From Alphaproteobacteria bacterium (GTDB taxonomy: Bacteria; Pseudomonadota; Alphaproteobacteria; Rs-D84): a stretch of 55,114 nt of DNA. The translations under genes and the position numbers were made by a program. Where the stretch lies: assembly GCA_009783855.1 (NCBI GenBank), contig WRCO01000004.1, forward strand, positions 1 to 55,114. Direction: 5' to 3'. Under the pieces are notes generated by a model. It was not told the origin of the DNA and did no database searches. It worked only from the letters and a program-made list of their open reading frames with translations. Of the stretch, positions 1 to 55,114 are shown in pieces; position 1 is the first letter of the stretch, and each line of letters starts with the position of its first letter.

Positions 1-333
1 ATATTTCAATCCGGCACAAGGGTGCTTTATACGGAACGCTTTATAAAAGCGCTTTTCGATACGCATAATTTTTACAAAGTAATCGGCAAGGCGCCCGTGC
101 ATTTCATATTCGCCGGCAACAGCGAGGCCATCGAAAGAGAAGACGCAGGCTCGCTGTTCAAGCATTTCAACGGCGCGGACAAAACGATGCACGTCATACC
201 GGGCGCGATGCATAATTTTACGACCGACCCGAAATCCGACCTGTCCCGAGACGCCGCGCCGACAAGATATCGGCAGACCGTCGCGGAATTATTCGCGAAT
301 TTCGCTTGTAAGCAGCATGCGCTTGCACTATAA
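1..333 (+). CDS. Alpha/beta hydrolase, C-terminal part (5' end outside window)
   Basis: The reading frame is open from the first base, so this is the last 110 residues of a longer protein. The residues PVHFIFAGNSEAIE and GAMHNF fit the end of an alpha/beta hydrolase fold: a strand carrying the acid region, then the loop with the catalytic His, in the style of S33 or lysophospholipase-like hydrolases. The nucleophile elbow would lie upstream and cannot be seen, so the substrate is unknown. A GTG at 22 is only an internal codon. The TAA stop shares its last A with the ATG of the next gene (TAATG), which indicates translational coupling with the exporter. Confidence 0.7.
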   Translation: MFQSGTRVLYTERFIKALFDTHNFYKVIGKAPVHFIFAGNSEAIEREDAGSLFKHFNGADKTMHVIPGAMHNFTTDPKSDLSRDAAPTRYRQTVAELFANFACKQHALAL

Positions 334-2132
334 TGACCCCTGCTATGAAGAAAAAGCAAACATATATTCCGCCCGCCAACGCAAATCTGGACAACCGCGT
401 AAAGTGGTCGCTTTACAGGCGCGTATGGCGCGAAATCGGCCGCCCGCAAGTAAAATGGCTTTTATCCGGCGTTCTTGCCGCGCTTGTCGCCGCGGGCGCG
501 GAAGCGTATTCAATTACCCTGGTAAGGCAGATAATAGACCAGGGATTCATCGCCCAGAACATGAATCTTTTGTACCTGCTTGGGCTTCAGATAATATTGG
601 CGTTTACGTTGAAATCCGTCGGGGTGTACGCGAAAACGCTTCTTATGGGCAAGGCGGGCCTTATGGCCGCGACCAATCTGCGCAGACGGGTTTACGACCA
701 CATGATGAGGATGCATATAGCGGTCTTCCATGCTTCGCGGTCGGGCAAATTGCTTAACTACTTCGGCGTGCTGTCGGCGAATGTTCTGCACCTTGTCACC
801 GACACGGTAATTTCGACGGTCCAGAATTCGGCGACGCTTTTATTCATGTTCGGCCTTATGCTTTGGTACGCGCCGCAAATGGTTGTGACTTTGTTGTTCC
901 TTGTCCCGGCTATTCTTATGCCATTGTTATGGATTATGCGAAAAAAGCGCAGACTTACGCGCAGCGGGTTCGGCATCGCGGCCGAAAGCCTTAACCACGT
1001 GACGCAATCGATTCAGGGTATAAAAACCATACAGTCGTTCGCGAACGAACGAACGGAATGCGAGACTTATGCCGGCATCGAACTTGCCGGGCGGCGGAAT
1101 TCATACAAACAGATGCGGATATCGGGACTTCAATCGCCGCTTCTTGAAATTATGATTTCGATTGGAATATGCCTTTCCCTTATACTTGGCGGACACTTCA
1201 TCACCACGGGACAGATTACAACCGGCGACTTTGCGGCGTTTATCCTTGCGCTTACCGCGGCGTATCAGCCGGCAAAAAGGATTATGAACGTCGGAAACGG
1301 CCTTCAGTCCGGGTTAATCGCGGCCGAGCAATTGTTTGATTTCCTTGATTCCAAATCGAACATTGTCGACGCGCCGGACGCCGTCGACCTTTCGAACAAA
1401 CCGATTACCATAAAACTGGATAAAGTATCGTTTGCGTATAACGTCGCGGACGGCGAAGTGCTTAACGACGTGTCGCTTGAAGTGCAGCCGGGAACGGTAT
1501 GCGCGCTGGTCGGACCGTCCGGCGGCGGCAAGTCGACCATATTCAATCTTCTTGAACGGTTTTACGACCCGCAAAAGGGCCGCGTCCTGTTCAACGACAA
1601 AGATTTGCGGAAATATAAAATCGAATCGGTTCGAAAGAATATCGCAATGGTGTCCCAAGATGTGTTCCTTTTCCACGGTTCGGTCGCGGACAATATCAAA
1701 TACGGCGTGCCGGACGCGACGCCGGAACAAATCGAAGTGGTGGCGAAATCCGCCAACGCGCACGAATTTATCAAAGACTTGCCGAACGGGTACGACACAA
1801 ACGTCGGCGAACGCGGCGCGAATTTGTCCGGCGGCCAGAAACAGCGCATAGCAATCGCGCGCGCAATACTTAAGGACGCGCCTATACTGTTGCTTGACGA
1901 AGCGACAAGCGCGCTTGACACGCACAGCGAAAAATTAATCCAGGCCGCGCTTAAAAAACTTATGAAAGGCCGCACGACGTTTGTCATCGCGCACCGCTTG
2001 TCGACAATCCTTGATGCGGACCAAATCCTTGTGATAAAAGAAGGCCGCATCATAGAACGCGGCACGGATAAAGAGCTTTGCAAATGCGACGGCGTTTATA
2101 AAAAATTGCGGGATGTGCAGTTGAAGGAATAA
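333..2132 (+). CDS. MsbA-like ABC transporter, fused permease and ATPase
   Basis: A 599-residue half-transporter: an N-terminal six-helix exporter domain (about residues 40-330) and a C-terminal nucleotide-binding domain. The ATPase motifs are complete: Walker A GPSGGGKST near residue 394, signature LSGGQKQR near 498, Walker B ILLLDEATSALD near 516 and the switch His in AHRLST near 551. The layout is that of MsbA and LmrA-type exporters, which work as homodimers in the inner membrane and move lipids or hydrophobic compounds outward. The substrate cannot be read from sequence; lipid A core or a drug are both possible. It is coupled to the hydrolase upstream by a one-base overlap and faces ccrM head-on. 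Confidence 0.9.
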   Translation: MTPAMKKKQTYIPPANANLDNRVKWSLYRRVWREIGRPQVKWLLSGVLAALVAAGAEAYSITLVRQIIDQGFIAQNMNLLYLLGLQIILAFTLKSVGVYAKTLLMGKAGLMAATNLRRRVYDHMMRMHIAVFHASRSGKLLNYFGVLSANVLHLVTDTVISTVQNSATLLFMFGLMLWYAPQMVVTLLFLVPAILMPLLWIMRKKRRLTRSGFGIAAESLNHVTQSIQGIKTIQSFANERTECETYAGIELAGRRNSYKQMRISGLQSPLLEIMISIGICLSLILGGHFITTGQITTGDFAAFILALTAAYQPAKRIMNVGNGLQSGLIAAEQLFDFLDSKSNIVDAPDAVDLSNKPITIKLDKVSFAYNVADGEVLNDVSLEVQPGTVCALVGPSGGGKSTIFNLLERFYDPQKGRVLFNDKDLRKYKIESVRKNIAMVSQDVFLFHGSVADNIKYGVPDATPEQIEVVAKSANAHEFIKDLPNGYDTNVGERGANLSGGQKQRIAIARAILKDAPILLLDEATSALDTHSEKLIQAALKKLMKGRTTFVIAHRLSTILDADQILVIKEGRIIERGTDKELCKCDGVYKKLRDVQLKE

Positions 2133-2138
2133 GCGGCC

Positions 2139-2205
2139 GGTGACTGGTGGTTCGTGGTTTGCCTGTTTGGGAAATTTTTCCAACAAATTCATACCACCAA
2201 CCGCC
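2139..2205. repeat. Heptamer palindrome, GTGGCTG type, between exporter gene and ccrM
   Basis: Left arm GGTGACTGGTGGTTCGTGG, right arm ACCACCAACCGCC. The loop contains GGAAATTTTTCC, itself a dyad. The loop segment from 2158 to about 2193 is almost the same as 50791-50826 in another copy. The element fills the gap between the converging stops of the two genes, from a few bases after the exporter TAA to one base before the ccrM stop. Confidence 0.75.
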
Positions 2206-2206
2206 A

Positions 2207-3304
2207 TTACGCCGCTTTCTTCATTCCCGTTCTTACACTGCGCGCGTATTTTCTTATCTCGTCGATTGGCACAAGGTCGCCGTTGCGTTTTTCCGCAGAC
2301 CAATAATCCCAACCGTTGAACGCCGCGCATCGCTGCAGGCGCGCCGCCATGACATGAATCGATGCCTTGCCAAGCAGGGTATGCTGCAGCTGCGCATCCC
2401 TTGTAATCATCACGCGGTCGCCCTTTGCACCGACAAGCGTCTGGCCCGTCTTCAACAGTCCCGCGTCAATAAGTTCTTTGAACGCAATCTTTATTTCTTC
2501 GCGTTTCGCCGCGACTTCTATGGATGACAAATCAACCGACCGCACCGCGTCAAGGCGCCGCTGCGCCGCATGTATGTATTCGTGCGATTGTTCGATGCCG
2601 ATAAAATTCCGTCCCAATTCCTTGGCAACCGCGCCCGTCGTGCCGGTTCCGAAAAACGGGTCAAGAATCACATCGCCCTTGCGCGTCGACGACAATATAA
2701 CGCGCCGTAATAACTCCGCGGGCTTTTGGGTTGAATGAAGCGTCTTGCCCTCTTTGTCTTTTAACCGTTCCGCGCCAAGGCAAATATCAATATGCCAATC
2801 ACTGCGCATCTGTTTTCCGCCGTTGAGTTTTTTTAACGTGTCGTAATTGAAAGTGTATTTCCCGGTCTTTTCGGGCGTCGCCCAAAGCAGGGTTTCATGC
2901 GCGTTCGTAAATCTTGTGCCGCGAAAATTCGGCATCGGGTTGGTTTTCACCCAAATAATATCGTTCAGAATCCAGAATCCGGCGTCCTGCATAAGCGCGC
3001 CAAGTTTGAATATATTGTGATAGCTTCCGATAACCCACATAGCGCCGGCGGGCTTAAGCACGCGGCGGCATTCGGAAAGCCAGTCGCGCGTGAAGCGCTC
3101 GTACGCTTCGTCGCTTTCGAAACAATCCCATTCGTCGCGGACGGCGCGGGCGGCGGTCTGGTCTTCGGGCCGGTACAGCGTTTTTTCGCCCAACTGTAAA
3201 TTGTACGGCGGGTCGGCGAATACGGCATCGACCGACGCGGACGGAATTTCACGCATACGCGCGATACAGTCGCCCTGTAAAATGGAATTCAGGTATTCTC
3301 TCAC
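2207..3304 (-). CDS. ccrM: CcrM-type adenine DNA methyltransferase (GANTC)
   Basis: A 365-residue beta-class N6-adenine methyltransferase: catalytic motif IV DPPY at residues 31-34 comes before the SAM-binding motif DPFFGTGT at 215-222. The last 100 residues form the extra domain typical of CcrM (NGWDYW at 330-335, then a basic tail), which recognises GANTC in alphaproteobacteria. CcrM methylates new DNA late in the cell cycle and so times transcription of cell-cycle genes. The start is GTG, preceded by AGGGGTG. A GANTC site lies about 30 bases upstream, as in Caulobacter, where CcrM controls its own leader. No restriction partner is adjacent, in keeping with a solitary enzyme. Confidence 0.93.
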   Translation of the reverse strand: MREYLNSILQGDCIARMREIPSASVDAVFADPPYNLQLGEKTLYRPEDQTAARAVRDEWDCFESDEAYERFTRDWLSECRRVLKPAGAMWVIGSYHNIFKLGALMQDAGFWILNDIIWVKTNPMPNFRGTRFTNAHETLLWATPEKTGKYTFNYDTLKKLNGGKQMRSDWHIDICLGAERLKDKEGKTLHSTQKPAELLRRVILSSTRKGDVILDPFFGTGTTGAVAKELGRNFIGIEQSHEYIHAAQRRLDAVRSVDLSSIEVAAKREEIKIAFKELIDAGLLKTGQTLVGAKGDRVMITRDAQLQHTLLGKASIHVMAARLQRCAAFNGWDYWSAEKRNGDLVPIDEIRKYARSVRTGMKKAA

Positions 3305-3315
3305 AACACCCCTAT

Positions 3316-3339
3316 TTTACCATAAAATCGACCAGAATC
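3316..3339 (-). promoter_or_regulatory. ccrM upstream region with GANTC site and near-CtrA half site
   Basis: GAATC at 3335-3339 is a GANTC target 31 bases before the ccrM start. TTTACCAT at 3316-3323 differs in one base from the Caulobacter CtrA half site TTAACCAT. Both would fit cell-cycle control of ccrM. The CtrA reading is weak because one half site with a mismatch is common by chance. Confidence 0.35.
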
Positions 3340-3403
3340 CGAACACCGCGCGGTAAATTTTATAAAATAAATGCCTTGATTTTTTTGAATTCTCTTACCC
3401 GGC

Positions 3404-3435
3404 AATTCATCATTCATAATTCATAATTCATAATT
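3404..3435. repeat. Tandem heptamer array (AATTCAT) upstream of nrdR
   Basis: Four consecutive heptamers, AATTCAT, CATTCAT, AATTCAT and AATTCAT, followed by AATT. It lies just upstream of the nrdR promoter. A degenerate relative overlaps the stop of the small secreted protein gene near 30240-30261. Confidence 0.9.
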
Positions 3436-3441
3436 TTCCCC

Positions 3442-3470
3442 TTGCGAACCGCCAAATTCTGGGCTATTCT
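3442..3470 (+). promoter_or_regulatory. nrdR promoter, predicted leaderless
   Basis: TTGCGA (3442-3447), 17-base spacer, TATTCT (3465-3470). The -10 box ends seven bases before the ATG at 3478, so transcription should start at or next to the start codon. There is no room for a ribosome binding site. Confidence 0.55.
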
Positions 3471-3477
3471 GCCCCTT

Positions 3478-3993
3478 ATGAGATGTCCGTATTGCAGTCA
3501 TAACGACAGCCAGGTAAAAGACAGCCGCCCCTCCGAAGGGGACGGCACGATTCGCCGACGCAGGATATGCAGCGAATGCGGCGCGCGGTTCACAACGCTT
3601 GAAAGGGTGCAATTGCGAGACCTTATGGTAAAAAAAGTAAGCGGCCAAATAGTCCCCTTTGACCGCGACAAACTTGCCAAAAGCATCCGCATCGCATGCC
3701 GAAAACGCGAAGTGCCGGACAAGCAAATCGAACACATCGTGACCGGAATTCATCGCAAGATGGAACTTGATTCGCCCGACGATATAGTGTCGTCGGAATA
3801 CATCGGCGGGCTTGTCGCGGAATCCTTGATGACGCTTGACCCGATTGCATTCGTGCGTTTCGTATCCGTGTATAAAAAATTCGCGCGCATATCGGATTTC
3901 AAAAAAATCATCGCGCAGATACCCGAAGCGGAGCCGGGCGACAACGCCTGTGAATTGCCGCCCATAAAATACCCGGCGGGAAAACTTTTCTAG
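3478..3993 (+). CDS. nrdR: Transcriptional repressor NrdR
   Basis: 171 residues with the zinc ribbon C3-x2-C6 and C31-x2-C34 (MRCPYC, CSEC), a basic segment GTIRRRRIC, and the ATP-cone domain from about residue 48 to 138. NrdR senses dATP/ATP through the cone and represses ribonucleotide reductase genes by binding NrdR boxes. A GTG start 12 codons upstream is possible, but MRCPYC is the conserved family N-terminus and the promoter points to this ATG. No ribonucleotide reductase gene is in the window. The palindromic cassette that carries the start of the next gene begins immediately after the TAG stop. Confidence 0.95.
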   Translation: MRCPYCSHNDSQVKDSRPSEGDGTIRRRRICSECGARFTTLERVQLRDLMVKKVSGQIVPFDRDKLAKSIRIACRKREVPDKQIEHIVTGIHRKMELDSPDDIVSSEYIGGLVAESLMTLDPIAFVRFVSVYKKFARISDFKKIIAQIPEAEPGDNACELPPIKYPAGKLF

Positions 3994-4096
3994 GGCAAAA
4001 GCATAGATGGAGCATGGATAGTGTCGAGATTAAAAAGATATTTTACGGGTATTGGAAAAGCATCCATGCTCTATGCTCTATGCTTTATGCTCTTTG
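3994..4096. repeat. CTCTATG-type palindromic cassette carrying start and signal peptide of slt
   Basis: The left arm AGCATAGATGGAGCATGGAT is followed by the GTG start and AGATTAAAAA. The right arm is ATCCATG, CTCTATG, CTCTATG, CTTTATG, CTCTTTG at 4062-4096. The arms are inverted copies, so the unit is a palindrome. It begins right after the nrdR stop and ends inside the signal peptide. The same cassette, in the other orientation, starts the secreted protein gene at 13689. Confidence 0.85.
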
Positions 4097-5784
4097 TTTG
4101 CGGCTTTGCCGCGAACGCGTCCCAACTTCCCAACATCCTGTCCGACCACGACGCCGATGTGTATTCAAGGATTTTCAAACTTCAGGCCCAGGAACGAATC
4201 GCCGACGCAGCGCGGCTTTACAAAGAAATCCAAGACCCGCTGTTGATGTCGGACGTGCTTCATCAAAAATATATGTCGCGGACCTACCGCACGCCGGCGG
4301 CGGAACTTGCCGAATGGATGCGCCTGTATTGGAACATGCCCGGCGCGCCTGCGATACACGCGCTTGCCAAGCGGCGCGGCGCCGCGACGCGCGCGCCCGT
4401 CGTTCCGGTATCCGTCGCGCTTACCGGCGACCATATCGCGCAATCGGAAAACTGGACAACGCAGCGGTACACGGGCGAAACCGCGCGCCAGATCAATCAA
4501 TTCCGGTCCTTTCTTCGGCGCGGCCATACGCGCAACGCGCGCGCAATTCTTGAAGACCGTTCTTTCAAGCGCCGCGTAAACACGGAAGATTACGGGCGGC
4601 TTGCCGGGCGGCTTGCGTTTATATATTATTCGGGCGGGCATTTCGAACTTGCGCGCGAATGGGGCATGATTGCGGCGGAATCGAAATCCGAATTCGGACT
4701 TTGGACTATGGGTCTTGTGTCGTTCAAACAGGGCGATTTCGACGACGCGCATAATTATTTCGCACTGTTGTCCGAAGTCGGACATATTAACGAAACACGA
4801 AGGGGTGAGGCGGCGTTCTGGGCCGGCCGCGCGGCGGCGGCGAACGGCGACAACCGGACGGCGCGGAAGTTCTGGCGCATTGCGGCGCGGCGCCCCCAGA
4901 CTTTTTACGGCGCATTGGCGGCGGCCATGCTTGGCGAAGTGCCGCGGTACGAATTCTTTGAATCAAACTGGTCAAGGGAAGACATAGCGGAACTTATGCG
5001 TACGGCGTACGGCATGCGCGCGCTTGCGCTTTTGCAAATCGGCGAGAACGCGCGCGCCGAAGGCCATCTTCGCTTTCTTATCGCGGACAGTTCCAACAAC
5101 CGGCTTTTGCACGCGGTGCACGCGGTCGCCGAAGCGGCAAGCCTTGGCCGCACAAGCATGCAGGTGTCCGTGATGATACGCAACCGCGGCATTGTGGAAC
5201 TTGACGACAATGTCATTTCCGCCGCGCAATATCCGATGCCGGGTTGGGAACCGCTTGGCGGATGGTCTATAGACCGCGCCCTGCTCTTTGCCGTCATGCG
5301 ACAGGAATCGGGATTCAAACCGACCGCAAAATCGCGCGTCGGCGCCAAAGGCGTGATGCAGATAATGCCCGGAACCGCGCGCATGGTCGCGCGCCAAAAC
5401 AATATGCGCATGGCCGACATAGACATGTCGCACCCGGAATACAACATGTTTTTGGGGCAACAGCATATTGTGGACTTGCTTGCGCTGCCCAATATTAACA
5501 ACTGCATCATAAGAATGCTTGTCGCGTATAACGCGGGTCCCGTCGCAAAGAACAGATGGGAAAGAAGATTCCAAACGGACGACCCGCTTCTTTATATCGA
5601 AAGCTTTCCGTTCGCCGAGACGCGCGGTTATATAAAGCGCGTGCTGTCCAATCTTTGGATTTATCGCGCGCGGCTTGGTCAACCGCTTACCAACATATCC
5701 GAATTGGCGGACGGCAAATGGCCGAAATACGGCTCGTATGACCAGTATGTGATAACGCTGCCGCGTTCGATTCAACGGATATAA
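4021..5784 (+). CDS. slt: Soluble lytic murein transglycosylase, Slt type
   Basis: 587 residues. An N-terminal signal peptide (residues 1 to about 34, core KASMLYALCFMLF) leads to a long superhelical alpha region with TPR-like helices (about 35-400) and a C-terminal goose-type lysozyme domain. The catalytic Glu is E429 in RQESGF, followed by GAKGVMQIMPGTA and later AYNAGP. The enzyme cleaves peptidoglycan glycan strands in the periplasm to 1,6-anhydromuropeptides. The E. coli protein is about 645 residues, so this one is slightly short. The start is GTG. Both it and the hydrophobic core of the signal peptide are encoded by a palindromic heptamer cassette shared with an unrelated secreted protein. 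Confidence 0.93.
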   Translation: MSRLKRYFTGIGKASMLYALCFMLFVCGFAANASQLPNILSDHDADVYSRIFKLQAQERIADAARLYKEIQDPLLMSDVLHQKYMSRTYRTPAAELAEWMRLYWNMPGAPAIHALAKRRGAATRAPVVPVSVALTGDHIAQSENWTTQRYTGETARQINQFRSFLRRGHTRNARAILEDRSFKRRVNTEDYGRLAGRLAFIYYSGGHFELAREWGMIAAESKSEFGLWTMGLVSFKQGDFDDAHNYFALLSEVGHINETRRGEAAFWAGRAAAANGDNRTARKFWRIAARRPQTFYGALAAAMLGEVPRYEFFESNWSREDIAELMRTAYGMRALALLQIGENARAEGHLRFLIADSSNNRLLHAVHAVAEAASLGRTSMQVSVMIRNRGIVELDDNVISAAQYPMPGWEPLGGWSIDRALLFAVMRQESGFKPTAKSRVGAKGVMQIMPGTARMVARQNNMRMADIDMSHPEYNMFLGQQHIVDLLALPNINNCIIRMLVAYNAGPVAKNRWERRFQTDDPLLYIESFPFAETRGYIKRVLSNLWIYRARLGQPLTNISELADGKWPKYGSYDQYVITLPRSIQRI

Positions 5785-5812
5785 TTGTTGGTGGCCCGTG
5801 CTGGTGATTCGC
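5785..5812. repeat. Single-arm GTGGCTG-type heptamer repeat after slt
   Basis: GGTGGCCCGTGCTGGTGATTC begins within a few bases of the slt TAA. Only one arm is recognisable. It looks like a remnant of the palindromes found in the ribosomal cluster. Confidence 0.6.
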
Positions 5813-5840
5813 AATAGTCCAATATATCGGACAGCCATAA

Positions 5841-5874
5841 TTGACGCATGAAATAAAAAGCTGTCTATTATAAT
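5841..5874 (+). promoter_or_regulatory. Candidate promoter for rnhB-pgk-ftsY
   Basis: TTGACG (5841-5846) followed, after 19 bases, by TATTATAAT (5866-5874), which holds overlapping -10 boxes. The spacing is longer than ideal. Transcription would start about 30 bases before the rnhB ATG. Confidence 0.4.
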
Positions 5875-5909
5875 GGACGGCAAACCGTCACAAACACAAG
5901 CTGTTAACC

Positions 5910-6539
5910 ATGAAGTCCCTTCCTGATTTTTCTCTAGAACTTGAATCCGGATTCAACACTGTTGCCGGCGTCGACGAAGCCGGCCGCGGTCCGCTGTGCG
6001 GCCCGGTGGTCGCCGCGGCTGTTATATTCGTGTCGCCTGCTTCCTGTCGCCTGTCGCCTCCTATCGCCGATTCCAAAAAACTATCTTCAAAAGCGCGCGC
6101 CGCCGCGCACGATTGGATTATGAACAACTGTATCGTCGGTGTCGGCGAATGCAGTCCTGAAGAAATCGACGAACTTAACATACTGCATGCGTCAATGCTT
6201 GCCATGAAGCGCGCGATTGCGAATTTATCCGCGCGGCCCGACTTTTGCCTTGTCGATGGAAACAGATTGCCGACGGATGTCAAAGGCCGCGCCGTTGTCG
6301 GCGGCGATGCCAAATCTATATCCGTCGCCGCCGCATCGATAGTCGCGAAAGAGGTCCGCGACAAGATTATGCGCGGCCTTGCCGAAGAATTTCCGGAATA
6401 CGGATGGGAAAGGAATGCCGGGTACCCGACCGCATCGCATTTGCAGGCAATCAAAAAATATGGTATAAATAAGCATTACAGGAAAACATTTTCGCCGGTG
6501 GCGAAAATAATTAAGAATGTTGAAGGGAGTTTTTCATGA
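5910..6539 (+). CDS. rnhB: Ribonuclease HII
   Basis: 209 residues. The metal-binding core is GVDEAGRGP (D22, E23), with later acidic residues in DSKK and LVDGN, and the family signature continues in AAASIVAKEVRD. The enzyme cuts RNA in RNA/DNA hybrids and removes single ribonucleotides misincorporated in DNA. Between the second strand (VAAAVIF) and the conserved DSKK lies the stretch VSPASCRLSPPI, coded by a heptamer array (6031-6058), where relatives have a short loop. No strong Shine-Dalgarno sequence precedes the ATG. The stop overlaps the pgk start by four bases (ATGA). Confidence 0.93.
   Translation: MKSLPDFSLELESGFNTVAGVDEAGRGPLCGPVVAAAVIFVSPASCRLSPPIADSKKLSSKARAAAHDWIMNNCIVGVGECSPEEIDELNILHASMLAMKRAIANLSARPDFCLVDGNRLPTDVKGRAVVGGDAKSISVAAASIVAKEVRDKIMRGLAEEFPEYGWERNAGYPTASHLQAIKKYGINKHYRKTFSPVAKIIKNVEGSFS
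6031..6058 (+). repeat. In-frame heptamer array (TGTCGCC) inside rnhB
   Basis: TGTCGCC, TGCTTCC, TGTCGCC, TGTCGCC in register. It codes for the loop before the conserved DSKK motif and keeps the frame open. Confidence 0.85.
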
Positions 6540-7702
6540 CCATTCGCACCATCAATGACCTTTCCGACGTCCGCGGCAAATATATTCTGCTTCGCGATGA
6601 TTTTAATGTCCAGATTATAGACGGGAAAATCATGGACGCGTTTCGTATCGAGCAAAGCATGCCGACCATACGGAAATTAAAGGACATGGGCGCGCGCACC
6701 GCGATTGCCGCGCATCTTGGCCGCCCCGATGGCGCGGATGCAAAATATTCCCTTGCGCCGATTGCGGAATATATGAAAATCCCGCTTGTCCCCGATTGCC
6801 TTTCCAAAGATTTTATGGCGGACATGAAAGACGGCGATGTGGTGTTATTGGAAAACGTCCGCTTTCATGCGGGCGAAGAAGAAAACTGTCCGGAATTCGC
6901 AAAAGAATTGGCGCGCGGGTTCGATGTATACGTGAACGACGCGTTTGCCGTTTCGCACCGCGCGCACGCGTCGCTTGTCGGCGTTACGAAATTCCTGCCG
7001 TCATACGCCGGCGAATTAATGGCAAAGGAAATTTCGGAATTAACACGCGTTATGGAAAATCCGACGCGGCCTTTGCTTGGGCTTATAAGCGGCGCGAAAA
7101 TCAAATCCAAAATCGGCGTTATCAAAGCGTTTGGAAAACTGTGCGATAAAATCATACTTGCGGGCGGCATCGGCACCGGCGTTTTGGCGGCGATGGGCGC
7201 GAAAAATCTTGCGATGACGGCGGACAACCTTGAAAAATATGACGACGAAGTCGTTCATGAAATCATGACGGAATTCGGCGACAAGATTATTCTTCCGCTT
7301 GAAAAAGGCGTCGGCGCCGAATGGTCCAAAGAAACAAAGCGCACGGATAAAATGATGGCGGACATATTGCCGACCGACGTCCCGATGGACGAAGGCCCGG
7401 CATCCGTCGCGGAATTCAACCGCGCGATTGACGACGCGAAAACCATTATATGGAACGGCACGGTCGGCATGGCGGAATGGGCGCCGACATGGTCCGTCGG
7501 TACATTTGCGATTGTGCGGCATATAGCACAGCGCACACGCGACGGCGAATTGGAATCCATCGTTGGCGGCGGCGATACAATCGCGGCGGTCGAAGCGGTC
7601 GGCGCCATAAACGACGTCACATACGCGTCCACCGGCGGCGGCGCGTTTTTGGAATTTATAGAAGGCAAAACTCTGCCCGGCATCGCAGCGCTTGAAAAAT
7701 AA
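6536..7702 (+). CDS. pgk: Phosphoglycerate kinase
   Basis: 388 residues, near the usual bacterial length of about 395. The substrate-binding N domain shows LRDDFNVQ near the start, the AHLGRPDG loop and the helix region ending in VNDAFAVSHRAHAS. The nucleotide-binding C domain shows GGGDTIAAVE and the terminal STGGGAFLEF. It catalyses the reversible transfer of phosphate from 1,3-bisphosphoglycerate to ADP in glycolysis. The ATG lies inside the end of rnhB and ftsY begins two bases after its stop, so the three genes form a tight operon. Another glycolytic gene, tpiA, lies 9 kb downstream. Confidence 0.96.
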   Translation: MTIRTINDLSDVRGKYILLRDDFNVQIIDGKIMDAFRIEQSMPTIRKLKDMGARTAIAAHLGRPDGADAKYSLAPIAEYMKIPLVPDCLSKDFMADMKDGDVVLLENVRFHAGEEENCPEFAKELARGFDVYVNDAFAVSHRAHASLVGVTKFLPSYAGELMAKEISELTRVMENPTRPLLGLISGAKIKSKIGVIKAFGKLCDKIILAGGIGTGVLAAMGAKNLAMTADNLEKYDDEVVHEIMTEFGDKIILPLEKGVGAEWSKETKRTDKMMADILPTDVPMDEGPASVAEFNRAIDDAKTIIWNGTVGMAEWAPTWSVGTFAIVRHIAQRTRDGELESIVGGGDTIAAVEAVGAINDVTYASTGGGAFLEFIEGKTLPGIAALEK

Positions 7703-7703
7703 T

Positions 7704-8591
7704 ATGGGCATATTCAGTAAAATATCTTCATTGTTTTCTAAACGCAAATTGGATGCGGCAACGCTTGACGCGATGTCGGACGCGCTTATTGCCGCGGACA
7801 TTGCGCCCGAAATTGCCGCCGATATTACTGCAAAACTTCGCGCGAAATTTCGACCGGATGCGGACACAACGGAAACAGAAATCAAGCGTGCGCTTGCCGA
7901 CATATTGCGCCCATATGCAGAGAAACTTACAAATCACAAACCACAAATCACTGGTCACGCACAAGAAAAGCCACAGGTTTTTCTTGTGATAGGCGTAAAC
8001 GGCGCGGGCAAAACGACAACCATTGGCAAGCTTGCGAAACAATGGACGGATGCCGGAAAACGCATCGTCATCGGCGCATGCGACACTTTTCGCGCGGCCG
8101 CGAACGAACAGTTGGCGGAATGGGCCGCGCGCGCCGGCGCAAAACTTATTTGCGGCGGTAAAGACCCCGCCGCCGCCGCGTACAAGACAATCGAATTGGC
8201 AGGGCAAGAAAACGCGGATATTGTGATTCTGGACACCGCCGGACGTCTTCATAACCGGACGGATTTGATGGACGAATTATCAAAAATAATCCGCGTTATA
8301 AAAAAACTTGATGAAAGCGCGCCGCATGAAATCCTGTTGACGCTTGACGGCACGGCGGGCCAAAACGCGCTTAATCAAATAGAATATTTTAATAAGACAG
8401 CACCTTTGACAGGATTAATAATAACCAAAATGGACAGTACATCCAAGGGCGGCTTTTTAATAACATACGCCGCCCGCATACCGAATCCAGAATCCCGAAT
8501 CCCGATTTACGCGGTCGGAATGGGCGAAAAAATCACAGATTTGCGCGCCTTTGACGCAAACGAATATATCGAAAAATTATTGGATTTATAA
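7704..8591 (+). CDS. ftsY: Signal recognition particle receptor FtsY
   Basis: 295 residues from the ATG at 7704; a TTG 12 bases upstream lies inside pgk. It holds a short N domain (1-75) and the SRP-type GTPase domain with GVNGAGKTTT, CDTFRAAA, LDTAGR and TKMD. The acidic membrane-binding A domain of E. coli is absent, as in most alphaproteobacteria. FtsY docks ribosome-SRP complexes at the membrane and hands them to SecYEG. Two in-frame heptamer arrays add residues at surface sites: NHKPQITGH in the N-G linker and RIPNPESR before the strand IYAVGMGE. The last six bases overlap the converging glycosyltransferase gene. Confidence 0.95.
   Translation: MGIFSKISSLFSKRKLDAATLDAMSDALIAADIAPEIAADITAKLRAKFRPDADTTETEIKRALADILRPYAEKLTNHKPQITGHAQEKPQVFLVIGVNGAGKTTTIGKLAKQWTDAGKRIVIGACDTFRAAANEQLAEWAARAGAKLICGGKDPAAAAYKTIELAGQENADIVILDTAGRLHNRTDLMDELSKIIRVIKKLDESAPHEILLTLDGTAGQNALNQIEYFNKTAPLTGLIITKMDSTSKGGFLITYAARIPNPESRIPIYAVGMGEKITDLRAFDANEYIEKLLDL
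7931..7958 (+). repeat. In-frame heptamer array (AAATCAC) in the ftsY linker
   Basis: AAATCAC, AAACCAC, AAATCAC, TGGTCAC. It codes for a polar stretch between the N and G domains. Confidence 0.85.
8481..8508 (+). repeat. In-frame heptamer array (CCCGAAT) in the ftsY GTPase domain
   Basis: ACCGAAT, CCAGAAT, CCCGAAT, CCCGATT. It adds IPNPES-like residues before the strand leading to GMGE. The same heptamer sort recurs in the gene at 26001. Confidence 0.85.
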
Positions 8592-9653
8592 ACAGCACTT
8601 TTTACAGCGCTTGCTGTCCGCAAAGAATTTTCTGTTGTGTTCGATGGACACGTCGTCCGGTTTGAATTGTGCGGCGACTTCGTTGTATTCTTCCGCCCTT
8701 GCCATATCTCCCATGTACGAATGACATAATACAAGCTGCATGGCGGGGATGTATCCGCTGAATTCCGGCAAGATGAATCCGCCGCCGGCCGGCGCGGTAA
8801 AGGCAAGCCTGTACCAATAAGCGGCGATTTGATATTTTTCCGATTCAAGAAATCTGTCGCCCATGGCACAGCATATATTCGGCCGCGGAGCGTCGTAAAG
8901 AAAACTTCGAAACAGCGCATGCAGCGCCGCCTCTCCCTTGTAACTTGTGCCAAGGCAATAACACGCGTATATCTTGTCTTCCATCCAGCCGCCCGGCTGG
9001 GCAAGGAATTTTTCAAACCACACCTGCGCGTCCTGGATGCGGCCGATTTCATTCAATTCTTTGCCGAAATAGAACATATCGCGCGGGGAAAATTCTCTTT
9101 TGTCTTTCAACATGCGTTCAAAAATCTTGACATTGCGCCCGGTATTTATATGCACGCGGCCGTGGCAGATTTCGAAATCCGAACGCATAGTCGGGCCGCG
9201 AATCTCCATACATTCGTGAATAACGCCGATCCACCGCGGCTTTCCGTCGTTTTTCACAAGCCTTTCGCGGTCGAAATAAGCCGTGCATTTGCCCGCAGAA
9301 TCATATATGTAATTATACTGACAAAATACGGCATCCAAATCCGGGGTAAGCAAAGTCTTCAGTTTTTTAAGGTTCTCCCGGTCGATTTCGCGAAGGTAAT
9401 CATCGGCGTCAAGCCACAGAATCCATTCCTTGGTCGCGTGCGAGAACGAAAAATTCCGCGCGGCGCCAAAATCGTCAACCCAATCGAAATGATGAATCTT
9501 GTCGGTGTATTTTGCAGCGATTTCGCGGGTTTTGTCGGTGCTTCCGGTATCGGCGATGATTATTTCGTCCACCAAATCGGCGACACAGGAAAGACAGCGG
9601 TCCAACATCGCTTCTTCATTTTTGACAATCATGCAAAGACTTATCGTCGCCAT
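8586..9653 (-). CDS. Family 2 glycosyltransferase with C-terminal helical repeats
   Basis: 355 residues. The N-terminal GT-A domain shows SLCMIVKNEE, the sugar-nucleotide site IADTGSTDKT and the metal-binding acidic motif LWLDADDYL, all typical of GT2 inverting transferases. The C-terminal half (about 190-345) looks like TPR-type helical hairpins and ends in a small Cys cluster, CKKCC. Proteins of this build transfer sugars to surface polymers or peptides (SunS-like); the acceptor here is unknown. No other sugar-polymer gene is near. The N-terminus closely matches the style of Firmicutes homologues, so transfer is possible. It converges on ftsY with a six-base overlap. Confidence 0.8.
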   Translation of the reverse strand: MATISLCMIVKNEEAMLDRCLSCVADLVDEIIIADTGSTDKTREIAAKYTDKIHHFDWVDDFGAARNFSFSHATKEWILWLDADDYLREIDRENLKKLKTLLTPDLDAVFCQYNYIYDSAGKCTAYFDRERLVKNDGKPRWIGVIHECMEIRGPTMRSDFEICHGRVHINTGRNVKIFERMLKDKREFSPRDMFYFGKELNEIGRIQDAQVWFEKFLAQPGGWMEDKIYACYCLGTSYKGEAALHALFRSFLYDAPRPNICCAMGDRFLESEKYQIAAYWYRLAFTAPAGGGFILPEFSGYIPAMQLVLCHSYMGDMARAEEYNEVAAQFKPDDVSIEHNRKFFADSKRCKKCCL

Positions 9654-9777
9654 TTTATTTCGGAAACATATTAATATATCCGAAACATAAATTCAAGTGG
9701 TTTTAACGGCCACAAAAATTAGCGAATCGGTTTTTTCTGTGATAAAATCGGTTCGTCACAACTATAGAGGTTTTATT

Positions 9778-10359
9778 ATGCCACTTATACCAATGGTCAT
9801 CGAAGAATCGCCAAAGGGCGAACGTTCGTTCGACATATATTCGCGCCTTCTTCGCGACCGAATCGTCATGCTGCAGGGTCCGGTTGAATCCGCGATGGCG
9901 AATTCCATCATCGCGCAGCTGTTGTTTTTGGAATCGGAAAACCCGAACGCGGACATTTCCTTATATATACAAAGCCCGGGCGGTTCGGTCGACGCGGGCG
10001 AAGCCATTCTTGACACCATGCGGTACATCCGGTCGCCGGTTGCGACAATCGCGATGGGTTCGGTGGCAAGCATGGGCGCCATGATTCTTGCCGGCGGCGA
10101 AAAGGGAAAGCGAAGCGCGCTTCCCAACGCGCGGATTATGATTCACCAGCCGTCCGCGGGAATGGAAGGCAAAGTGACGGACATGGAGATATATTTCAAA
10201 GAAGCGGCCAAGGCGAAAGAGCTTCTTATCAAACAGCTTTCCGAATTCACCGGAAAGAAAGAGTCCGAACTTCGCGAAGCGATGGAGCGCGACAATTTCA
10301 TGTCCGCGACGGAGGCAAAAGAATTTGGATTAATTGATGAAATCTTGATTAAAAAATAA
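9778..10359 (+). CDS. clpP: ATP-dependent Clp protease proteolytic subunit
   Basis: 193 residues from the ATG at 9778. An in-frame GTG 27 codons earlier is rejected because MPLIPMVIE is the family start and AGAGG sits seven bases before this ATG. The catalytic triad is S98 (SVASMG), H123 (MIHQPS) and D172. ClpP forms a barrel of two heptameric rings and degrades proteins fed by ClpX or ClpA. clpX follows after 10 bases, the usual alphaproteobacterial arrangement. No trigger factor gene lies upstream here. Confidence 0.97.
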
Positions 10360-10369
10360 GGCGGGAAAA

Positions 10370-11623
10370 ATGTCCGAAACAGATATAAAAACTTCCGACA
10401 CACAGCTTTGCAGTTTCTGCGGCAAGGCGGTGCACGAAGTAAAGAAACTTGTATCCGGCAAAAACGTCTGCATCTGCGACGAGTGCATCGGCCTTTGCAA
10501 CGACATCATGGCCGGTGAGGAACAGATAAAAGTCACCGCGGATGCAAGCAAGCTTCCCCCGCCGTCGAAAATTTACAAAATCCTGAACGATTATATTATC
10601 GGACAGGATGATGCAAAGCGCACTCTTGCCGTCGCGGTTTACAATCATTATAAAAGACACAGCGCCGGGATAAAATCCGACGTCGAGATTCAAAAATCGA
10701 ACATTCTTATGATTGGGCCGACCGGAACGGGAAAAACATTGTTCGCGCAGACATTGGCGCGCGTATTGAACGTGCCGTTTGCGATTGCGGACGCGACCAC
10801 TTTGACCGAAGCGGGATACGTCGGCGAAGACGTCGAAAGCGTTCTGACGCGACTTTTGCAGAATGCGAATTTTGATATAGAGCGCGCGCAAAAAGGAATC
10901 ATATATATCGACGAAATCGACAAGATTACGCGCAAAAGCGAAAGCCCAAGCCTGACCCGCGATGTATCCGGCGAAGGCGTGCAGCAAGCGCTTTTGAAAT
11001 TAATCGAAGGCACGACCGCCAATGTCTCCGCGGCGGCCGGCGCGCGAAAACATCCGGGAGAGGCGACGGTCGCATTGAACACTCATGGGATTTTGTTTAT
11101 ATGCGGCGGCGCGTTCGACGGGCTTTCCAAAATAATCGGCGCGCGCACGAACGAACGCGCGGGCATAGGTTTCGGCGCAACGGTCCAATCGAAACAGGAA
11201 CGCGCGGATAAATACAACCTTGACAAGGTTATTCCTGCGGACCTTGTGAAGTTTGGAATTATTCCGGAACTTATCGGGCGTCTTCCGGTTATCACGACGC
11301 TTATGGAATTGGATGAGGATGCGCTTGTAAAGATTCTGACGGAACCCAAAAACGCGATTGCGAAACAATATTCCGCATTGCTTGAAATGGAGAATGTGAA
11401 TTTGAACATCACGTCGGACGGACTTTGTGCGATTGCAAAAAAGGCATTGGACCGCAAAACCGGCGCGCGCGGCCTTCGCAGTATTTTGGAAAAGATTCTT
11501 CTTCAACCGATGTTCGATGCGCCGGATAAACCGGATTTGAAGGAAATCGTAATAGATGCCGAAGTTGTCGGCGGAACAAAGCCCCCGGTCGAAATTTTGG
11601 AAAAGCAAAAGAAAGTTGCGTAA
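10370..11623 (+). CDS. clpX: ATP-dependent unfoldase ClpX
   Basis: 417 residues. The N-terminal zinc-binding domain uses C14, C17, C36 and C39. The AAA+ module has Walker A GPTGTGKT, Walker B IYIDEIDK, and the sensor and small domain ending in [11 protein letters not shown]. An IGF-type loop for docking on ClpP is expected in the large insertion, where IGFGATV is seen. ClpX unfolds tagged or regulatory proteins and feeds them to ClpP; in alphaproteobacteria it degrades CtrA during the cell cycle, which links it to the CcrM gene in this window. A strong terminator follows. Confidence 0.97.
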
Positions 11624-11659
11624 CGCGAACTCGCCTTGTTAATTGGCCATCAGTTAATA

Positions 11660-11689
11660 AAAGATGTCTGCTATAGCAGACATCTTTTG
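11660..11689 (+). terminator. Terminator of clpP-clpX
   Basis: AAAGATGTCTG and its inverted copy CAGACATCTTTT form a near-perfect stem around CTATAG, ending in a short T run. Confidence 0.85.
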
Positions 11690-11740
11690 TCCCAAGCATT
11701 AATTCCTAACGTCATTGGGATGCGCGGGCACGAACACAAT

Positions 11741-11765
11741 AAAACCGGCGTATCGCGCCGGTTTT
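11741..11765 (-). terminator. Terminator of the secreted Cys-rich protein gene, bidirectional
   Basis: AAAACCGGCG and CGCCGGTTTT around TATCG. It lies immediately beyond the stop of the minus-strand gene and would work on either strand. Confidence 0.8.
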
Positions 11766-11766
11766 A

Positions 11767-13689
11767 TTATCTTGGCACACAGTCCCAATGCGGGCTGCCC
11801 CGATGGGTATGAGTATCATTACATTCAAGCACAGAGCACACGCCTCTCCAACGACCGGTCGATTCTTCACACCATTCCTGTCCTCTTGACGCTCCCGCGG
11901 GCAGCGTTGGGCACGGCCTTACACCCGCCGGTTGGCGAGTTATCGGCGATGTTCTCATCTCGGTCGCATCAGCACCGCATTTACTTTGCGTCCTTGACGT
12001 GGGCGCCGCGCATGCGGTCCGCGCCTCGTTGGGCTGCTGCCCTTCTGGACAAGGCGTACATACACCTCCGCGCGGACTTATATGACCAGCCGGACACGGT
12101 TCGCACGCTGTGCCGTCTGTGCCGGGCCGTGTGCCAAGTCTGCATTGTACACATTCCGTCTGATTTTCATTGGGTATCCTGTCGGCACGGCAAGCTTCAC
12201 ATCGGTGGCTTGCATTAACTATCTGGTTCAGACGGCATGGAACGCATACTCCGCCACTGTACTCCTGACCAGGGGCGCAAGGGCTCGCATTATTATTGTT
12301 ATCACCGCCGGCGCCGGGGGGGGGGGCGCCGCCTCCACCACCTGTACTGTCGCTTCCACCGCCACCACCGGTATCGCCGCTACTGCCGTCGTCTTCATTT
12401 GGGTCCACGCAAGCATTGCGCCAGGCAACCCATCTTCTTCCTTCGGCTTCGCATTGGTCGCGGCCCGCGCTGCGCCTGTCCATCGCTCTGTTAATCGCGC
12501 CGGATGCGACAAGGGCCGTTGCCATTCCATACATCGCGCCCGTGGTCGCGGCCTGTGCGCCGCGTGCTTCGCGTTCCGCACGCGCAATATTTTCAAGATA
12601 CATGGTAAGGTCCACGCCAAACCATTCCGGCGTGCACATAAATTCCGTCCCGGCGTTGACCGTTCTTGACGCAACGACGCCGTCCCAATCTCCGCTTGCT
12701 CGCATGGTAAGGTTGAACAGGCATTCGAACGAACGCTGGTCGAACATTCCGCCGATATTGCGGCATCCGGCCTCCATCTGTCCGCGCATCGTGTAAAGCC
12801 GTCTTTCGGCTTCCATCGCTTCGCGCTCCATCGCCACGCGCATGATGCCAAGCGCTTCAAGCGTGCGCGCCTGTAATCCCGAATCCGCGGCGCGGCATCT
12901 GTCGGCGATATGGCGGCATGCCTGTACGGCCGCTTCGCCCGCTTGCCGGGACAGGCAATTAACATACGGAGTGCCGCCGATACGGATGCTTCGGTTGCTT
13001 CGGCTGAAACGGTCCGTTACGGAAAACTGTTGCGAGCAATGCTCCATTATACAAAGGTTGTAATCTTCGCCGCATTGATTGGCGTCGCGAAATCCGACCA
13101 CCGTCGCGTTCAAATCACGGTCGGCTTTTATTTCGACGGAAAACAAAGCGGTCTCGCGCGCAGAACAATTCGCGCCGCGCGCGCAAGATTCGATTTTGAT
13201 ACCCCAAATGGCATCGGAATCCGTCGCGCATCTTGTGAAATCTTCACCGCATTGCTGTTCCATGCATACGCGCATAGCTTCGTCGCACGACGATGTGATT
13301 ACGTTATTCTGCGGCGGCGTGAAAAGCACGCCCTGTGGCTGTACCGCTTGTTGCCGGCGCAACGCTTCGGCAAGTGCGCCGCCGCCGTCGCCGACGTCCT
13401 GATTGGCGCCGGTAAACACAAGATTGAAATTCACCCGGGGGTCGAATGGAGGCGGAGGGGGCGGAGGCGCCGACGGCGCTTCTTCAACAACAGGCGCCGG
13501 GGCGGGCGCCGGAGGCATGACGCCGGCACTTGCCGTGCGGGTGCGGGGCGCCACCTGGCCGCCGCGCGTAGTGACGTTGGCAGGACCGGCGTGCGCACTT
13601 GCGCAAAGCGCAAAAAAGAGCATAGAGCATAGAGCATAGAGCATGGATGCTTTCCAGAGACCTGCAAAACTGTTTTTTAATCTAAACAC
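11767..13689 (-). CDS. Secreted Cys-rich protein with Pro/Gly linkers, unknown function
   Basis: 640 residues, start GTG. The signal peptide (1 to about 35, KASMLYALCSMLF core) is encoded by the same palindromic cassette as that of slt. Next come a Pro-rich stretch (about 57-80), two copies of the motif C-x6-C-M-x3-C-x2-[DQ]F (MRVCMEQQCGEDFTRC near residue 150, then LCIMEHCSQQF), a hydrophobic segment near 390, a Gly-rich linker holding a C11 base tract, and a C-terminal region of spaced CxxC pairs (CVPC, CEAC, CEPC, CTPC) like growth-factor-receptor or GCC2/3 repeats. It is probably surface-exposed or periplasmic and disulphide-bonded. It follows a related gene after 34 bases. Confidence 0.7.
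   Translation of the reverse strand: MFRLKNSFAGLWKASMLYALCSMLFFALCASAHAGPANVTTRGGQVAPRTRTASAGVMPPAPAPAPVVEEAPSAPPPPPPPFDPRVNFNLVFTGANQDVGDGGGALAEALRRQQAVQPQGVLFTPPQNNVITSSCDEAMRVCMEQQCGEDFTRCATDSDAIWGIKIESCARGANCSARETALFSVEIKADRDLNATVVGFRDANQCGEDYNLCIMEHCSQQFSVTDRFSRSNRSIRIGGTPYVNCLSRQAGEAAVQACRHIADRCRAADSGLQARTLEALGIMRVAMEREAMEAERRLYTMRGQMEAGCRNIGGMFDQRSFECLFNLTMRASGDWDGVVASRTVNAGTEFMCTPEWFGVDLTMYLENIARAEREARGAQAATTGAMYGMATALVASGAINRAMDRRSAGRDQCEAEGRRWVAWRNACVDPNEDDGSSGDTGGGGGSDSTGGGGGAPPPGAGGDNNNNASPCAPGQEYSGGVCVPCRLNQIVNASHRCEACRADRIPNENQTECVQCRLGTRPGTDGTACEPCPAGHISPRGGVCTPCPEGQQPNEARTACAAPTSRTQSKCGADATEMRTSPITRQPAGVRPCPTLPAGASRGQEWCEESTGRWRGVCSVLECNDTHTHRGSPHWDCVPR
12316..12326. repeat. 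C11 homopolymer tract in the secreted protein gene
   Basis: Eleven G on the plus strand, so eleven C in the gene, reading Ala-Pro-Pro-Pro. One-base slippage would shift the frame near residue 454 and remove the Cys-rich C-terminus. Confidence 0.9.
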
Positions 13690-13721
13690 TTATCCATACT
13701 CCATCTGTGCTCTACGCTCTA
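13617..13721. repeat. CTCTATG-type palindromic cassette, second copy
   Basis: Read on the minus strand, it begins directly after the TAA of the upstream gene. It runs through AGAGCACAGATGGAGTATGG, the GTG start and AGATTAAAAA, and ends in the heptamers CTCTATG inside the signal peptide (13618-13650). A 28-base block of the heptamer arm is the same as in the slt copy. Confidence 0.85.
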
Positions 13722-13723
13722 TT

Positions 13724-14623
13724 TTATCTCGTATGCCGGACAGGGGCGGGCGCCGTCGGCGCGATTTCATTTCTTATCCGACCGCATGCGATATCCACAT
13801 GTTCGCATAACAGCCGCGCTATGCGGGTATTGTCCACACTGCCCTGGCACCCGCCGATGATATTGCATTTTTCCGTTTCGCACGCCACCCGGGCCGGAGC
13901 CCTTGCGCCGCCGCCCGTCATGCAATCCGTGCCAATCGCCCTTACCCATTCTTCGCGGTCGGCCCTGTGTCTGCGCGCGACGGTTTCGGCGTTTGCTGTG
14001 CGGTTTGTTTCAAAATTGTCACGTTCCGTCCGCATTGCCGTCCGTATATTTGCAATGTTTTGGTCAGAGCCGCAGTTCGTAGTAATAGTGCATGCGGAAA
14101 AATGTCGGTCCAAATCCGCGTCCACCATACACGCAGCCCAATTGGCGCCGCATCTTTCAGTAACGCATCGGCGAAGGTCCGCCTGGCTGCATTGGTCGCC
14201 CGGGGTTTGCGCCATCGCTGTCCGGGACGCGTCGGCGCCCGTCCGTTCCACAAGCGCCGCGTTGCACGATTGCATTATCAAGGTATTATAATTGTCGCGC
14301 ACATCGTCCGCGGTACAGTCCGCGATTAAGCGCATGCATTCCGTCGCGGCCCATACGTATCTTTCCCGCGGGTCCGTCGGCGCGTTTCTTGTGTCAAGTG
14401 TCGTGGCACTTGGACGCTGTGCCAAGGGTTGGCGGCGCAGCGTCGCCTGACCCGATCCGCAAAGAGCGCACCGCACCGTCGGGTCGCCCGTAAGTCCCGC
14501 GACGCACGCGGAATCAAGACACCGGACAAGGTTCGGAACATGGCATCGCGCATCGGCCGCGCCGATAAACATGGCACAGGTCGCAAGGCACAAGGCAAAA
14601 AACTTTGCGGCTTTTTTCATCAT
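13724..14623 (-). CDS. Secreted Cys-motif protein, unknown function
   Basis: 299 residues. The signal peptide (MKKAAKFFALCLATCAMFIG, cleavage after AADA) is followed by paired cysteines: CHVP, CLDSAC, CALC, and the motif CVTERCGANWAAC shared with the neighbouring and downstream secreted proteins. The middle is Ala/Arg/Thr-rich and probably helical. No enzyme motif is seen. Two ATGs in a row could serve as the start; GAGAGG lies just upstream. It is the first gene of a two-gene unit with the 640-residue Cys-rich protein. It could be an envelope structural protein or an adhesin component; the function is unknown. Confidence 0.7.
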   Translation of the reverse strand: MMKKAAKFFALCLATCAMFIGAADARCHVPNLVRCLDSACVAGLTGDPTVRCALCGSGQATLRRQPLAQRPSATTLDTRNAPTDPRERYVWAATECMRLIADCTADDVRDNYNTLIMQSCNAALVERTGADASRTAMAQTPGDQCSQADLRRCVTERCGANWAACMVDADLDRHFSACTITTNCGSDQNIANIRTAMRTERDNFETNRTANAETVARRHRADREEWVRAIGTDCMTGGGARAPARVACETEKCNIIGGCQGSVDNTRIARLLCEHVDIACGRIRNEIAPTAPAPVRHTR

Positions 14624-14681
14624 CCTCTCTATTTCCCAATTTTATCAGAAAAATGAAAAAAATAAAAGGGGGAATCGCGCC

Positions 14682-14713
14682 CCCGTCATACCGCCGAAGG
14701 GCGGGAGCCATTG
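14682..14713. repeat. REP-like half element downstream of ppiD
   Basis: CCCGTCATACCGCC followed by GGGCGGGAGCCATTG resembles the left arm of the palindrome at 26992-27023. The second arm is absent. Confidence 0.6.
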
Positions 14714-14725
14714 TTGTAAAAAACC

Positions 14726-14746
14726 GCCGCCAGCAAGGCTGGCGGC
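14726..14746 (-). terminator. Terminator of ppiD
   Basis: GCCGCCAGC and GCTGGCGGC form a 9-base-pair stem with a three-base loop. On the minus strand it is followed by GGTTTTTT. The same stem core (CGCCAGC) sits in the middle of the palindrome at 27034-27056. Confidence 0.85.
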
Positions 14747-14752
14747 ACATCA

Positions 14753-16186
14753 TTATTCGCCGAACAATCTTCGGAACATTCTTGCATTGATTTTCACCGG
14801 ATACTTGCGCCCAAGGAATGCGGTGTAATCGTCCTGCATTATGCGCGCCAGCGCCCGTCCCGCGTCGGCTTGCAATTCCGTCCTTCTGGCCTCGTTCATA
14901 TTCGGCACAACGGCATCTTTTACCGACAGCACAAAGAATGCATTCGCCCCCGGAACGATGGTATTCGTCCCGACCGGCGTCCGGAATGCGGCGGCAAGTA
15001 TTTCAAGCGGCGCGCCGGATGTGCGCGTCACGGTCACGGGGCGTCCGACCGGGGTGTTCTCTCTGTTCGCGTCGATAAGGATTTGGTTCGCGCGTTCGTA
15101 CGCCCGGACCCGTCTTTGTTCTGTGCGCCACAGCGCGACCAATTCGGCCCGCATTGAATCGAACGGCGCGGCGTGCGCGGGTTCAATCTTTTCAACGCGA
15201 ACGATTATAAATCCGCTTCTTGTTTCGATTACTTCGGATTCTATACCCGCTTCCAAAGCGAATGCGATGCGGCGCGCCTCGTCGCCGAACGCCGCATCCG
15301 TAACCGCGCGGCCGTTTTTATCCGTCCAGTCCGCGTTTACGGCGGCAACGTGTGCAAACCTTGCGCCGGGGACTTTTGATGCGGCGTCGCGCATTGCTTC
15401 GCCCCCGATGATGGCGTCTTCAAGCCTTTGCGCCGAAACAAACGCGGCGTCCACCGAATCGGGCTGTGACATGTCCGCAGGCACGATTACGATGGAAACG
15501 CTTCTGAATTCCGGGATGATTTTCGGATTTCTTGTATGAGTCTGCCGCAACTGTTCTTCGGTCGGATTGCCCGTTTCCGCAAAATCGTCGAACGACACGC
15601 GCGCAAATTCTATCCGCCGCTGTGCCCCGCGGGCGCCGTGCATCGCGGTGACGACAAATTCCGGAACAAGCACGCCGGCCGCAAGCGGAGACAAAAGCAT
15701 GTCGCGCATAATTTCGCGCCGTATGTGTTCGGCGAACGTTGCTTCCGACAATCCCATATTGGCAAGAGTGACGTCGAACATTATCGCAGAGAATCTTCCG
15801 TTTTCTTGGAACGCCGGTTCGGCGCGGATTACCGCGGCAACGGCGGCGGGCGACGCGGCAAGCCCGATGTCTTCCGCCCGCTGGTCAAGCATTAATTGCG
15901 ACCCAAGGCTTGATAAAATCTGTTGGCCAAGCTGTATCGTCGCCTGTTGGTCCGCGAAAACTTGCCTTCGCAATTCGGGCGTCATCTGGGACAACTGGCG
16001 ACTGCGCTCGCGCTCGAATTGGGCAAGGGTTATGGGTTCGCGCCCTATTTTTACGATTGAATCGTCAAATCTTGACTCGCCTAAAATCCAATTCGCGGCG
16101 CCCCAGCCCACGAACGAAAAAATCAAAACGCCCATCAAAACTTTCGCCAACGGCCGGTTGGTTGAATCTCGCATTTGCTTTAACAT
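14753..16186 (-). CDS. ppiD: PpiD/SurA-like periplasmic folding chaperone
   Basis: 477 residues. A single N-terminal membrane anchor (VLMGVLIFSFVGWGAANWIL, about 16-35) is followed by the SurA_N-type chaperone helices with VKIGREPITLAQFERER. A degenerate parvulin-like prolyl isomerase domain (about 220-350) and a C-terminal helical part come next. PpiD helps newly translocated proteins fold near SecYEG in the periplasm. It is shorter than E. coli PpiD (623 residues). GGAG lies ten bases before the ATG. It is divergent from tpiA and ends in a clear terminator. In this window rich in exported proteins its likely clients are the secreted and outer-membrane proteins. Confidence 0.85.
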   Translation of the reverse strand: MLKQMRDSTNRPLAKVLMGVLIFSFVGWGAANWILGESRFDDSIVKIGREPITLAQFERERSRQLSQMTPELRRQVFADQQATIQLGQQILSSLGSQLMLDQRAEDIGLAASPAAVAAVIRAEPAFQENGRFSAIMFDVTLANMGLSEATFAEHIRREIMRDMLLSPLAAGVLVPEFVVTAMHGARGAQRRIEFARVSFDDFAETGNPTEEQLRQTHTRNPKIIPEFRSVSIVIVPADMSQPDSVDAAFVSAQRLEDAIIGGEAMRDAASKVPGARFAHVAAVNADWTDKNGRAVTDAAFGDEARRIAFALEAGIESEVIETRSGFIIVRVEKIEPAHAAPFDSMRAELVALWRTEQRRVRAYERANQILIDANRENTPVGRPVTVTRTSGAPLEILAAAFRTPVGTNTIVPGANAFFVLSVKDAVVPNMNEARRTELQADAGRALARIMQDDYTAFLGRKYPVKINARMFRRLFGE

Positions 16187-16237
16187 GTTAAATACTCCAT
16201 TATGATTAGAATCATGGCGATTTTACTAAACTTTTTC

Positions 16238-16266
16238 TTGCCCCCGCAAGGGAAAAATGGTAAATT
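16238..16266 (+). promoter_or_regulatory. tpiA promoter, predicted leaderless
   Basis: TTGCCC (16238-16243), 17-base spacer, TAAATT (16261-16266). Only six bases separate the -10 box from the ATG at 16273. Confidence 0.5.
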
Positions 16267-16272
16267 ACGACT

Positions 16273-16998
16273 ATGAAGCACCTTGAAAAAATCATCGTCG
16301 GAAACTGGAAAATGAACGGTTCGGTCAAATCCCTTGCCGTTATGATAGAGGCGTTGAAATCCGTGAATATGAACCGCGAACGGGTAATCCTTTGCCCGCC
16401 GTTCACCCTTTTGGGCGCGGCGTCGGTCGCAAACGTCGCATTCGGCGCCCAAGACGTCGGCGCGTATGATTCCGGCGCATATACAGGCGAAATTTCGGCC
16501 GAAATGATTGCCGAAACCGGCGCCAAATACGCGATAGTCGGGCATTCCGAGCGCCGTCGGAATTATTTTGAAACCAACGAAATCATATCGCACAAAGCAT
16601 TGGCGGCGCACCGCGCCGGACTTATTCCCATTATATGCGTGGGCGAAGCCTGCACGGGCGACGAATGCGCCGCGGACGCCCAAATGCCCGCCGCCGTGGA
16701 AAAACAGGTTAAAGAGTCCGTCCCCGAAGCCATCACGAACTTTATCATCGCGTACGAGCCCGTCTGGTCCGTCGGGACGGATAATATTCCACCGGCGGCG
16801 GATATTGAAAAAGCGCACGGACATATCTATAACGTGCTTGCCGGGATGGGCAAACATGCGCCCGTAATATACGGCGGGTCGGTGAATGCGACGAACTCGC
16901 TTGCGATAATGTCTATGAAGGGCGTGGACGGGGTCCTGGTCGGGCGCGCGTCGCTTTTGCCCGAAGAATTCATCCCCATAATACAAAGTGGAAAATAA
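16273..16998 (+). CDS. tpiA: Triosephosphate isomerase
   Basis: 241 residues. It has the substrate-binding Asn and Lys in GNWKMNG (N11, K13), the electrophile His in VGHSERR (near 95), the catalytic Glu in AYEPVWSVGT (near 167) and the phosphate loop in IYGGSVN. It interconverts dihydroxyacetone phosphate and glyceraldehyde 3-phosphate in the cytoplasm. Its promoter places the -10 box six bases before the ATG, so the mRNA is probably leaderless. grpE starts one base after the stop, an unusual pairing of a glycolytic gene with a chaperone cofactor. Confidence 0.96.
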   Translation: MKHLEKIIVGNWKMNGSVKSLAVMIEALKSVNMNRERVILCPPFTLLGAASVANVAFGAQDVGAYDSGAYTGEISAEMIAETGAKYAIVGHSERRRNYFETNEIISHKALAAHRAGLIPIICVGEACTGDECAADAQMPAAVEKQVKESVPEAITNFIIAYEPVWSVGTDNIPPAADIEKAHGHIYNVLAGMGKHAPVIYGGSVNATNSLAIMSMKGVDGVLVGRASLLPEEFIPIIQSGK

Positions 16999-16999
16999 A

Positions 17000-17497
17000 A
17001 TGTCAGATATGGAAAACATTGTCGAAGAAGCCGCCGAAGCGGTCATAGAATCCGAATCGGAACGGACGGACGCGGACGAAACCGAATGCCTTCGGGCAAG
17101 GGTTGCGGAATTGTCGGACAAATATATCCGCGCGATGGCAGAAATCGAAAACACGCGCCGGCGCGCGAAATCGGATGTCGAATCCGCCCTGCGCACCCGC
17201 GCCATGAATATCGCGGAAAGCTTTTTGCCATTAATTGACGCGATTGAGGCGGCGTCCGCGCACGCGCCGGACGATGCGGGGATAAAGGCGCTTTGCGGCG
17301 CGGCGGCGGGCGTCCTTGCAAATGTCGGCATTGTTAAAATCGAAACCGTCGGCTGTGCGTTGAATCCCCAATTTCACAACGCGATTTCCACCGTGGAAGA
17401 TAACAAAGAATCCGGCAAGATTACAGAAGAATGCCAATCCGGATATATGTTCGGCGACACGGTGCTTCGCCCCGCGACCGTTATTGTTGCGAAATAA
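17000..17497 (+). CDS. grpE: Nucleotide exchange factor GrpE
   Basis: 165 residues from the ATG at 17000; a GTG four codons earlier overlaps tpiA and is less likely. An acidic N-terminus (1-35) leads into a long helix with the GrpE pattern KYIRAMAEIENTRRR. A four-helix part and the C-terminal beta domain follow, with GCALNPQFHNAI, G-x-V-L-R and P. GrpE is a dimer that releases ADP from DnaK. dnaK and hrcA are not in this window, so the gene is separated from its usual partners and depends on the tpiA promoter unless it has its own. Confidence 0.93.
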   Translation: MSDMENIVEEAAEAVIESESERTDADETECLRARVAELSDKYIRAMAEIENTRRRAKSDVESALRTRAMNIAESFLPLIDAIEAASAHAPDDAGIKALCGAAAGVLANVGIVKIETVGCALNPQFHNAISTVEDNKESGKITEECQSGYMFGDTVLRPATVIVAK

Positions 17498-17514
17498 TCT
17501 TCGATTACAGTATA

Positions 17515-19176
17515 CTATCGCCAAATTGTCGACATAATATGAAAGTCGGAAAGCCCGGTCGCACCTGTGTACATGTTGTTGCTGTGCCCGGCCCAGGGAC
17601 TGCCGTTGTTCCCCATAAATTTTTCCCACACAAACTGTCTTTTGGCATTGATTTCTTCTTGGGTATCGGTATCCAGCACAGGGTTGTCCGGATTGATAAG
17701 CGTCCGTGCGGACGGCCCGGTCAGACCGGTGCAGCCATTGAATGTGCCGTCAAACATCCATGATGACGCGTTTCCGTGAATACCATCAAACAGCCCGTCA
17801 CCTATGCCGGTAAGGCCGGTGCTGTTTCTGAATGTATTTTGAAACATCCACGCATCCGGCGGTCCGGCAATTCCGGCGAACAACCGACCGGGAATTATGC
17901 CCGTCAAACCGGGGACATCCCTGAACGTGCTGTTAAATATATTTTGACGCGGCGGGCCTTGAACCCCGGCGAACAAGTTTTCCGGTATCGGACCGGTTAG
18001 ACCGGTGTTTTGAAATGTACCATCAAATACAGCGGATTCTGGCGAACCTTGAATCCCGGCGAACAAGTTTTCCGGTATCGAGCCGGTCATATTGGGATTG
18101 TCGGCAAATGTTCTGGCAAACATGTGCGCCCTTGGCGGGCCTTGAATCCCGGCGAACAGGTTTTCCGGTATAGAACCGGTTACGCCGGCGTTACGGAATG
18201 TACCGCTGAACATTGCGTCCGCTGATAATCCCTGAATACTGCTGAACAGGTTTTCCGGGATTTCGGTTATTCCGGTGTTGTTAAATGTATTCGCGAACAT
18301 AGAATTTTGCGGCGGCCCCTTTATGGTGGCGAACAGATTTTCCGGGATACTGGTCAAGTTGGTGCAATCGGCGAACGTACCTTGGAACATAGTCGCTCCG
18401 GTTCTTTCTATCCCGGCAAACAATGTTTCCGGAATTTCGGTCAGACCCGTAAATCCCCTGAACGTATTTATAAACCTTGGGCGTAATGTTGCGCCGGAAC
18501 CGTCGCCGATTGTTGGAAACACGGCGCCAAGGTCGCCTTCAAGTTTTGTAACCTTTGCCCGAAGCGGAGAGTTTTCGAACGTTATCGAAGACCGAATTTC
18601 CAGCAAGCCATGCGCACTTGTAAATCCGCCCAAACCGATGACATAATCCCCATCTTGGGTAAAAGTGCGTCTTGCCGTCGCCGGCGTCATATGTAAAATT
18701 TGCGGAGGCGTGCCATCGCCCCAATTGACGCTGTATGTTCCGTGCACGGCATCTATACGAAAACTGAACTCTTCGCCCGCCTTTACGTCGGTAAGGTGTA
18801 ACCAAAATCGCGGCGCAAATGTAATTAACCGTTCCGCTGCGTTCTTAACCGCTTCTACATTAGCCGCCTGGGTAGTCGCATATTCAGATTCGCAATAATT
18901 GGTGGTGGGCCCCATGTTTATTGCTGCATTCGCCATGTCAACAAGGCACAACAAATATTCCATATTTGCAATGCGGGTGTTTGCGCCCGTGTTAATCCAA
19001 CTTGGATTGGTCTGAGGAACGTGCGCGTGTATCGCGTTTCTTATCGCCAGGTGCACAAACTGGACGGTTGCCACACGCGTGTTTTCGGCATGGGCCGCAG
19101 ATGCAAAAACAAACATCAAAAAAGCAATTAATCGCGTACGGAACATTTTTGCCACAAATTTTGGGAATCCTTCCAT
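17515..19176 (-). CDS. BspA-like secreted repeat protein
   Basis: 554 residues from the ATG at 19176, the position fixed by the promoter six bases upstream. An alternative ATG at 19146 gives the bare signal peptide MFRTRLIAFLMFVFASAAHA. After a conserved start (VHLAIRNAIH) there is a PKD-like part with VNWGDGTPPQIL, then eight or nine tandem repeats of about 30 residues with the pattern IPENLFAGIQGPP-x3-MF-x2-TF-x4-GLTG. The MF..TF..GLT spacing recalls BspA/DUF285-type surface repeats, though the consensus differs. It is probably an adhesin or binding protein. A paralogue with the same domain order sits at the end of the window. It converges on grpE with no visible terminator. Confidence 0.75.
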   Translation of the reverse strand: MEGFPKFVAKMFRTRLIAFLMFVFASAAHAENTRVATVQFVHLAIRNAIHAHVPQTNPSWINTGANTRIANMEYLLCLVDMANAAINMGPTTNYCESEYATTQAANVEAVKNAAERLITFAPRFWLHLTDVKAGEEFSFRIDAVHGTYSVNWGDGTPPQILHMTPATARRTFTQDGDYVIGLGGFTSAHGLLEIRSSITFENSPLRAKVTKLEGDLGAVFPTIGDGSGATLRPRFINTFRGFTGLTEIPETLFAGIERTGATMFQGTFADCTNLTSIPENLFATIKGPPQNSMFANTFNNTGITEIPENLFSSIQGLSADAMFSGTFRNAGVTGSIPENLFAGIQGPPRAHMFARTFADNPNMTGSIPENLFAGIQGSPESAVFDGTFQNTGLTGPIPENLFAGVQGPPRQNIFNSTFRDVPGLTGIIPGRLFAGIAGPPDAWMFQNTFRNSTGLTGIGDGLFDGIHGNASSWMFDGTFNGCTGLTGPSARTLINPDNPVLDTDTQEEINAKRQFVWEKFMGNNGSPWAGHSNNMYTGATGLSDFHIMSTIWR

Positions 19177-19182
19177 GTCGGG

Positions 19183-19213
19183 ATTATAGCATAAAGACAG
19201 CCAAGTATGGCAA
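19183..19213 (-). promoter_or_regulatory. Promoter of the BspA-like gene, predicted leaderless
   Basis: TATAAT at 19183-19188 has an upstream TG (extended -10), with TTGCCA at 19208-19213 after 19 bases. Six bases separate TATAAT from the ATG at 19176. Confidence 0.55.
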
Positions 19214-19301
19214 GGGAATCTTATATTCCGTTCCGTCGAGACCGTTATCGCTTTGAAGTAATTTTTTACAAACTTCGCTGTTATTTTGATTTCCGTTCGT
19301 T

Positions 19302-19307
19302 TATAAT
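19302..19307 (+). promoter_or_regulatory. Candidate -10 box for the kinase-like gene
   Basis: TATAAT stands 47 bases before the ATG; no good -35 box is visible. The gene has a ribosome binding site, so its transcript would carry a leader of about 40 bases. Confidence 0.35.
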
Positions 19308-19354
19308 CCTGTCGGTGCCTGTCAAAGGCGTCGCACAGTTTCAAGGAAGTTGTC

Positions 19355-20299
19355 ATGAGAAGTTTAATCGCAAGCCTGGTCAGTCTGTTTGTCATCAATA
19401 ATCTGAAACGCCGTCATTTGCGCAAAGTTATCAAAGGGATATCGGCGCAAGAAAAACGCATAATACAGGCCGGATTGCCGGGTTTGGAAATAAAATCATT
19501 CCGATTTTTCAAATCCGGAACGGCGCGGATATTTCTTGTCAACGACAACCTTGTGGTAAAATCCTTCGGTCCCGGATGCGCGGCCCACTGTGCGGCGGCA
19601 AGCGCGATTTTGCGCGAACATATAGACGGCGCCCTGTTCCCCGACATTAAAAAGCTGCACGGGACGGAAGATTATATGTATTATCCGTTTCTTCCCGGCA
19701 ACATGATTACGCATGGCAATGTCTCCGAAGAATGTCTGTCGGACATTGCGCATTTCATCGCCCGCATGCACGCGATTGATACAGACAAGATTCCAAAGGA
19801 ACTTATGGACGCTCTGCATCCGCAACGGCCGCTTTCAATTATTCAAGACCCGGTCGAAATTTCCAAAATACTTGGCCGCGATGTTTCGGACGACGTGCGG
19901 GAAATCCAGAAAGTCTATGCCAGGCACAATTTGCGGAAAAGAATTTTTACGCACGGCGATTTGCGTCTTGGACAGATGTTGCAAAACAGTGCCGGCAGAT
20001 TGTGCGCCGTTCTGGACCTTGATAACTTTACAGCCACCGCAAATCCGCTTCATGACATAGAACAGTTTTCCAAAAATCCGGCCAAATTGTTTCATTTCAT
20101 CAAACTGTTGAATAAAGCGTACCAATCTTGCGGGCTTTCCATCCGCATATCCGAACACGACGCGTATTTTGCGATGAAAAATCGTCTGTATGGCGCGATT
20201 ATCTCTGATTGGCGGCGCAAAAGAGACCTGGACCGGATGGCGGAAAACATCGCCGCTCTTGATAGACTTGTCGGATTAAATCCCAATCCTGTGGCTTAA
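19355..20299 (+). CDS. Aminoglycoside/choline phosphotransferase-like kinase
   Basis: 314 residues with AAGGAAG five bases before the ATG. The fold signature is an N-lobe with a Lys strand (NDNLVVKSFGP), a hinge followed by YYPFLPGN, a helix with FIARMHAID, the catalytic loop FTHGDLRLGQM and the metal motif AVLDLDNF. This is the APH/choline kinase superfamily. In the catalytic loop the usual Asn that follows HGD by five positions is Gln, which may alter metal binding. The substrate cannot be told; small aminosugars, choline or lipopolysaccharide sugars are phosphorylated by relatives. The gene stands alone and its end overlaps the converging autotransporter gene by 24 bases. Confidence 0.75.
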   Translation: MRSLIASLVSLFVINNLKRRHLRKVIKGISAQEKRIIQAGLPGLEIKSFRFFKSGTARIFLVNDNLVVKSFGPGCAAHCAAASAILREHIDGALFPDIKKLHGTEDYMYYPFLPGNMITHGNVSEECLSDIAHFIARMHAIDTDKIPKELMDALHPQRPLSIIQDPVEISKILGRDVSDDVREIQKVYARHNLRKRIFTHGDLRLGQMLQNSAGRLCAVLDLDNFTATANPLHDIEQFSKNPAKLFHFIKLLNKAYQSCGLSIRISEHDAYFAMKNRLYGAIISDWRRKRDLDRMAENIAALDRLVGLNPNPVA

Positions 20300-23200
20300 T
20301 TTTAACATCAGCAAAGTTTCATTGCCAAAGTCACGCGTATGGTTCGGATTGTTGCGATACACAAATCCGACCGCGCCGTCGGTAAATTCGCCAAGGTTGC
20401 GCCTGTACGCAAGCGATGCGCGAAGTTCGCGCGCGGCCGGCGACAAATCAAATATGCCGATATAAGGATTCGTGGAAAGGTCGAATCCGTGGTCCGCTTC
20501 TATTAATTCCACATCCGCGCTTACATAATGCATGCGGCCGCTTGTGACCGCCAATGGCCGCGCAAGCGAGAAGGACCACCCGCCGTATTCGACCCCGAAC
20601 GACAGCGCGTCGGAATGTATTTGCGAAACGTCCGCGATAATCGTGCCAAAGCCCGCGGCGCTTGTCGTTGTCCGCGCGGCGGTATACCGCGCATTAAACC
20701 GCAACAATTCGCCCGCGCGGTATTCGAACACATTATCCATGTATACGGTATTGCCGCCCGAAAGCGACGTAAAGCCCGTCGAATGCGCGCCAAGCGTCGT
20801 GTCGGATTCGCGCATCGCCCCGACATTTGTACCGAACGAAAGCGGACCCGCGCCGTATGTCACGCCGCCTTCGAACGTCATGGCGCGGCCAAGTTGCAAT
20901 AATTCTTTATTATCGGAAAGCATCGGGTCATGCGCAAGAAGCCCTTCTTCCGTGACGGAGCCAATCGCCGTCCCGACAGAGAATCGCCAATTGCCCGCGC
21001 GGTACGCCGCATCGACCGATGTGGAATTCGACGCAATCGCCATAATCGGATTCGCACCATCGCCGCGGATTATATCGGTATCGCCCGCGCTTCGTTCAAA
21101 CCGCGCGCCGAATGCAAATGCGCCCGTATCGTATGCCAGCGACATTTTATCAAGATTTCCAAACCCGTCGTCGCGATGCGTATCGCGGAAAGACATACCT
21201 ATGGAAAATCCGCCGTCTGTTATCGTGCCTGGCCGCCGCGTCGTCCGGAAATCGCCAAGCGCGTCGTGCATGACCATCGCGCGGCGGTTCGCGGTCATAT
21301 ATACCGACCCGTCCCATATGCGCGGCATGGATAATTCTCCGTCCGAAGATTCTATGAAATCGAACATAGGAATGCTTATGCTTGCATTCCGCGCGCCGAA
21401 CGCGCCGGAAAACGCCATCGACGAAGAGCGCGGGGGGTTGGACCCGCCGCCTCCGGTGTTGCCGCTTGTCGGGACTCTTCCGACATGATAAAACGCGTTG
21501 CCGGACGGCGAATTGACGACCGGTATGTGGTTATTGGTCATCCCGTTTATGGCGTAATAGTATATGTGCCCGCTTGGCCGTGTCGCAAGTTCCGGATTGA
21601 CAAGCCCGTATCCGAACACATCCGCGAACGCCTGTAAATAAGTCATATGGCCGTGGTCGACCCGCGCCTGAATATCCGCGGGAAGCTGATACTTCATTTG
21701 AAGCGCGCTGTAATCCAGACTTCCGTTGGGCAACCGGTGTACCAACATCCGGCTGTCGGATGTAAGCGCCATAAGAAGGAAAATCTGGTCATTGGTCAAG
21801 AATTGTCCGAATGCGCTTTGCACCTGTCCCACTGCGCCGGCCATCGCGGCGACCGCAAGCGCGTCCGTCTGACCCGCCGCGGCAAAGCACCACGGGTCAA
21901 CGCCGTTTGTACCCGACCCTGCCCAGCCGCATTTGCGCGCGCTGAAAAAATCGCGGTCAGGAAGATTGTTCGGGTCTGTGACAAGAACATTGGGGTCGTG
22001 CCATGTCGACAGGACTATCTTCGGGCTGTTTTGATTGTTCCACAAAGTGTCGTCCATATTTCCGACACTGCCCGGGTTTATATTCCCCGTTCCGTCGGAA
22101 AGCTGAACCGCGACGACGGACATGAAATACCGGCTTGCGCCCGCGTATGCCATCGGCACGGCGTTTTCGAATGTGGCCTCCAAGACTGTGCCGGGCGTAT
22201 TAACAAGAAACGCCCCGGTCGAATATATAACCATCGATTGGAACGGGGTGCCAATCCCGCCAAGGAAATCGCGCGCATCGTTGCGCACGTTCGCGGTATT
22301 GTTCGGGTCATTCGCATAATAATATGCGATAAGGTCAAGAAGAGCCGTCCGGCGCGCATTGCCTTCTGCGAACATCCAAAGGTTGCTTATCGTTTCGGTG
22401 CCGATTGCGGTCATTGCAGAAACCGGCGCAGCGTTCGCGATGACATTCACACGCGTCGGATTGATGCCGGTGGACGGCGGCGCAATGCTTGTCGGGGCAA
22501 GGGTCAACCTTGCCGCATGAAGCATCGCGGCATAGTTTTGATAATCAATCGCATCGCCGTTACTGTCAAGCCCGCCGCCGGTCCGATATACGACCAATTG
22601 TCCGTTCGGAAGGAATCCGGTGTAATCCGCAAATCCGCGGCCGTCGGCAAGGGGGCCCTCCGCAATGCCGCCGATTAATATCTTGGCAAGAAGATTGTCG
22701 TAAGCGGTCGCGTCTTCGTTGCGTATCGCGGTGCCGTCGCCGGTAAAATCAAATCCGTCGCGTTCGCCGGAAACGCCGGCGCCGATAAGCCCGCTTGTCG
22801 CGGTGGACATATCGACAAGAGTATTATAAAACCGGCGCGATACGGTGTTGGTGCCGCCACCGCCTTCGCCGGGGCCGGTCGCCCAGAAAATCCATCCGTC
22901 CGCAATGCTGGAATCGCCCGCGTCCGCGGTATCGTTCGTCGCCGCGCTTGCATTGATATTCACGCCGTGATTGGATATAAGCGCGACCGTAATCGGCCGG
23001 CCGCCGCCGGCAAGAAATCCGTTGGCGACCGCAACCTCGCGCACGCCGTCAAGCGGTTGCCGGTCGTTGCCGCGCAGCGTCATCTGACCCAAATATCCGC
23101 GCGCAAGCGGACCGTATCCGCGCATCAAAGCCATATAATTCTGCATCGGCATTATCGCATAGTCGTTCGCGACATCAACCAACCCTTCGGACAGCAATAC

Positions 23201-23863
23201 GAAATCCCCGGGCATAAGAAAGTTTTCAACCCAGTCACCCTGGGCCGATTGACGCGCCGGCTCGACGCAAATACCCTGGGTATTTGTAGCGCATGCCAAA
23301 AACCCGCGCGGAAGATTATTGAATTGCCAATCGATAAGTCTGTTTTGGTTCCCGCCGCCACCGCCTCCACCACCGCCGCCACCACCGCCGCCGCCACTGC
23401 CGCCACTGCCGGCGCGATTTGGCGAAAACTGGTCCGTCAAGAACCACACTCCGCCGACAACAGCCGCCGCACCCGCCGCCGCCAACAGCATAGTTTGCGG
23501 TGTGGACAATCCGCTTAACAACCCGCCGTCGGAATCTCTTTGTTGCGACGTCCGCTGGTTATGTCTTCTTATCTGACGGTCGCACCCGGATGCGTCGGCG
23601 CCGAACATTTGCAAAACCTGTGCCGCGCGCGTGTCGTTGTTCATAAGCGCGGTACACACGATGGAAAGCCCGGTCGCGTCAATATAGTTTATATTCGCGC
23701 CGGAATGAACCAAAGCCTGAACCTGTTGAATATCGCCCGCGCGCGCGGCGGCAAGAAGTTGCGCCGCCATTTGGAATTCGGTTGCGGCGTGCGCCCGCGG
23801 AGCGGCGGAAACCACAGCCGCAAAGGCGAATATCGCAAACAAAAATCTGGATTTTTTAAGCAT
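20276..23863 (-). CDS. Autotransporter with ankyrin repeats and degenerate subtilase domain
   Basis: 1195 residues from the ATG at 23863, with GGAAAG just upstream. The order is signal peptide (MLKKSRFLFAIFAFAAVVSA), two ankyrin repeats (about 30-95, AARAGDIQQVQALVHSGANI), a hydrophobic helix (LLAAAGAAAVVGGVWFL) and a Gly linker. A passenger that aligns by eye with S8 subtilases follows, ending in a C-terminal beta-barrel of about 280 residues. The three catalytic positions appear replaced: ALISNHGV for the Asp motif, MSTATSGLIGA for HGTHVAG, and DALAVAAMAGAV for GTSMAAPHVAG. It would be exported by Sec and inserted in the outer membrane, displaying a binding rather than a cutting domain. The ankyrin part before the linker is unusual. 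Confidence 0.75.
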   Translation of the reverse strand: MLKKSRFLFAIFAFAAVVSAAPRAHAATEFQMAAQLLAAARAGDIQQVQALVHSGANINYIDATGLSIVCTALMNNDTRAAQVLQMFGADASGCDRQIRRHNQRTSQQRDSDGGLLSGLSTPQTMLLAAAGAAAVVGGVWFLTDQFSPNRAGSGGSGGGGGGGGGGGGGGGNQNRLIDWQFNNLPRGFLACATNTQGICVEPARQSAQGDWVENFLMPGDFVLLSEGLVDVANDYAIMPMQNYMALMRGYGPLARGYLGQMTLRGNDRQPLDGVREVAVANGFLAGGGRPITVALISNHGVNINASAATNDTADAGDSSIADGWIFWATGPGEGGGGTNTVSRRFYNTLVDMSTATSGLIGAGVSGERDGFDFTGDGTAIRNEDATAYDNLLAKILIGGIAEGPLADGRGFADYTGFLPNGQLVVYRTGGGLDSNGDAIDYQNYAAMLHAARLTLAPTSIAPPSTGINPTRVNVIANAAPVSAMTAIGTETISNLWMFAEGNARRTALLDLIAYYYANDPNNTANVRNDARDFLGGIGTPFQSMVIYSTGAFLVNTPGTVLEATFENAVPMAYAGASRYFMSVVAVQLSDGTGNINPGSVGNMDDTLWNNQNSPKIVLSTWHDPNVLVTDPNNLPDRDFFSARKCGWAGSGTNGVDPWCFAAAGQTDALAVAAMAGAVGQVQSAFGQFLTNDQIFLLMALTSDSRMLVHRLPNGSLDYSALQMKYQLPADIQARVDHGHMTYLQAFADVFGYGLVNPELATRPSGHIYYYAINGMTNNHIPVVNSPSGNAFYHVGRVPTSGNTGGGGSNPPRSSSMAFSGAFGARNASISIPMFDFIESSDGELSMPRIWDGSVYMTANRRAMVMHDALGDFRTTRRPGTITDGGFSIGMSFRDTHRDDGFGNLDKMSLAYDTGAFAFGARFERSAGDTDIIRGDGANPIMAIASNSTSVDAAYRAGNWRFSVGTAIGSVTEEGLLAHDPMLSDNKELLQLGRAMTFEGGVTYGAGPLSFGTNVGAMRESDTTLGAHSTGFTSLSGGNTVYMDNVFEYRAGELLRFNARYTAARTTTSAAGFGTIIADVSQIHSDALSFGVEYGGWSFSLARPLAVTSGRMHYVSADVELIEADHGFDLSTNPYIGIFDLSPAARELRASLAYRRNLGEFTDGAVGFVYRNNPNHTRDFGNETLLMLKLSHRIGI

Positions 23864-24011
23864 TCTCTTTCCGTAAATCAATTTTAACAAAAAACGGAAT
23901 TTTAATGCAAGAAGAAAAATGAAAACAACGGGCAGAGTCCCCGGGTACCGGCAAAATCACAGATTTCGCGGTGTGGGTTGCGCCCGTTGCATTGAATCCA
24001 AGCGGTGTGCG

Positions 24012-25805
24012 TTATTCGTCGTCGTCCGCAACGCAATCTCCCCATTGTCCGGTGGAAAGACACGTTCTTGTTCCGGCCGCGCCACCGATTGTGCAGTTTT
24101 CGGTCGCGCCGGGCGTGCATACGGTCGGCGGCACAGTGTCAATCGGAGGAAGCTGTGCTTCTGTGCATGCTCCGTGGATTACGGCAAGCTGTGTCGCCCT
24201 GCACCGTTCCGCGCCGTCTATTTCAACGACTTCGCACGCGCCTTCGATTCTTATGGCATTTCCGGCGATTGGTCTGTAAGTCACCGCCGCGTCGCTGCAC
24301 ACTTCGCGCCATGATGTGTTAAGTCCGGTAATTCTTGAACACACGTTAAGCCAGTCTGTACAGTTCTGGCCGATGATGTTTCCAACAGGCTGTGCAAAAT
24401 CCGGCATTTCAAGGCGCCATTGCACATAGAATTCGCGAAGGCTGTTAACGCGTCCCTGTTGCGCAAGCACAAGCTGGTCAAGTCTGTCGCCCACACGGCA
24501 AGTGACCCCGTCTATGTTCGCCTGGGTCCGCAATCTGTTTGCTTCGGCGTCCGCTTCGGCCTGTAATCTTTCGGTTTCTCTTCTGGCTTCGTTTTCAAGG
24601 CCTCTTTCATCCTGTCTTACTTGGTTCGCCTGGACAAAGTACGCTATAGTTCCGGCAACGCCCGCACCGATGGCCGCCTGGCCCCATGTGCCGCCAAGCC
24701 TGTCTTCCGCGACCGTCCGGCTTGTCACGATGCCGCCGCCGGCACCGACTGCCGCCCAAAGGCCCGCGGCAAGAAGCGGATTCATCCTGCGCGATGCGCG
24801 CGCTTCCACTGCGTCGACCGGAGCTGCTCTTTCACCGGTGGCTCTGTGAAATAATTGATAACTGAACAAATCTTCGTCGCACGTAAATGTTTCGCCCGCC
24901 GTAACCCATGTTTCGGCCGGTATCTGACCGATAGAACCGCCGCGCGCGACGTCGATGTTAAGCGCGCTGTGCGCCGGCCATCCCGGTCTTGTGGATATCG
25001 TGCCTTCGGATTCGATAAGGTCGACATAAATCTGTCTGTCGGCGCCATCGTACGCCGCGACGCGGATAAGGCATCTGCCTTCGACGGCGTCCCAACGCGC
25101 GAATTCACCGCGGCTGTTGGCAAGGAATCCGTCCGCCCATACGTCAATGTTGGCGTCCGGCCTGAACGACGGGTCGTTTATGTTTCTGTCAAGCAAAAGA
25201 CAAACGCGCCGCGCCTGGTTCGGGGAAAGGCCCGTCCGGCTTAATATAAACGCATGGTACCGCGGTTGGACCACTTGGGAATTGAACATCGCCCAAAGCG
25301 CGTCGCGCGACGAGAATATGTCGTCGCATTCCACCCTGTTGCTTACGATTCTTGAAGTTTTGGCATGACGAAGGCAAAAGTCAACCTGGGCCCCGCAAAG
25401 GTTCATGCCGCGCGTGACTTCGGTCCGTGTTTCCGCGTCGAACAAATCGTTAATCCGATTCGGCAAAGCACCGCCGTTGATACATGAAAGGATGCGCTCC
25501 ATACAATCTTCCTGAGTTATCAAATCGGCAAGCGGCGTTCCGTCGGGGCATCGTTCCGCGCCCGGTTGGGTCGTTGTACCGCCACCGCCGCCACCGCCGC
25601 CACCCGGAGGAAGTGGTACGCCGCGCAAAGGAAGCGGGCGCGTGCGTCCGCCGATTCCGCCGCCCGTATGCGGCACGACCGGCATCGTGACGACGCGTGC
25701 GGCCGTATCGCGGCCGGTCGGCGCGGCATGACATGTTCCGCCAATCCATAAAGCCGGCACGGCAAAACCAATTGCCATCAAGAATATTGATAAATTTTTA
25801 GGCAT
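24012..25805 (-). CDS. Large secreted Cys-motif protein with membrane hairpin
   Basis: 597 residues. Signal peptide (MPKNLSIFLMAIGFAVPALW, cleavage after CHA), a Pro/Gly linker with nine Gly, then CMERILSC and CGAQVDFC pairs of the C-x6-C type shared by its neighbours. Two hydrophobic helices near residues 340-390 (LLAAGLWAAVGAGGG and AAIGAGVAGTIAYFV) are followed by a charged coiled coil (NEARRETERLQAEADAEAN) and a C-terminal Cys part ending CLSTGQWGDCV, a pattern seen in extracellular proteins. AGGAAGGG precedes the ATG. The function is unknown; membrane helices plus a coiled coil suggest an envelope-spanning or complex-forming protein. Confidence 0.7.
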   Translation of the reverse strand: MPKNLSIFLMAIGFAVPALWIGGTCHAAPTGRDTAARVVTMPVVPHTGGGIGGRTRPLPLRGVPLPPGGGGGGGGGTTTQPGAERCPDGTPLADLITQEDCMERILSCINGGALPNRINDLFDAETRTEVTRGMNLCGAQVDFCLRHAKTSRIVSNRVECDDIFSSRDALWAMFNSQVVQPRYHAFILSRTGLSPNQARRVCLLLDRNINDPSFRPDANIDVWADGFLANSRGEFARWDAVEGRCLIRVAAYDGADRQIYVDLIESEGTISTRPGWPAHSALNIDVARGGSIGQIPAETWVTAGETFTCDEDLFSYQLFHRATGERAAPVDAVEARASRRMNPLLAAGLWAAVGAGGGIVTSRTVAEDRLGGTWGQAAIGAGVAGTIAYFVQANQVRQDERGLENEARRETERLQAEADAEANRLRTQANIDGVTCRVGDRLDQLVLAQQGRVNSLREFYVQWRLEMPDFAQPVGNIIGQNCTDWLNVCSRITGLNTSWREVCSDAAVTYRPIAGNAIRIEGACEVVEIDGAERCRATQLAVIHGACTEAQLPPIDTVPPTVCTPGATENCTIGGAAGTRTCLSTGQWGDCVADDDE

Positions 25806-25838
25806 GATAATCCCTTCCTTTCTCGTGTACGTGTGTTG

Positions 25839-25844
25839 ATTATA
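25839..25844 (-). promoter_or_regulatory. -10 box of the secreted protein gene
   Basis: TATAAT, 33 bases before the ATG. The -35 region (TTTCAA, 17 bases further up) is poor. The leader carries a strong Shine-Dalgarno sequence. Confidence 0.45.
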
Positions 25845-25883
25845 TCATAAAATCAATGCGATTGAAAATTGTTTTTTGCGGCT

Positions 25884-25952
25884 GGCGTTTCCTGGCCCCT
25901 TTTGGAGGCGGGCCGCTGTGCTAACCCACCCCAAAAGGGAACAGGAAACGCC
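25884..25952. repeat. Palindrome in the divergent promoter region
   Basis: GGCGTTTCCTGGCCCCTTTT and its inverted copy AAAAGGGAACAGGAAACGCC, 20 of 22 positions paired, loop about 25 bases. It lies between two divergent genes, so it is not a terminator for either. Confidence 0.75.
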
Positions 25953-25966
25953 TTTTGAATTCTCAC

Positions 25967-25994
25967 TTGACAAAAATTGAATACCCGATAGAAT
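25967..25994 (+). promoter_or_regulatory. Promoter of the two-helix membrane protein gene, predicted leaderless
   Basis: TTGACA (25967-25972), 16-base spacer, TAGAAT (25989-25994). Six bases separate the -10 box from the ATG at 26001. Confidence 0.65.
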
Positions 25995-26000
25995 TGGCGT

Positions 26001-26978
26001 ATGTTTTCGCGCATTATGAATTTTATCAAAAAAGCAAAACTGGCAACCGTTTGGACCGCGCTTTATTTCGCCGCGATATGGTTTCTTTTATCGTTTATGT
26101 TCGGGTTCGACGCGTTTAACATTGCTCATTGGGTGCGGATTCCTGCTATTCGGCTGTCCGGCCTTGCGGGCCTTACGTTTGGCGTTTTGATGATTGCGAC
26201 TTTGCCCATATATTTCGCGGTTATAAAATTTATAATTTCAAGCGGCAAGCCGTTCCCGTTACCATTTGTCCCGGAAAAGGAAAAAAAAGACAACGAAGAC
26301 AAAAAAGAAAAGCCGGACGAAGTTCAAGAATCCGGACCCGCCCTTCCCGAAAATCTGCCACAGGAATTGCACGAACTTTACGTAAGGGCACTAAAGCGCG
26401 GCGATTTTGCGAACCCTGTGAAATCCGCATTTGAAGCCAACGGAAATGCTGTCATCCCGGAAAGCCATGAAACGATTTGTCCGGAACCCGGAGATAGCGC
26501 CTCCAAACCCGTCCCATCGCTTCCCATTCCGGATTTTGACGAAAGTCTTGCCGAACCGGAATCGTCCGGTCCGGTTTTCAAGGAAGTGCTTTTTGATACC
26601 AAAGAAAATTTTGACGTCGAAACCGATGACGCCTTACGCTTTACACCTCACGTTTCACGAATCAAATCCCTTGGCTTTGAAACATCTGTTGACGGGGATA
26701 TTGTTATCGCAACCCGAATACCGAATCCGAATACCGAATACCGGTTCGCCATCGCAATCCACGACGACCCGGATTTCACGATTGCGGATAAAGACGACTG
26801 GTTCGCGGCGGGCAAACAAAGGCCGTCCCCGGCCGCGGCGGCGATTGATGCGGGCGCGCGTCATGACGCCGTACCCGTGCTGTACCTTGCCGAATCCAAC
26901 ATCATGGATTTGGAAAACGTAAAAAACGAATGGACGACCCTTGGCGTACGCGTGATTTCCGACCTTTCCGAATTGTAA
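26001..26978 (+). CDS. Membrane protein with two N-terminal helices, unknown function
   Basis: 325 residues. Two transmembrane helices (about 15-35 and 50-78) are followed by a Lys/Glu-rich segment, a Pro/Glu/Ser-rich linker (about 110-205) and a compact C-terminal domain (about 215-325) with DGDIVIATRI, YRFAIAIHDDPDFTIADKDD and AVPVLYLAESN. That alternation of strands and acidic residues looks like a small alpha/beta domain, perhaps nuclease-like, but I do not recognise it. Two heptamer arrays lie in frame in this domain (26634-26661, 26714-26741), giving FTPHVSR and RIPNPNTEYR. The promoter places the transcript start at the ATG. It is followed by a large palindrome. Confidence 0.65.
   Translation: MFSRIMNFIKKAKLATVWTALYFAAIWFLLSFMFGFDAFNIAHWVRIPAIRLSGLAGLTFGVLMIATLPIYFAVIKFIISSGKPFPLPFVPEKEKKDNEDKKEKPDEVQESGPALPENLPQELHELYVRALKRGDFANPVKSAFEANGNAVIPESHETICPEPGDSASKPVPSLPIPDFDESLAEPESSGPVFKEVLFDTKENFDVETDDALRFTPHVSRIKSLGFETSVDGDIVIATRIPNPNTEYRFAIAIHDDPDFTIADKDDWFAAGKQRPSPAAAAIDAGARHDAVPVLYLAESNIMDLENVKNEWTTLGVRVISDLSEL
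26634..26661 (+). repeat. In-frame heptamer array (TTACRCC type)
   Basis: TTACGCT, TTACACC, TCACGTT, TCACGAA. Degenerate but in seven-base register; it codes for RFTPHVSRI. Confidence 0.6.
26714..26741 (+). repeat. In-frame heptamer array (CCGAATA type)
   Basis: CCGAATA, CCGAATC, CGAATAC, CGAATAC: seven-base period with one phase slip. It codes for IPNPNTEY, nearly the same peptide as the array in ftsY. Confidence 0.8.
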
Positions 26979-26991
26979 AAACACAGCTCTT

Positions 26992-27100
26992 CCCGTCATT
27001 CCCGCGAAGGCGGGGATCCATTGTATAATGATGCGTCGCCAGCTTTGCTGGCGACGACCTTTTGAGAGCAGTGGATTCCCGCCTTCGCGGGAATGACGGG
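26992..27100. repeat. Large REP-like palindrome with inner hairpin
   Basis: The 32-base arms (starting CCCGTCATTCCCGCGAAGG and ending CCTTCGCGGGAATGACGGG) match at 30 positions. Between them lies a perfect 10-base-pair stem, CGTCGCCAGC, at 27034-27056. It starts 13 bases after the upstream stop and may end that transcript. A half copy lies at 14682-14746. Confidence 0.85.
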
Positions 27101-27190
27101 TTCTGGAATTCAGAAACTCAGAAACTTCGCTTAAAACAGGAAAGGCTTTTTTTATTCGTCATTTTATGATAAAATCTTTAATCAGAGAAT

Positions 27191-29629
27191 ATGAAATTAT
27201 CACGTCTGCTTTTCGCAGTTTGCTTTGCGCTTTTGTCCGGCGCGGCTGATTCCGCGCCCACCTCGCGCGCGGGCGGCGCCGCACAGCAGCAACAGGGACG
27301 CGCACAGGGACGGCAAGCGGCGCCCACCGGGCCGCAAACCAGAACTCCGGCCCGCGCCGCCGTATCCGCGCCCGCGCAGCAACCGGCGGTCCAAGCGCGC
27401 GCGGCCGCTCCCGCCCGCGTGGCGGCGCCCGCTCCCGCACCCAACATAGTCGCACGCTCCGCGACCGTCGGCGTAAACCGTCAAGGCACGCCAACCATCG
27501 CCGCCGCCACGGGCAACGAAGCGCTTGTCGACCAGCAATGCCGCGAACTGTTCGACGGATGCATGGATTCATTCTGTATGGCGCCGAATGAAAACGGCGG
27601 CCGCTGTTTATGCAGTAATCAGCACGCCACTTTCGACGACCTTCTTGAACAAATCCGTCGCGCGAACGAAGAATCTCTTATCCTTGCCACCGAAGAAGTC
27701 GAACGCATTGAACGCGGCGCCCGCGCGGAATACATCGCCGAAATGGAACAGCGCGCGCTTGACAACATCCGCATATTACAGCAACAGCAACAAGTGCGCC
27801 AGCGCGCGCGACCGACCCTTGACCTTTCCGGGCTTGGCGGCGCCGCCGGCACGCTGACGTTCGACGACCTTTTTGTGGAACGCGAAGAAAATATTACCGA
27901 CCCGCTTGCCGGAAGGCACGGTGACGCGCTTTTTGCCGCCGTGCGCACTCTGTGCCTTGGCCGCATGCGCGAACAGGCGCCGCATTGCTCTCGCGATGTA
28001 TCGATGCTGTCCACCCTTTATACCGCACAGATAACATCCGATTGCCGCGCGTTTGAAAATGATTTGCGCGCAAGGTTGAACGACGCCGACAACAGGCTTC
28101 GCGCAGCGCGCGCCGCCGTCCGCGACGCATTGGAAGAATCGTTCGAACACGCCAACCGGTGGAATCTTGGCGAATGCGTTACGGAATTCAGAAACTGTAT
28201 GGTTGACCGCGGCGGATGCGAAGAGGATTTCAGCGGGTGCGTCGGCATAGCCGCCGCGCAATCGGCCGCCATGTCGCGGCGCGGCGTGGTTGCTCCGCGG
28301 ATGCACCGGGTGCAGATTCCCGGCCAAAATACATTCATCGAAATCGCGATGTCGTCGTATGACACACTTGTCGCGCGGGGTCATCTTTGCGAAAACATCA
28401 CCGACCAATGCATAATGCACAAGGACCGCGTGTGGGACATATTCGTGGCAAGCGTCGCGCCGGCGGTAAGAACCGCCGAAATTATGCAGGAAAGTGAAAA
28501 CCGCCAAAACTGCATATCCAATATTTCCGAATGTTTCCGCCGCGGATGCGCCGACCGGTTTAATCCGGAAAGAGAGGAAGCGGAATACGACCTTTGCCTT
28601 ACCAATCCGGCCGCGATGGTGCATATATGCCGCGTTCCGCTTGAAGCATGCGGAATAACCGTCGACGCGCGGCAGAATACCGTCGAAGAAGACCATCCAA
28701 TATGGTCGTTTGTGACACGCCGGCTTTCCGCGATGCGCGACAACGCATGTTTGCGCGAAGTGCGCCGGTGCATGACAAGCGAAAACAATTGCGGCGAAGA
28801 TTATGCAAACTGTATCGGTATGGACGTTGCGTTTATCAAACGCATGTGTCCGCTTGAAAGAATGCGTGAAAGCTGCATCGTCGACGGGGAAGCAATGAGC
28901 GCGAGCTATTACGACGACCTTATCGCCGGAATCCTTATGAATATCGACAATGCACAGCTTCGGATGTGCACAGCGGCGGTTGACGCAAGATTGGGGGCCA
29001 TGTGCACGGCGCGCGATTGCAGCAATCTGTTCGAAAATAATAACGCCGTCGGCGCAAGCGGTATCGTCGTGGAAAGCAATGCATTGACGCGGACAATAAA
29101 GGGACTTATCGACTTTTCATGGATAAGGGTGAATCCAAACCCGGACTCAAACACCCACAGAGTTGCGCAAAACGTCGTTTTGCCGATCATTGAAACGGTA
29201 ATGGTACAGGACGACGAAACCGGGGAAGACAAAACGCTCTTTGCCGATTATACCGCGGCGGCGGAAACGCAACGGGGAATTAACCTTATGATAAGGGTTA
29301 TTAATGAAAAGGTTGACGAACTGGTAATGGATGAACGCGTGCAAATGTGTATCGGCGGACGAAGGCTGAGACAGGTGGACGGCCGCTCTGCGCTGGGCGA
29401 AAGAACCGAAGCACGCTTCCCCGCAATCGCGCATGCGGCGACAATGACGATTATCAATGCCGGACTTCAACGCGCACAGGTTAACCACGAACGCAGACGG
29501 CGCGAACTTATAAGAGAGGGTCAGACCGCCCTTGAAAGACTTGCGGCCGCCGGTGTGTGCTATGACCCGGATCTGCACGGTCCGCCCGAATGGATGAGGA
29601 CCGATGCGGGTGCAAGCGGCGGCGATTAA
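27191..29629 (+). CDS. Large secreted Cys-motif protein, unknown function
   Basis: 812 residues. Signal peptide (MKLSRLLFAVCFALLSGAA), then a low-complexity Ala/Gln/Pro/Arg region (about 22-100), then Cys motifs spread over the protein: CRELFDGCMDSFC, CVTEFRNCMVDRGGC followed by EEDFSGC, CENITDQC, CISNISECFRRGC, and CLREVRRCMTSENNC followed by GEDYANC. The consensus C-x6-C-[MF]-x3-5-C-x2-[DN][FY]-x2-C links it to the proteins at 11767, 13724 and 24012. Glu-rich helical stretches (about 150-190) suggest coiled coil. No enzyme motif is seen. It is first in a two-gene unit with the small secreted protein that follows after 20 bases. Function unknown; probably an abundant periplasmic or surface protein held by disulphides. 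Confidence 0.72.
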   Translation: MKLSRLLFAVCFALLSGAADSAPTSRAGGAAQQQQGRAQGRQAAPTGPQTRTPARAAVSAPAQQPAVQARAAAPARVAAPAPAPNIVARSATVGVNRQGTPTIAAATGNEALVDQQCRELFDGCMDSFCMAPNENGGRCLCSNQHATFDDLLEQIRRANEESLILATEEVERIERGARAEYIAEMEQRALDNIRILQQQQQVRQRARPTLDLSGLGGAAGTLTFDDLFVEREENITDPLAGRHGDALFAAVRTLCLGRMREQAPHCSRDVSMLSTLYTAQITSDCRAFENDLRARLNDADNRLRAARAAVRDALEESFEHANRWNLGECVTEFRNCMVDRGGCEEDFSGCVGIAAAQSAAMSRRGVVAPRMHRVQIPGQNTFIEIAMSSYDTLVARGHLCENITDQCIMHKDRVWDIFVASVAPAVRTAEIMQESENRQNCISNISECFRRGCADRFNPEREEAEYDLCLTNPAAMVHICRVPLEACGITVDARQNTVEEDHPIWSFVTRRLSAMRDNACLREVRRCMTSENNCGEDYANCIGMDVAFIKRMCPLERMRESCIVDGEAMSASYYDDLIAGILMNIDNAQLRMCTAAVDARLGAMCTARDCSNLFENNNAVGASGIVVESNALTRTIKGLIDFSWIRVNPNPDSNTHRVAQNVVLPIIETVMVQDDETGEDKTLFADYTAAAETQRGINLMIRVINEKVDELVMDERVQMCIGGRRLRQVDGRSALGERTEARFPAIAHAATMTIINAGLQRAQVNHERRRRELIREGQTALERLAAAGVCYDPDLHGPPEWMRTDAGASGGD

Positions 29630-29649
29630 GGTATTGCAAAGGTATGTAA

Positions 29650-30261
29650 ATGAAAAAACTGTTTATATTATTTTTGGCTTTGGCGGCGGTGTGGTTTTTC
29701 ACATCCGGCGCGTATGCAAGGTGTCCAGCCCACGGTACCGGCAGCGGACGGAATACTATGGAAGACTGGCTTGACAGACAAAGAACGTGCAGCAGACAAT
29801 CGATTGGGCACAAAGTGCCGTCGAAAACCCAAGAGGAGAGCTGTATTTGCGAAGAATATAATATCTATAATGAGAGTGGGCAGGTAACAGGCCAAGCCCA
29901 CAGATGGATTAAGTACACAGGCCCCACCGATTGGTGCATCGAAGGGAATTCAAAATCAACCGACAGGACCGTAAGAATCACCGGACATGAAATGGGTAAC
30001 GAACGCGAATGCTGGGTAAAGCGTTGCCCGGCTACTCTGTTCTTCGTTATGAAAGACAATGTAGACGAGGTGAATTGGAACAAATGCGATCCATGCCCCA
30101 CGGGGACCGAGGCGCGAAATAGTCACGACCTTACATGCCGCAACGGCTGTCCGCGCGAAGGCTGTGCCCATTGTGTGCGGCACCGCGGCGCATGCATACC
30201 GCTTTGCCGGTCTTCAACAGAACAACCCGACCCAACAATAATGATAATTAATAATTCATAG
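29650..30261 (+). CDS. Small secreted Cys-rich protein
   Basis: 203 residues. Signal peptide MKKLFILFLALAAVWFFTSG with cleavage after AYA, then a domain with about 14 cysteines, including CKCDPC-like spacing (NKCDPCPTG) and RNGCPREGCAHCVRH, similar to the C-terminal CxxC region of the 640-residue protein upstream. AAAGG precedes the ATG. The last residues (IMIINNS) and the TAG stop are coded by a degenerate AATTCAT-type heptamer stretch at 30240-30260, so the original end may have been different. Function unknown. Confidence 0.65.
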   Translation: MKKLFILFLALAAVWFFTSGAYARCPAHGTGSGRNTMEDWLDRQRTCSRQSIGHKVPSKTQEESCICEEYNIYNESGQVTGQAHRWIKYTGPTDWCIEGNSKSTDRTVRITGHEMGNERECWVKRCPATLFFVMKDNVDEVNWNKCDPCPTGTEARNSHDLTCRNGCPREGCAHCVRHRGACIPLCRSSTEQPDPTIMIINNS

Positions 30262-30436
30262 GGATGATGCCCAACGCCGGTATCATCCCGGGGCTGGCGC
30301 AAGCCAGAGCCCGGGGCCTGGAAAGGGATGGGATATAAAAATCTTCCCAACGATGGGAAGATTTATAATTCCTGGTTCTTTCCAGGTCCCGGACATTTTT
30401 GCGTTCCGCAAAAATTCCGGGATGACACCCGCGACG
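30262..30436. repeat. Complex nested palindrome between converging transcripts
   Basis: Outer arms GGATGAT/ATCATCC and CCCGGG blocks, middle arms CCTGGAAAG/CTTTCCAGG, a side hairpin with ATTTTTGCG/CGCAAAAAT, and a central stem. It fills nearly the whole gap between the small secreted protein gene and rplQ. Confidence 0.7.
30339..30364 (-). terminator. Terminator of the ribosomal supercluster
   Basis: AAATCTTCCC and GGGAAGATTT around ATCGTT. On the minus strand it is followed by TTTATA. It is the central stem of the nested palindrome and could act in both directions. Confidence 0.7.
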
Positions 30437-30446
30437 TAAAGCCCGC

Positions 30447-30980
30447 CTATCCCGCGACCGTGCGGCGGCGCGCGGCCGTCGTCTTGGTGCCGGTTGCTTT
30501 TGCAATCGGTGCGGCTTCGCGCTGAACCTTTGCCGCCGCGGCTTTCGGCGTTTTGGCTTTTGCTTCGGCTTTTTCGGCCTTTGTGCCCTCGCCTTTGGCT
30601 TTCGGATTATCCTTCGCGGCCGCATCGCGGTCGACCAATTCGATTATCGCCATGGGCGCGGCGTCGCCGTAACGGAACCCGGCGCGCAGAACGCGCGTGT
30701 ATCCGCCCGGGCGGTCCTTATAACGCGGACCCAAAACCGTGAATATCTTTTTTACCAAAGCCGCGTCCTGTAATTCCGCGGCGACAAGGCGGCGGTTCGC
30801 AACAGTGTCGACCTTTGCGCGCGTGATTAATTTTTCAACGACGCCGCGCAAGTCTTTTGCCTTTGGCAATGTTGTCTTTATCTGTTCGCGTTCAATTAAA
30901 TTTTTCGACAATCCGCGGAACAATGCCTTTCTTGCATTTGTGTCGCGGCCGAATTTTCTGCCTTTGTTCTGATGTCTCAT
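30447..30980 (-). CDS. rplQ: Ribosomal protein L17 with long C-terminal tail
   Basis: 177 residues; the first 118 ([13 protein letters not shown] through [10 protein letters not shown]) are standard L17, a protein near the exit tunnel of the 50S subunit. The last 55 or so residues are an Ala/Lys/Thr-rich basic tail ([19 protein letters not shown]), as in several alphaproteobacteria but longer than usual. It is the last gene of the alpha part of the cluster, 184 bases after rpoA, a gap that holds a strong hairpin. Confidence 0.95.
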
Positions 30981-31092
30981 CTCGCGCTCCTTTTGCGTCT
31001 GTTGCCCTCTTGGGATTGATTGAAATTATATCCTGAAAAATTTTCAGAAATATAACTGTAAGAAATTAATTTATATGAGGCAGGTGCGCCGG

Positions 31093-31138
31093 GTTTGCAA
31101 GTCCGGCGTGTATTGAATATACACGAGGACCTGCAAAC
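31093..31138. repeat. Hairpin between rpoA and rplQ
   Basis: GTTTGCAAGTCC pairs with GGACCTGCAAAC (11 of 12), and inside it CGTGTAT pairs with ATACACG around TGAAT. It has no T run on the minus strand, so it may be a processing or stabilising element or another inserted palindrome. Confidence 0.7.
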
Positions 31139-31164
31139 ACAAGCAGATGTCCATAGAAATTAAT

Positions 31165-32196
31165 TTATTTATACGGGTCTTCGTATTTCTTTGCAAGTTC
31201 CGCAATATTTTCCGGCGGCCATCCCGGCACTTCCATACCAAGCCCAAGTCCCATCGCCTCCAATTGCGCCTTGATTTCGTTCAAGGATTTGCGGCCGAAA
31301 TTCGGCGTCTTCAGCATGTCGTTTTCGGTCTTTTGAACAAGTTCACCAAGCCAGTTTATCTTGTCGTTCTTCAAACAATTATTCGCGCGGACGGACAATT
31401 CCAATTCGTCGACATGTTTGAGAAGTTTCGGGTCGAACGGCAATGCTTCTTTTTTCTTTTCATCTTCGACGGGCGCGTGCGCGGCGGCCGGGTCTTCGAA
31501 ATTGATGAACACGGTCATCTGGTCCGTCAAGATGCGCGCGGCGTACGCGATTGCGTCTTCGGGCGTGACGGCGCCGTTTGTCTTTACGGTCAATTCCAAT
31601 TTGTCAAAGTCCATGCTGTGCCCGACGCGGGTTTCGCTTACCGCGGTGGCGACATTCAATATCGGCGAATAGATGGAATCGATTGGAATCGTGCCAAGCG
31701 CGGTATGTTCGCCGCGATTGTCTTTGGCCGGCACGTATCCGCGCCCGATGCCAAGGTTGACTTCCATATCAATCGCCGCACCCTTGTCAAGGTTGCAGAT
31801 TTCGTGGTCTTTGTTCATGACTTCGACGTTTGCGCCGCATTCAATCATCCCGGCGGTGACGACGGCGGGGCCTTTGACCTTCAGATGCGCTTTGTGCGGG
31901 CCTTCGGTTTCGGCTTTGAAATACACGCCTTTTAAGTTAAGGACGATGTCGGTAACATCTTCGCGGACGCCTTGTATGGATGAAAATTCGTGCTGAACCC
32001 CGTCGATTTTGATGGACGTCGGCGCGCATCCCTGCAACGAAGAAAGCAAAACGCGGCGCAATGCGGTGCCAAGCGTAAGGCCGAAACCCTTTTCCAAAGG
32101 CTCTGCGACCAATACGGCGACGTTGGGGTTGTGTTCGTCTATCCTGATATGCAGTTTCTTTGGCTTAATCAGGGTCATCCAGTTTTTTTCAATCAT
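31165..32196 (-). CDS. rpoA: RNA polymerase alpha subunit
   Basis: 343 residues. The N-terminal domain (assembly, [20 protein letters not shown] near 45-65) is followed by a short acidic linker and the C-terminal domain with [15 protein letters not shown] and the helix-hairpin-helix [15 protein letters not shown], which binds UP elements and activators. The last residues ([18 protein letters not shown]) are typical of alphaproteobacteria. AGAGG lies eight bases before the ATG. It follows rpsK directly; rpsD, found at this place in enterobacteria, is absent. Confidence 0.97.
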
Positions 32197-32234
32197 AACA
32201 TTCCTCTTGGCTTAGTTTATTATTTTCACCAAAT

Positions 32235-32320
32235 GGTGGTTAGTGCTGGTGGCTCGTAGTTTGTATTTTGGAACAATACTGTCCACAAACTCATACTTCA
32301 AGCCGCCAGCACCAGCCACC
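32235..32320. repeat. Heptamer palindrome, GTGGCTG type, rpsK-rpoA
   Basis: Arms GGTGGTTAGTGCTGGTGGC and GCCGCCAGCACCAGCCACC around a loop with TTTTGGAACAATACTGTCC. On the coding strand the G of the rpsK TAG stop is the first base of the repeat. Confidence 0.8.
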
Positions 32321-32703
32321 TATACTCTTCTCACTTTCTTCGGCCGGCATCCGTTGTGCGGTATGCGGGTTGTGTCGGTAATCGCTTGGACTATCAATCC
32401 GGAATTGGACAATCCGCGCACGGCGGATTCGCGGCCCGCGCCGATTCCGCGCATCAAGACGTCGACGGTCTTCATTCCGTGTTCGGCGGCTTTTTTCGCG
32501 ACGGATTCCGCAACGATTGTCGCGGCGTACGGCGTGGATTTTTTCGCGCCTTTGAAATTATTCGCACCCGACGTGGCCCAGCAAATCACGGCGCCCGACG
32601 CATCCGTAATCGTGATGCGGGTGTTGTTCATGGTCGCGACGACATGCGCGACTCCATGCGAAATCTTCTTTGTGATTTTTTTCTTTGTGTTCTTTATTGC
32701 CAT
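32320..32703 (-). CDS. rpsK: Ribosomal protein S11
   Basis: 127 residues from MAIKNTKKK; an upstream in-frame ATG would add 11 residues translated from repeat sequence and is rejected. Core motifs HVVATMNNTRITITD, GANNFKGAKKSTPYAA and the C-terminal DTTRIPHNGCRPKKVRRV are intact. S11 lies on the platform of the 30S subunit near the mRNA exit. GTGAGC stands just before the ATG, supplied by the palindrome in the gap from rpsM. Confidence 0.96.
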   Translation of the reverse strand: MAIKNTKKKITKKISHGVAHVVATMNNTRITITDASGAVICWATSGANNFKGAKKSTPYAATIVAESVAKKAAEHGMKTVDVLMRGIGAGRESAVRGLSNSGLIVQAITDTTRIPHNGCRPKKVRRV

Positions 32704-32709
32704 ATTTTG

Positions 32710-32800
32710 CTCACTTTGTTCGCAGGCACTAGGCACCGGGCACTAGGCACTGGCTTTGCTTTTACGACACTAGTGCCTAACGCCCAGTGCCTGGTCACTA
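32710..32800. repeat. Heptamer palindrome, GGCACTA type, rpsM-rpsK
   Basis: Arms GGCACTAGGCACCGGGCACT and CACTAGTGCCTAACGCCCAG around a short loop, flanked by the conserved stretch CGAACAAAGTGAG before the rpsK ATG. The rpsM TAG stop lies in the repeat. Confidence 0.85.
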
Positions 32801-33175
32801 TTTACCCTTTGTCGCCGATCCTGCAACCACCACGCGTTTTCCTTTGCGCGTGCGGGCGTTTGTCTGTGTCCGCTGGCCGCGCACCGGCAAACGGTTGCGA
32901 TGACGGATTCCGCGATACGCTTTCATGTCTTGCAGACGTTTGATATTCATCTGAACTTCGCGGCGGACATCGCCTTCGACTTTGAAGTTTTCTTCGATAT
33001 AATTGGAAATGTTTATAATATCCGTGTCGGAAAGGTCTTTCGTGCGCAAAGAGTCTTTAAGCTTTAACGCCGTGCAAATCTGTTTCGCGCGCATCGGTCC
33101 GATGCCGTGAATATATTGCAACGCGATTTCAACGCGTTTTTCCATTGGGATGTTAACACCTGCGATACGTGCCAT
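32798..33175 (-). CDS. rpsM: Ribosomal protein S13
   Basis: 125 residues: [19 protein letters not shown], the helix-two-turn-helix ([14 protein letters not shown]-like) and the basic tail with [16 protein letters not shown] and [10 protein letters not shown]13 sits on the head of the 30S subunit and contacts the P-site tRNA. It begins the alpha part of the cluster behind its own promoter, and AAAGGAC precedes the ATG. The TAG stop belongs to the downstream heptamer palindrome. Confidence 0.97.
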
Positions 33176-33277
33176 TTGTATGTGTCCTTTGTTTCATAGG
33201 GTTTGCGCGACAATGCGTCAAACCGTCAGATTGAAGCTTTTTTAATCGCTTCGCGATTTTTTATTTTTTGCCGCAGT

Positions 33278-33305
33278 ATTTTATAATACTTTTGGCAAAA
33301 GTCAA
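33278..33305 (-). promoter_or_regulatory. Internal promoter for rpsM-rpsK-rpoA-rplQ
   Basis: TTGACT (33300-33305), 16-base spacer, TAAAAT (33278-33283), placed directly after the secY stop. It predicts a leader of about 95 bases with a possible GGTTTG/CAAACC stem, a place where alpha-operon autoregulation could act. Confidence 0.6.
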
Positions 33306-33309
33306 TTAT

Positions 33310-34626
33310 TTACACCCTGAACCGACTTTTTTTATTCGCCTTTTTTATGACGCTTGCATATTGCTTTGCGACCAAATACGACTGAATCTGGTTTGCGGTG
33401 TCCATGGTGACGCCCGCGACGATAAGCACCGCCGTTCCGCCGACTACAATCGGCACGCCGAAATGAGTGTTAAGCAGAATCGGAAACACGCAAACGACGA
33501 TAAGATATATGACGCCGATGGCCGTTGTGCGCGATACTATGTCGTCAAGGAATTTCATAGTCTGTTCGCCCGGACGCACGCCCGGAATATATCCGCCCGC
33601 ATTTTTCAAATTGTTGGACGTGTCTTCGGAATTAAACACGACCGCGGTTTGAAAGAACGCAAAAAACGCGATAAGGAATGTGAACATTAACATATACGAT
33701 ATGGTGCCGTATGTGAACAGAGCCTGGACCCTTTGCGCCCAAAGCGCGTCCGTCGGCAAAAAGCGCAGCAAAAACGCCGGAAGCATCATGATGGCCGACG
33801 CGAACACCGGCCCCATAACGCCGGATATGTTGATTTTAAGCGGCAAGTACGAAGAATTGACGTTCGGCGCGCCGCCCGCCATCGCTTGACGCGGATACAT
33901 GATTTGGATGCGTCTTTGCGCCTGTTCCATAAATGCGATAAGCGCGACAATGCCGACGACAAACACTACAATCAATGCAATCATCGCCGGGGAAATCTGA
34001 CCTACGGCGCCAAGCGAGAACACGCGCGCGATGCCGGCCGGCACTTCGGCGATAATACCCGCCATGATAAGAAGCGACGCGCCCTGACCTACGCCGCGCG
34101 CGGTGATTTGTTCGGCAAGCCACATGACGAAAGTCGTGCCGCCGACCAATGCCACGACCGTCGAAATATCAAACCATATTCCGGGATTCACAACCGCCAA
34201 TTGGCCGGCGACCGGCGGCATGGCGGAAAGCCCCTTTGCCACCGCGTATCCTTGGACGACGCAAAGCGCGACCGCAAGATATCGCGTGTATTGATTGATT
34301 TTGATTCGGCCGGATTCGCCCTCTTTCCGCAATTCGGAAAGCGATTTCGATGTGGCCGTCAAAAGCTGTATAACAATGGATGCGGATATGTACGGGAAAA
34401 TATTAAGCGCCAAAACAGACATACGCGAAAGCGACCCGCCGGAAAACGCGTCAAACATGCCAAGCATGCCGGCGTTGCCTTCGAACAGATGCACGACGGC
34501 GGACGCGTTCACCCCCGGAAGCGGGATGAAAGAGCCCACGCGGTAAATGATAAGCGCCACAAGCGTGAACATTATCCGCTTTTGCAAATCGGACATTTTG
34601 GAAAATGTTTCGGCAAATATTTTCAT
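33310..34626 (-). CDS. secY: Protein translocase channel subunit SecY
   Basis: 438 residues with ten transmembrane helices. The N-terminal signature RIMFTLVALIIYRVGSFIPL, the plug region, and the large cytoplasmic loop before GVMGPVFASAIMMLPAF are all seen. With SecE and SecG it forms the export channel used by the many signal-peptide proteins in this window and by FtsY/SRP clients. The ATG follows the rplO stop after one base. The next gene, rpsM, has its own promoter; adk, often found here in other bacteria, is missing. Confidence 0.97.
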   Translation of the reverse strand: MKIFAETFSKMSDLQKRIMFTLVALIIYRVGSFIPLPGVNASAVVHLFEGNAGMLGMFDAFSGGSLSRMSVLALNIFPYISASIVIQLLTATSKSLSELRKEGESGRIKINQYTRYLAVALCVVQGYAVAKGLSAMPPVAGQLAVVNPGIWFDISTVVALVGGTTFVMWLAEQITARGVGQGASLLIMAGIIAEVPAGIARVFSLGAVGQISPAMIALIVVFVVGIVALIAFMEQAQRRIQIMYPRQAMAGGAPNVNSSYLPLKINISGVMGPVFASAIMMLPAFLLRFLPTDALWAQRVQALFTYGTISYMLMFTFLIAFFAFFQTAVVFNSEDTSNNLKNAGGYIPGVRPGEQTMKFLDDIVSRTTAIGVIYLIVVCVFPILLNTHFGVPIVVGGTAVLIVAGVTMDTANQIQSYLVAKQYASVIKKANKKSRFRV

Positions 34627-34627
34627 T

Positions 34628-35086
34628 TTATTTACTTTTTATTGTTCCGCCGGCTTTCGTTACGGCCGCTTCGGCCGCTTTTGACCATTTGGTCGCAACG
34701 ATATTTACAGCGGTTTTGATTTCGCCTTTGGAAAGGATTTTCAACCCGTCGAATTTACGGTTCAGAATTTTATCGGCAAACAAAGATTCCATCGAGATTT
34801 CTTTTTTCGCATCGATTCTTTCCGCGTCGACGAATTTTTGGATTTCGCCCAAATTAATGGTCGCATATTTTTTTGCAAAAATATTTCTGAATCCGATTTT
34901 GGGCAGCCGGCGATAGAAAGGCGTCTGCCCGCCTTCGAACGTCGCCTGTTGTTTCGCGCCGCTGCGCGCTTTTTGGCCTTTGTGTCCGCGGCCGGCGGTT
35001 TTGCCGTATCCGCTTGCCATGCCGCGACCGACGCGCTTTATTTTTTTGCGCGCGCCGAAATTATCCATAAGTGCATTCAGTTTCAT
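34628..35086 (-). CDS. rplO: Ribosomal protein L15
   Basis: 152 residues. The extended basic N-terminus (RVGRGMASGYGKTAGRGHKG, then QKARSG) and the globular C-terminal domain fit L15, which stabilises the core of the 50S subunit. The stop lies one base before the secY ATG, so the two are coupled. The preceding gap carries a GTGGCTG-type palindrome whose end gives AAGTGAG before the ATG. Confidence 0.96.
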   Translation of the reverse strand: MKLNALMDNFGARKKIKRVGRGMASGYGKTAGRGHKGQKARSGAKQQATFEGGQTPFYRRLPKIGFRNIFAKKYATINLGEIQKFVDAERIDAKKEISMESLFADKILNRKFDGLKILSKGEIKTAVNIVATKWSKAAEAAVTKAGGTIKSK

Positions 35087-35177
35087 GTTTTACTCACTTC
35101 GTTCGTCGTGGCTGGTGGCTTGTGCCGGTGATTCGTGGCTATCCAACCAGCCACCAGCACCAGCCACCAATCACTAA
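35087..35177. repeat. Heptamer palindrome, GTGGCTG type, rpmD-rplO
   Basis: Arms GTGGCTGGTGGCTTGTGCCG and CCAGCCACCAGCACCAGCCA around ATCCAA. It begins right after the rpmD TAA and ends with CGAACGAAGTGAG before the rplO ATG. Confidence 0.85.
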
Positions 35178-35354
35178 TTAATCTTCCACCACTATCAAGT
35201 GTTTCACCTTTGCAATCATTCCGCGAACTTCCGGGCAATCGGTAAGTTCTTTCTTTTTTCCGATGCGGCCAAGACCAAGCGCTTTCAGAATTCTTACCTG
35301 CGTTTCCGGCCTTGCGATTGTGCTTTTAACCTGTCTTACTGTTACTTTTGCCAT
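35178..35354 (-). CDS. rpmD: Ribosomal protein L30
   Basis: 58 residues, starting MAKVTVRQVKSTIARPETQV, with LKALGLGRIGKKKEL and ending KHLIVVED. This is a complete short bacterial L30 of the usual length, a peripheral 50S protein. It starts four bases after the rpsE stop, between rpsE and rplO as is standard in the spc cluster. Confidence 0.95.
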   Translation of the reverse strand: MAKVTVRQVKSTIARPETQVRILKALGLGRIGKKKELTDCPEVRGMIAKVKHLIVVED

Positions 35355-35358
35355 GTCT

Positions 35359-35916
35359 TTACTCCGCTTTTTCTGTCACTTTATCTTTTCCGTCGCGACC
35401 GGCGATGATTTCCGCCACCGGTTTGCCGCGGCGCAATGCCACCGATTTCGGCGAATTCATTTTGCTGAACGCAAGGAACGCCGCGCGCACCATATTGTGC
35501 GGGTTGTTCGAACCTTGGGATTTGGCGACGACATCCTGTACGCCAAGGCATTCGAACACCGCGCGAAGCGCGCCGCCCGCAATGATTCCGGTTCCGGCGG
35601 ACGCGCTGCGAATAACAACTTTGCCCGCGCCGTATTTGGCGTCGACATCGTGGTGCAGAGTGCGTCCTTCTTTAAGCGGTACGCGAACCATTTTCGCCTT
35701 TGCCGCCTTGGTCGCTTTTTGCACGGCCGACGAAACTTCCAATGCTTTGCCTTTGCCGAACCCTATGCGGCCCGCTTTGTCGCCGACGACGACCAATGCA
35801 GAGAACGACATGTTGCGTCCGCCCTTGACGGTTTTCGACACGCGGTTTATCGACACAAGCTTGTCGATTATTCCGGCATCCGCGTTTTGCAATTTTTTAT
35901 CTTCAAATCTTGCCAT
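35359..35916 (-). CDS. rpsE: Ribosomal protein S5
   Basis: 185 residues from [11 protein letters not shown] longer frame with 27 extra residues is only the translated palindrome upstream. The double-stranded RNA-binding N-domain has [21 protein letters not shown] with unaltered spectinomycin-loop residues; the C-domain has [13 protein letters not shown] and [15 protein letters not shown]5 helps translational accuracy and mRNA unwinding on the 30S subunit. GTGAGC from the palindrome precedes the ATG. Confidence 0.96.
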
Positions 35917-35937
35917 TGTTTGCTCACTTTGTTCGTC

Positions 35938-36013
35938 GTGACTGGTGGCTCGTGCTGGTGGTTCGTGGCTATCTAACCAGCCGCCAACCACCAGCACCAG
36001 CCACCAACACGAA
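35938..36013. repeat. Heptamer palindrome, GTGGCTG type, rplR-rpsE
   Basis: Arms built from GTGGCTC, GTGCTG, GTGGTTC, GTGGCTA and their inverted copies around TCTAAC. Bases 35942-35999 are the same, without a mismatch, as 36382-36439 in the next gap. Confidence 0.9.
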
Positions 36014-36367
36014 TTAAAATTTCAACCCGCCGGCGCGTATCGCTTCGGCAAGCGCTTTTACGCGGCCATGATATCTGTATCCGCCGCGGTCGAAATATAC
36101 GTCGTCAAGCTTTGCGGTCTTCGCGCGGTCCGCGAAATTTTTTCCGACGGCGGCGGCGCCCGCGATGTTGTGTCCTTTGCCCTTAAAGCCTTTTTCTTTT
36201 GACGACGCGGCGCAAAGCGTGCATCCCTTCGCATCATTGATGGCCTGGATTTCGATATGCGTGTTCGAACGGAAAACGCACAGGCGAACCTTGCTCGGAT
36301 TTTTGCGTTTTAACTCGCCGCGGTTCGACAAAAGCCTTCTTTGCTCTGTTGTTAAATGTTTTGACAT
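36014..36367 (-). CDS. rplR: Ribosomal protein L18
   Basis: 117 residues. The basic start ([20 protein letters not shown]) and the 5S rRNA-binding fold with [12 protein letters not shown] and the end [20 protein letters not shown]-like ([14 protein letters not shown]) are standard. L18 helps join 5S rRNA to the 50S subunit. Palindromes lie on both sides of the gene, and those two share a 58-base identical block. Confidence 0.96.
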
Positions 36368-36377
36368 GTTTTTACCT

Positions 36378-36447
36378 CGTGCTGGTGGCTCGTGCTGGTG
36401 GTTCGTGGCTATCTAACCAGCCGCCAACCACCAGCACCAATCACTAA
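36378..36447. repeat. Heptamer palindrome, GTGGCTG type, rplF-rplR
   Basis: The second member of the identical pair. It begins right after the rplF TAA. Here the conserved GAACGAAGTGAG flank is shortened to AGGTAAAAAC before the rplR ATG. Confidence 0.9.
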
Positions 36448-37008
36448 TTATTTCTTCTTGCCTTCTTTTCGATGTATTTTTTCACCCTTATAGAATATGC
36501 CTTTGCCCTTGTATGGTTCGGGCTTTCTTACTTTTCTGATTTTATCCGCGAATTGTCCGACCATGTTTTTGTCGATACCGGATACGACAAGCGGAACGAT
36601 TCCGCTTTCGACCGGCTTTACTTCGACGGCAAGGCCTTCTGGAATCGGCATTACGACATCGTGGGAGAATCCGGCGACAAGAACCAAATCGTTGCCCTTT
36701 ACGGACGCGCGGAATCCGACGCCCTTCATGCCCAATTCTTTGGAAAATCCGACCGTCACACCTTCGATTACCTGTTTGATGTTGCGGGCCATCGTTCCCC
36801 ACATGGTGCGGGATTCTTTGTCATCCGCGTCTTTCGGCGTGATTGAGATTTGTTTTTCTTCGACTTTTACATCGACCAGTCCTGCGTTTTTCGTGTCCAG
36901 ACGCACCGACAAGGTTCCTTTTGGTCCCTTTACGACAATCGCGTCGGCGTTCATCGAAACGCTTACGCCGTCTTTTATTTCAACTGGATATTTGCCTGCT
37001 CTTGACAT
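36448..37008 (-). CDS. rplF: Ribosomal protein L6
   Basis: 186 residues, two duplicated alpha/beta domains: MSRAGKYPVEIKDGV and MWGTMARNIKQVIEGVTVGF in the first, then GFRASVKGNDLVLVAGFSHD, and the C-terminal signature PEPYKGKGIFYKGEKI with a basic tail. L6 binds helix 97 of 23S rRNA near the factor-binding site. AAGTGAG precedes the ATG, provided by the palindrome after rpsH. Confidence 0.96.
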   Translation of the reverse strand: MSRAGKYPVEIKDGVSVSMNADAIVVKGPKGTLSVRLDTKNAGLVDVKVEEKQISITPKDADDKESRTMWGTMARNIKQVIEGVTVGFSKELGMKGVGFRASVKGNDLVLVAGFSHDVVMPIPEGLAVEVKPVESGIVPLVVSGIDKNMVGQFADKIRKVRKPEPYKGKGIFYKGEKIHRKEGKKK

Positions 37009-37027
37009 GTTTTACTCACTTCGTTCG

Positions 37028-37098
37028 TTAGTGGCTGGTGACTCGTGCCGGTGGCTTGTGGCTATCTACCAGCCACCAGCACCAGCCACCAGCACAAA
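37028..37098. repeat. Heptamer palindrome, GTGGCTG type, rpsH-rplF
   Basis: Arms GTGGCTGGTGACTCGTGCCG and CCAGCCACCAGCACCAGCCA around TATCTA; followed on the coding strand by CGAACGAAGTGAG and the rplF ATG. It abuts the rpsH TAA. Confidence 0.85.
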
Positions 37099-37497
37099 TT
37101 ACACCACCTTGCACAAAACCTCGCCGCCCACGTTTGCGGTTCGCGCTTTGTGGTCGGTCATGACGCCCATCGGCGTCGATACGATTGAAATGCCAAGCCC
37201 GTTAAGCACGCGCGGCATTTTTACGGCGCCGGAATACATGCGGCGGCCCGGTTTGGATACGACGGAAATTTCTTGAATCGCGCCGGCGCCGCCGACGTAT
37301 TTCAAGTCGACGATTATATCGAAACGATTTTTACCGATTTCTTCACGGCGGAAATCCGCGATGTACCCTTCGTCTTTAAGGACGGAGAGAACGGATTCGC
37401 GCAATTTGCTTGCCGGCATGCGGACGTTTTCCTTGCCCGCCTTTTGGCCGTTGCGAATTCTGGTAAGCATGTCTCCAATAGGATGCGTTAATGCCAT
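37099..37497 (-). CDS. rpsH: Ribosomal protein S8
   Basis: 132 residues: MALTHPIGDMLTRIRNGQ at the start and the C-terminal signature GLGISIVSTPMGVMTDHKA. S8 organises the central domain of 16S rRNA and in E. coli also represses spc translation by binding mRNA; whether it does so here cannot be seen. It follows rpsN after a short gap without a repeat; AAAGAGG lies just upstream. Confidence 0.96.
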   Translation of the reverse strand: MALTHPIGDMLTRIRNGQKAGKENVRMPASKLRESVLSVLKDEGYIADFRREEIGKNRFDIIVDLKYVGGAGAIQEISVVSKPGRRMYSGAVKMPRVLNGLGISIVSTPMGVMTDHKARTANVGGEVLCKVV

Positions 37498-37518
37498 AAT
37501 TTTTACCTCTTTATAATT

Positions 37519-37821
37519 TTACCAAGACGATTTGCGGACACCCGGCAATTCGCCGCGTGACGCCAGCGTGCGGACCTGTTGGCGGCACAATCCGAACAAG
37601 CGGAAGAATGCGCGCGCGCGGCCGGTGATGGCGCAACGGTTGTGAAGGCGCGTTCTGTTCGCATTGCGCGGAAGTTTCGCAAGTTTTTTCATCGCTTCGA
37701 TGCGTTCTTCCGGCGTTGCGGTAACGGACATCTTCGCCTTTATCGCGTCATGCTTTTTCGCATATTTCGCGACAAGTTTTTTGCGTCTTTCCTGTTTGTT
37801 TATAAGTGCCAATTTTGCCAT
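37519..37821 (-). CDS. rpsN: Ribosomal protein S14
   Basis: 100 residues, the long zinc-free form: MAKLALINKQERRKKLVAKY, KLPRNANRTRLHNRCAITGR, and the end VRTLASRGELPGVRKSSW. The Cys pairs of zinc-type S14 are not present. S14 is a late-assembling protein of the 30S head. It sits between rplE and rpsH with short gaps, as is standard. Confidence 0.96.
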   Translation of the reverse strand: MAKLALINKQERRKKLVAKYAKKHDAIKAKMSVTATPEERIEAMKKLAKLPRNANRTRLHNRCAITGRARAFFRLFGLCRQQVRTLASRGELPGVRKSSW

Positions 37822-37833
37822 GTTCAGTATCCT

Positions 37834-38379
37834 TTATTTCAGTACCAGCGGCAGGCCAAGCTGTGTTAACAAAGCGCGTGCTTCGTCGTCTGTTTTCGCG
37901 GTCGTCGCGATTACGATGTCCATGCCGCGGATGGATTCGATTTTGTCGACGGAAATTTCCGGGAATATAAGATGCTCTTTAATTCCGAACGCGTAATTTC
38001 CATTGCCGTCGAATTTGGATTTGGAAAGCCCGTGAAAGTCCTTGATACGCGGCAGCGCGATAACGATAAGCCTGTCCAAGAAATCATACATGCGTTTTCC
38101 GCGAAGCGTCACCATGCATCCGATTGCCTGTCCTTCGCGAAGGCGGTATGTTGCGATGGATTTCTTCGCCTTGGTCACGACCGGTTTTTGCGCGGCGATG
38201 GCGGTCATGTCCAAGACGGCCGCTTCAAGTTTTTTCTTATCAGCGGTGGCATTGCCCACGCCCATGTTAAGGACGATTTTGGAAAGCTTCGGCACCTGCA
38301 TGCCGCTTGCGTATCCGAATTCTTTTTTCAATTCAGGCACGACTTTCTTTTCATAAATTTCGCGCAATCTGCTTTTCAT
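37834..38379 (-). CDS. rplE: Ribosomal protein L5
   Basis: 181 residues: [36 protein letters not shown], the P-loop near [19 protein letters not shown], and the end [19 protein letters not shown]5 binds 5S rRNA and touches the P-site tRNA. In most genomes rplX precedes it directly; here an unrecognised gene stands between them. AAAAGGAAAAG lies before the ATG. Confidence 0.97.
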
Positions 38380-38422
38380 TTCTTTTCCTTTTTATAGAGC
38401 CCGTTGTTGTTTGTCTTCCGTC

Positions 38423-38743
38423 TCATTTTTCTTTGCGGCGTTGCAATACATCTATGTATGCCCTTCCGTAATCTTTCATTTTAAGGAAGAGTGAGCCGTC
38501 TACCACACAGTCCGCATAGTTGTGTCCATCGGTCAACATTACTCTATCCCCTGGTTTCACAATCACAGTTTCTTTTGGATTAAGCAACTGTATCCCGCGC
38601 GAGTCTATGCCGTTATACTTGCCCATAGTCAACATGATGTTCCCCAGGCTCTTTACCATTATGGTTTTTGGTTCGCCAGGTTTTTCATCCGCCGCCATTT
38701 TAATCACATCAGACTTTGCTTTTTCAAAATCATATACTGCCAT
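38423..38743 (-). CDS. Unrecognised small gene inserted between rplX and rplE
   Basis: 106 residues starting MAVYDFEKAKSDVIKMAADE; AGGTGA stands seven bases before this ATG, and an alternative start three codons earlier exists. There is no signal peptide or membrane helix. The middle (GIQLLNPKETVIVKPGDRVM and CVVDGSLFLKMKDYGRAYID) suggests a small beta-rich fold with a C-terminal helix and basic end RRKEK. Base composition looks more AT-rich than in neighbouring ribosomal genes. Its place within a co-transcribed ribosomal cluster means it is made at high level together with ribosomal proteins. I do not recognise the family; a ribosome-associated or regulatory role is only a guess. Confidence 0.75.
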   Translation of the reverse strand: MAVYDFEKAKSDVIKMAADEKPGEPKTIMVKSLGNIMLTMGKYNGIDSRGIQLLNPKETVIVKPGDRVMLTDGHNYADCVVDGSLFLKMKDYGRAYIDVLQRRKEK

Positions 38744-38764
38744 CTGTTTCACCTTTTCGATTTT

Positions 38765-39067
38765 TTATACTTCCGTTCCGCTTTTTTTCGCGATGCGGAT
38801 TTTACGATTGCCGTCAAGTTTGTACCCGACGCGCGTCGCTTTTTTTGTCTGCGGGTCGACAAGCGCGACATTGGACACATGTATCGGAGCCTCGACTTCC
38901 TTTATATGGCCCGGCTTGTCCTGGGTCGGCTTTACATGGCGCTTTGTGCGGCCCACGCCCGCAACCACGATGCGGGATTCGGCCGGGCGCGATTCAAGTA
39001 CTTTGCCCTTGACGCCTTTGTATTTGCCTGTGATGACTATGACTTCGTCGCCTTTTTTGATTTTCAT
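38765..39067 (-). CDS. rplX: Ribosomal protein L24
   Basis: 100 residues from the ATG at 39067 with AGAGG eight bases before it; a GTG three codons upstream overlaps the ribosome binding site. The KOW motif is KIKKGDEVIVITGKYKGVKG, followed by VVAGVGRTKRHVKP. L24 starts assembly of the 50S subunit and lies near the exit tunnel. It is followed by the unrecognised gene rather than by rplE. Confidence 0.96.
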   Translation of the reverse strand: MKIKKGDEVIVITGKYKGVKGKVLESRPAESRIVVAGVGRTKRHVKPTQDKPGHIKEVEAPIHVSNVALVDPQTKKATRVGYKLDGNRKIRIAKKSGTEV

Positions 39068-39079
39068 CTTTTTCACCTC

Positions 39080-39454
39080 TTACAATACTTCCGGCGCCAG
39101 CGATACGATTTTCTGAACATCGTATTTGCGGCGGACTTCGCGCGCGACCGGGCCGAAGATACGGGTTCCAATCGGTTCGAAATTATTTTTATTGATAAGC
39201 ACGACGGCGTTGTCGTCAAACCGTATGATGGAGCCGTCGGCACGTTTCACCGGATACGAAGTGCGCACGATGATGGCGCGCTGTACCGTTCCTTTTTGCA
39301 CCTTGCCGCGCGGAATCGCATCTTTGATGGACACGACGATTTTATCGCCGACGCTTGCATAGCGCCTGTGCGACCCGCCAAGGACTTTGATGCACATACA
39401 GCTTTTTGCACCGGAATTGTCCGCGACTTTTAATCTTGTTTCGACTTGTATCAT
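39080..39454 (-). CDS. rplN: Ribosomal protein L14
   Basis: 124 residues: [40 protein letters not shown] and the end ARELREKKYDV-like ([20 protein letters not shown]). L14 forms an intersubunit bridge and binds silencing factor RsfS. It sits between rpsQ and rplX with short gaps and no repeats. Confidence 0.97.
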
Positions 39455-39465
39455 TTTATCCTCGC

Positions 39466-39729
39466 TTATGCCTCGACGTTTGTATCTTTCGCAACACCTA
39501 CGCGTCCCTTGACGACCCAGGCCTTTGTCTTGGAAATCGGACGGTGTTCGATTATTTCGACAATTTCGCCAACTTTGTATTCGTTGTTTTCATCGTGCGC
39601 TTTATATTTTTTATTCTGCTTCACGAATTTTCCATACAGCGGATGGCGGATTTTGCGCACCACTTCGACAACGACGGTTTTGTCGTTTTTCGTGCTGACT
39701 ACGTTTCCTTGCAGTATTCTTCTTGGCAT
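39466..39729 (-). CDS. rpsQ: Ribosomal protein S17
   Basis: 87 residues: [20 protein letters not shown] and [20 protein letters not shown] form the OB-fold start; [20 protein letters not shown] is the family signature. S17 is a primary 16S rRNA-binding protein. The gap to rpmC is only ten bases. Confidence 0.96.
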
Positions 39730-39739
39730 AACTTTGTCC

Positions 39740-39961
39740 TTATTTGTTTCCGGCGCCCAATGCCGTTTTTACGCGCGCGATTTCGCGGCGGTTTTTGCGA
39801 ATTTCGTGCGTCTTCGGCAATTGGCCGGCCGCATGTTGGAACCGCAGGTTCATCGCATCTTTTTTAAGGCCGATAAGCTTTGACTGCAGCGCTTCGGTAT
39901 TCAGCGCGGCATTTTCAGCCTTTGCGGTTTTGGTTGTCTTTGTTGTCTTTTTTTCTGCCAT
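39740..39961 (-). CDS. rpmC: Ribosomal protein L29
   Basis: 73 residues. An N-terminal Lys/Thr/Ala segment of about 20 residues precedes the usual two-helix L29 ([20 protein letters not shown], then [20 protein letters not shown]). L29 lies at the exit tunnel near L23 and the SRP and trigger factor docking site. AAGCGAG, from the palindrome upstream, stands before the ATG. Confidence 0.95.
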
Positions 39962-39977
39962 TTCTTGCTCGCTTCGT

Positions 39978-40053
39978 TCGTGGCACTAGGCACTGGGCAC
40001 TAGGCACTATTTTTTATCCTACACTAGTGCCTAACGCCTAGTGCCTAGTCCCT
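39978..40053. repeat. Heptamer palindrome, GGCACTA type, rplP-rpmC
   Basis: Arms GGCACTAGGCACTGGGCACT and ACTAGTGCCTAACGCCTAGT around an AT-rich loop. On the coding strand the rplP TAG stop is the first three bases of a TAGGGAC/TAGGCAC heptamer run. The far side ends with CGAACGAAGCGAG and the rpmC ATG. Confidence 0.9.
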
Positions 40054-40459
40054 AATTCGCTTTCCGTTCAACGACCTTTGTGCGCACCGGTAATTTAGCG
40101 GACGCAAGCCGCATACATTCGTGCGCCATTTCCGGCTTTACGCCGTCAAGTTCAAACATGATGCGGCCCGGCTTTACGCGCGCGACCCAGCGGTCGACGG
40201 CGCCTTTACCTTTACCCATGCGGACTTCGGCCGGTTTTTTGGTGACGGGCACGTCCGGGAATATGCGTATCCACAATTTTCCCATACGCTTCATGTGGCG
40301 GGTGATTGCGCGGCGCGCGGCTTCTATCTGGCGCGCGGTGACGCGTTCCGGCGACATTGCTTTCAACCCAAAGGACCCGAATGAAAGTTCAGAGCCGCCC
40401 TTTGCATTTCCATGAATGCGTCCTTTGAACTGTTTTTTGAACCTTGTCTTTTTCGGCAT
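40052..40459 (-). CDS. rplP: Ribosomal protein L16
   Basis: 135 residues from [17 protein letters not shown]; an ATG two codons earlier is an alternative. [39 protein letters not shown] and the end [14 protein letters not shown] are standard. L16 lies near the peptidyl transferase centre and the A-site tRNA elbow. Palindromes flank it on both sides, and its TAG stop is part of one. Confidence 0.96.
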
Positions 40460-40486
40460 TAACATCTTTTACTCGCTTTTGCTCGT

Positions 40487-40554
40487 GTCGTGTTGGTGAC
40501 TCGTGCTGGTGATTCGTGGCTTTACCAGCCACCGGCACCAGCCACCGGCACGAA
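40487..40554. repeat. Heptamer palindrome, GTGGCTG type, rpsC-rplP
   Basis: Arms GTTGGTGACTCGTGCTGGTG and CCAGCCACCGGCACCAGCCA around TTTA. It abuts the rpsC TAA and is followed by AAAAGCGAG before rplP. Confidence 0.85.
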
Positions 40555-41259
40555 TTATTTTCCAATTCTTTTTTCCGTCGTTCCCGCATATTCCGTCGGG
40601 CGTGCAAGCTCGCTTGCCAGCTTGTCCTTGTTCACAACGTCGCCGGTGTAAATCCAAACCTTCACGCCGATGACGCCGTATGTCGTCTTTGCCTGAACCG
40701 ATGCGTAATCAATGTCGGCGCGAAGCGTGTGAAGCGGTATCTGACCTTCGCGGGCTTTTTCGCTGCGTGCGATTTCCGCGCCGTTAAGGCGGCCCGACAC
40801 CATGACTTTGATTCCTTTGGCGCCGGCTTTGACTGCGTTCTGAATCGCTTTTTTCATCGCGCGTTTGAATGATACGCGACCTTCGATTTGCTGCGCGATA
40901 CCTTTTGCGGTAAGGACAGCATTGGTGTCCGGGCGGCGTACTTCGTATATGTTTACGACGACCTGGTCATTCTTGACCAGTTTTTTAATCGCGTTGCGCA
41001 ATGCTTCGATATCCGCGCCGTTTTTGCCGATTATCATACCCGGGCGCGACGTGTGCACGGTCACGACGACTTTTTTCGCAAAGCGTTCGATGACAACTTT
41101 GGCAAGTCCGGCCTTGGCCAATTTCTTGTCCAAGTATTTGCGAATCTTGACGTCTTCCAAAAGCAAGACGGGATAGTCTTTCTTTGACGCCATCCAGCGC
41201 GAATCGGGAGTTTTGTTAATAAACTCTCTTAATGAAACTGGCGATACTTTCTGTCCCAT
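40555..41259 (-). CDS. rpsC: Ribosomal protein S3
   Basis: 234 residues: MGQKVSPVSLREFINKTPDS, the KH domain with VTVHTSRPGMIIGKNGADIE, and the C-terminal domain with GRLNGAEIARSEKAREG and YGVIGVKVWIYTGD. S3 forms the mRNA entry site with S4 and S5 and has helicase-like activity. The gene joins rplV by a 12-base gap. Confidence 0.97.
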   Translation of the reverse strand: MGQKVSPVSLREFINKTPDSRWMASKKDYPVLLLEDVKIRKYLDKKLAKAGLAKVVIERFAKKVVVTVHTSRPGMIIGKNGADIEALRNAIKKLVKNDQVVVNIYEVRRPDTNAVLTAKGIAQQIEGRVSFKRAMKKAIQNAVKAGAKGIKVMVSGRLNGAEIARSEKAREGQIPLHTLRADIDYASVQAKTTYGVIGVKVWIYTGDVVNKDKLASELARPTEYAGTTEKRIGK

Positions 41260-41271
41260 TTGTTACCTTCT

Positions 41272-41706
41272 TTATTTCTTTTTAGTTGTCGGTTTAACGG
41301 TTTTCTTTTCCGCTTTCGGCGCTGCTTTTTCTTTTTTCGCCGGGGCGCCGGATTCCAATATGATTGTCAGGTTGGAAAACGGTTTTTCAATCCTGTGCGC
41401 CATGCCCTGTTTCTTCGGCATGATGCGTTTCATGACAATAGATTTGCCGCACCAGATTTCTTTCACGTACAAAGTATCGGCGGCAAGTTTGTGATTATGT
41501 TCCGCATTCGCGATTCCGGAAAGCAGCGTTTTCAAAACCTCGCCGGCACAGCGTTTTTTGGAAAACTTCAACACATCGACCGCACGGCTTGCGGGAAGAC
41601 CGCGGACGGTGTCGATGACAAGGCCCAACTTCTGGTGGCTTACGCGAATCATTTTATTGAACGCGCGCGCTTGGTTGTCTTTCAAGTTATAACGTCTTTC
41701 TGTCAT
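41272..41706 (-). CDS. rplV: Ribosomal protein L22 with Lys-rich tail
   Basis: 144 residues. The first 115 are L22 (NKMIRVSHQKLGLVIDTVRG; the hairpin KRIMPKKQGMAHRIEKPFSN reaches the exit tunnel). The last 25 or so are an added Lys/Ala/Pro tail (KKEKAAPKAEKKTVKPTTKK). The hairpin sequence looks ordinary, with no insertion of the macrolide-resistant type. Confidence 0.95.
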   Translation of the reverse strand: MTERRYNLKDNQARAFNKMIRVSHQKLGLVIDTVRGLPASRAVDVLKFSKKRCAGEVLKTLLSGIANAEHNHKLAADTLYVKEIWCGKSIVMKRIMPKKQGMAHRIEKPFSNLTIILESGAPAKKEKAAPKAEKKTVKPTTKKK

Positions 41707-41717
41707 ATCTGCTTACC

Positions 41718-42008
41718 TTATTTCTTTCCGCCTTTTGCCGCGGCTTTTTTGTTTGCGGCGTGCCCTTTGAAAGTGCGGGTCGGCGAAAATTCGCCAAGTT
41801 TGTGGCCAATCATGTCTTCCACGACAAGCACCGGTATAAACTTGTGCCCGTTGTGCACTTCGAACGTCAATCCGACCATAGGCGGGACGACGGTGCTGTT
41901 ACGCGACCATGTCCTTATCGGTTTGCGATCATTGGTTTCGTTCGCTTTTGCGGCTTTCTTCAAGACGCTTGGGTGAACATACGGACCTTTCCAAACTGAA
42001 CGTGCCAT
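41718..42008 (-). CDS. rpsS: Ribosomal protein S19
   Basis: 96 residues: [59 protein letters not shown] and [14 protein letters not shown] are the standard blocks. S19 forms a complex with S13 on the 30S head and contacts the A-site tRNA. A short palindrome separates it from rplB. Confidence 0.97.
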
Positions 42009-42020
42009 TTTATTTCCTTT

Positions 42021-42064
42021 TCGTGGCTCGTGGCTCGTGGCTATTTGCTAGCCACCAACACGAA
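42021..42064. repeat. Short heptamer palindrome, GTGGCTC type, rplB-rpsS
   Basis: CGTGGCTCGTGGCTCGTGGC and GCCACCAACACG around TATTTGCTA. It starts right after the rplB TAA with the same TTCGTG junction as other copies. Confidence 0.8.
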
Positions 42065-42901
42065 TTATTTCTTCTTCTTACTCAAATGCCTTGAACGAAT
42101 AATAAACTTACTCGTCGATTTGTTCTTGCGCGTGCGGTATCCCTTTGCCGGAACGCCGGTGCGGGATTGCGGCATGTGTCCTTTGGACTTTCCGTTTCCG
42201 CCGCCCATCGGGTGGTCGACCGGGTTTTGCGCGATACCGCGAACTGTCGGCCGGATGCCAAGCCAGCGTTTGCGTCCCGCTTTGCCAAGATTCACGTTGC
42301 GCTGATCCGGGTTGGACACGGCGCCGACGGTTGCGACGCAATCGGAATGAACTTTGCGCAATTCGCCAGAGTTCATTTTTATCTGGGCATATACGCCGTC
42401 TTTACCCATAAGTTGGGCATAGCATCCGGCGCTGCGCGCCAATTGTCCGCCCGCGCCCGGTTTCATTTCGACGTTGTGCACGATTGTTCCAATCGGCATA
42501 TTTTTAAGCGGCATGCAGTTGCCCGGCTTTATGTCCGCGGAATTTGCGGAAATAACAACATCGCCGACCGCCAGTTTTCGCGGCGCGATGATGTACGCCT
42601 TTTCGCCGTCTTTGTATTCTATCAAAGCGATGAACGCTGTGCGGTTCGGGTCGTATTCCAAACGCAGAACCGTCGCCGGCATATCTTTTTTGTTGCGCTT
42701 GAAATCGACAAGGCGATAACGGCGTTTGTGTCCGCCGCCCTGGTGATACACTGTGACATGGCCGAAATTATTGCGGCCGCCTTTGGATTTCATTCCGACG
42801 GTCAAAGATTTTTCCGGCGCGCCTTTGTGCAATTCGCTGCGGTCGACAAGCACGAGTCCGCGCATTCCAGGTGTATTAGGTTTATATTGTTTCAGTGCCA
42901 T
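42065..42901 (-). CDS. rplB: Ribosomal protein L2
   Basis: 278 residues: [37 protein letters not shown], the RNA-binding OB and SH3-like domains, and the conserved loop [17 protein letters not shown] near residues 229-246, which contains the His essential for peptidyl transfer support. The C-terminus is basic. AAGTGAG lies before the ATG, from the degraded repeat in the gap. Confidence 0.97.
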
Positions 42902-42909
42902 AATTTACT

Positions 42910-42942
42910 CACTTCGTTCATAGTGCCCAGTGTCTGCAACCG
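42910..42942. repeat. Degraded GGCACTA-type repeat, rplW-rplB
   Basis: The conserved GAACGAAGTGAG flank and one partial arm, TAGTGCCCAGTGTCTGC, remain. It appears to be an eroded copy. Confidence 0.55.
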
Positions 42943-43272
42943 CTATGCGGTAGCGATTTCAATTCTTTCCCCAGCCTTCAGGGTGATGTACGCCTTTTTG
43001 ACTGTCTTTTGCGTTCCTTTGAACTTTCCGCGGAAAGTTTTTGTTTTGCCTTTCTGAACAATTATGTTCACCGATTTCGGCACGACGTTGTATATTGCCT
43101 GAATCGCGCGGGCGATGTCTTTTTTGGTCGCGCGCATATCGACTTCGAACGCAAGTCCGCCGGTTTCGGCAAGCTTTGCCGACTTTTCCGAAATAATCGG
43201 TTTGCGAAGGACGTCAAACGTCCCCGCTGTCGCCGTTACTTTCTTTGCTTCTTTTTCTTTTTTTTCTGTCAT
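42943..43272 (-). CDS. rplW: Ribosomal protein L23
   Basis: 109 residues. A Lys/Glu-rich start (MTEKKEKEAKKVTATAGTF) precedes the L23 core: VLRKPIISEKSAKLAETGGL, the RNA-binding turn and GKTKTFRGKFKGTQKTVKKA. L23 docks trigger factor and SRP at the tunnel exit. In most genomes it follows rplD directly; here an unrecognised gene intervenes, ending five bases upstream. Confidence 0.96.
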   Translation of the reverse strand: MTEKKEKEAKKVTATAGTFDVLRKPIISEKSAKLAETGGLAFEVDMRATKKDIARAIQAIYNVVPKSVNIIVQKGKTKTFRGKFKGTQKTVKKAYITLKAGERIEIATA

Positions 43273-43277
43273 ATCCG

Positions 43278-43532
43278 TTAACCTTGTTTTGTCTTAGAGG
43301 CTGTTTTTTTATATCCCGCCCAAAAAGTGTTGTCTTGATATCTGTGAGAATCCATTAATTCTTTGCCTTGGCCGGACAGCGCTTTTTTCATCAAACTCCA
43401 CAAATCCATTTGGTACATGTCCCTGTCTGAAATCATTCTGAATTTCATTCCGAAGGAACCATCGCTCATAGCGTGCTCCGGCCATCTGCCTATGGATTTT
43501 ACCACGGAAAAATCTTCCAGTATCAGCTTCAT
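43278..43532 (-). CDS. Unrecognised small gene inserted between rplD and rplW
   Basis: 84 residues starting MKLILEDFSVVKSIGRWPEH, one base after the rplD stop (TAATATG), so translation is likely coupled. It is rich in Met, Trp and charged residues (FGMKFRMISDRDMYQMDLWS, LMKKALSGQGKELMDSHRYQ) and ends with a basic tail. No signal peptide, membrane helix or known motif is seen. It lies within the S10 cluster and must be co-expressed with ribosomal proteins. It shows no evident similarity to the other inserted gene at 38423. The family is unknown; a small RNA-binding or regulatory protein is conceivable but unsupported. Confidence 0.7.
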   Translation of the reverse strand: MKLILEDFSVVKSIGRWPEHAMSDGSFGMKFRMISDRDMYQMDLWSLMKKALSGQGKELMDSHRYQDNTFWAGYKKTASKTKQG

Positions 43533-43533
43533 A

Positions 43534-44154
43534 TTATCCCAGCCTTTTTTCGATTGCCGCAATCGCGTCTTTGGTCAGGACCAGGTTATTGTGTTTCAGA
43601 ATATCCAAAACATTCAACCCCATCGTCGGCAAGACATCAATGTACGGAATATTCGCGGTGGATTTTTTGAAATTCGCATCAATCGCATCGGCGCCGACGA
43701 ACAGCGCGTTCGTCAGTTTTAATTTGCCCAAGTGTTTTACCATCGTCGCTGTTTTTGCGGCCGCGACCTTTTCGGAATCAATGACCAAAAGCGTTCCGTC
43801 CTTCACCTTGGACGACAAAGCCATTTTAAGGCCAAGCGCGCGAATCTTTTTCGGCAATTCCGTCGCATGGTCGCGCGGATGCGGTCCGTGTACGACCGCG
43901 CCGCCGCGCATGTGAACGTTGAATCTTTCACCCTGGCGCGCGCGTCCGGTTTTTTTCTGTTTGACCATCTTTTTGGACGAACCGGTGATGTCGGACACTG
44001 TTTTTACTTTGTGCGTTCCGGCGCGCGCTTTGTTGCGCTGCCAAGTCACAACGCGGTGAAGGATGTCCGCGCGCGGCTCCAGCCCGAAAATGGTATCGAC
44101 CAAATCGGCCTTGCCAACCGCTTTTCCATCAAAATTTATAATATCGATTTGCAT
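43534..44154 (-). CDS. rplD: Ribosomal protein L4
   Basis: 206 residues from MQIDIINFDGKAVGKADLVD. A longer frame upstream would translate the repeat and the end of rplC and is rejected. The tunnel-lining loop SSKKMVKQKKTGRARQGERF and HMRGGAVVHGPHPRDHATEL are conserved. In E. coli L4 also represses the S10 operon leader; there is no leader here because the cluster continues from str. AAAGCGAG lies before the ATG. Confidence 0.96.
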   Translation of the reverse strand: MQIDIINFDGKAVGKADLVDTIFGLEPRADILHRVVTWQRNKARAGTHKVKTVSDITGSSKKMVKQKKTGRARQGERFNVHMRGGAVVHGPHPRDHATELPKKIRALGLKMALSSKVKDGTLLVIDSEKVAAAKTATMVKHLGKLKLTNALFVGADAIDANFKKSTANIPYIDVLPTMGLNVLDILKHNNLVLTKDAIAAIEKRLG

Positions 44155-44176
44155 TTCATGCTCGCTTTGCTTCGCA

Positions 44177-44205
44177 GGCACTAGGCACTGGGCACTAGGC
44201 ACTGG
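44177..44205. repeat. Single-arm GGCACTA-type repeat overlapping the rplC end
   Basis: GGCACTAGGCACTGGGCACT continuing with AGGCACTGG. It codes, on the minus strand, for the last residues (TSA) and the TAG stop of rplC. Confidence 0.85.
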
Positions 44206-44992
44206 TTTCTTCTTCCGTTTTAAGTTCTTCCGCAACAGGTTCTGTCGCGATTTCTTCCGCTTGTTCCGCGACCGCCTCGGCGACCTCTTCACCAATGATC
44301 ACAGGTTCCTGGCCACCGGTCACCGCCGATTTTGTCGGTGTCGGCAAATCCTTGTGTTCTATTTTCACCGCATCGGTGACAAGAACGAATGTTCCGTTCG
44401 CGCCCGGGACGCTGCCGGACACATAAATCAAATTATCTTCTTCGTTGATGCCGAATACTTTAAGGTTCTGGACAGTAACGGTTTCATTACCCATTTGTCC
44501 CGGCATCTTTTTACCTTTGAACACGCGGCCCGGCCATTCGCGCTGACCTGTGCCGCCAAGCGAACGATGCGCTTTAAGAACGCCGTGCGATGCTTCAAGT
44601 CCGGCAAAGTTATGACGTTTCATCGCGCCTTGGAAACCTTTGCCCTTTGATGTTCCTTGGGCGTCAATCATTTGACCTTCGACAAAATGTCCCGCCGACA
44701 TCGCCGTGCCAACAGGAATCAGACAATCTTCGGAAACGCGGAATTCGACAACTTTGCGATATGCTTTCACGCCCTCTTTCTTCGCCGCGACCAGTTGCGG
44801 TTTGTTGACATGTTTGTCTTTGGCTTCTTGGAATCCGACCTGGACCGCGACGTATCCGTGTTTGGACTGGGTGCGGTTGCCGATGACCGCACAATCGCCG
44901 ACGGACAGAACAGTGACGCCGTGCGCCACGCCTTTGTCGTCAAACAGGCGCGTCATCCCAATTTTTTTCGTTATCAATCCCGAACGTTTCAT
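44195..44992 (-). CDS. rplC: Ribosomal protein L3 with acidic tail ended by a repeat
   Basis: 265 residues. Standard L3 runs to about residue 215: MKRSGLITKKIGMTRLFDDK, KGKGFQGAMKRHNFAGLEAS, GHRSLGGTGQ-like and KKMPGQMGNETVTVQNLKV. A tail of about 45 residues rich in Glu and Ala follows (EEVAEAVAEQAEEIATEPVA). The last three residues and the stop are encoded by a heptamer array. L3 lies near the peptidyl transferase centre and starts 50S assembly. Confidence 0.96.
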   Translation of the reverse strand: MKRSGLITKKIGMTRLFDDKGVAHGVTVLSVGDCAVIGNRTQSKHGYVAVQVGFQEAKDKHVNKPQLVAAKKEGVKAYRKVVEFRVSEDCLIPVGTAMSAGHFVEGQMIDAQGTSKGKGFQGAMKRHNFAGLEASHGVLKAHRSLGGTGQREWPGRVFKGKKMPGQMGNETVTVQNLKVFGINEEDNLIYVSGSVPGANGTFVLVTDAVKIEHKDLPTPTKSAVTGGQEPVIIGEEVAEAVAEQAEEIATEPVAEELKTEEETSA

Positions 44993-45006
44993 TTTTATGC
45001 CTTTGT

Positions 45007-45315
45007 TTATAATTTTATCTTCACGTCAACTCCGGACGCCAAATCCAACTTCATCAAGGCATCTACTGTCTGAGGGGTTGGATTAACAATGTCGATAAGC
45101 CGCTTGTGGTTGCGGATTTCGAACTGTTCGCGGGATTTTTTATCCACGTGCGGCGAACGGTTGACCGTAAACTTTTGTATGTGTGTCGGCAAAGGAACAA
45201 GCTTTGCATCCGCGCCGGTGCGTTTCGCCGCTTTCACAATTTCTTCGACGGACGATTGCAACACGCGGTGGTCAAACGCTGTAAGCTTTATGCGAATTTT
45301 CGATGATGGAATCAT
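45007..45315 (-). CDS. rpsJ: Ribosomal protein S10
   Basis: 102 residues: [27 protein letters not shown]-like stretch [20 protein letters not shown], and [21 protein letters not shown]10 belongs to the 30S head and also works as the NusE transcription factor in antitermination. It begins the S10 part, following tuf after a palindrome rather than a new promoter. Confidence 0.97.
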
Positions 45316-45330
45316 TTCTTTTTTCCTTTG

Positions 45331-45400
45331 CTAGTGGCTGGCGACCTGTGCTGGCGGCTTGCGGTTGAACACCCGCCACCAGCACCAGTCGTCAGCGCGA
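45331..45400. repeat. Heptamer palindrome, GTGGCTG type, tuf-rpsJ
   Basis: Arms AGTGGCTGGCGACCTGTGCT and CCCGCCACCAGCACCAGTCG. It abuts the TAG stop of tuf; the AAAGGAAAAAAG after it serves rpsJ. Confidence 0.8.
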
Positions 45401-46588
45401 CTATTTCAATATCTTCGCAACAACTCCGGAACCGACCGTGCGTCCGCCTTCGCGGATGGCAAAGCGGCGACCTTCGTCCATGGCAATCGGCGCAATCAGC
45501 TTTACAGTGATGCGAACGTTGTCACCCGGCAAGACCATTTCTTTGTCTTTCGGAAGTTCGATTGTTCCGGTGACGTCTGTCGTCGAAAAATAGAACTGTG
45601 GGCGATAGTTGCTGAAAAACGCTGTGTGGCGGCCGCCTTCGTCTTTGGTCAAGATATAGACTTCGGCTTCAAAGTCCGTGTGCGGGGTGATAGAGCCCGG
45701 TTTGCACAGAATCTGGCCGCGTTCCACGTCTTCTTTCTTTGTGCCGCGCAAAAGCAGTCCGACATTGTCGCCCGCTTCGCCGGTGTCAAGCAATTTGCGG
45801 AACATTTCGACGCCGGTGACGGTTGTTTTTGTTGTCGGGCGAAGGCCGACGATTTCAACTTCTTCGCCGACTTTGATAACGCCTGTTTCGATACGGCCGG
45901 TGACCACTGTGCCGCGACCGGTGATGGAGAACACGTCTTCAACCGGCATAAGGAACGGTTTTTCAACCGGGCGGGCCGGTGTCGGGATGAATGTATCAAG
46001 CGCATTCATCAGGTTGTCGATGGCTTCTTTGCCAAGCCCGTCCGATTTGCCTTCGACGGCGGAAACGGCAGAGCCGCGGATAATCGGAGTGTTCGCGCCG
46101 TCAAATCCGTTTGCGGACAACAGTTCGCGAAGTTCCATTTCGACAAGTTCCAACAGTTCTTCGTCTTTGGCAAGGTCGCATTTGTTAAGGAACACGACGA
46201 TGTGGCCGATACCGACCTGGCGCGCCAACAGAACGTGTTCACGTGTCTGGGGCATCGGGCCGTCGGTCGCCGCGCATACCAATATTGCGCCGTCCATCTG
46301 GGCCGCGCCGGTAATCATGTTTTTGACATAGTCGGCGTGCCCCGGGCAGTCGACGTGCGCATAGTGGCGGTTTTCGGTTTCATATTCGACGTGCGATGTG
46401 TTAATCGTTATGCCGCGCGATTTTTCTTCCGGCGCGTTGTCGATTTGCGCGACACCTTTGTTTCTGTCCGCGCCAACGCCATAGTGATGGACAATCGCGG
46501 CCGTCAGCGTGGTTTTACCATGGTCCACGTGACCGATTGTTCCAACGTTGACGTGCGGTTTTGTTCTTACGAACTTTTCTTTGGCCAT
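45401..46588 (-). CDS. tuf: Elongation factor Tu
   Basis: 395 residues. GTPase motifs: [14 protein letters not shown] (G1), [11 protein letters not shown] (G2), [13 protein letters not shown] (G3) and NKCD (G4). Domains 2 and 3 follow, with the C-terminal [15 protein letters not shown]. It brings aminoacyl-tRNA to the ribosome. This is the str-operon copy; no second copy is in the window. It lies 31 bases after fusA with AAGGAGAAAG before the ATG, a strong site that fits high expression. Confidence 0.98.
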
Positions 46589-46619
46589 AGCTTTCTCCTT
46601 TGGCTTAGTTTTGTTTTGT

Positions 46620-48701
46620 TTATTTGCTGTGTTTCTTAATCACTTCGTCTACGACATTCTGCGGCACGTCCGAATAGTGGGACAATTCCATATAGGGATT
46701 CGCCCGACCCTGGGACAAGGAACGCAGAGTTTTGACATATCCGAAAAGATTTGCCAGCGGTATATAGGCCTCGATAACCTGGTTGCCGAATTCCATCTTC
46801 ATGCCGTTGATTTGCCCGCGGCGGGAATTCATGTCGCCTATGATGTCGCCGGTATATTCTTCCGGTGTCGTTACCGAAACCTTCATAATGGGTTCCAGCA
46901 ATTTGGGACGCGATTCCTGCATCGCTTCGCGAAAGCAGGCGCGCGCGGCTATTTCAAAACAGAGAACGTTGGAATCGACTTCGTGATACTTTCCGTCCAA
47001 CAGGGTTGCCTTGAAATCTACGGTGGGATAGCCAAGCACGGTACCGGAATTTTGCGCTATCTTTAATCCTTTTTCGACGCCGGGGATATATTCTTTCGGA
47101 ATTGTTCCGCCGACAATTTTGTTTTCGAATTCGTATCCGGTGCCGGGTTCAAGCGGTTCGAAAGTAATTTCAACCTGGGCGTATTGACCGGAACCGCCGG
47201 ACTGTTTTTTATGGGTATATTGTTTGGTGACCGCGCGGCCGAACGCTTCGCGATACGCGATGCGCGGTTCGCCCGTGTTCGCTTCGACTTTGAATTCGCG
47301 AAGCAGGCGGTCGACAAGAATTTCCAAATGCAATTCGCCGACGCCGGAAAGAATAGTCTGGCCGGATTCCTGGTCGACATGCACGCGGAACGACGGGTCT
47401 TCTTTGGCCAAAGCCTGAAGCCCAAGGGCCATTTTTTCAATGTCCGCTTTGGATTTCGGTTCGATGGCGATCGACATGACCGGTTCCGGAATATGGATGC
47501 GTTGTAAAATAATCGGCTTTGATTCGTCGCAAAGCGTATCGCCGGTGATTGTTTCTTTAAGGCCGACAAGAACGACGATGTCGCCCGCCGACGCTTCTTT
47601 GATTTCTTCGCGGTTGTTCGAATGCATAAGCAACATGCGGCCGACGCGTTCGCGTTTGTCTTTGGATGAATTGAATACGTACGAGCCGGCGGAAAGCGTT
47701 CCGGAGAATATGCGGATGAACATGATGTTTCCGACATACGGGTCGTTTGCGATTTTGAATGCAAGCGCGCTGAACGGTTCTTTCGCGTCCGGTTTTCTGT
47801 CTTCTTCGGTTTCGCCGTCCATTTTCACGCCGGTGATTGTTCCAATGTCAAGCGGCGACGGAAGATAATCGACAACCGCGTCAAGCAGGGGTTCGACGCC
47901 CTTGTTCTTGAATGAAGTTCCGCACAGGATAGGATTGAAATTCTGAGCGATTGTTCCCTTGCGAAGAAGTCTTTTGATTGTGGCGACGTCGGGTTTGGTT
48001 CCTTCCATATATGCTTCCATAACCGCGTCGTCAAGCGTCACGACCTCTTCAATAAGCTTTTCGTGAAGTTCGTCGGCCTTTGCTTTCAAGTCGGCCGGAA
48101 TTTCTTTGATGGCGTAATCTTTGCCGGAATCGTCTTCCCATACAAGCGCGCGCATTTCAACGACATCGACAACGCCGCAGAAATCGGATTCGGCGCCGAT
48201 GGGAAAATTGATGACGACGGGATTTGCGCCAAGGCGTTCGCGTATCATGTCGATACAGCGGAAGAAATCGCCGCCGATTCTGTCCATTTTATTGATAAAG
48301 CAAATGCGCGGAACGTTATAACGATTTGCCTGGCGCCATACTGTTTCCGTCTGCGGCTGAACACCCGATACGGATTCGAATACCGCGACCGCGCCGTCAA
48401 GCACGCGAAGCGACCGTTCCACTTCGATTGTAAAGTCCACGTGACCCGGAGTGTCGATAAGATTGATGCGATGGTCGCGCCAAAAGCATGTGGTCGCGGC
48501 GGATGTGATGGTGATTCCGCGTTCCTGTTCCTGTGCCATCCAGTCCATGGTGGCGCCGCCGTCGTGCACTTCGCCGGTTTTGTGAATTTTTCCGGTACGG
48601 AACAAGATGCGTTCCGACGTAGTCGTCTTGCCGGCGTCAATGTGGGCCATGATGCCGATATTGCGGTAATCTTTCAAAGGTGCGGTTTTTCCAAGTGCCA
48701 T
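46620..48701 (-). CDS. fusA: Elongation factor G
   Basis: 693 residues, five domains. GTPase motifs [40 protein letters not shown] and NKMDR are intact. Domain IV ([20 protein letters not shown] region) and domain V with the C-terminal [18 protein letters not shown] match. It drives translocation and, with RRF, ribosome recycling. The gene sits between rpsG and tuf as is usual. The upstream palindrome ends in AAACGAGC before the ATG. Confidence 0.98.
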
Positions 48702-48723
48702 TTTTTTGCTCGTTTCTCTCGCC

Positions 48724-48790
48724 GTGCTGGTGACTCGTGCCGGTGACTCGTGGCTATCTACCAGCCATCAGCACCAACACCAACACGAAT
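48724..48790. repeat. Heptamer palindrome, GTGGCTG type, rpsG-fusA
   Basis: Arms GTGCTGGTGACTCGTGCCGG and CCAGCCATCAGCACCAACAC around TATCTA, close to the rpsG stop. Confidence 0.85.
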
Positions 48791-48794
48791 TATT

Positions 48795-49268
48795 TTACCA
48801 TCTGAAATGCGCGAACGCCTTGTTCGCGTCTGCCATTTTATGTGTGTCTGTCTTTTTCTTGAACGCGTTTCCGGAACCGGCAAGCGCGTCGCGAAGTTCG
48901 CCGAACAAACGTTCTTCCATCGAACGTTCGCCGCGTTTGCGCGCGAATTGGACAAGCCAGCGCAGCGCAAGGGTCTGTTGCCGTTCTTTGCGGACTTCGA
49001 CCGGAACCTGGTATGTCGCGCCGCCGACGCGGCGGCCTTTGACTTCGACAGACGGTTTAAGCGCGTCGACCGCGTCAAGGAACGCGACCAATTCGTTGCC
49101 ATCTTTCGCAACTTTTTTCAATCTTTCAAGCGCGCCGTACACGATGTTTTCGGCGACTTCTTTTTTACCGTCCCACATGATGACGTTAATCAATTTCGCA
49201 ACGACCAGATTGTTGTATTTGGAATCTGGAAGTATTTCGCGTTTTGTGGCTTGCTTTCTGCGTGACAT
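48795..49268 (-). CDS. rpsG: Ribosomal protein S7
   Basis: 157 residues: [60 protein letters not shown] and [21 protein letters not shown]7 starts assembly of the 30S head. It follows rpsL after an unusually wide gap of 153 bases that is mostly repeat. Confidence 0.97.
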
Positions 49269-49280
49269 TTTTTACTCGTT

Positions 49281-49425
49281 TCACTCGTAGGCACTAGGCA
49301 CTGGGCACTAGGCACTGGTTACTCACTTTATTTTATAAACCTTTATAAAACTTCAGTGCGGCTAGGCTGTTTTATTTTAACCCGGACTACTAGTGCCTAG
49401 TGCCTAGTGCCCAGTGCCCTGTCAG
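49281..49425. repeat. Long heptamer palindrome, GGCACTA type, rpsL-rpsG
   Basis: Left arm 49289-49319 and right arm 49389-49421 (CTAGTGCCTAGTGCCTAGTG) enclose about 70 bases of AT-rich sequence, more than in other copies. The conserved flank before the rpsG ATG is GTGAAACGAG. Confidence 0.85.
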
Positions 49426-49796
49426 GCTTTCTTCGCCTTTGCGCCATACAGCGAACGGCTTTGTTTTCTTGCGGCCACGCCCTGGGTATCCAAGACGCCG
49501 CGGATGATGTGATATTTGACACCCGGCAAGTCGCGCACTTTCCCGCCGCGTATCATGACGACGCTGTGTTCTTGAAGGTTGTGGCCTTCGCCCGGAATAT
49601 ATGCGGTGACTTCGCGTCCGTTTGCCAATTTGACACGGGCGACTTTACGTTGGGCCGAATTAGGTTTTTTCGGGGTGGTCGTGTAAACGCGCGTGCAAAC
49701 GCCGCGCTTTTGAGGATTTCCCTTCATATCCGGCGACTTGGAACGATTCGCAATCTTCTTGCGCGGTTTCCGAATCAGTTGGTTTACTGTTGGCAT
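49422..49796 (-). CDS. rpsL: Ribosomal protein S12 with Arg88
   Basis: 124 residues: [54 protein letters not shown] and [20 protein letters not shown]. Position 43 is the usual Lys, but position 88 is Arg (codon CGC) where most bacteria have Lys. Lys88 to Arg is a known streptomycin-resistance change in other species. S12 lines the decoding site. It is the first gene of the supercluster, behind a strong promoter and a leader of about 143 bases. Confidence 0.97.
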
Positions 49797-49945
49797 CAGA
49801 TAACTCTTTGTTTTTTAATTGCTTTTTTGTGCAATAAATCCGCCCGGTTTATTTCATCGCAAAGTTGGCCATGATTATAAACCGTTGATTTTGGACAGAT
49901 TTCTGTACATAATTGCCTTTCGCCAGCATCGCGAAAAGCCCGCAT

Positions 49946-49974
49946 ACTATAAGGGCAAGACGGAGAAAAGTCAA
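49946..49974 (-). promoter_or_regulatory. Main promoter of the str-S10-spc-alpha supercluster
   Basis: TTGACT (49969-49974), 17-base spacer, TATAGT (49946-49951). Transcription should start near 49939, about 143 bases before rpsL. I see no clear protein-binding fold in that leader. Confidence 0.7.
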
Positions 49975-49987
49975 GAAAAAATGCGAA

Positions 49988-50017
49988 AAAATCCCCCGCC
50001 GGTTGGCGGGGGATTTT
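49988..50017 (-). terminator. Terminator of the outer-membrane barrel gene
   Basis: AAAATCCCCCGCC and GGCGGGGGATTTT form a 13-base-pair stem with a four-base loop, followed by a T run on the minus strand. Confidence 0.9.
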
Positions 50018-50034
50018 ATCTTGGCTCAAATAAC

Positions 50035-50649
50035 TTAGAATGTGTATCTCACACCAAGTTTGAACAGGTTTGTACCTTCGAAATCGGATTTACGTGCGTC
50101 CGAGCTTGTGCTCCAGCCCATTTTTCCAACATACATTTCCCAAACACGGTTGTATTCAAGGTCAAGGTTCAAACGGTCTGTAAGAGCATACGAAACGCCA
50201 AGGATGAACGAGCCGTCCATGGTCAATCGTGTAATCGACTGGCTGCCTGGTCCTGCGTTGCGTTGAAAGTCAAAGCTGAAATGGGACAATCCAAGACCGA
50301 CGGACGGTGTGAATCCTCTCCATTCCAGTTGTTTGATGTCATACAGAGCTCTTACTTCCCAAATACCAAAGGAACTTACGATTTCGTTGACGGAACCATA
50401 GAATTCGCCACCCTGCAACGTAACGTCCACATCAACATTGTTGTTAGCGTTCACGTTCGAGTCCGGGTTGTATTGAAACACATTGGCTTCCAAACGGAAT
50501 CCGTTTCCGAACGCCCAACCGACGTTACCACGGATAATTCCGTCATCAGCACTTCCGCCAAAGCCGAAGCCGCCGCCAACGTAAAGATTCGCGTTTGCGG
50601 AAGCTGTTACGCCCAAGACAAGCGCGGATGTTAAGAGTATTTTTTTCAT
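50035..50649 (-). CDS. Small outer-membrane beta-barrel protein
   Basis: 204 residues. Signal peptide MKKILLTSALVLGVTASANA, then about 184 residues of alternating strands (NLYVGGGFGFGG, RLEANVFQYN, LSHFSFDF, FILGVSYAL) ending in a C-terminal aromatic strand LFKLGVRYTF, the recognition signal for the BAM machinery. The size fits an eight-stranded barrel of the OmpA/Omp25/opacity type. Loops are Asn/Asp-rich. AAGGAG stands eight bases before the ATG and the promoter is strong, so it is probably abundant. The -10 box overlaps a GANTC methylation site. No periplasmic peptidoglycan-binding domain is present. Confidence 0.85.
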   Translation of the reverse strand: MKKILLTSALVLGVTASANANLYVGGGFGFGGSADDGIIRGNVGWAFGNGFRLEANVFQYNPDSNVNANNNVDVDVTLQGGEFYGSVNEIVSSFGIWEVRALYDIKQLEWRGFTPSVGLGLSHFSFDFQRNAGPGSQSITRLTMDGSFILGVSYALTDRLNLDLEYNRVWEMYVGKMGWSTSSDARKSDFEGTNLFKLGVRYTF

Positions 50650-50657
50650 GAGTTTTT

Positions 50658-50663
50658 CTCCTT
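50658..50663 (-). promoter_or_regulatory. Strong ribosome binding site of the barrel gene
   Basis: AAGGAG, eight bases before the ATG. Confidence 0.8.
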
Positions 50664-50694
50664 ATTTCCAACACACTATCGTGTCGATGTCGCG

Positions 50695-50723
50695 ATTCTA
50701 ATCATACAGTTCAAAAGAGTCAA
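50695..50723 (-). promoter_or_regulatory. Promoter of the barrel gene with GANTC in the -10 box
   Basis: TTGACT (50718-50723), 17-base spacer, TAGAAT (50695-50700). GATTC at 50694-50698 (GAATC on the coding strand) is a CcrM target that overlaps the -10 hexamer. Confidence 0.7.
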
Positions 50724-50776
50724 GAAATATTTTCAGGGTCTATCAATATATTATAACGGATTATAACAAAACGTGG

Positions 50777-50858
50777 ATGGTGGCTTGTGGTTTGCCTGTT
50801 TTGGAAATTTTTCCAATAAATTCATCCTACCGGCCACCGGCACTAATTATCAGCCACC
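50777..50858. repeat. Heptamer palindrome, GTGGCTG type, mltG-barrel gene
   Basis: Arms GGTGGCTTGTGG and CCGGCCACCGGCACTAATTA around a loop nearly the same as that at 2158-2193 (TTTGCCTG, GGAAATTTTTCC, AATTCAT). Confidence 0.75.
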
Positions 50859-50884
50859 AAAAACGGCGCAACGCGCCGTTTTTT
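50859..50884 (-). terminator. Terminator of mltG
   Basis: ACGGCGC and GCGCCGT with A and T runs on the two sides. It overlaps the stop codon of mltG and is functional in both directions. Confidence 0.8.
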
Positions 50885-51908
50885 ATCTTCTCCCGCTTCG
50901 TATCTCCCTCCACGCTTCGTGGTTCACGCGGTGTTCCTGATACGTTCTTGAAAATATATGTCCGCCGGTTCCATCCGCGACAAAAAACAAATATTCGGTA
51001 TCCGCGGGATTAAGCACCGCCTGGATAGCGGCGCGGCCGACGTTTGCAATCGCGCCGGGCGGAAGACCGTGATTCAGATAAGTATTATACGGATGCGGCC
51101 GCTGCAGATGCGTGCGCACCAATGGCCGGCCCTGCATATCGCCAAGCCCGCCTGTCACCGCAAACACGACCGTCGGGTCCGCTTGAAGCCGCATGTTGCG
51201 GTTAAGCCGGTTAAGGAATACACCCGCAACCTTTGGCATTTCGTGTCTTTTCGGCGTTTCTTTCTGAACAATGGAGGCGAGAACTATAACCTCGTCCCAG
51301 GTTTGCAACGGCCGGGGGAACACCGCCTCGCCTCTTCTTTCAAACTGGTGCCTTATATCGGATTTGCGAAGGCGCATTAATTCGATAACCGCCGCGCGGC
51401 TTGTGCCTTTTGCAACCCTGTATGTATCGGGAAAAAGCGACCCGTTCGCGGGACACGTATTATTCGCACCAAGGCACGCAGAACCGGTAAGGTGCGGATT
51501 CCGGTCAAGTATCGCGACAATCTGTTTTACCGTAAGACCTTCGGGAATCATGACCGTCGTTGTCGCTATGTCGCCGCGCGCCATCATGCGGGCGATGCCG
51601 TAGACGCTTGTGCCCTTTGGGATATCGTACAGTCCGCGCTTTATATTTCCGGATATAAGCCGCACGGTAATTTTGAATCCGTCTTTGCTTGTAATCAATC
51701 CCTGTTCTTTAAGTCTTCGCGCGACGGACGTTACGGATGCGCCGTCTGCGATTATGAACGACACGTCTTCGCGGACCACGGACCGGAATCCGTAATGCCA
51801 CGCGCCGAACGTCACGCCGACGACAACCCAGACGGCGAATATGACAAGCCACGCGCGGTGCCCGTAAATAGAAAGTTGCATTTTTGTGTTTTGATTTTTG
51901 CTTTTCAT
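50883..51908 (-). CDS. mltG: Endolytic murein transglycosylase MltG
   Basis: 341 residues from the ATG at 51908, with AAGGTG eight bases upstream; a GTG three codons earlier is less likely. One N-terminal membrane helix (AWLVIFAVWVVVGVTFGAWH) is followed by a LysM-like part (SVTSVARRLKEQGLI) and the YceG domain with the catalytic Glu in SIVQKETPKRHEM and LQADPTVVFAVT, PYNTYLNHGLPPGAIANVG. It cuts nascent glycan strands at the inner membrane and sets their length. It follows fabF, an order seen widely (fabF-mltG). Confidence 0.95.
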   Translation of the reverse strand: MKSKNQNTKMQLSIYGHRAWLVIFAVWVVVGVTFGAWHYGFRSVVREDVSFIIADGASVTSVARRLKEQGLITSKDGFKITVRLISGNIKRGLYDIPKGTSVYGIARMMARGDIATTTVMIPEGLTVKQIVAILDRNPHLTGSACLGANNTCPANGSLFPDTYRVAKGTSRAAVIELMRLRKSDIRHQFERRGEAVFPRPLQTWDEVIVLASIVQKETPKRHEMPKVAGVFLNRLNRNMRLQADPTVVFAVTGGLGDMQGRPLVRTHLQRPHPYNTYLNHGLPPGAIANVGRAAIQAVLNPADTEYLFFVADGTGGHIFSRTYQEHRVNHEAWREIRSGRR

Positions 51909-51946
51909 GAACGGCACCTTAACAAGTTAGGAAAAGGATTACAATC

Positions 51947-51970
51947 AAAAAACGGGCGCCGCCCGTTTTT
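51947..51970 (-). terminator. Terminator after fabF
   Basis: AACGGGC and GCCCGTT around GCC, flanked by A and T runs; bidirectional. It lies between fabF and mltG, so mltG may be reached by read-through or from its own unseen promoter. Confidence 0.75.
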
Positions 51971-52037
51971 GGTGATTGGTGATTCGTGCCTGCGACCGGT
52001 GATATAATGACAAGTCACCAACCGCCAGCACAAGCCA
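51971..52037. repeat. Heptamer palindrome, GTGGTGA type, fabF-mltG
   Basis: GGTGATTGGTGATTCGTGCC and CACCAACCGCCAGCACAAGC around TATAATGAC. It lies between the fabF stop and the terminator. Confidence 0.7.
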
Positions 52038-53267
52038 CTATATCTTCTTTATAACGACGGTTGCGTTCGTGCCGCCAAACCCAAACGAATTCGACAGCGC
52101 GACGTCGACTTTGCGTTCTTTCGCCTTATTGGGAACCAAATCACAGCCCGCGGCGTCCTCTTCAACATCATGAAGATTTATTGTCGGCGGAACAATCTGG
52201 TCGCGGATGGCAAGCACGCAGAAAATGGCTTCGATGGCGCCGGCCGCGCCAAGCAGGTGCCCGGTCATGGATTTCGTCGCGGACATAGACCATCCGCCCG
52301 TGCCGAACAAAGTTTTGACCGCTTCCAATTCGCCAACGTCGCCAAGCGGCGTCGATGTTCCGTGCGCGTTTATATAGTCAACCGCGGCGGGTTCAAGCCC
52401 CGCGTCTTTTAACGCAAGCTTCATCGAACGGTATCCGCCCTCACCCCCCGGCGCCGGCGCCGTGATATGATGCGCGTCGGCCGACATTCCGAAACCAACG
52501 ACTTCGGCGTAAATTTTCGCACCGCGCGCTTTCGCATGTTCGTATTCTTCCAAGACAAGTATACCCGAACCTTCGCCCATCACGAATCCGTCGCGCGATT
52601 TGTCCCACGGGCGCATCGCGCCGGCCGGGTCGTCGTTGCGCGTCGACATCGCGCGCATCGCGGCGAATCCCGCCATGCCAAGAGGATGCACGCCCGCCTC
52701 GGCCCCGCCGCAGACCATGATATCCGCGTCGCCGTATTGTATCATGCGCGCCGAATCGCCGATGGAATGGGCGCCGGTCGCGCATGCGGTTGCGATTGCC
52801 ATGTTCGGTCCCTTGAATCCGTATTTCATGGACACATGGCCGGACGGCATGTTCGGTATGACTTTAAGCGCGAAGAACGGGCTTATGCTGCGCGCGCCTT
52901 TTGCGACAAAGTCCCTTGACGATTCGTCCATTGAAGAGCTTCCGCCGACGCCGGAGCCTATGCTTACGCCCACGCGTTCCTTGTCTATGGATTCCAAATC
53001 CAATCCGGAATCCTTAATCGCTTCGTCCGCCGCGACAAGCGCGTGAACTATGAAGCGGTCCATACGTCCCTGTTCCTTTGGACTTACAATTTCATCGGCG
53101 CTGTAATCGGCGACGCCCGCGATTTGACACGGAATGTCGGTCCATTGTTCGCCTTCTAATTTTTTGATTTTGGATTCTCCCGCCAATAATGATTTCCAGA
53201 CATTTTCAATGCCGACGCCGTTCGGCGCGACTATGCCCATTCCTGTGATTACGACTCTGCGTTTCAT
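52038..53267 (-). CDS. fabF: Beta-ketoacyl-ACP synthase II
   Basis: 409 residues of the thiolase fold. The active-site Cys is C162 in ATACATGAHS, with H302 in NAHGTSTPLGD and H337 in MTGHLLGAAGAIEA. It condenses malonyl-ACP with acyl-ACP in fatty acid elongation and adjusts the proportion of unsaturated chains with temperature. It follows acpP after about 100 bases that hold a terminator-like stem, so its level may be set below that of ACP. Confidence 0.97.
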   Translation of the reverse strand: MKRRVVITGMGIVAPNGVGIENVWKSLLAGESKIKKLEGEQWTDIPCQIAGVADYSADEIVSPKEQGRMDRFIVHALVAADEAIKDSGLDLESIDKERVGVSIGSGVGGSSSMDESSRDFVAKGARSISPFFALKVIPNMPSGHVSMKYGFKGPNMAIATACATGAHSIGDSARMIQYGDADIMVCGGAEAGVHPLGMAGFAAMRAMSTRNDDPAGAMRPWDKSRDGFVMGEGSGILVLEEYEHAKARGAKIYAEVVGFGMSADAHHITAPAPGGEGGYRSMKLALKDAGLEPAAVDYINAHGTSTPLGDVGELEAVKTLFGTGGWSMSATKSMTGHLLGAAGAIEAIFCVLAIRDQIVPPTINLHDVEEDAAGCDLVPNKAKERKVDVALSNSFGFGGTNATVVIKKI

Positions 53268-53302
53268 GATATACTCCTTTATATATATGGTGCGGTTACA
53301 TA

Positions 53303-53339
53303 AAACCCAGCCGCAAGTACAAGACCTTTGGCTGGGTTT
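53303..53339 (-). terminator. Terminator or attenuator between acpP and fabF
   Basis: AAACCCAGCC and GGCTGGGTTT, 10 base pairs, loop 17 bases, ending TTTTAT on the minus strand. Partial termination would give more ACP than FabF. Confidence 0.75.
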
Positions 53340-53369
53340 AATTCATAAATAATCTCTTTCTATCTATTA

Positions 53370-53615
53370 TTACGCAGCAACGGGTTTCGCATGCGTTTCG
53401 ATATATTTCACAGCATCGCCGACGGTCACAAGCTTACCGGCTTGTTCATCAGGGATTGTGATGCCGAACTTCGCTTCGATTTCCATAACGAATTCAACCA
53501 CGTCCAGCGAGTCTGCGCCCAAATCGTTCACGAAGGACGCGCTTTCCGTAATTTTTGCCTTTTCTATGCCTAATTTCTCAGCAATTACGTCCTGGACTTG
53601 TTCGAAAGTTGTCAT
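53370..53615 (-). CDS. acpP: Acyl carrier protein
   Basis: 81 residues from MTTFEQVQDVIAEKLGIEKA; a longer in-frame extension of 33 residues has no homology and is rejected. The phosphopantetheine site is S36 in GADSLDVVE. Acidic, four-helix. It carries growing acyl chains for FabF and lipid A synthesis. AAAGGAAAAC precedes the ATG and a good promoter lies about 100 bases upstream. fabG is not in the window; it is expected upstream but a BspA-like gene lies there instead. Confidence 0.97.
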   Translation of the reverse strand: MTTFEQVQDVIAEKLGIEKAKITESASFVNDLGADSLDVVEFVMEIEAKFGITIPDEQAGKLVTVGDAVKYIETHAKPVAA

Positions 53616-53712
53616 TTTGTTTTCCTTTGTTGCGTCAAAGCCCGTGTTCTGGCTATGAACTTTGACTGTTATTTGCTTTTTGCCGCTATGTTCACCAGAG
53701 GGCAACTTTCCC

Positions 53713-53742
53713 ATACTACAACTTTCCGGCGCACGATGTCAA
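53713..53742 (-). promoter_or_regulatory. acpP promoter
   Basis: TTGACA (53737-53742), 18-base spacer, TAGTAT (53713-53718). The predicted leader is about 90 bases. Confidence 0.65.
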
Positions 53743-53796
53743 GAAATATAACAAATCGTAACAAACGTCGATTTTTGTCAAAACACATAAGAATTA

Positions 53797-55114
53797 TTAC
53801 CGCCACGCCGCGGGGATGCTGTTGAAATTATTCAAACCCGTTGCGCCGGCAAAAGCGCCGCCGACATGGGCAGTCGTGGCGGACGGCCATCTTTGATGCA
53901 AAAGCTGTCCGTTGGTAAACTGGGCCGCCGGTCCTCGCAACCCGGCAGCGCCTCGGAACGTGCTGACAAACATACTGCTTTGAGCTGTACCAGATATCCC
54001 GTCGAACAAGCCTGTGCCTATACCAGTCAAACCGGTTGCACCATTGAATGTCCCAACAAACATATCGTTTGCCGCAGGACCTTGGATTCCGGCAAAAAGA
54101 TTGCCTGGGATTTCCCCGGTCAGGCCGGACGCACCATTGAACGTATTTGCGAACATGTTGCTCCGCGGTGGTCCCTGGATTCCAGCGAACAGGTTTTCGG
54201 GTATAGAGCCGGTCAGACCACGACACAAATTAAATGTATGAGAAAACATATCAAAAGCCGGCGGGCCTTGGATTCCAGCAAACAAATTCGGTGGTATTTG
54301 TCCTGTCAGTGCGGGTGCGCCATTGAATGTGCTCATGAACATTTGTGGTGCGGGCGGCCCTTGGATTCCAGCGAACAGGTTTTCGGGTATCGGGCCGGAC
54401 AAGATACCATTCGCATGAAATGTGCCCCTGAACATATTTGCTGCCGGTGGGCCTTGCAGTCCGGCAAACAGATTCGGTGGTATCGGGCCGGCCCAACCGT
54501 CCAACTGTTGGAATGTCCAAACAAACCGCGGGCTACCGGTATTAGTAGCGTTCAGTATGGGAAATATGCTGCCCAGGTCGCCGGCAATACCGACAATTCT
54601 GCCCCGATTCACAGAGTTTAAAAAAGATATCGCCGCCGTCATTATATCGGCATTATAACTCGTCGCCCGGCCCCTTATAGTTACGGTATACGGTCCGCCG
54701 CTGTATCTTGGCGACGCGGGCGATGTGTATGTCGTAAGCGTAGTGTTGGTCTTGTTTATAATCTGTGGCGCGGTGCCAAGACCCCAGTCTATTTCAAAAT
54801 TACCTGCGGCGGATATCTGAAAACTGAACTGCGAATTCACGGGCATATTGTTCAGTGTCACTTGGAACTTGCCGTGTACAAGCGGTTCGGTCAGGCTGTA
54901 GACCTGATTGTCCGGCATCCGGATGGTCAGCCGCCCGGGCGCGGTACCCGCGACCAGATTTCCATACCATACGTCGTTTTCCGGCATACGTACCGCAAGC
55001 GCCGGCGAACTTCTCTTATCCGAGGTCAATGGAACCGATTGGTTGCCTATATGCAAAGTCCGCGCCATACCCGTAGGGGCAAATATCATTTGCCCCAAAA
55101 GTATCAATCCCAGA
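53797..55114 (-). CDS. BspA-like secreted repeat protein, paralogue (5' end outside window)
   Basis: At least 438 residues; the frame is open to the last base of the window, and LILLGQMIFAPTGMA looks like the end of a signal peptide, so little is missing. The order is the same as in the 554-residue protein at 17515: an N-terminal part, a PKD-like part (FSFQISAAGNFEIDWGLGTA), then six tandem repeats of about 30 residues (IPENLFAGIQGPP-x3-MF-x2-TF-x4-LTG), and the same closing motif GATGL-x2-F-x6-WR. The near-uniform repeats suggest recent expansion. Probably a surface-binding protein. It ends upstream of the acpP promoter. Confidence 0.75.
   Translation of the reverse strand, partial: LGLILLGQMIFAPTGMARTLHIGNQSVPLTSDKRSSPALAVRMPENDVWYGNLVAGTAPGRLTIRMPDNQVYSLTEPLVHGKFQVTLNNMPVNSQFSFQISAAGNFEIDWGLGTAPQIINKTNTTLTTYTSPASPRYSGGPYTVTIRGRATSYNADIMTAAISFLNSVNRGRIVGIAGDLGSIFPILNATNTGSPRFVWTFQQLDGWAGPIPPNLFAGLQGPPAANMFRGTFHANGILSGPIPENLFAGIQGPPAPQMFMSTFNGAPALTGQIPPNLFAGIQGPPAFDMFSHTFNLCRGLTGSIPENLFAGIQGPPRSNMFANTFNGASGLTGEIPGNLFAGIQGPAANDMFVGTFNGATGLTGIGTGLFDGISGTAQSSMFVSTFRGAAGLRGPAAQFTNGQLLHQRWPSATTAHVGGAFAGATGLNNFNSIPAAWR

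Follow-up and report, generated by a model that had tools for sequence, protein, structure and literature searches.

The stretch of DNA analysed here, 55,114 nucleotides long and referred to as the window, spans one entire contig of a 901 kb genome, designated G000, which comprises 31 contigs and is 94% complete. Two of its genes, with GTG start codons at position 13689 on the minus strand and at position 4021 on the plus strand, open with a common cassette of approximately 100 bp. This cassette begins with a left arm of AGAGCAT-type heptads, followed by the start codon, a segment encoding xxRLK..KAS, and finally ATGCTCT heptads (Table 1). In copy 1, the basic n-region between the GTG codon and the heptads is FRLKNSFAGLWKAS, and cleavage is predicted, at the motif level only, between AHA and G. 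Both copies have inverted arms and are predicted to fold into a long stem-loop, with z-scores for the RNA stem of -7.3 (left arm with heptads, copy 1) and -5.8 (copy 2); some related arrays lack a left arm. An Rfam search with the long hairpin returned only sub-threshold miRNA models.

Table 1. Features of the two cassette copies and their genes in the window.
Feature	Position	Strand	Basis
Cassette copy 1, whole match	13608..13724	minus	sequence and BLAST
Left arm of copy 1, AGAGCGTAGAGCACAGATGGAGTATGGAT, inverted relative to the heptads	13692..13720	minus	sequence
Likely SD (GGAG) in left arm of copy 1	13702-13699	minus	sequence
Predicted signal peptide region of copy 1, GTG start, VFRLKNSFAGLWKASMLYALCSMLFFALCASAHA then G	13588..13689	minus	translation
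Heptad array of copy 1, (ATGCTCT)x4, hydrophobic core, followed by the c-region	13617..13644	minus	sequence
Gene for Cys-rich exported protein with TNFR-like repeat	11767..13689	minus	ORF; Pfam PF23091, E 9e-9
Upstream gene	13724..14623	minus	ORF; no Pfam match
Cassette copy 2, 84% over 103 nt	4000..4102	plus	BLAST
Left arm of copy 2, AGCATAGATGGAGCATGGAT, with SD GGAG	4000..4019	plus	sequence
Predicted signal peptide region of copy 2, GTG start, VSRLKRYFTGIGKASMLYALCFMLFVCGFAANAS	4021..4122	plus	translation
Heptad array of copy 2, ATGCTCT units and one ATGCTTT	4066..4093	plus	sequence
SLT lytic transglycosylase gene	4021..5784	plus	Pfam SLT, E 3e-21

A preliminary description, made from sequence alone, had claimed that the same cassette is present at both gene starts, and this held. 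The two copies have an exact string of 28 nt in common (AAAGCATCCATGCTCTATGCTCTATGCT), both carry AGATTAAAAA directly after the start codon, and when both loci were aligned by BLAST the match reached 103 nt at 84% identity (E 5e-24). It is the longest inverted repeat in the window (79 nt at 82%), and 20 shuffled windows gave exact inverted matches no longer than 15-19 nt, versus the 28 nt observed. The segment ATGCTCTATGCTCT is found 7 times in the window when up to 2 mismatches are allowed, versus 0.13 expected. The claim that the cassette starts directly after the stop codon of the preceding gene held for copy 1, which follows the upstream gene's TAA (13726-13724). A third claim was that the two proteins have nothing in common past the signal peptide, and homology between the mature parts had been set beforehand as its refutation. 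This was looked for by blastp of the two mature parts against each other, and no match was found at E<=1. Whole-gene duplication as the source of the match was therefore rejected.

A search of G000 yielded 33 cassette matches at E<=1, approximately 30 more than had been described. Nine are near full length (L001-L006, L010, L011, and L013), and each of the nine opens, in sense orientation, a gene whose product is exported or is a lipoprotein. The Pfam domains of these genes include SLT, secretin, BamB-type PQQ, S41 peptidase with PDZ, and OmpA. Shorter heptad copies start M48, LspA, SLT_2, and LolA genes. Among the mature parts tested within G000, no pair matched at E<0.2, and despite these unrelated genes, the copies at BamB, L013, and L295 are 89-92% identical over 75 nt. 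Related non-coding bases, of the GAGCACAGATAA type, precede the start codon of some copies in this genome. The claim that the cassette rather than the gene was copied is thus supported by nine near-full-length copies with mutually unrelated mature parts. The genes with a cassette or array fit the Sec signal-peptide plan, with a basic n-region, a hydrophobic h-region, an AxA motif or lipobox, and a conserved mature domain, and cleavage motifs (AHA/G, ANA/S, LASC, LAAC, and LSSC, at the motif level only) are found where orthology begins. The pN/pS ratio among copies, for the n- plus h-part, is ~0.6, which is a weak sign of peptide conservation. At several loci (L001, L002, L013, L037, and L049) the heptads are often directly followed by a small palindrome, for example TTTGCGGCTTTGCCGCAAACG; it codes for CGFAANA, which contains an AxA cleavage motif. 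In YidC, a heptad array is located in a variable linker, the length of which is unchanged, and this rules out a plain insertion. We also considered a YbeY-Lnt fusion (L018) as a product of the repeat, but dropped this, as the same long frame occurs in congeners and is array-free in some of them.

Whichever of the three frames is read, the ATGCTCT repeat encodes the same hydrophobic heptapeptide, MLYALCS; its reverse complement encodes RA(stop)SIEH, with a stop codon in every frame. Since 7 and 3 have no common factor, a suitable inverted heptad pair would act in any frame as a stop on one side and as a hydrophobic export signal on the other. In samples of 400-447 kb per genome, we counted 46, 52, and 117 tandem arrays with a period of 7 in G000, G003, and G008, respectively, versus 0-4 for periods of 5, 6, and 8-12. 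Arrays were also found between and inside genes. According to crude gene calls, the internal ones mostly read as hydrophilic peptides, and the N-terminal arrays of exported proteins as hydrophobic ones. In several families the left arm mirrors variants of its own right arm, as in L333 of G008, where GCTAATCGCTAATTGCTCATTGCTAATTGC is accompanied by AATTAGCAATGAGCAATTAGCGATTAGC upstream. The arrays of G003 have no left arms, and in G008 the n-regions are not common to different genes, so not every case resembles the copying of a whole cassette.

Other repeats were seen in the window. Intergenic inverted pairs of another heptad family, GGCACTAGGCACTGG and its inverse CTAGTGCC, lie at 32725-32756, 39982-40057, 44176-44222, and 49288-49430. 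G/T-rich inverted repeats of the CTGGTGGCTCGTG type make up a further family, located at gene borders (2140-2205, 35107-35177, 35937-36007, 36367-36447, 37020-37095, 40488-40551, and 48712-48786). A 32-nt inverted repeat, CCCGTCATTCCCGCGAAGGCGGGGATCCA, is present at 26992-27023 and 27069-27100; such repeats are common as intergenic palindromes in Proteobacteria. Two proteins (17919-18435 and 54042-54491, minus) contain tandem repeats of ~31 aa (SIPENLFAGIQGPPA...MF..TFNGA.GLTG) that match each other and have no Pfam match. At a separate locus, L289 (locus positions 6904-7011), an inverted GTGTGCA-type heptad pair lies in frame inside a PD-(D/E)XK nuclease gene.

For comparison with relatives we used G001, G003, and G004, which belong to the same genus as G000, G008 from the same family, and G020 from the genus of G008. 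With up to 1 mismatch, ATGCTCTATGCTCT occurs 58 times in G000, 125 times in G001, and 45 times in G008, versus 0-1 times in G003, G004, and G020, and its reversed control was absent from all six genomes. In a set of 201 genomes from the order, only G000 and G001 had full-length cassettes. At some G001 loci (L043, L049, L182, and L184) the arms enclose a common TTATTATGTGCTATGGTGGCAGGTT stretch before the start codon, which resembles a promoter rather than a stop-SD-start centre.

Orthologues of exported and membrane proteins were located in seven genomes by a joined query, and their N-termini were read. Array-free orthologues have a short, ordinary signal peptide, such as MKKIILILSFLFFGFSANA in LolA of G003, and this applies to most orthologues in G003, G004, and G020; in congeners these leaders occupy the same syntenic place. 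The heptad in the LolA leader differs between genomes, being ATGCTCT in G000, ATGCCCT in G001, and TTCACTA in G008. Other leader heptads are ATTGGTC/ATTAGTC (SLT) and ACTTCCT (BamB) in G008, and ATCTGCT in the secretin of G005. Where the upstream gene and its C-terminus were conserved, we measured the distance from the upstream stop codon to the mature domain. For LolA this was 73, 73, and 75 nt in G003, G004, and G020, versus 144, 115, and 158 nt in G000, G001, and G008; for BamB 67, 64, and 56 nt, versus 121 and 104 nt with arrays; and for an OmpA-type lipoprotein 55, 44, and 63 nt in G004, G020, and G005, versus 121 and 148 nt in G000 and G001. LolA of G004 also has a weak array (score 11), thus the LolA contrast is one of degree. 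The lipoboxes remain native, so it is apparently the n- and h-regions that were replaced and not the whole leader. Replacement instead of plain insertion at the array sites remains a possibility.

The periodicity of leader DNA was scored over the 75 nt that immediately precede the mature part, with a lag-7 segment score of at least 10 as threshold. Across nine envelope proteins, 31 of 60 orthologous loci had 7-periodic leaders. The nine genes had been chosen from the genome of the window; a second count that leaves out G000 gave 23 of 51. Other lags gave 0-3, synonymous shuffles had an expectation of 0.64, and only 1 of 120 mature windows scored. A broad class of signal peptides was over-inclusive and was used solely for comparing lags. 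Convergence at the peptide level was rejected, as the periodicity is lost once synonymous codons are shuffled.

Taken as a whole, these data are probably best explained by a dispersed heptad inverted repeat that is copied to gene borders as DNA and supplies leaders there. Several components of this explanation are shown directly: the sharing of DNA among unrelated genes, the array-free orthologous sites, the period of 7, the frame property, and the recurrence with other heptads. The cassette is one form of a wider class of period-7 arrays with many sequences, often arranged as inverted pairs. The preliminary description had missed this larger class, which appears to have rewritten signal peptides with sequences that differ between genomes, as well as the left inverted arm, the approximately 30 other genomic places, and the many other heptad families. 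Copying between loci is likely and well supported, and rests on shared DNA, with no observed gain at the strain level. That the leaders function in export is inferred, with signal peptides predicted from motifs only, and it is likewise an inference that arrays replaced native leaders and not the reverse.

In this view, the left arm (TAGAGCA type), with stops in all frames, would supply or adjoin the stop codon of the upstream gene, the centre would provide the ribosome-binding site, start codon, and basic n-region, and the right arm (ATGCTCT)n, open in three frames and always read as MLYALCS, would form the signal-peptide core. Copied as DNA to gene borders, the cassette would displace the native n- and h-regions in unrelated envelope proteins, and the mature protein would stay as it was, along with its cleavage site or lipobox. 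An inverted pair at a gene border would be tolerated, with one arm stopping translation and the other able to act as an export signal in any frame, and some border pairs would have displaced native leaders and then been retained. Inter-locus copying would give the common centre in G000, and slippage and template switching may give the many sequences and mirrored arms. The copying route is inferred, and may be recombination or conversion between arms, or an unidentified mobility function. The search for such a function covered only Y1_Tnp (RAYT), which was not found in G000, G001, G003, or G008, metagenome-assembled genomes (MAGs) that are 88-97% complete.

The alternative that survives best is a local origin, in which arrays arise by replication slippage in a tolerant leader and the left arm by template switching, and copying from one gene to another plays little part. 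This remains possible though unlikely, and is favored by the differing heptads at one gene across genomes, the restriction to period 7, the exactly mirrored arms, the G003 arrays without left arms, and the slippage hypothesis for heptamers cited in PMC4692102. However, the n-region and pre-start bases in G000 are not heptads and yet are common to unrelated genes, and a single heptad dominates many loci of one genome while being absent from congeners. Alternatively, the main reason for keeping the inverted pair could be an RNA hairpin with control over translation, such as upstream coupling, and the signal peptide would be a by-product. Start-region hairpins are indeed stronger than in array-free orthologues, and the SD is predicted to be paired in both window copies, but we consider this unlikely, since the accessibility of SD and start codon differs widely among copies, several arrays have no left arm, and the N-terminal arrays of exported proteins, and mostly not the internal ones, are hydrophobic. 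SD sequestration as a general rule was dropped because of its inconsistency across copies. Whole-gene duplication, or convergence of Leu-rich signal peptides, would fit with both products being exported, but can be practically discarded given the dissimilar mature parts, the loss of periodicity upon synonymous shuffling, and the common non-coding bases. An assembly artefact of a repeat-rich metagenome genome is equally remote. Three copies do lie at the ends of contigs (C16, C30, and C31), but most are internal to a contig, with intact synteny and reading frame, and separate assemblies show the pattern again.

Signal peptides are usually assumed to descend with their genes. If the heptad inverted repeat is indeed copied between gene borders, signal peptides here act as a swappable DNA part that is spread by a repeat, and repeat-borne leaders would give proteins a concrete way to gain or exchange an export signal in a single step. 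This would also plausibly account for the survival of inverted heptad repeats at the gene borders of compact genomes. The N-termini of orthologues in such genomes need to be read alongside a repeat map, and the idea can be applied to any lineage with heptamer repeats. A bolder reading is that, in a family of reduced Alphaproteobacteria, frame-blind stop/export modules, with in-frame ATGs on their hydrophobic side, keep overwriting the signal peptides of the conserved envelope machinery with interchangeable repeats through an unknown copying activity. On balance, we are slightly inclined to doubt this version.

In the open-licence literature that was searched, we found no description of heptad inverted repeats being used systematically as signal peptides. 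An exact-pattern scan of genome contigs gives only a lower bound for the spread of ATGCTCT arrays over bacteria. Two Nitrospirae MAGs (L188 and L242) contain a gene that we take to be TolB, recognised by eye and without a Pfam scan, with in-frame heptads on both sides of the signal peptide (KEQRAEGRGQR...LCSMLYALC), and it is possible that the heptad leader design has arisen elsewhere too.

Several known repeats resemble the elements described here. REP/REPIN sequences are dispersed short inverted repeats with RAYT transposases. The cassette is likewise dispersed as short inverted repeats at gene borders, but it consists of 7-nt units, and an identity as RAYT-driven REP was rejected based on the absence of a Y1 transposase from the four genomes searched. 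Rickettsia palindromic elements (RPE; Ogata et al. 2000, via PMC2229807) are 105-146 bp long and form in-frame inserts in protein genes. The similarity lies in short dispersed palindromes, both intergenic and in frame in unrelated genes, in a reduced alphaproteobacterial genome, and three RPE-type traits are present: non-homologous genes of a single genome carry dispersed copies, both window copies have inverted arms with a predicted long stem-loop, and site comparison shows in-frame insertion with array-free orthologues. Unlike RPE, the unit of the cassette is a 7-nt tandem repeat with many sequences, and it makes the stop, start, and signal peptide of a gene. In Yersinia, one predicted signal peptide, that of gene YPO1552, is partly made up of RU-2/YPAL (RU-2; Delihas 2007, PMC2759123); that case concerns one gene, whereas the heptad repeats are found in many unrelated conserved envelope genes, with several sequences and in several genomes. 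Finally, TAACTGA intergenic heptamers in Beggiatoaceae and cyanobacteria show a stop/open strand asymmetry near starts (PMC4679880), and GGGAATC-type heptamers have been described in Xanthomonas and Nostoc, with heptamers being over-represented in bacteria (PMC4692102). The arrays described here have in common with these the 7-nt tandem units near start codons, with stops in all frames on one strand versus an open heptapeptide on the other, and the over-representation of 7-nt units relative to other periods. They are not mainly intergenic, as in the G000 sample 21 arrays were intergenic versus 52 overlapping called genes, a split that rests on crude gene calls. The TAACTGA and GGGAATC heptamers were described as intergenic with proposed regulatory roles, whereas here the open strand codes for predicted signal peptides, and the start is flanked by inverted pairs.
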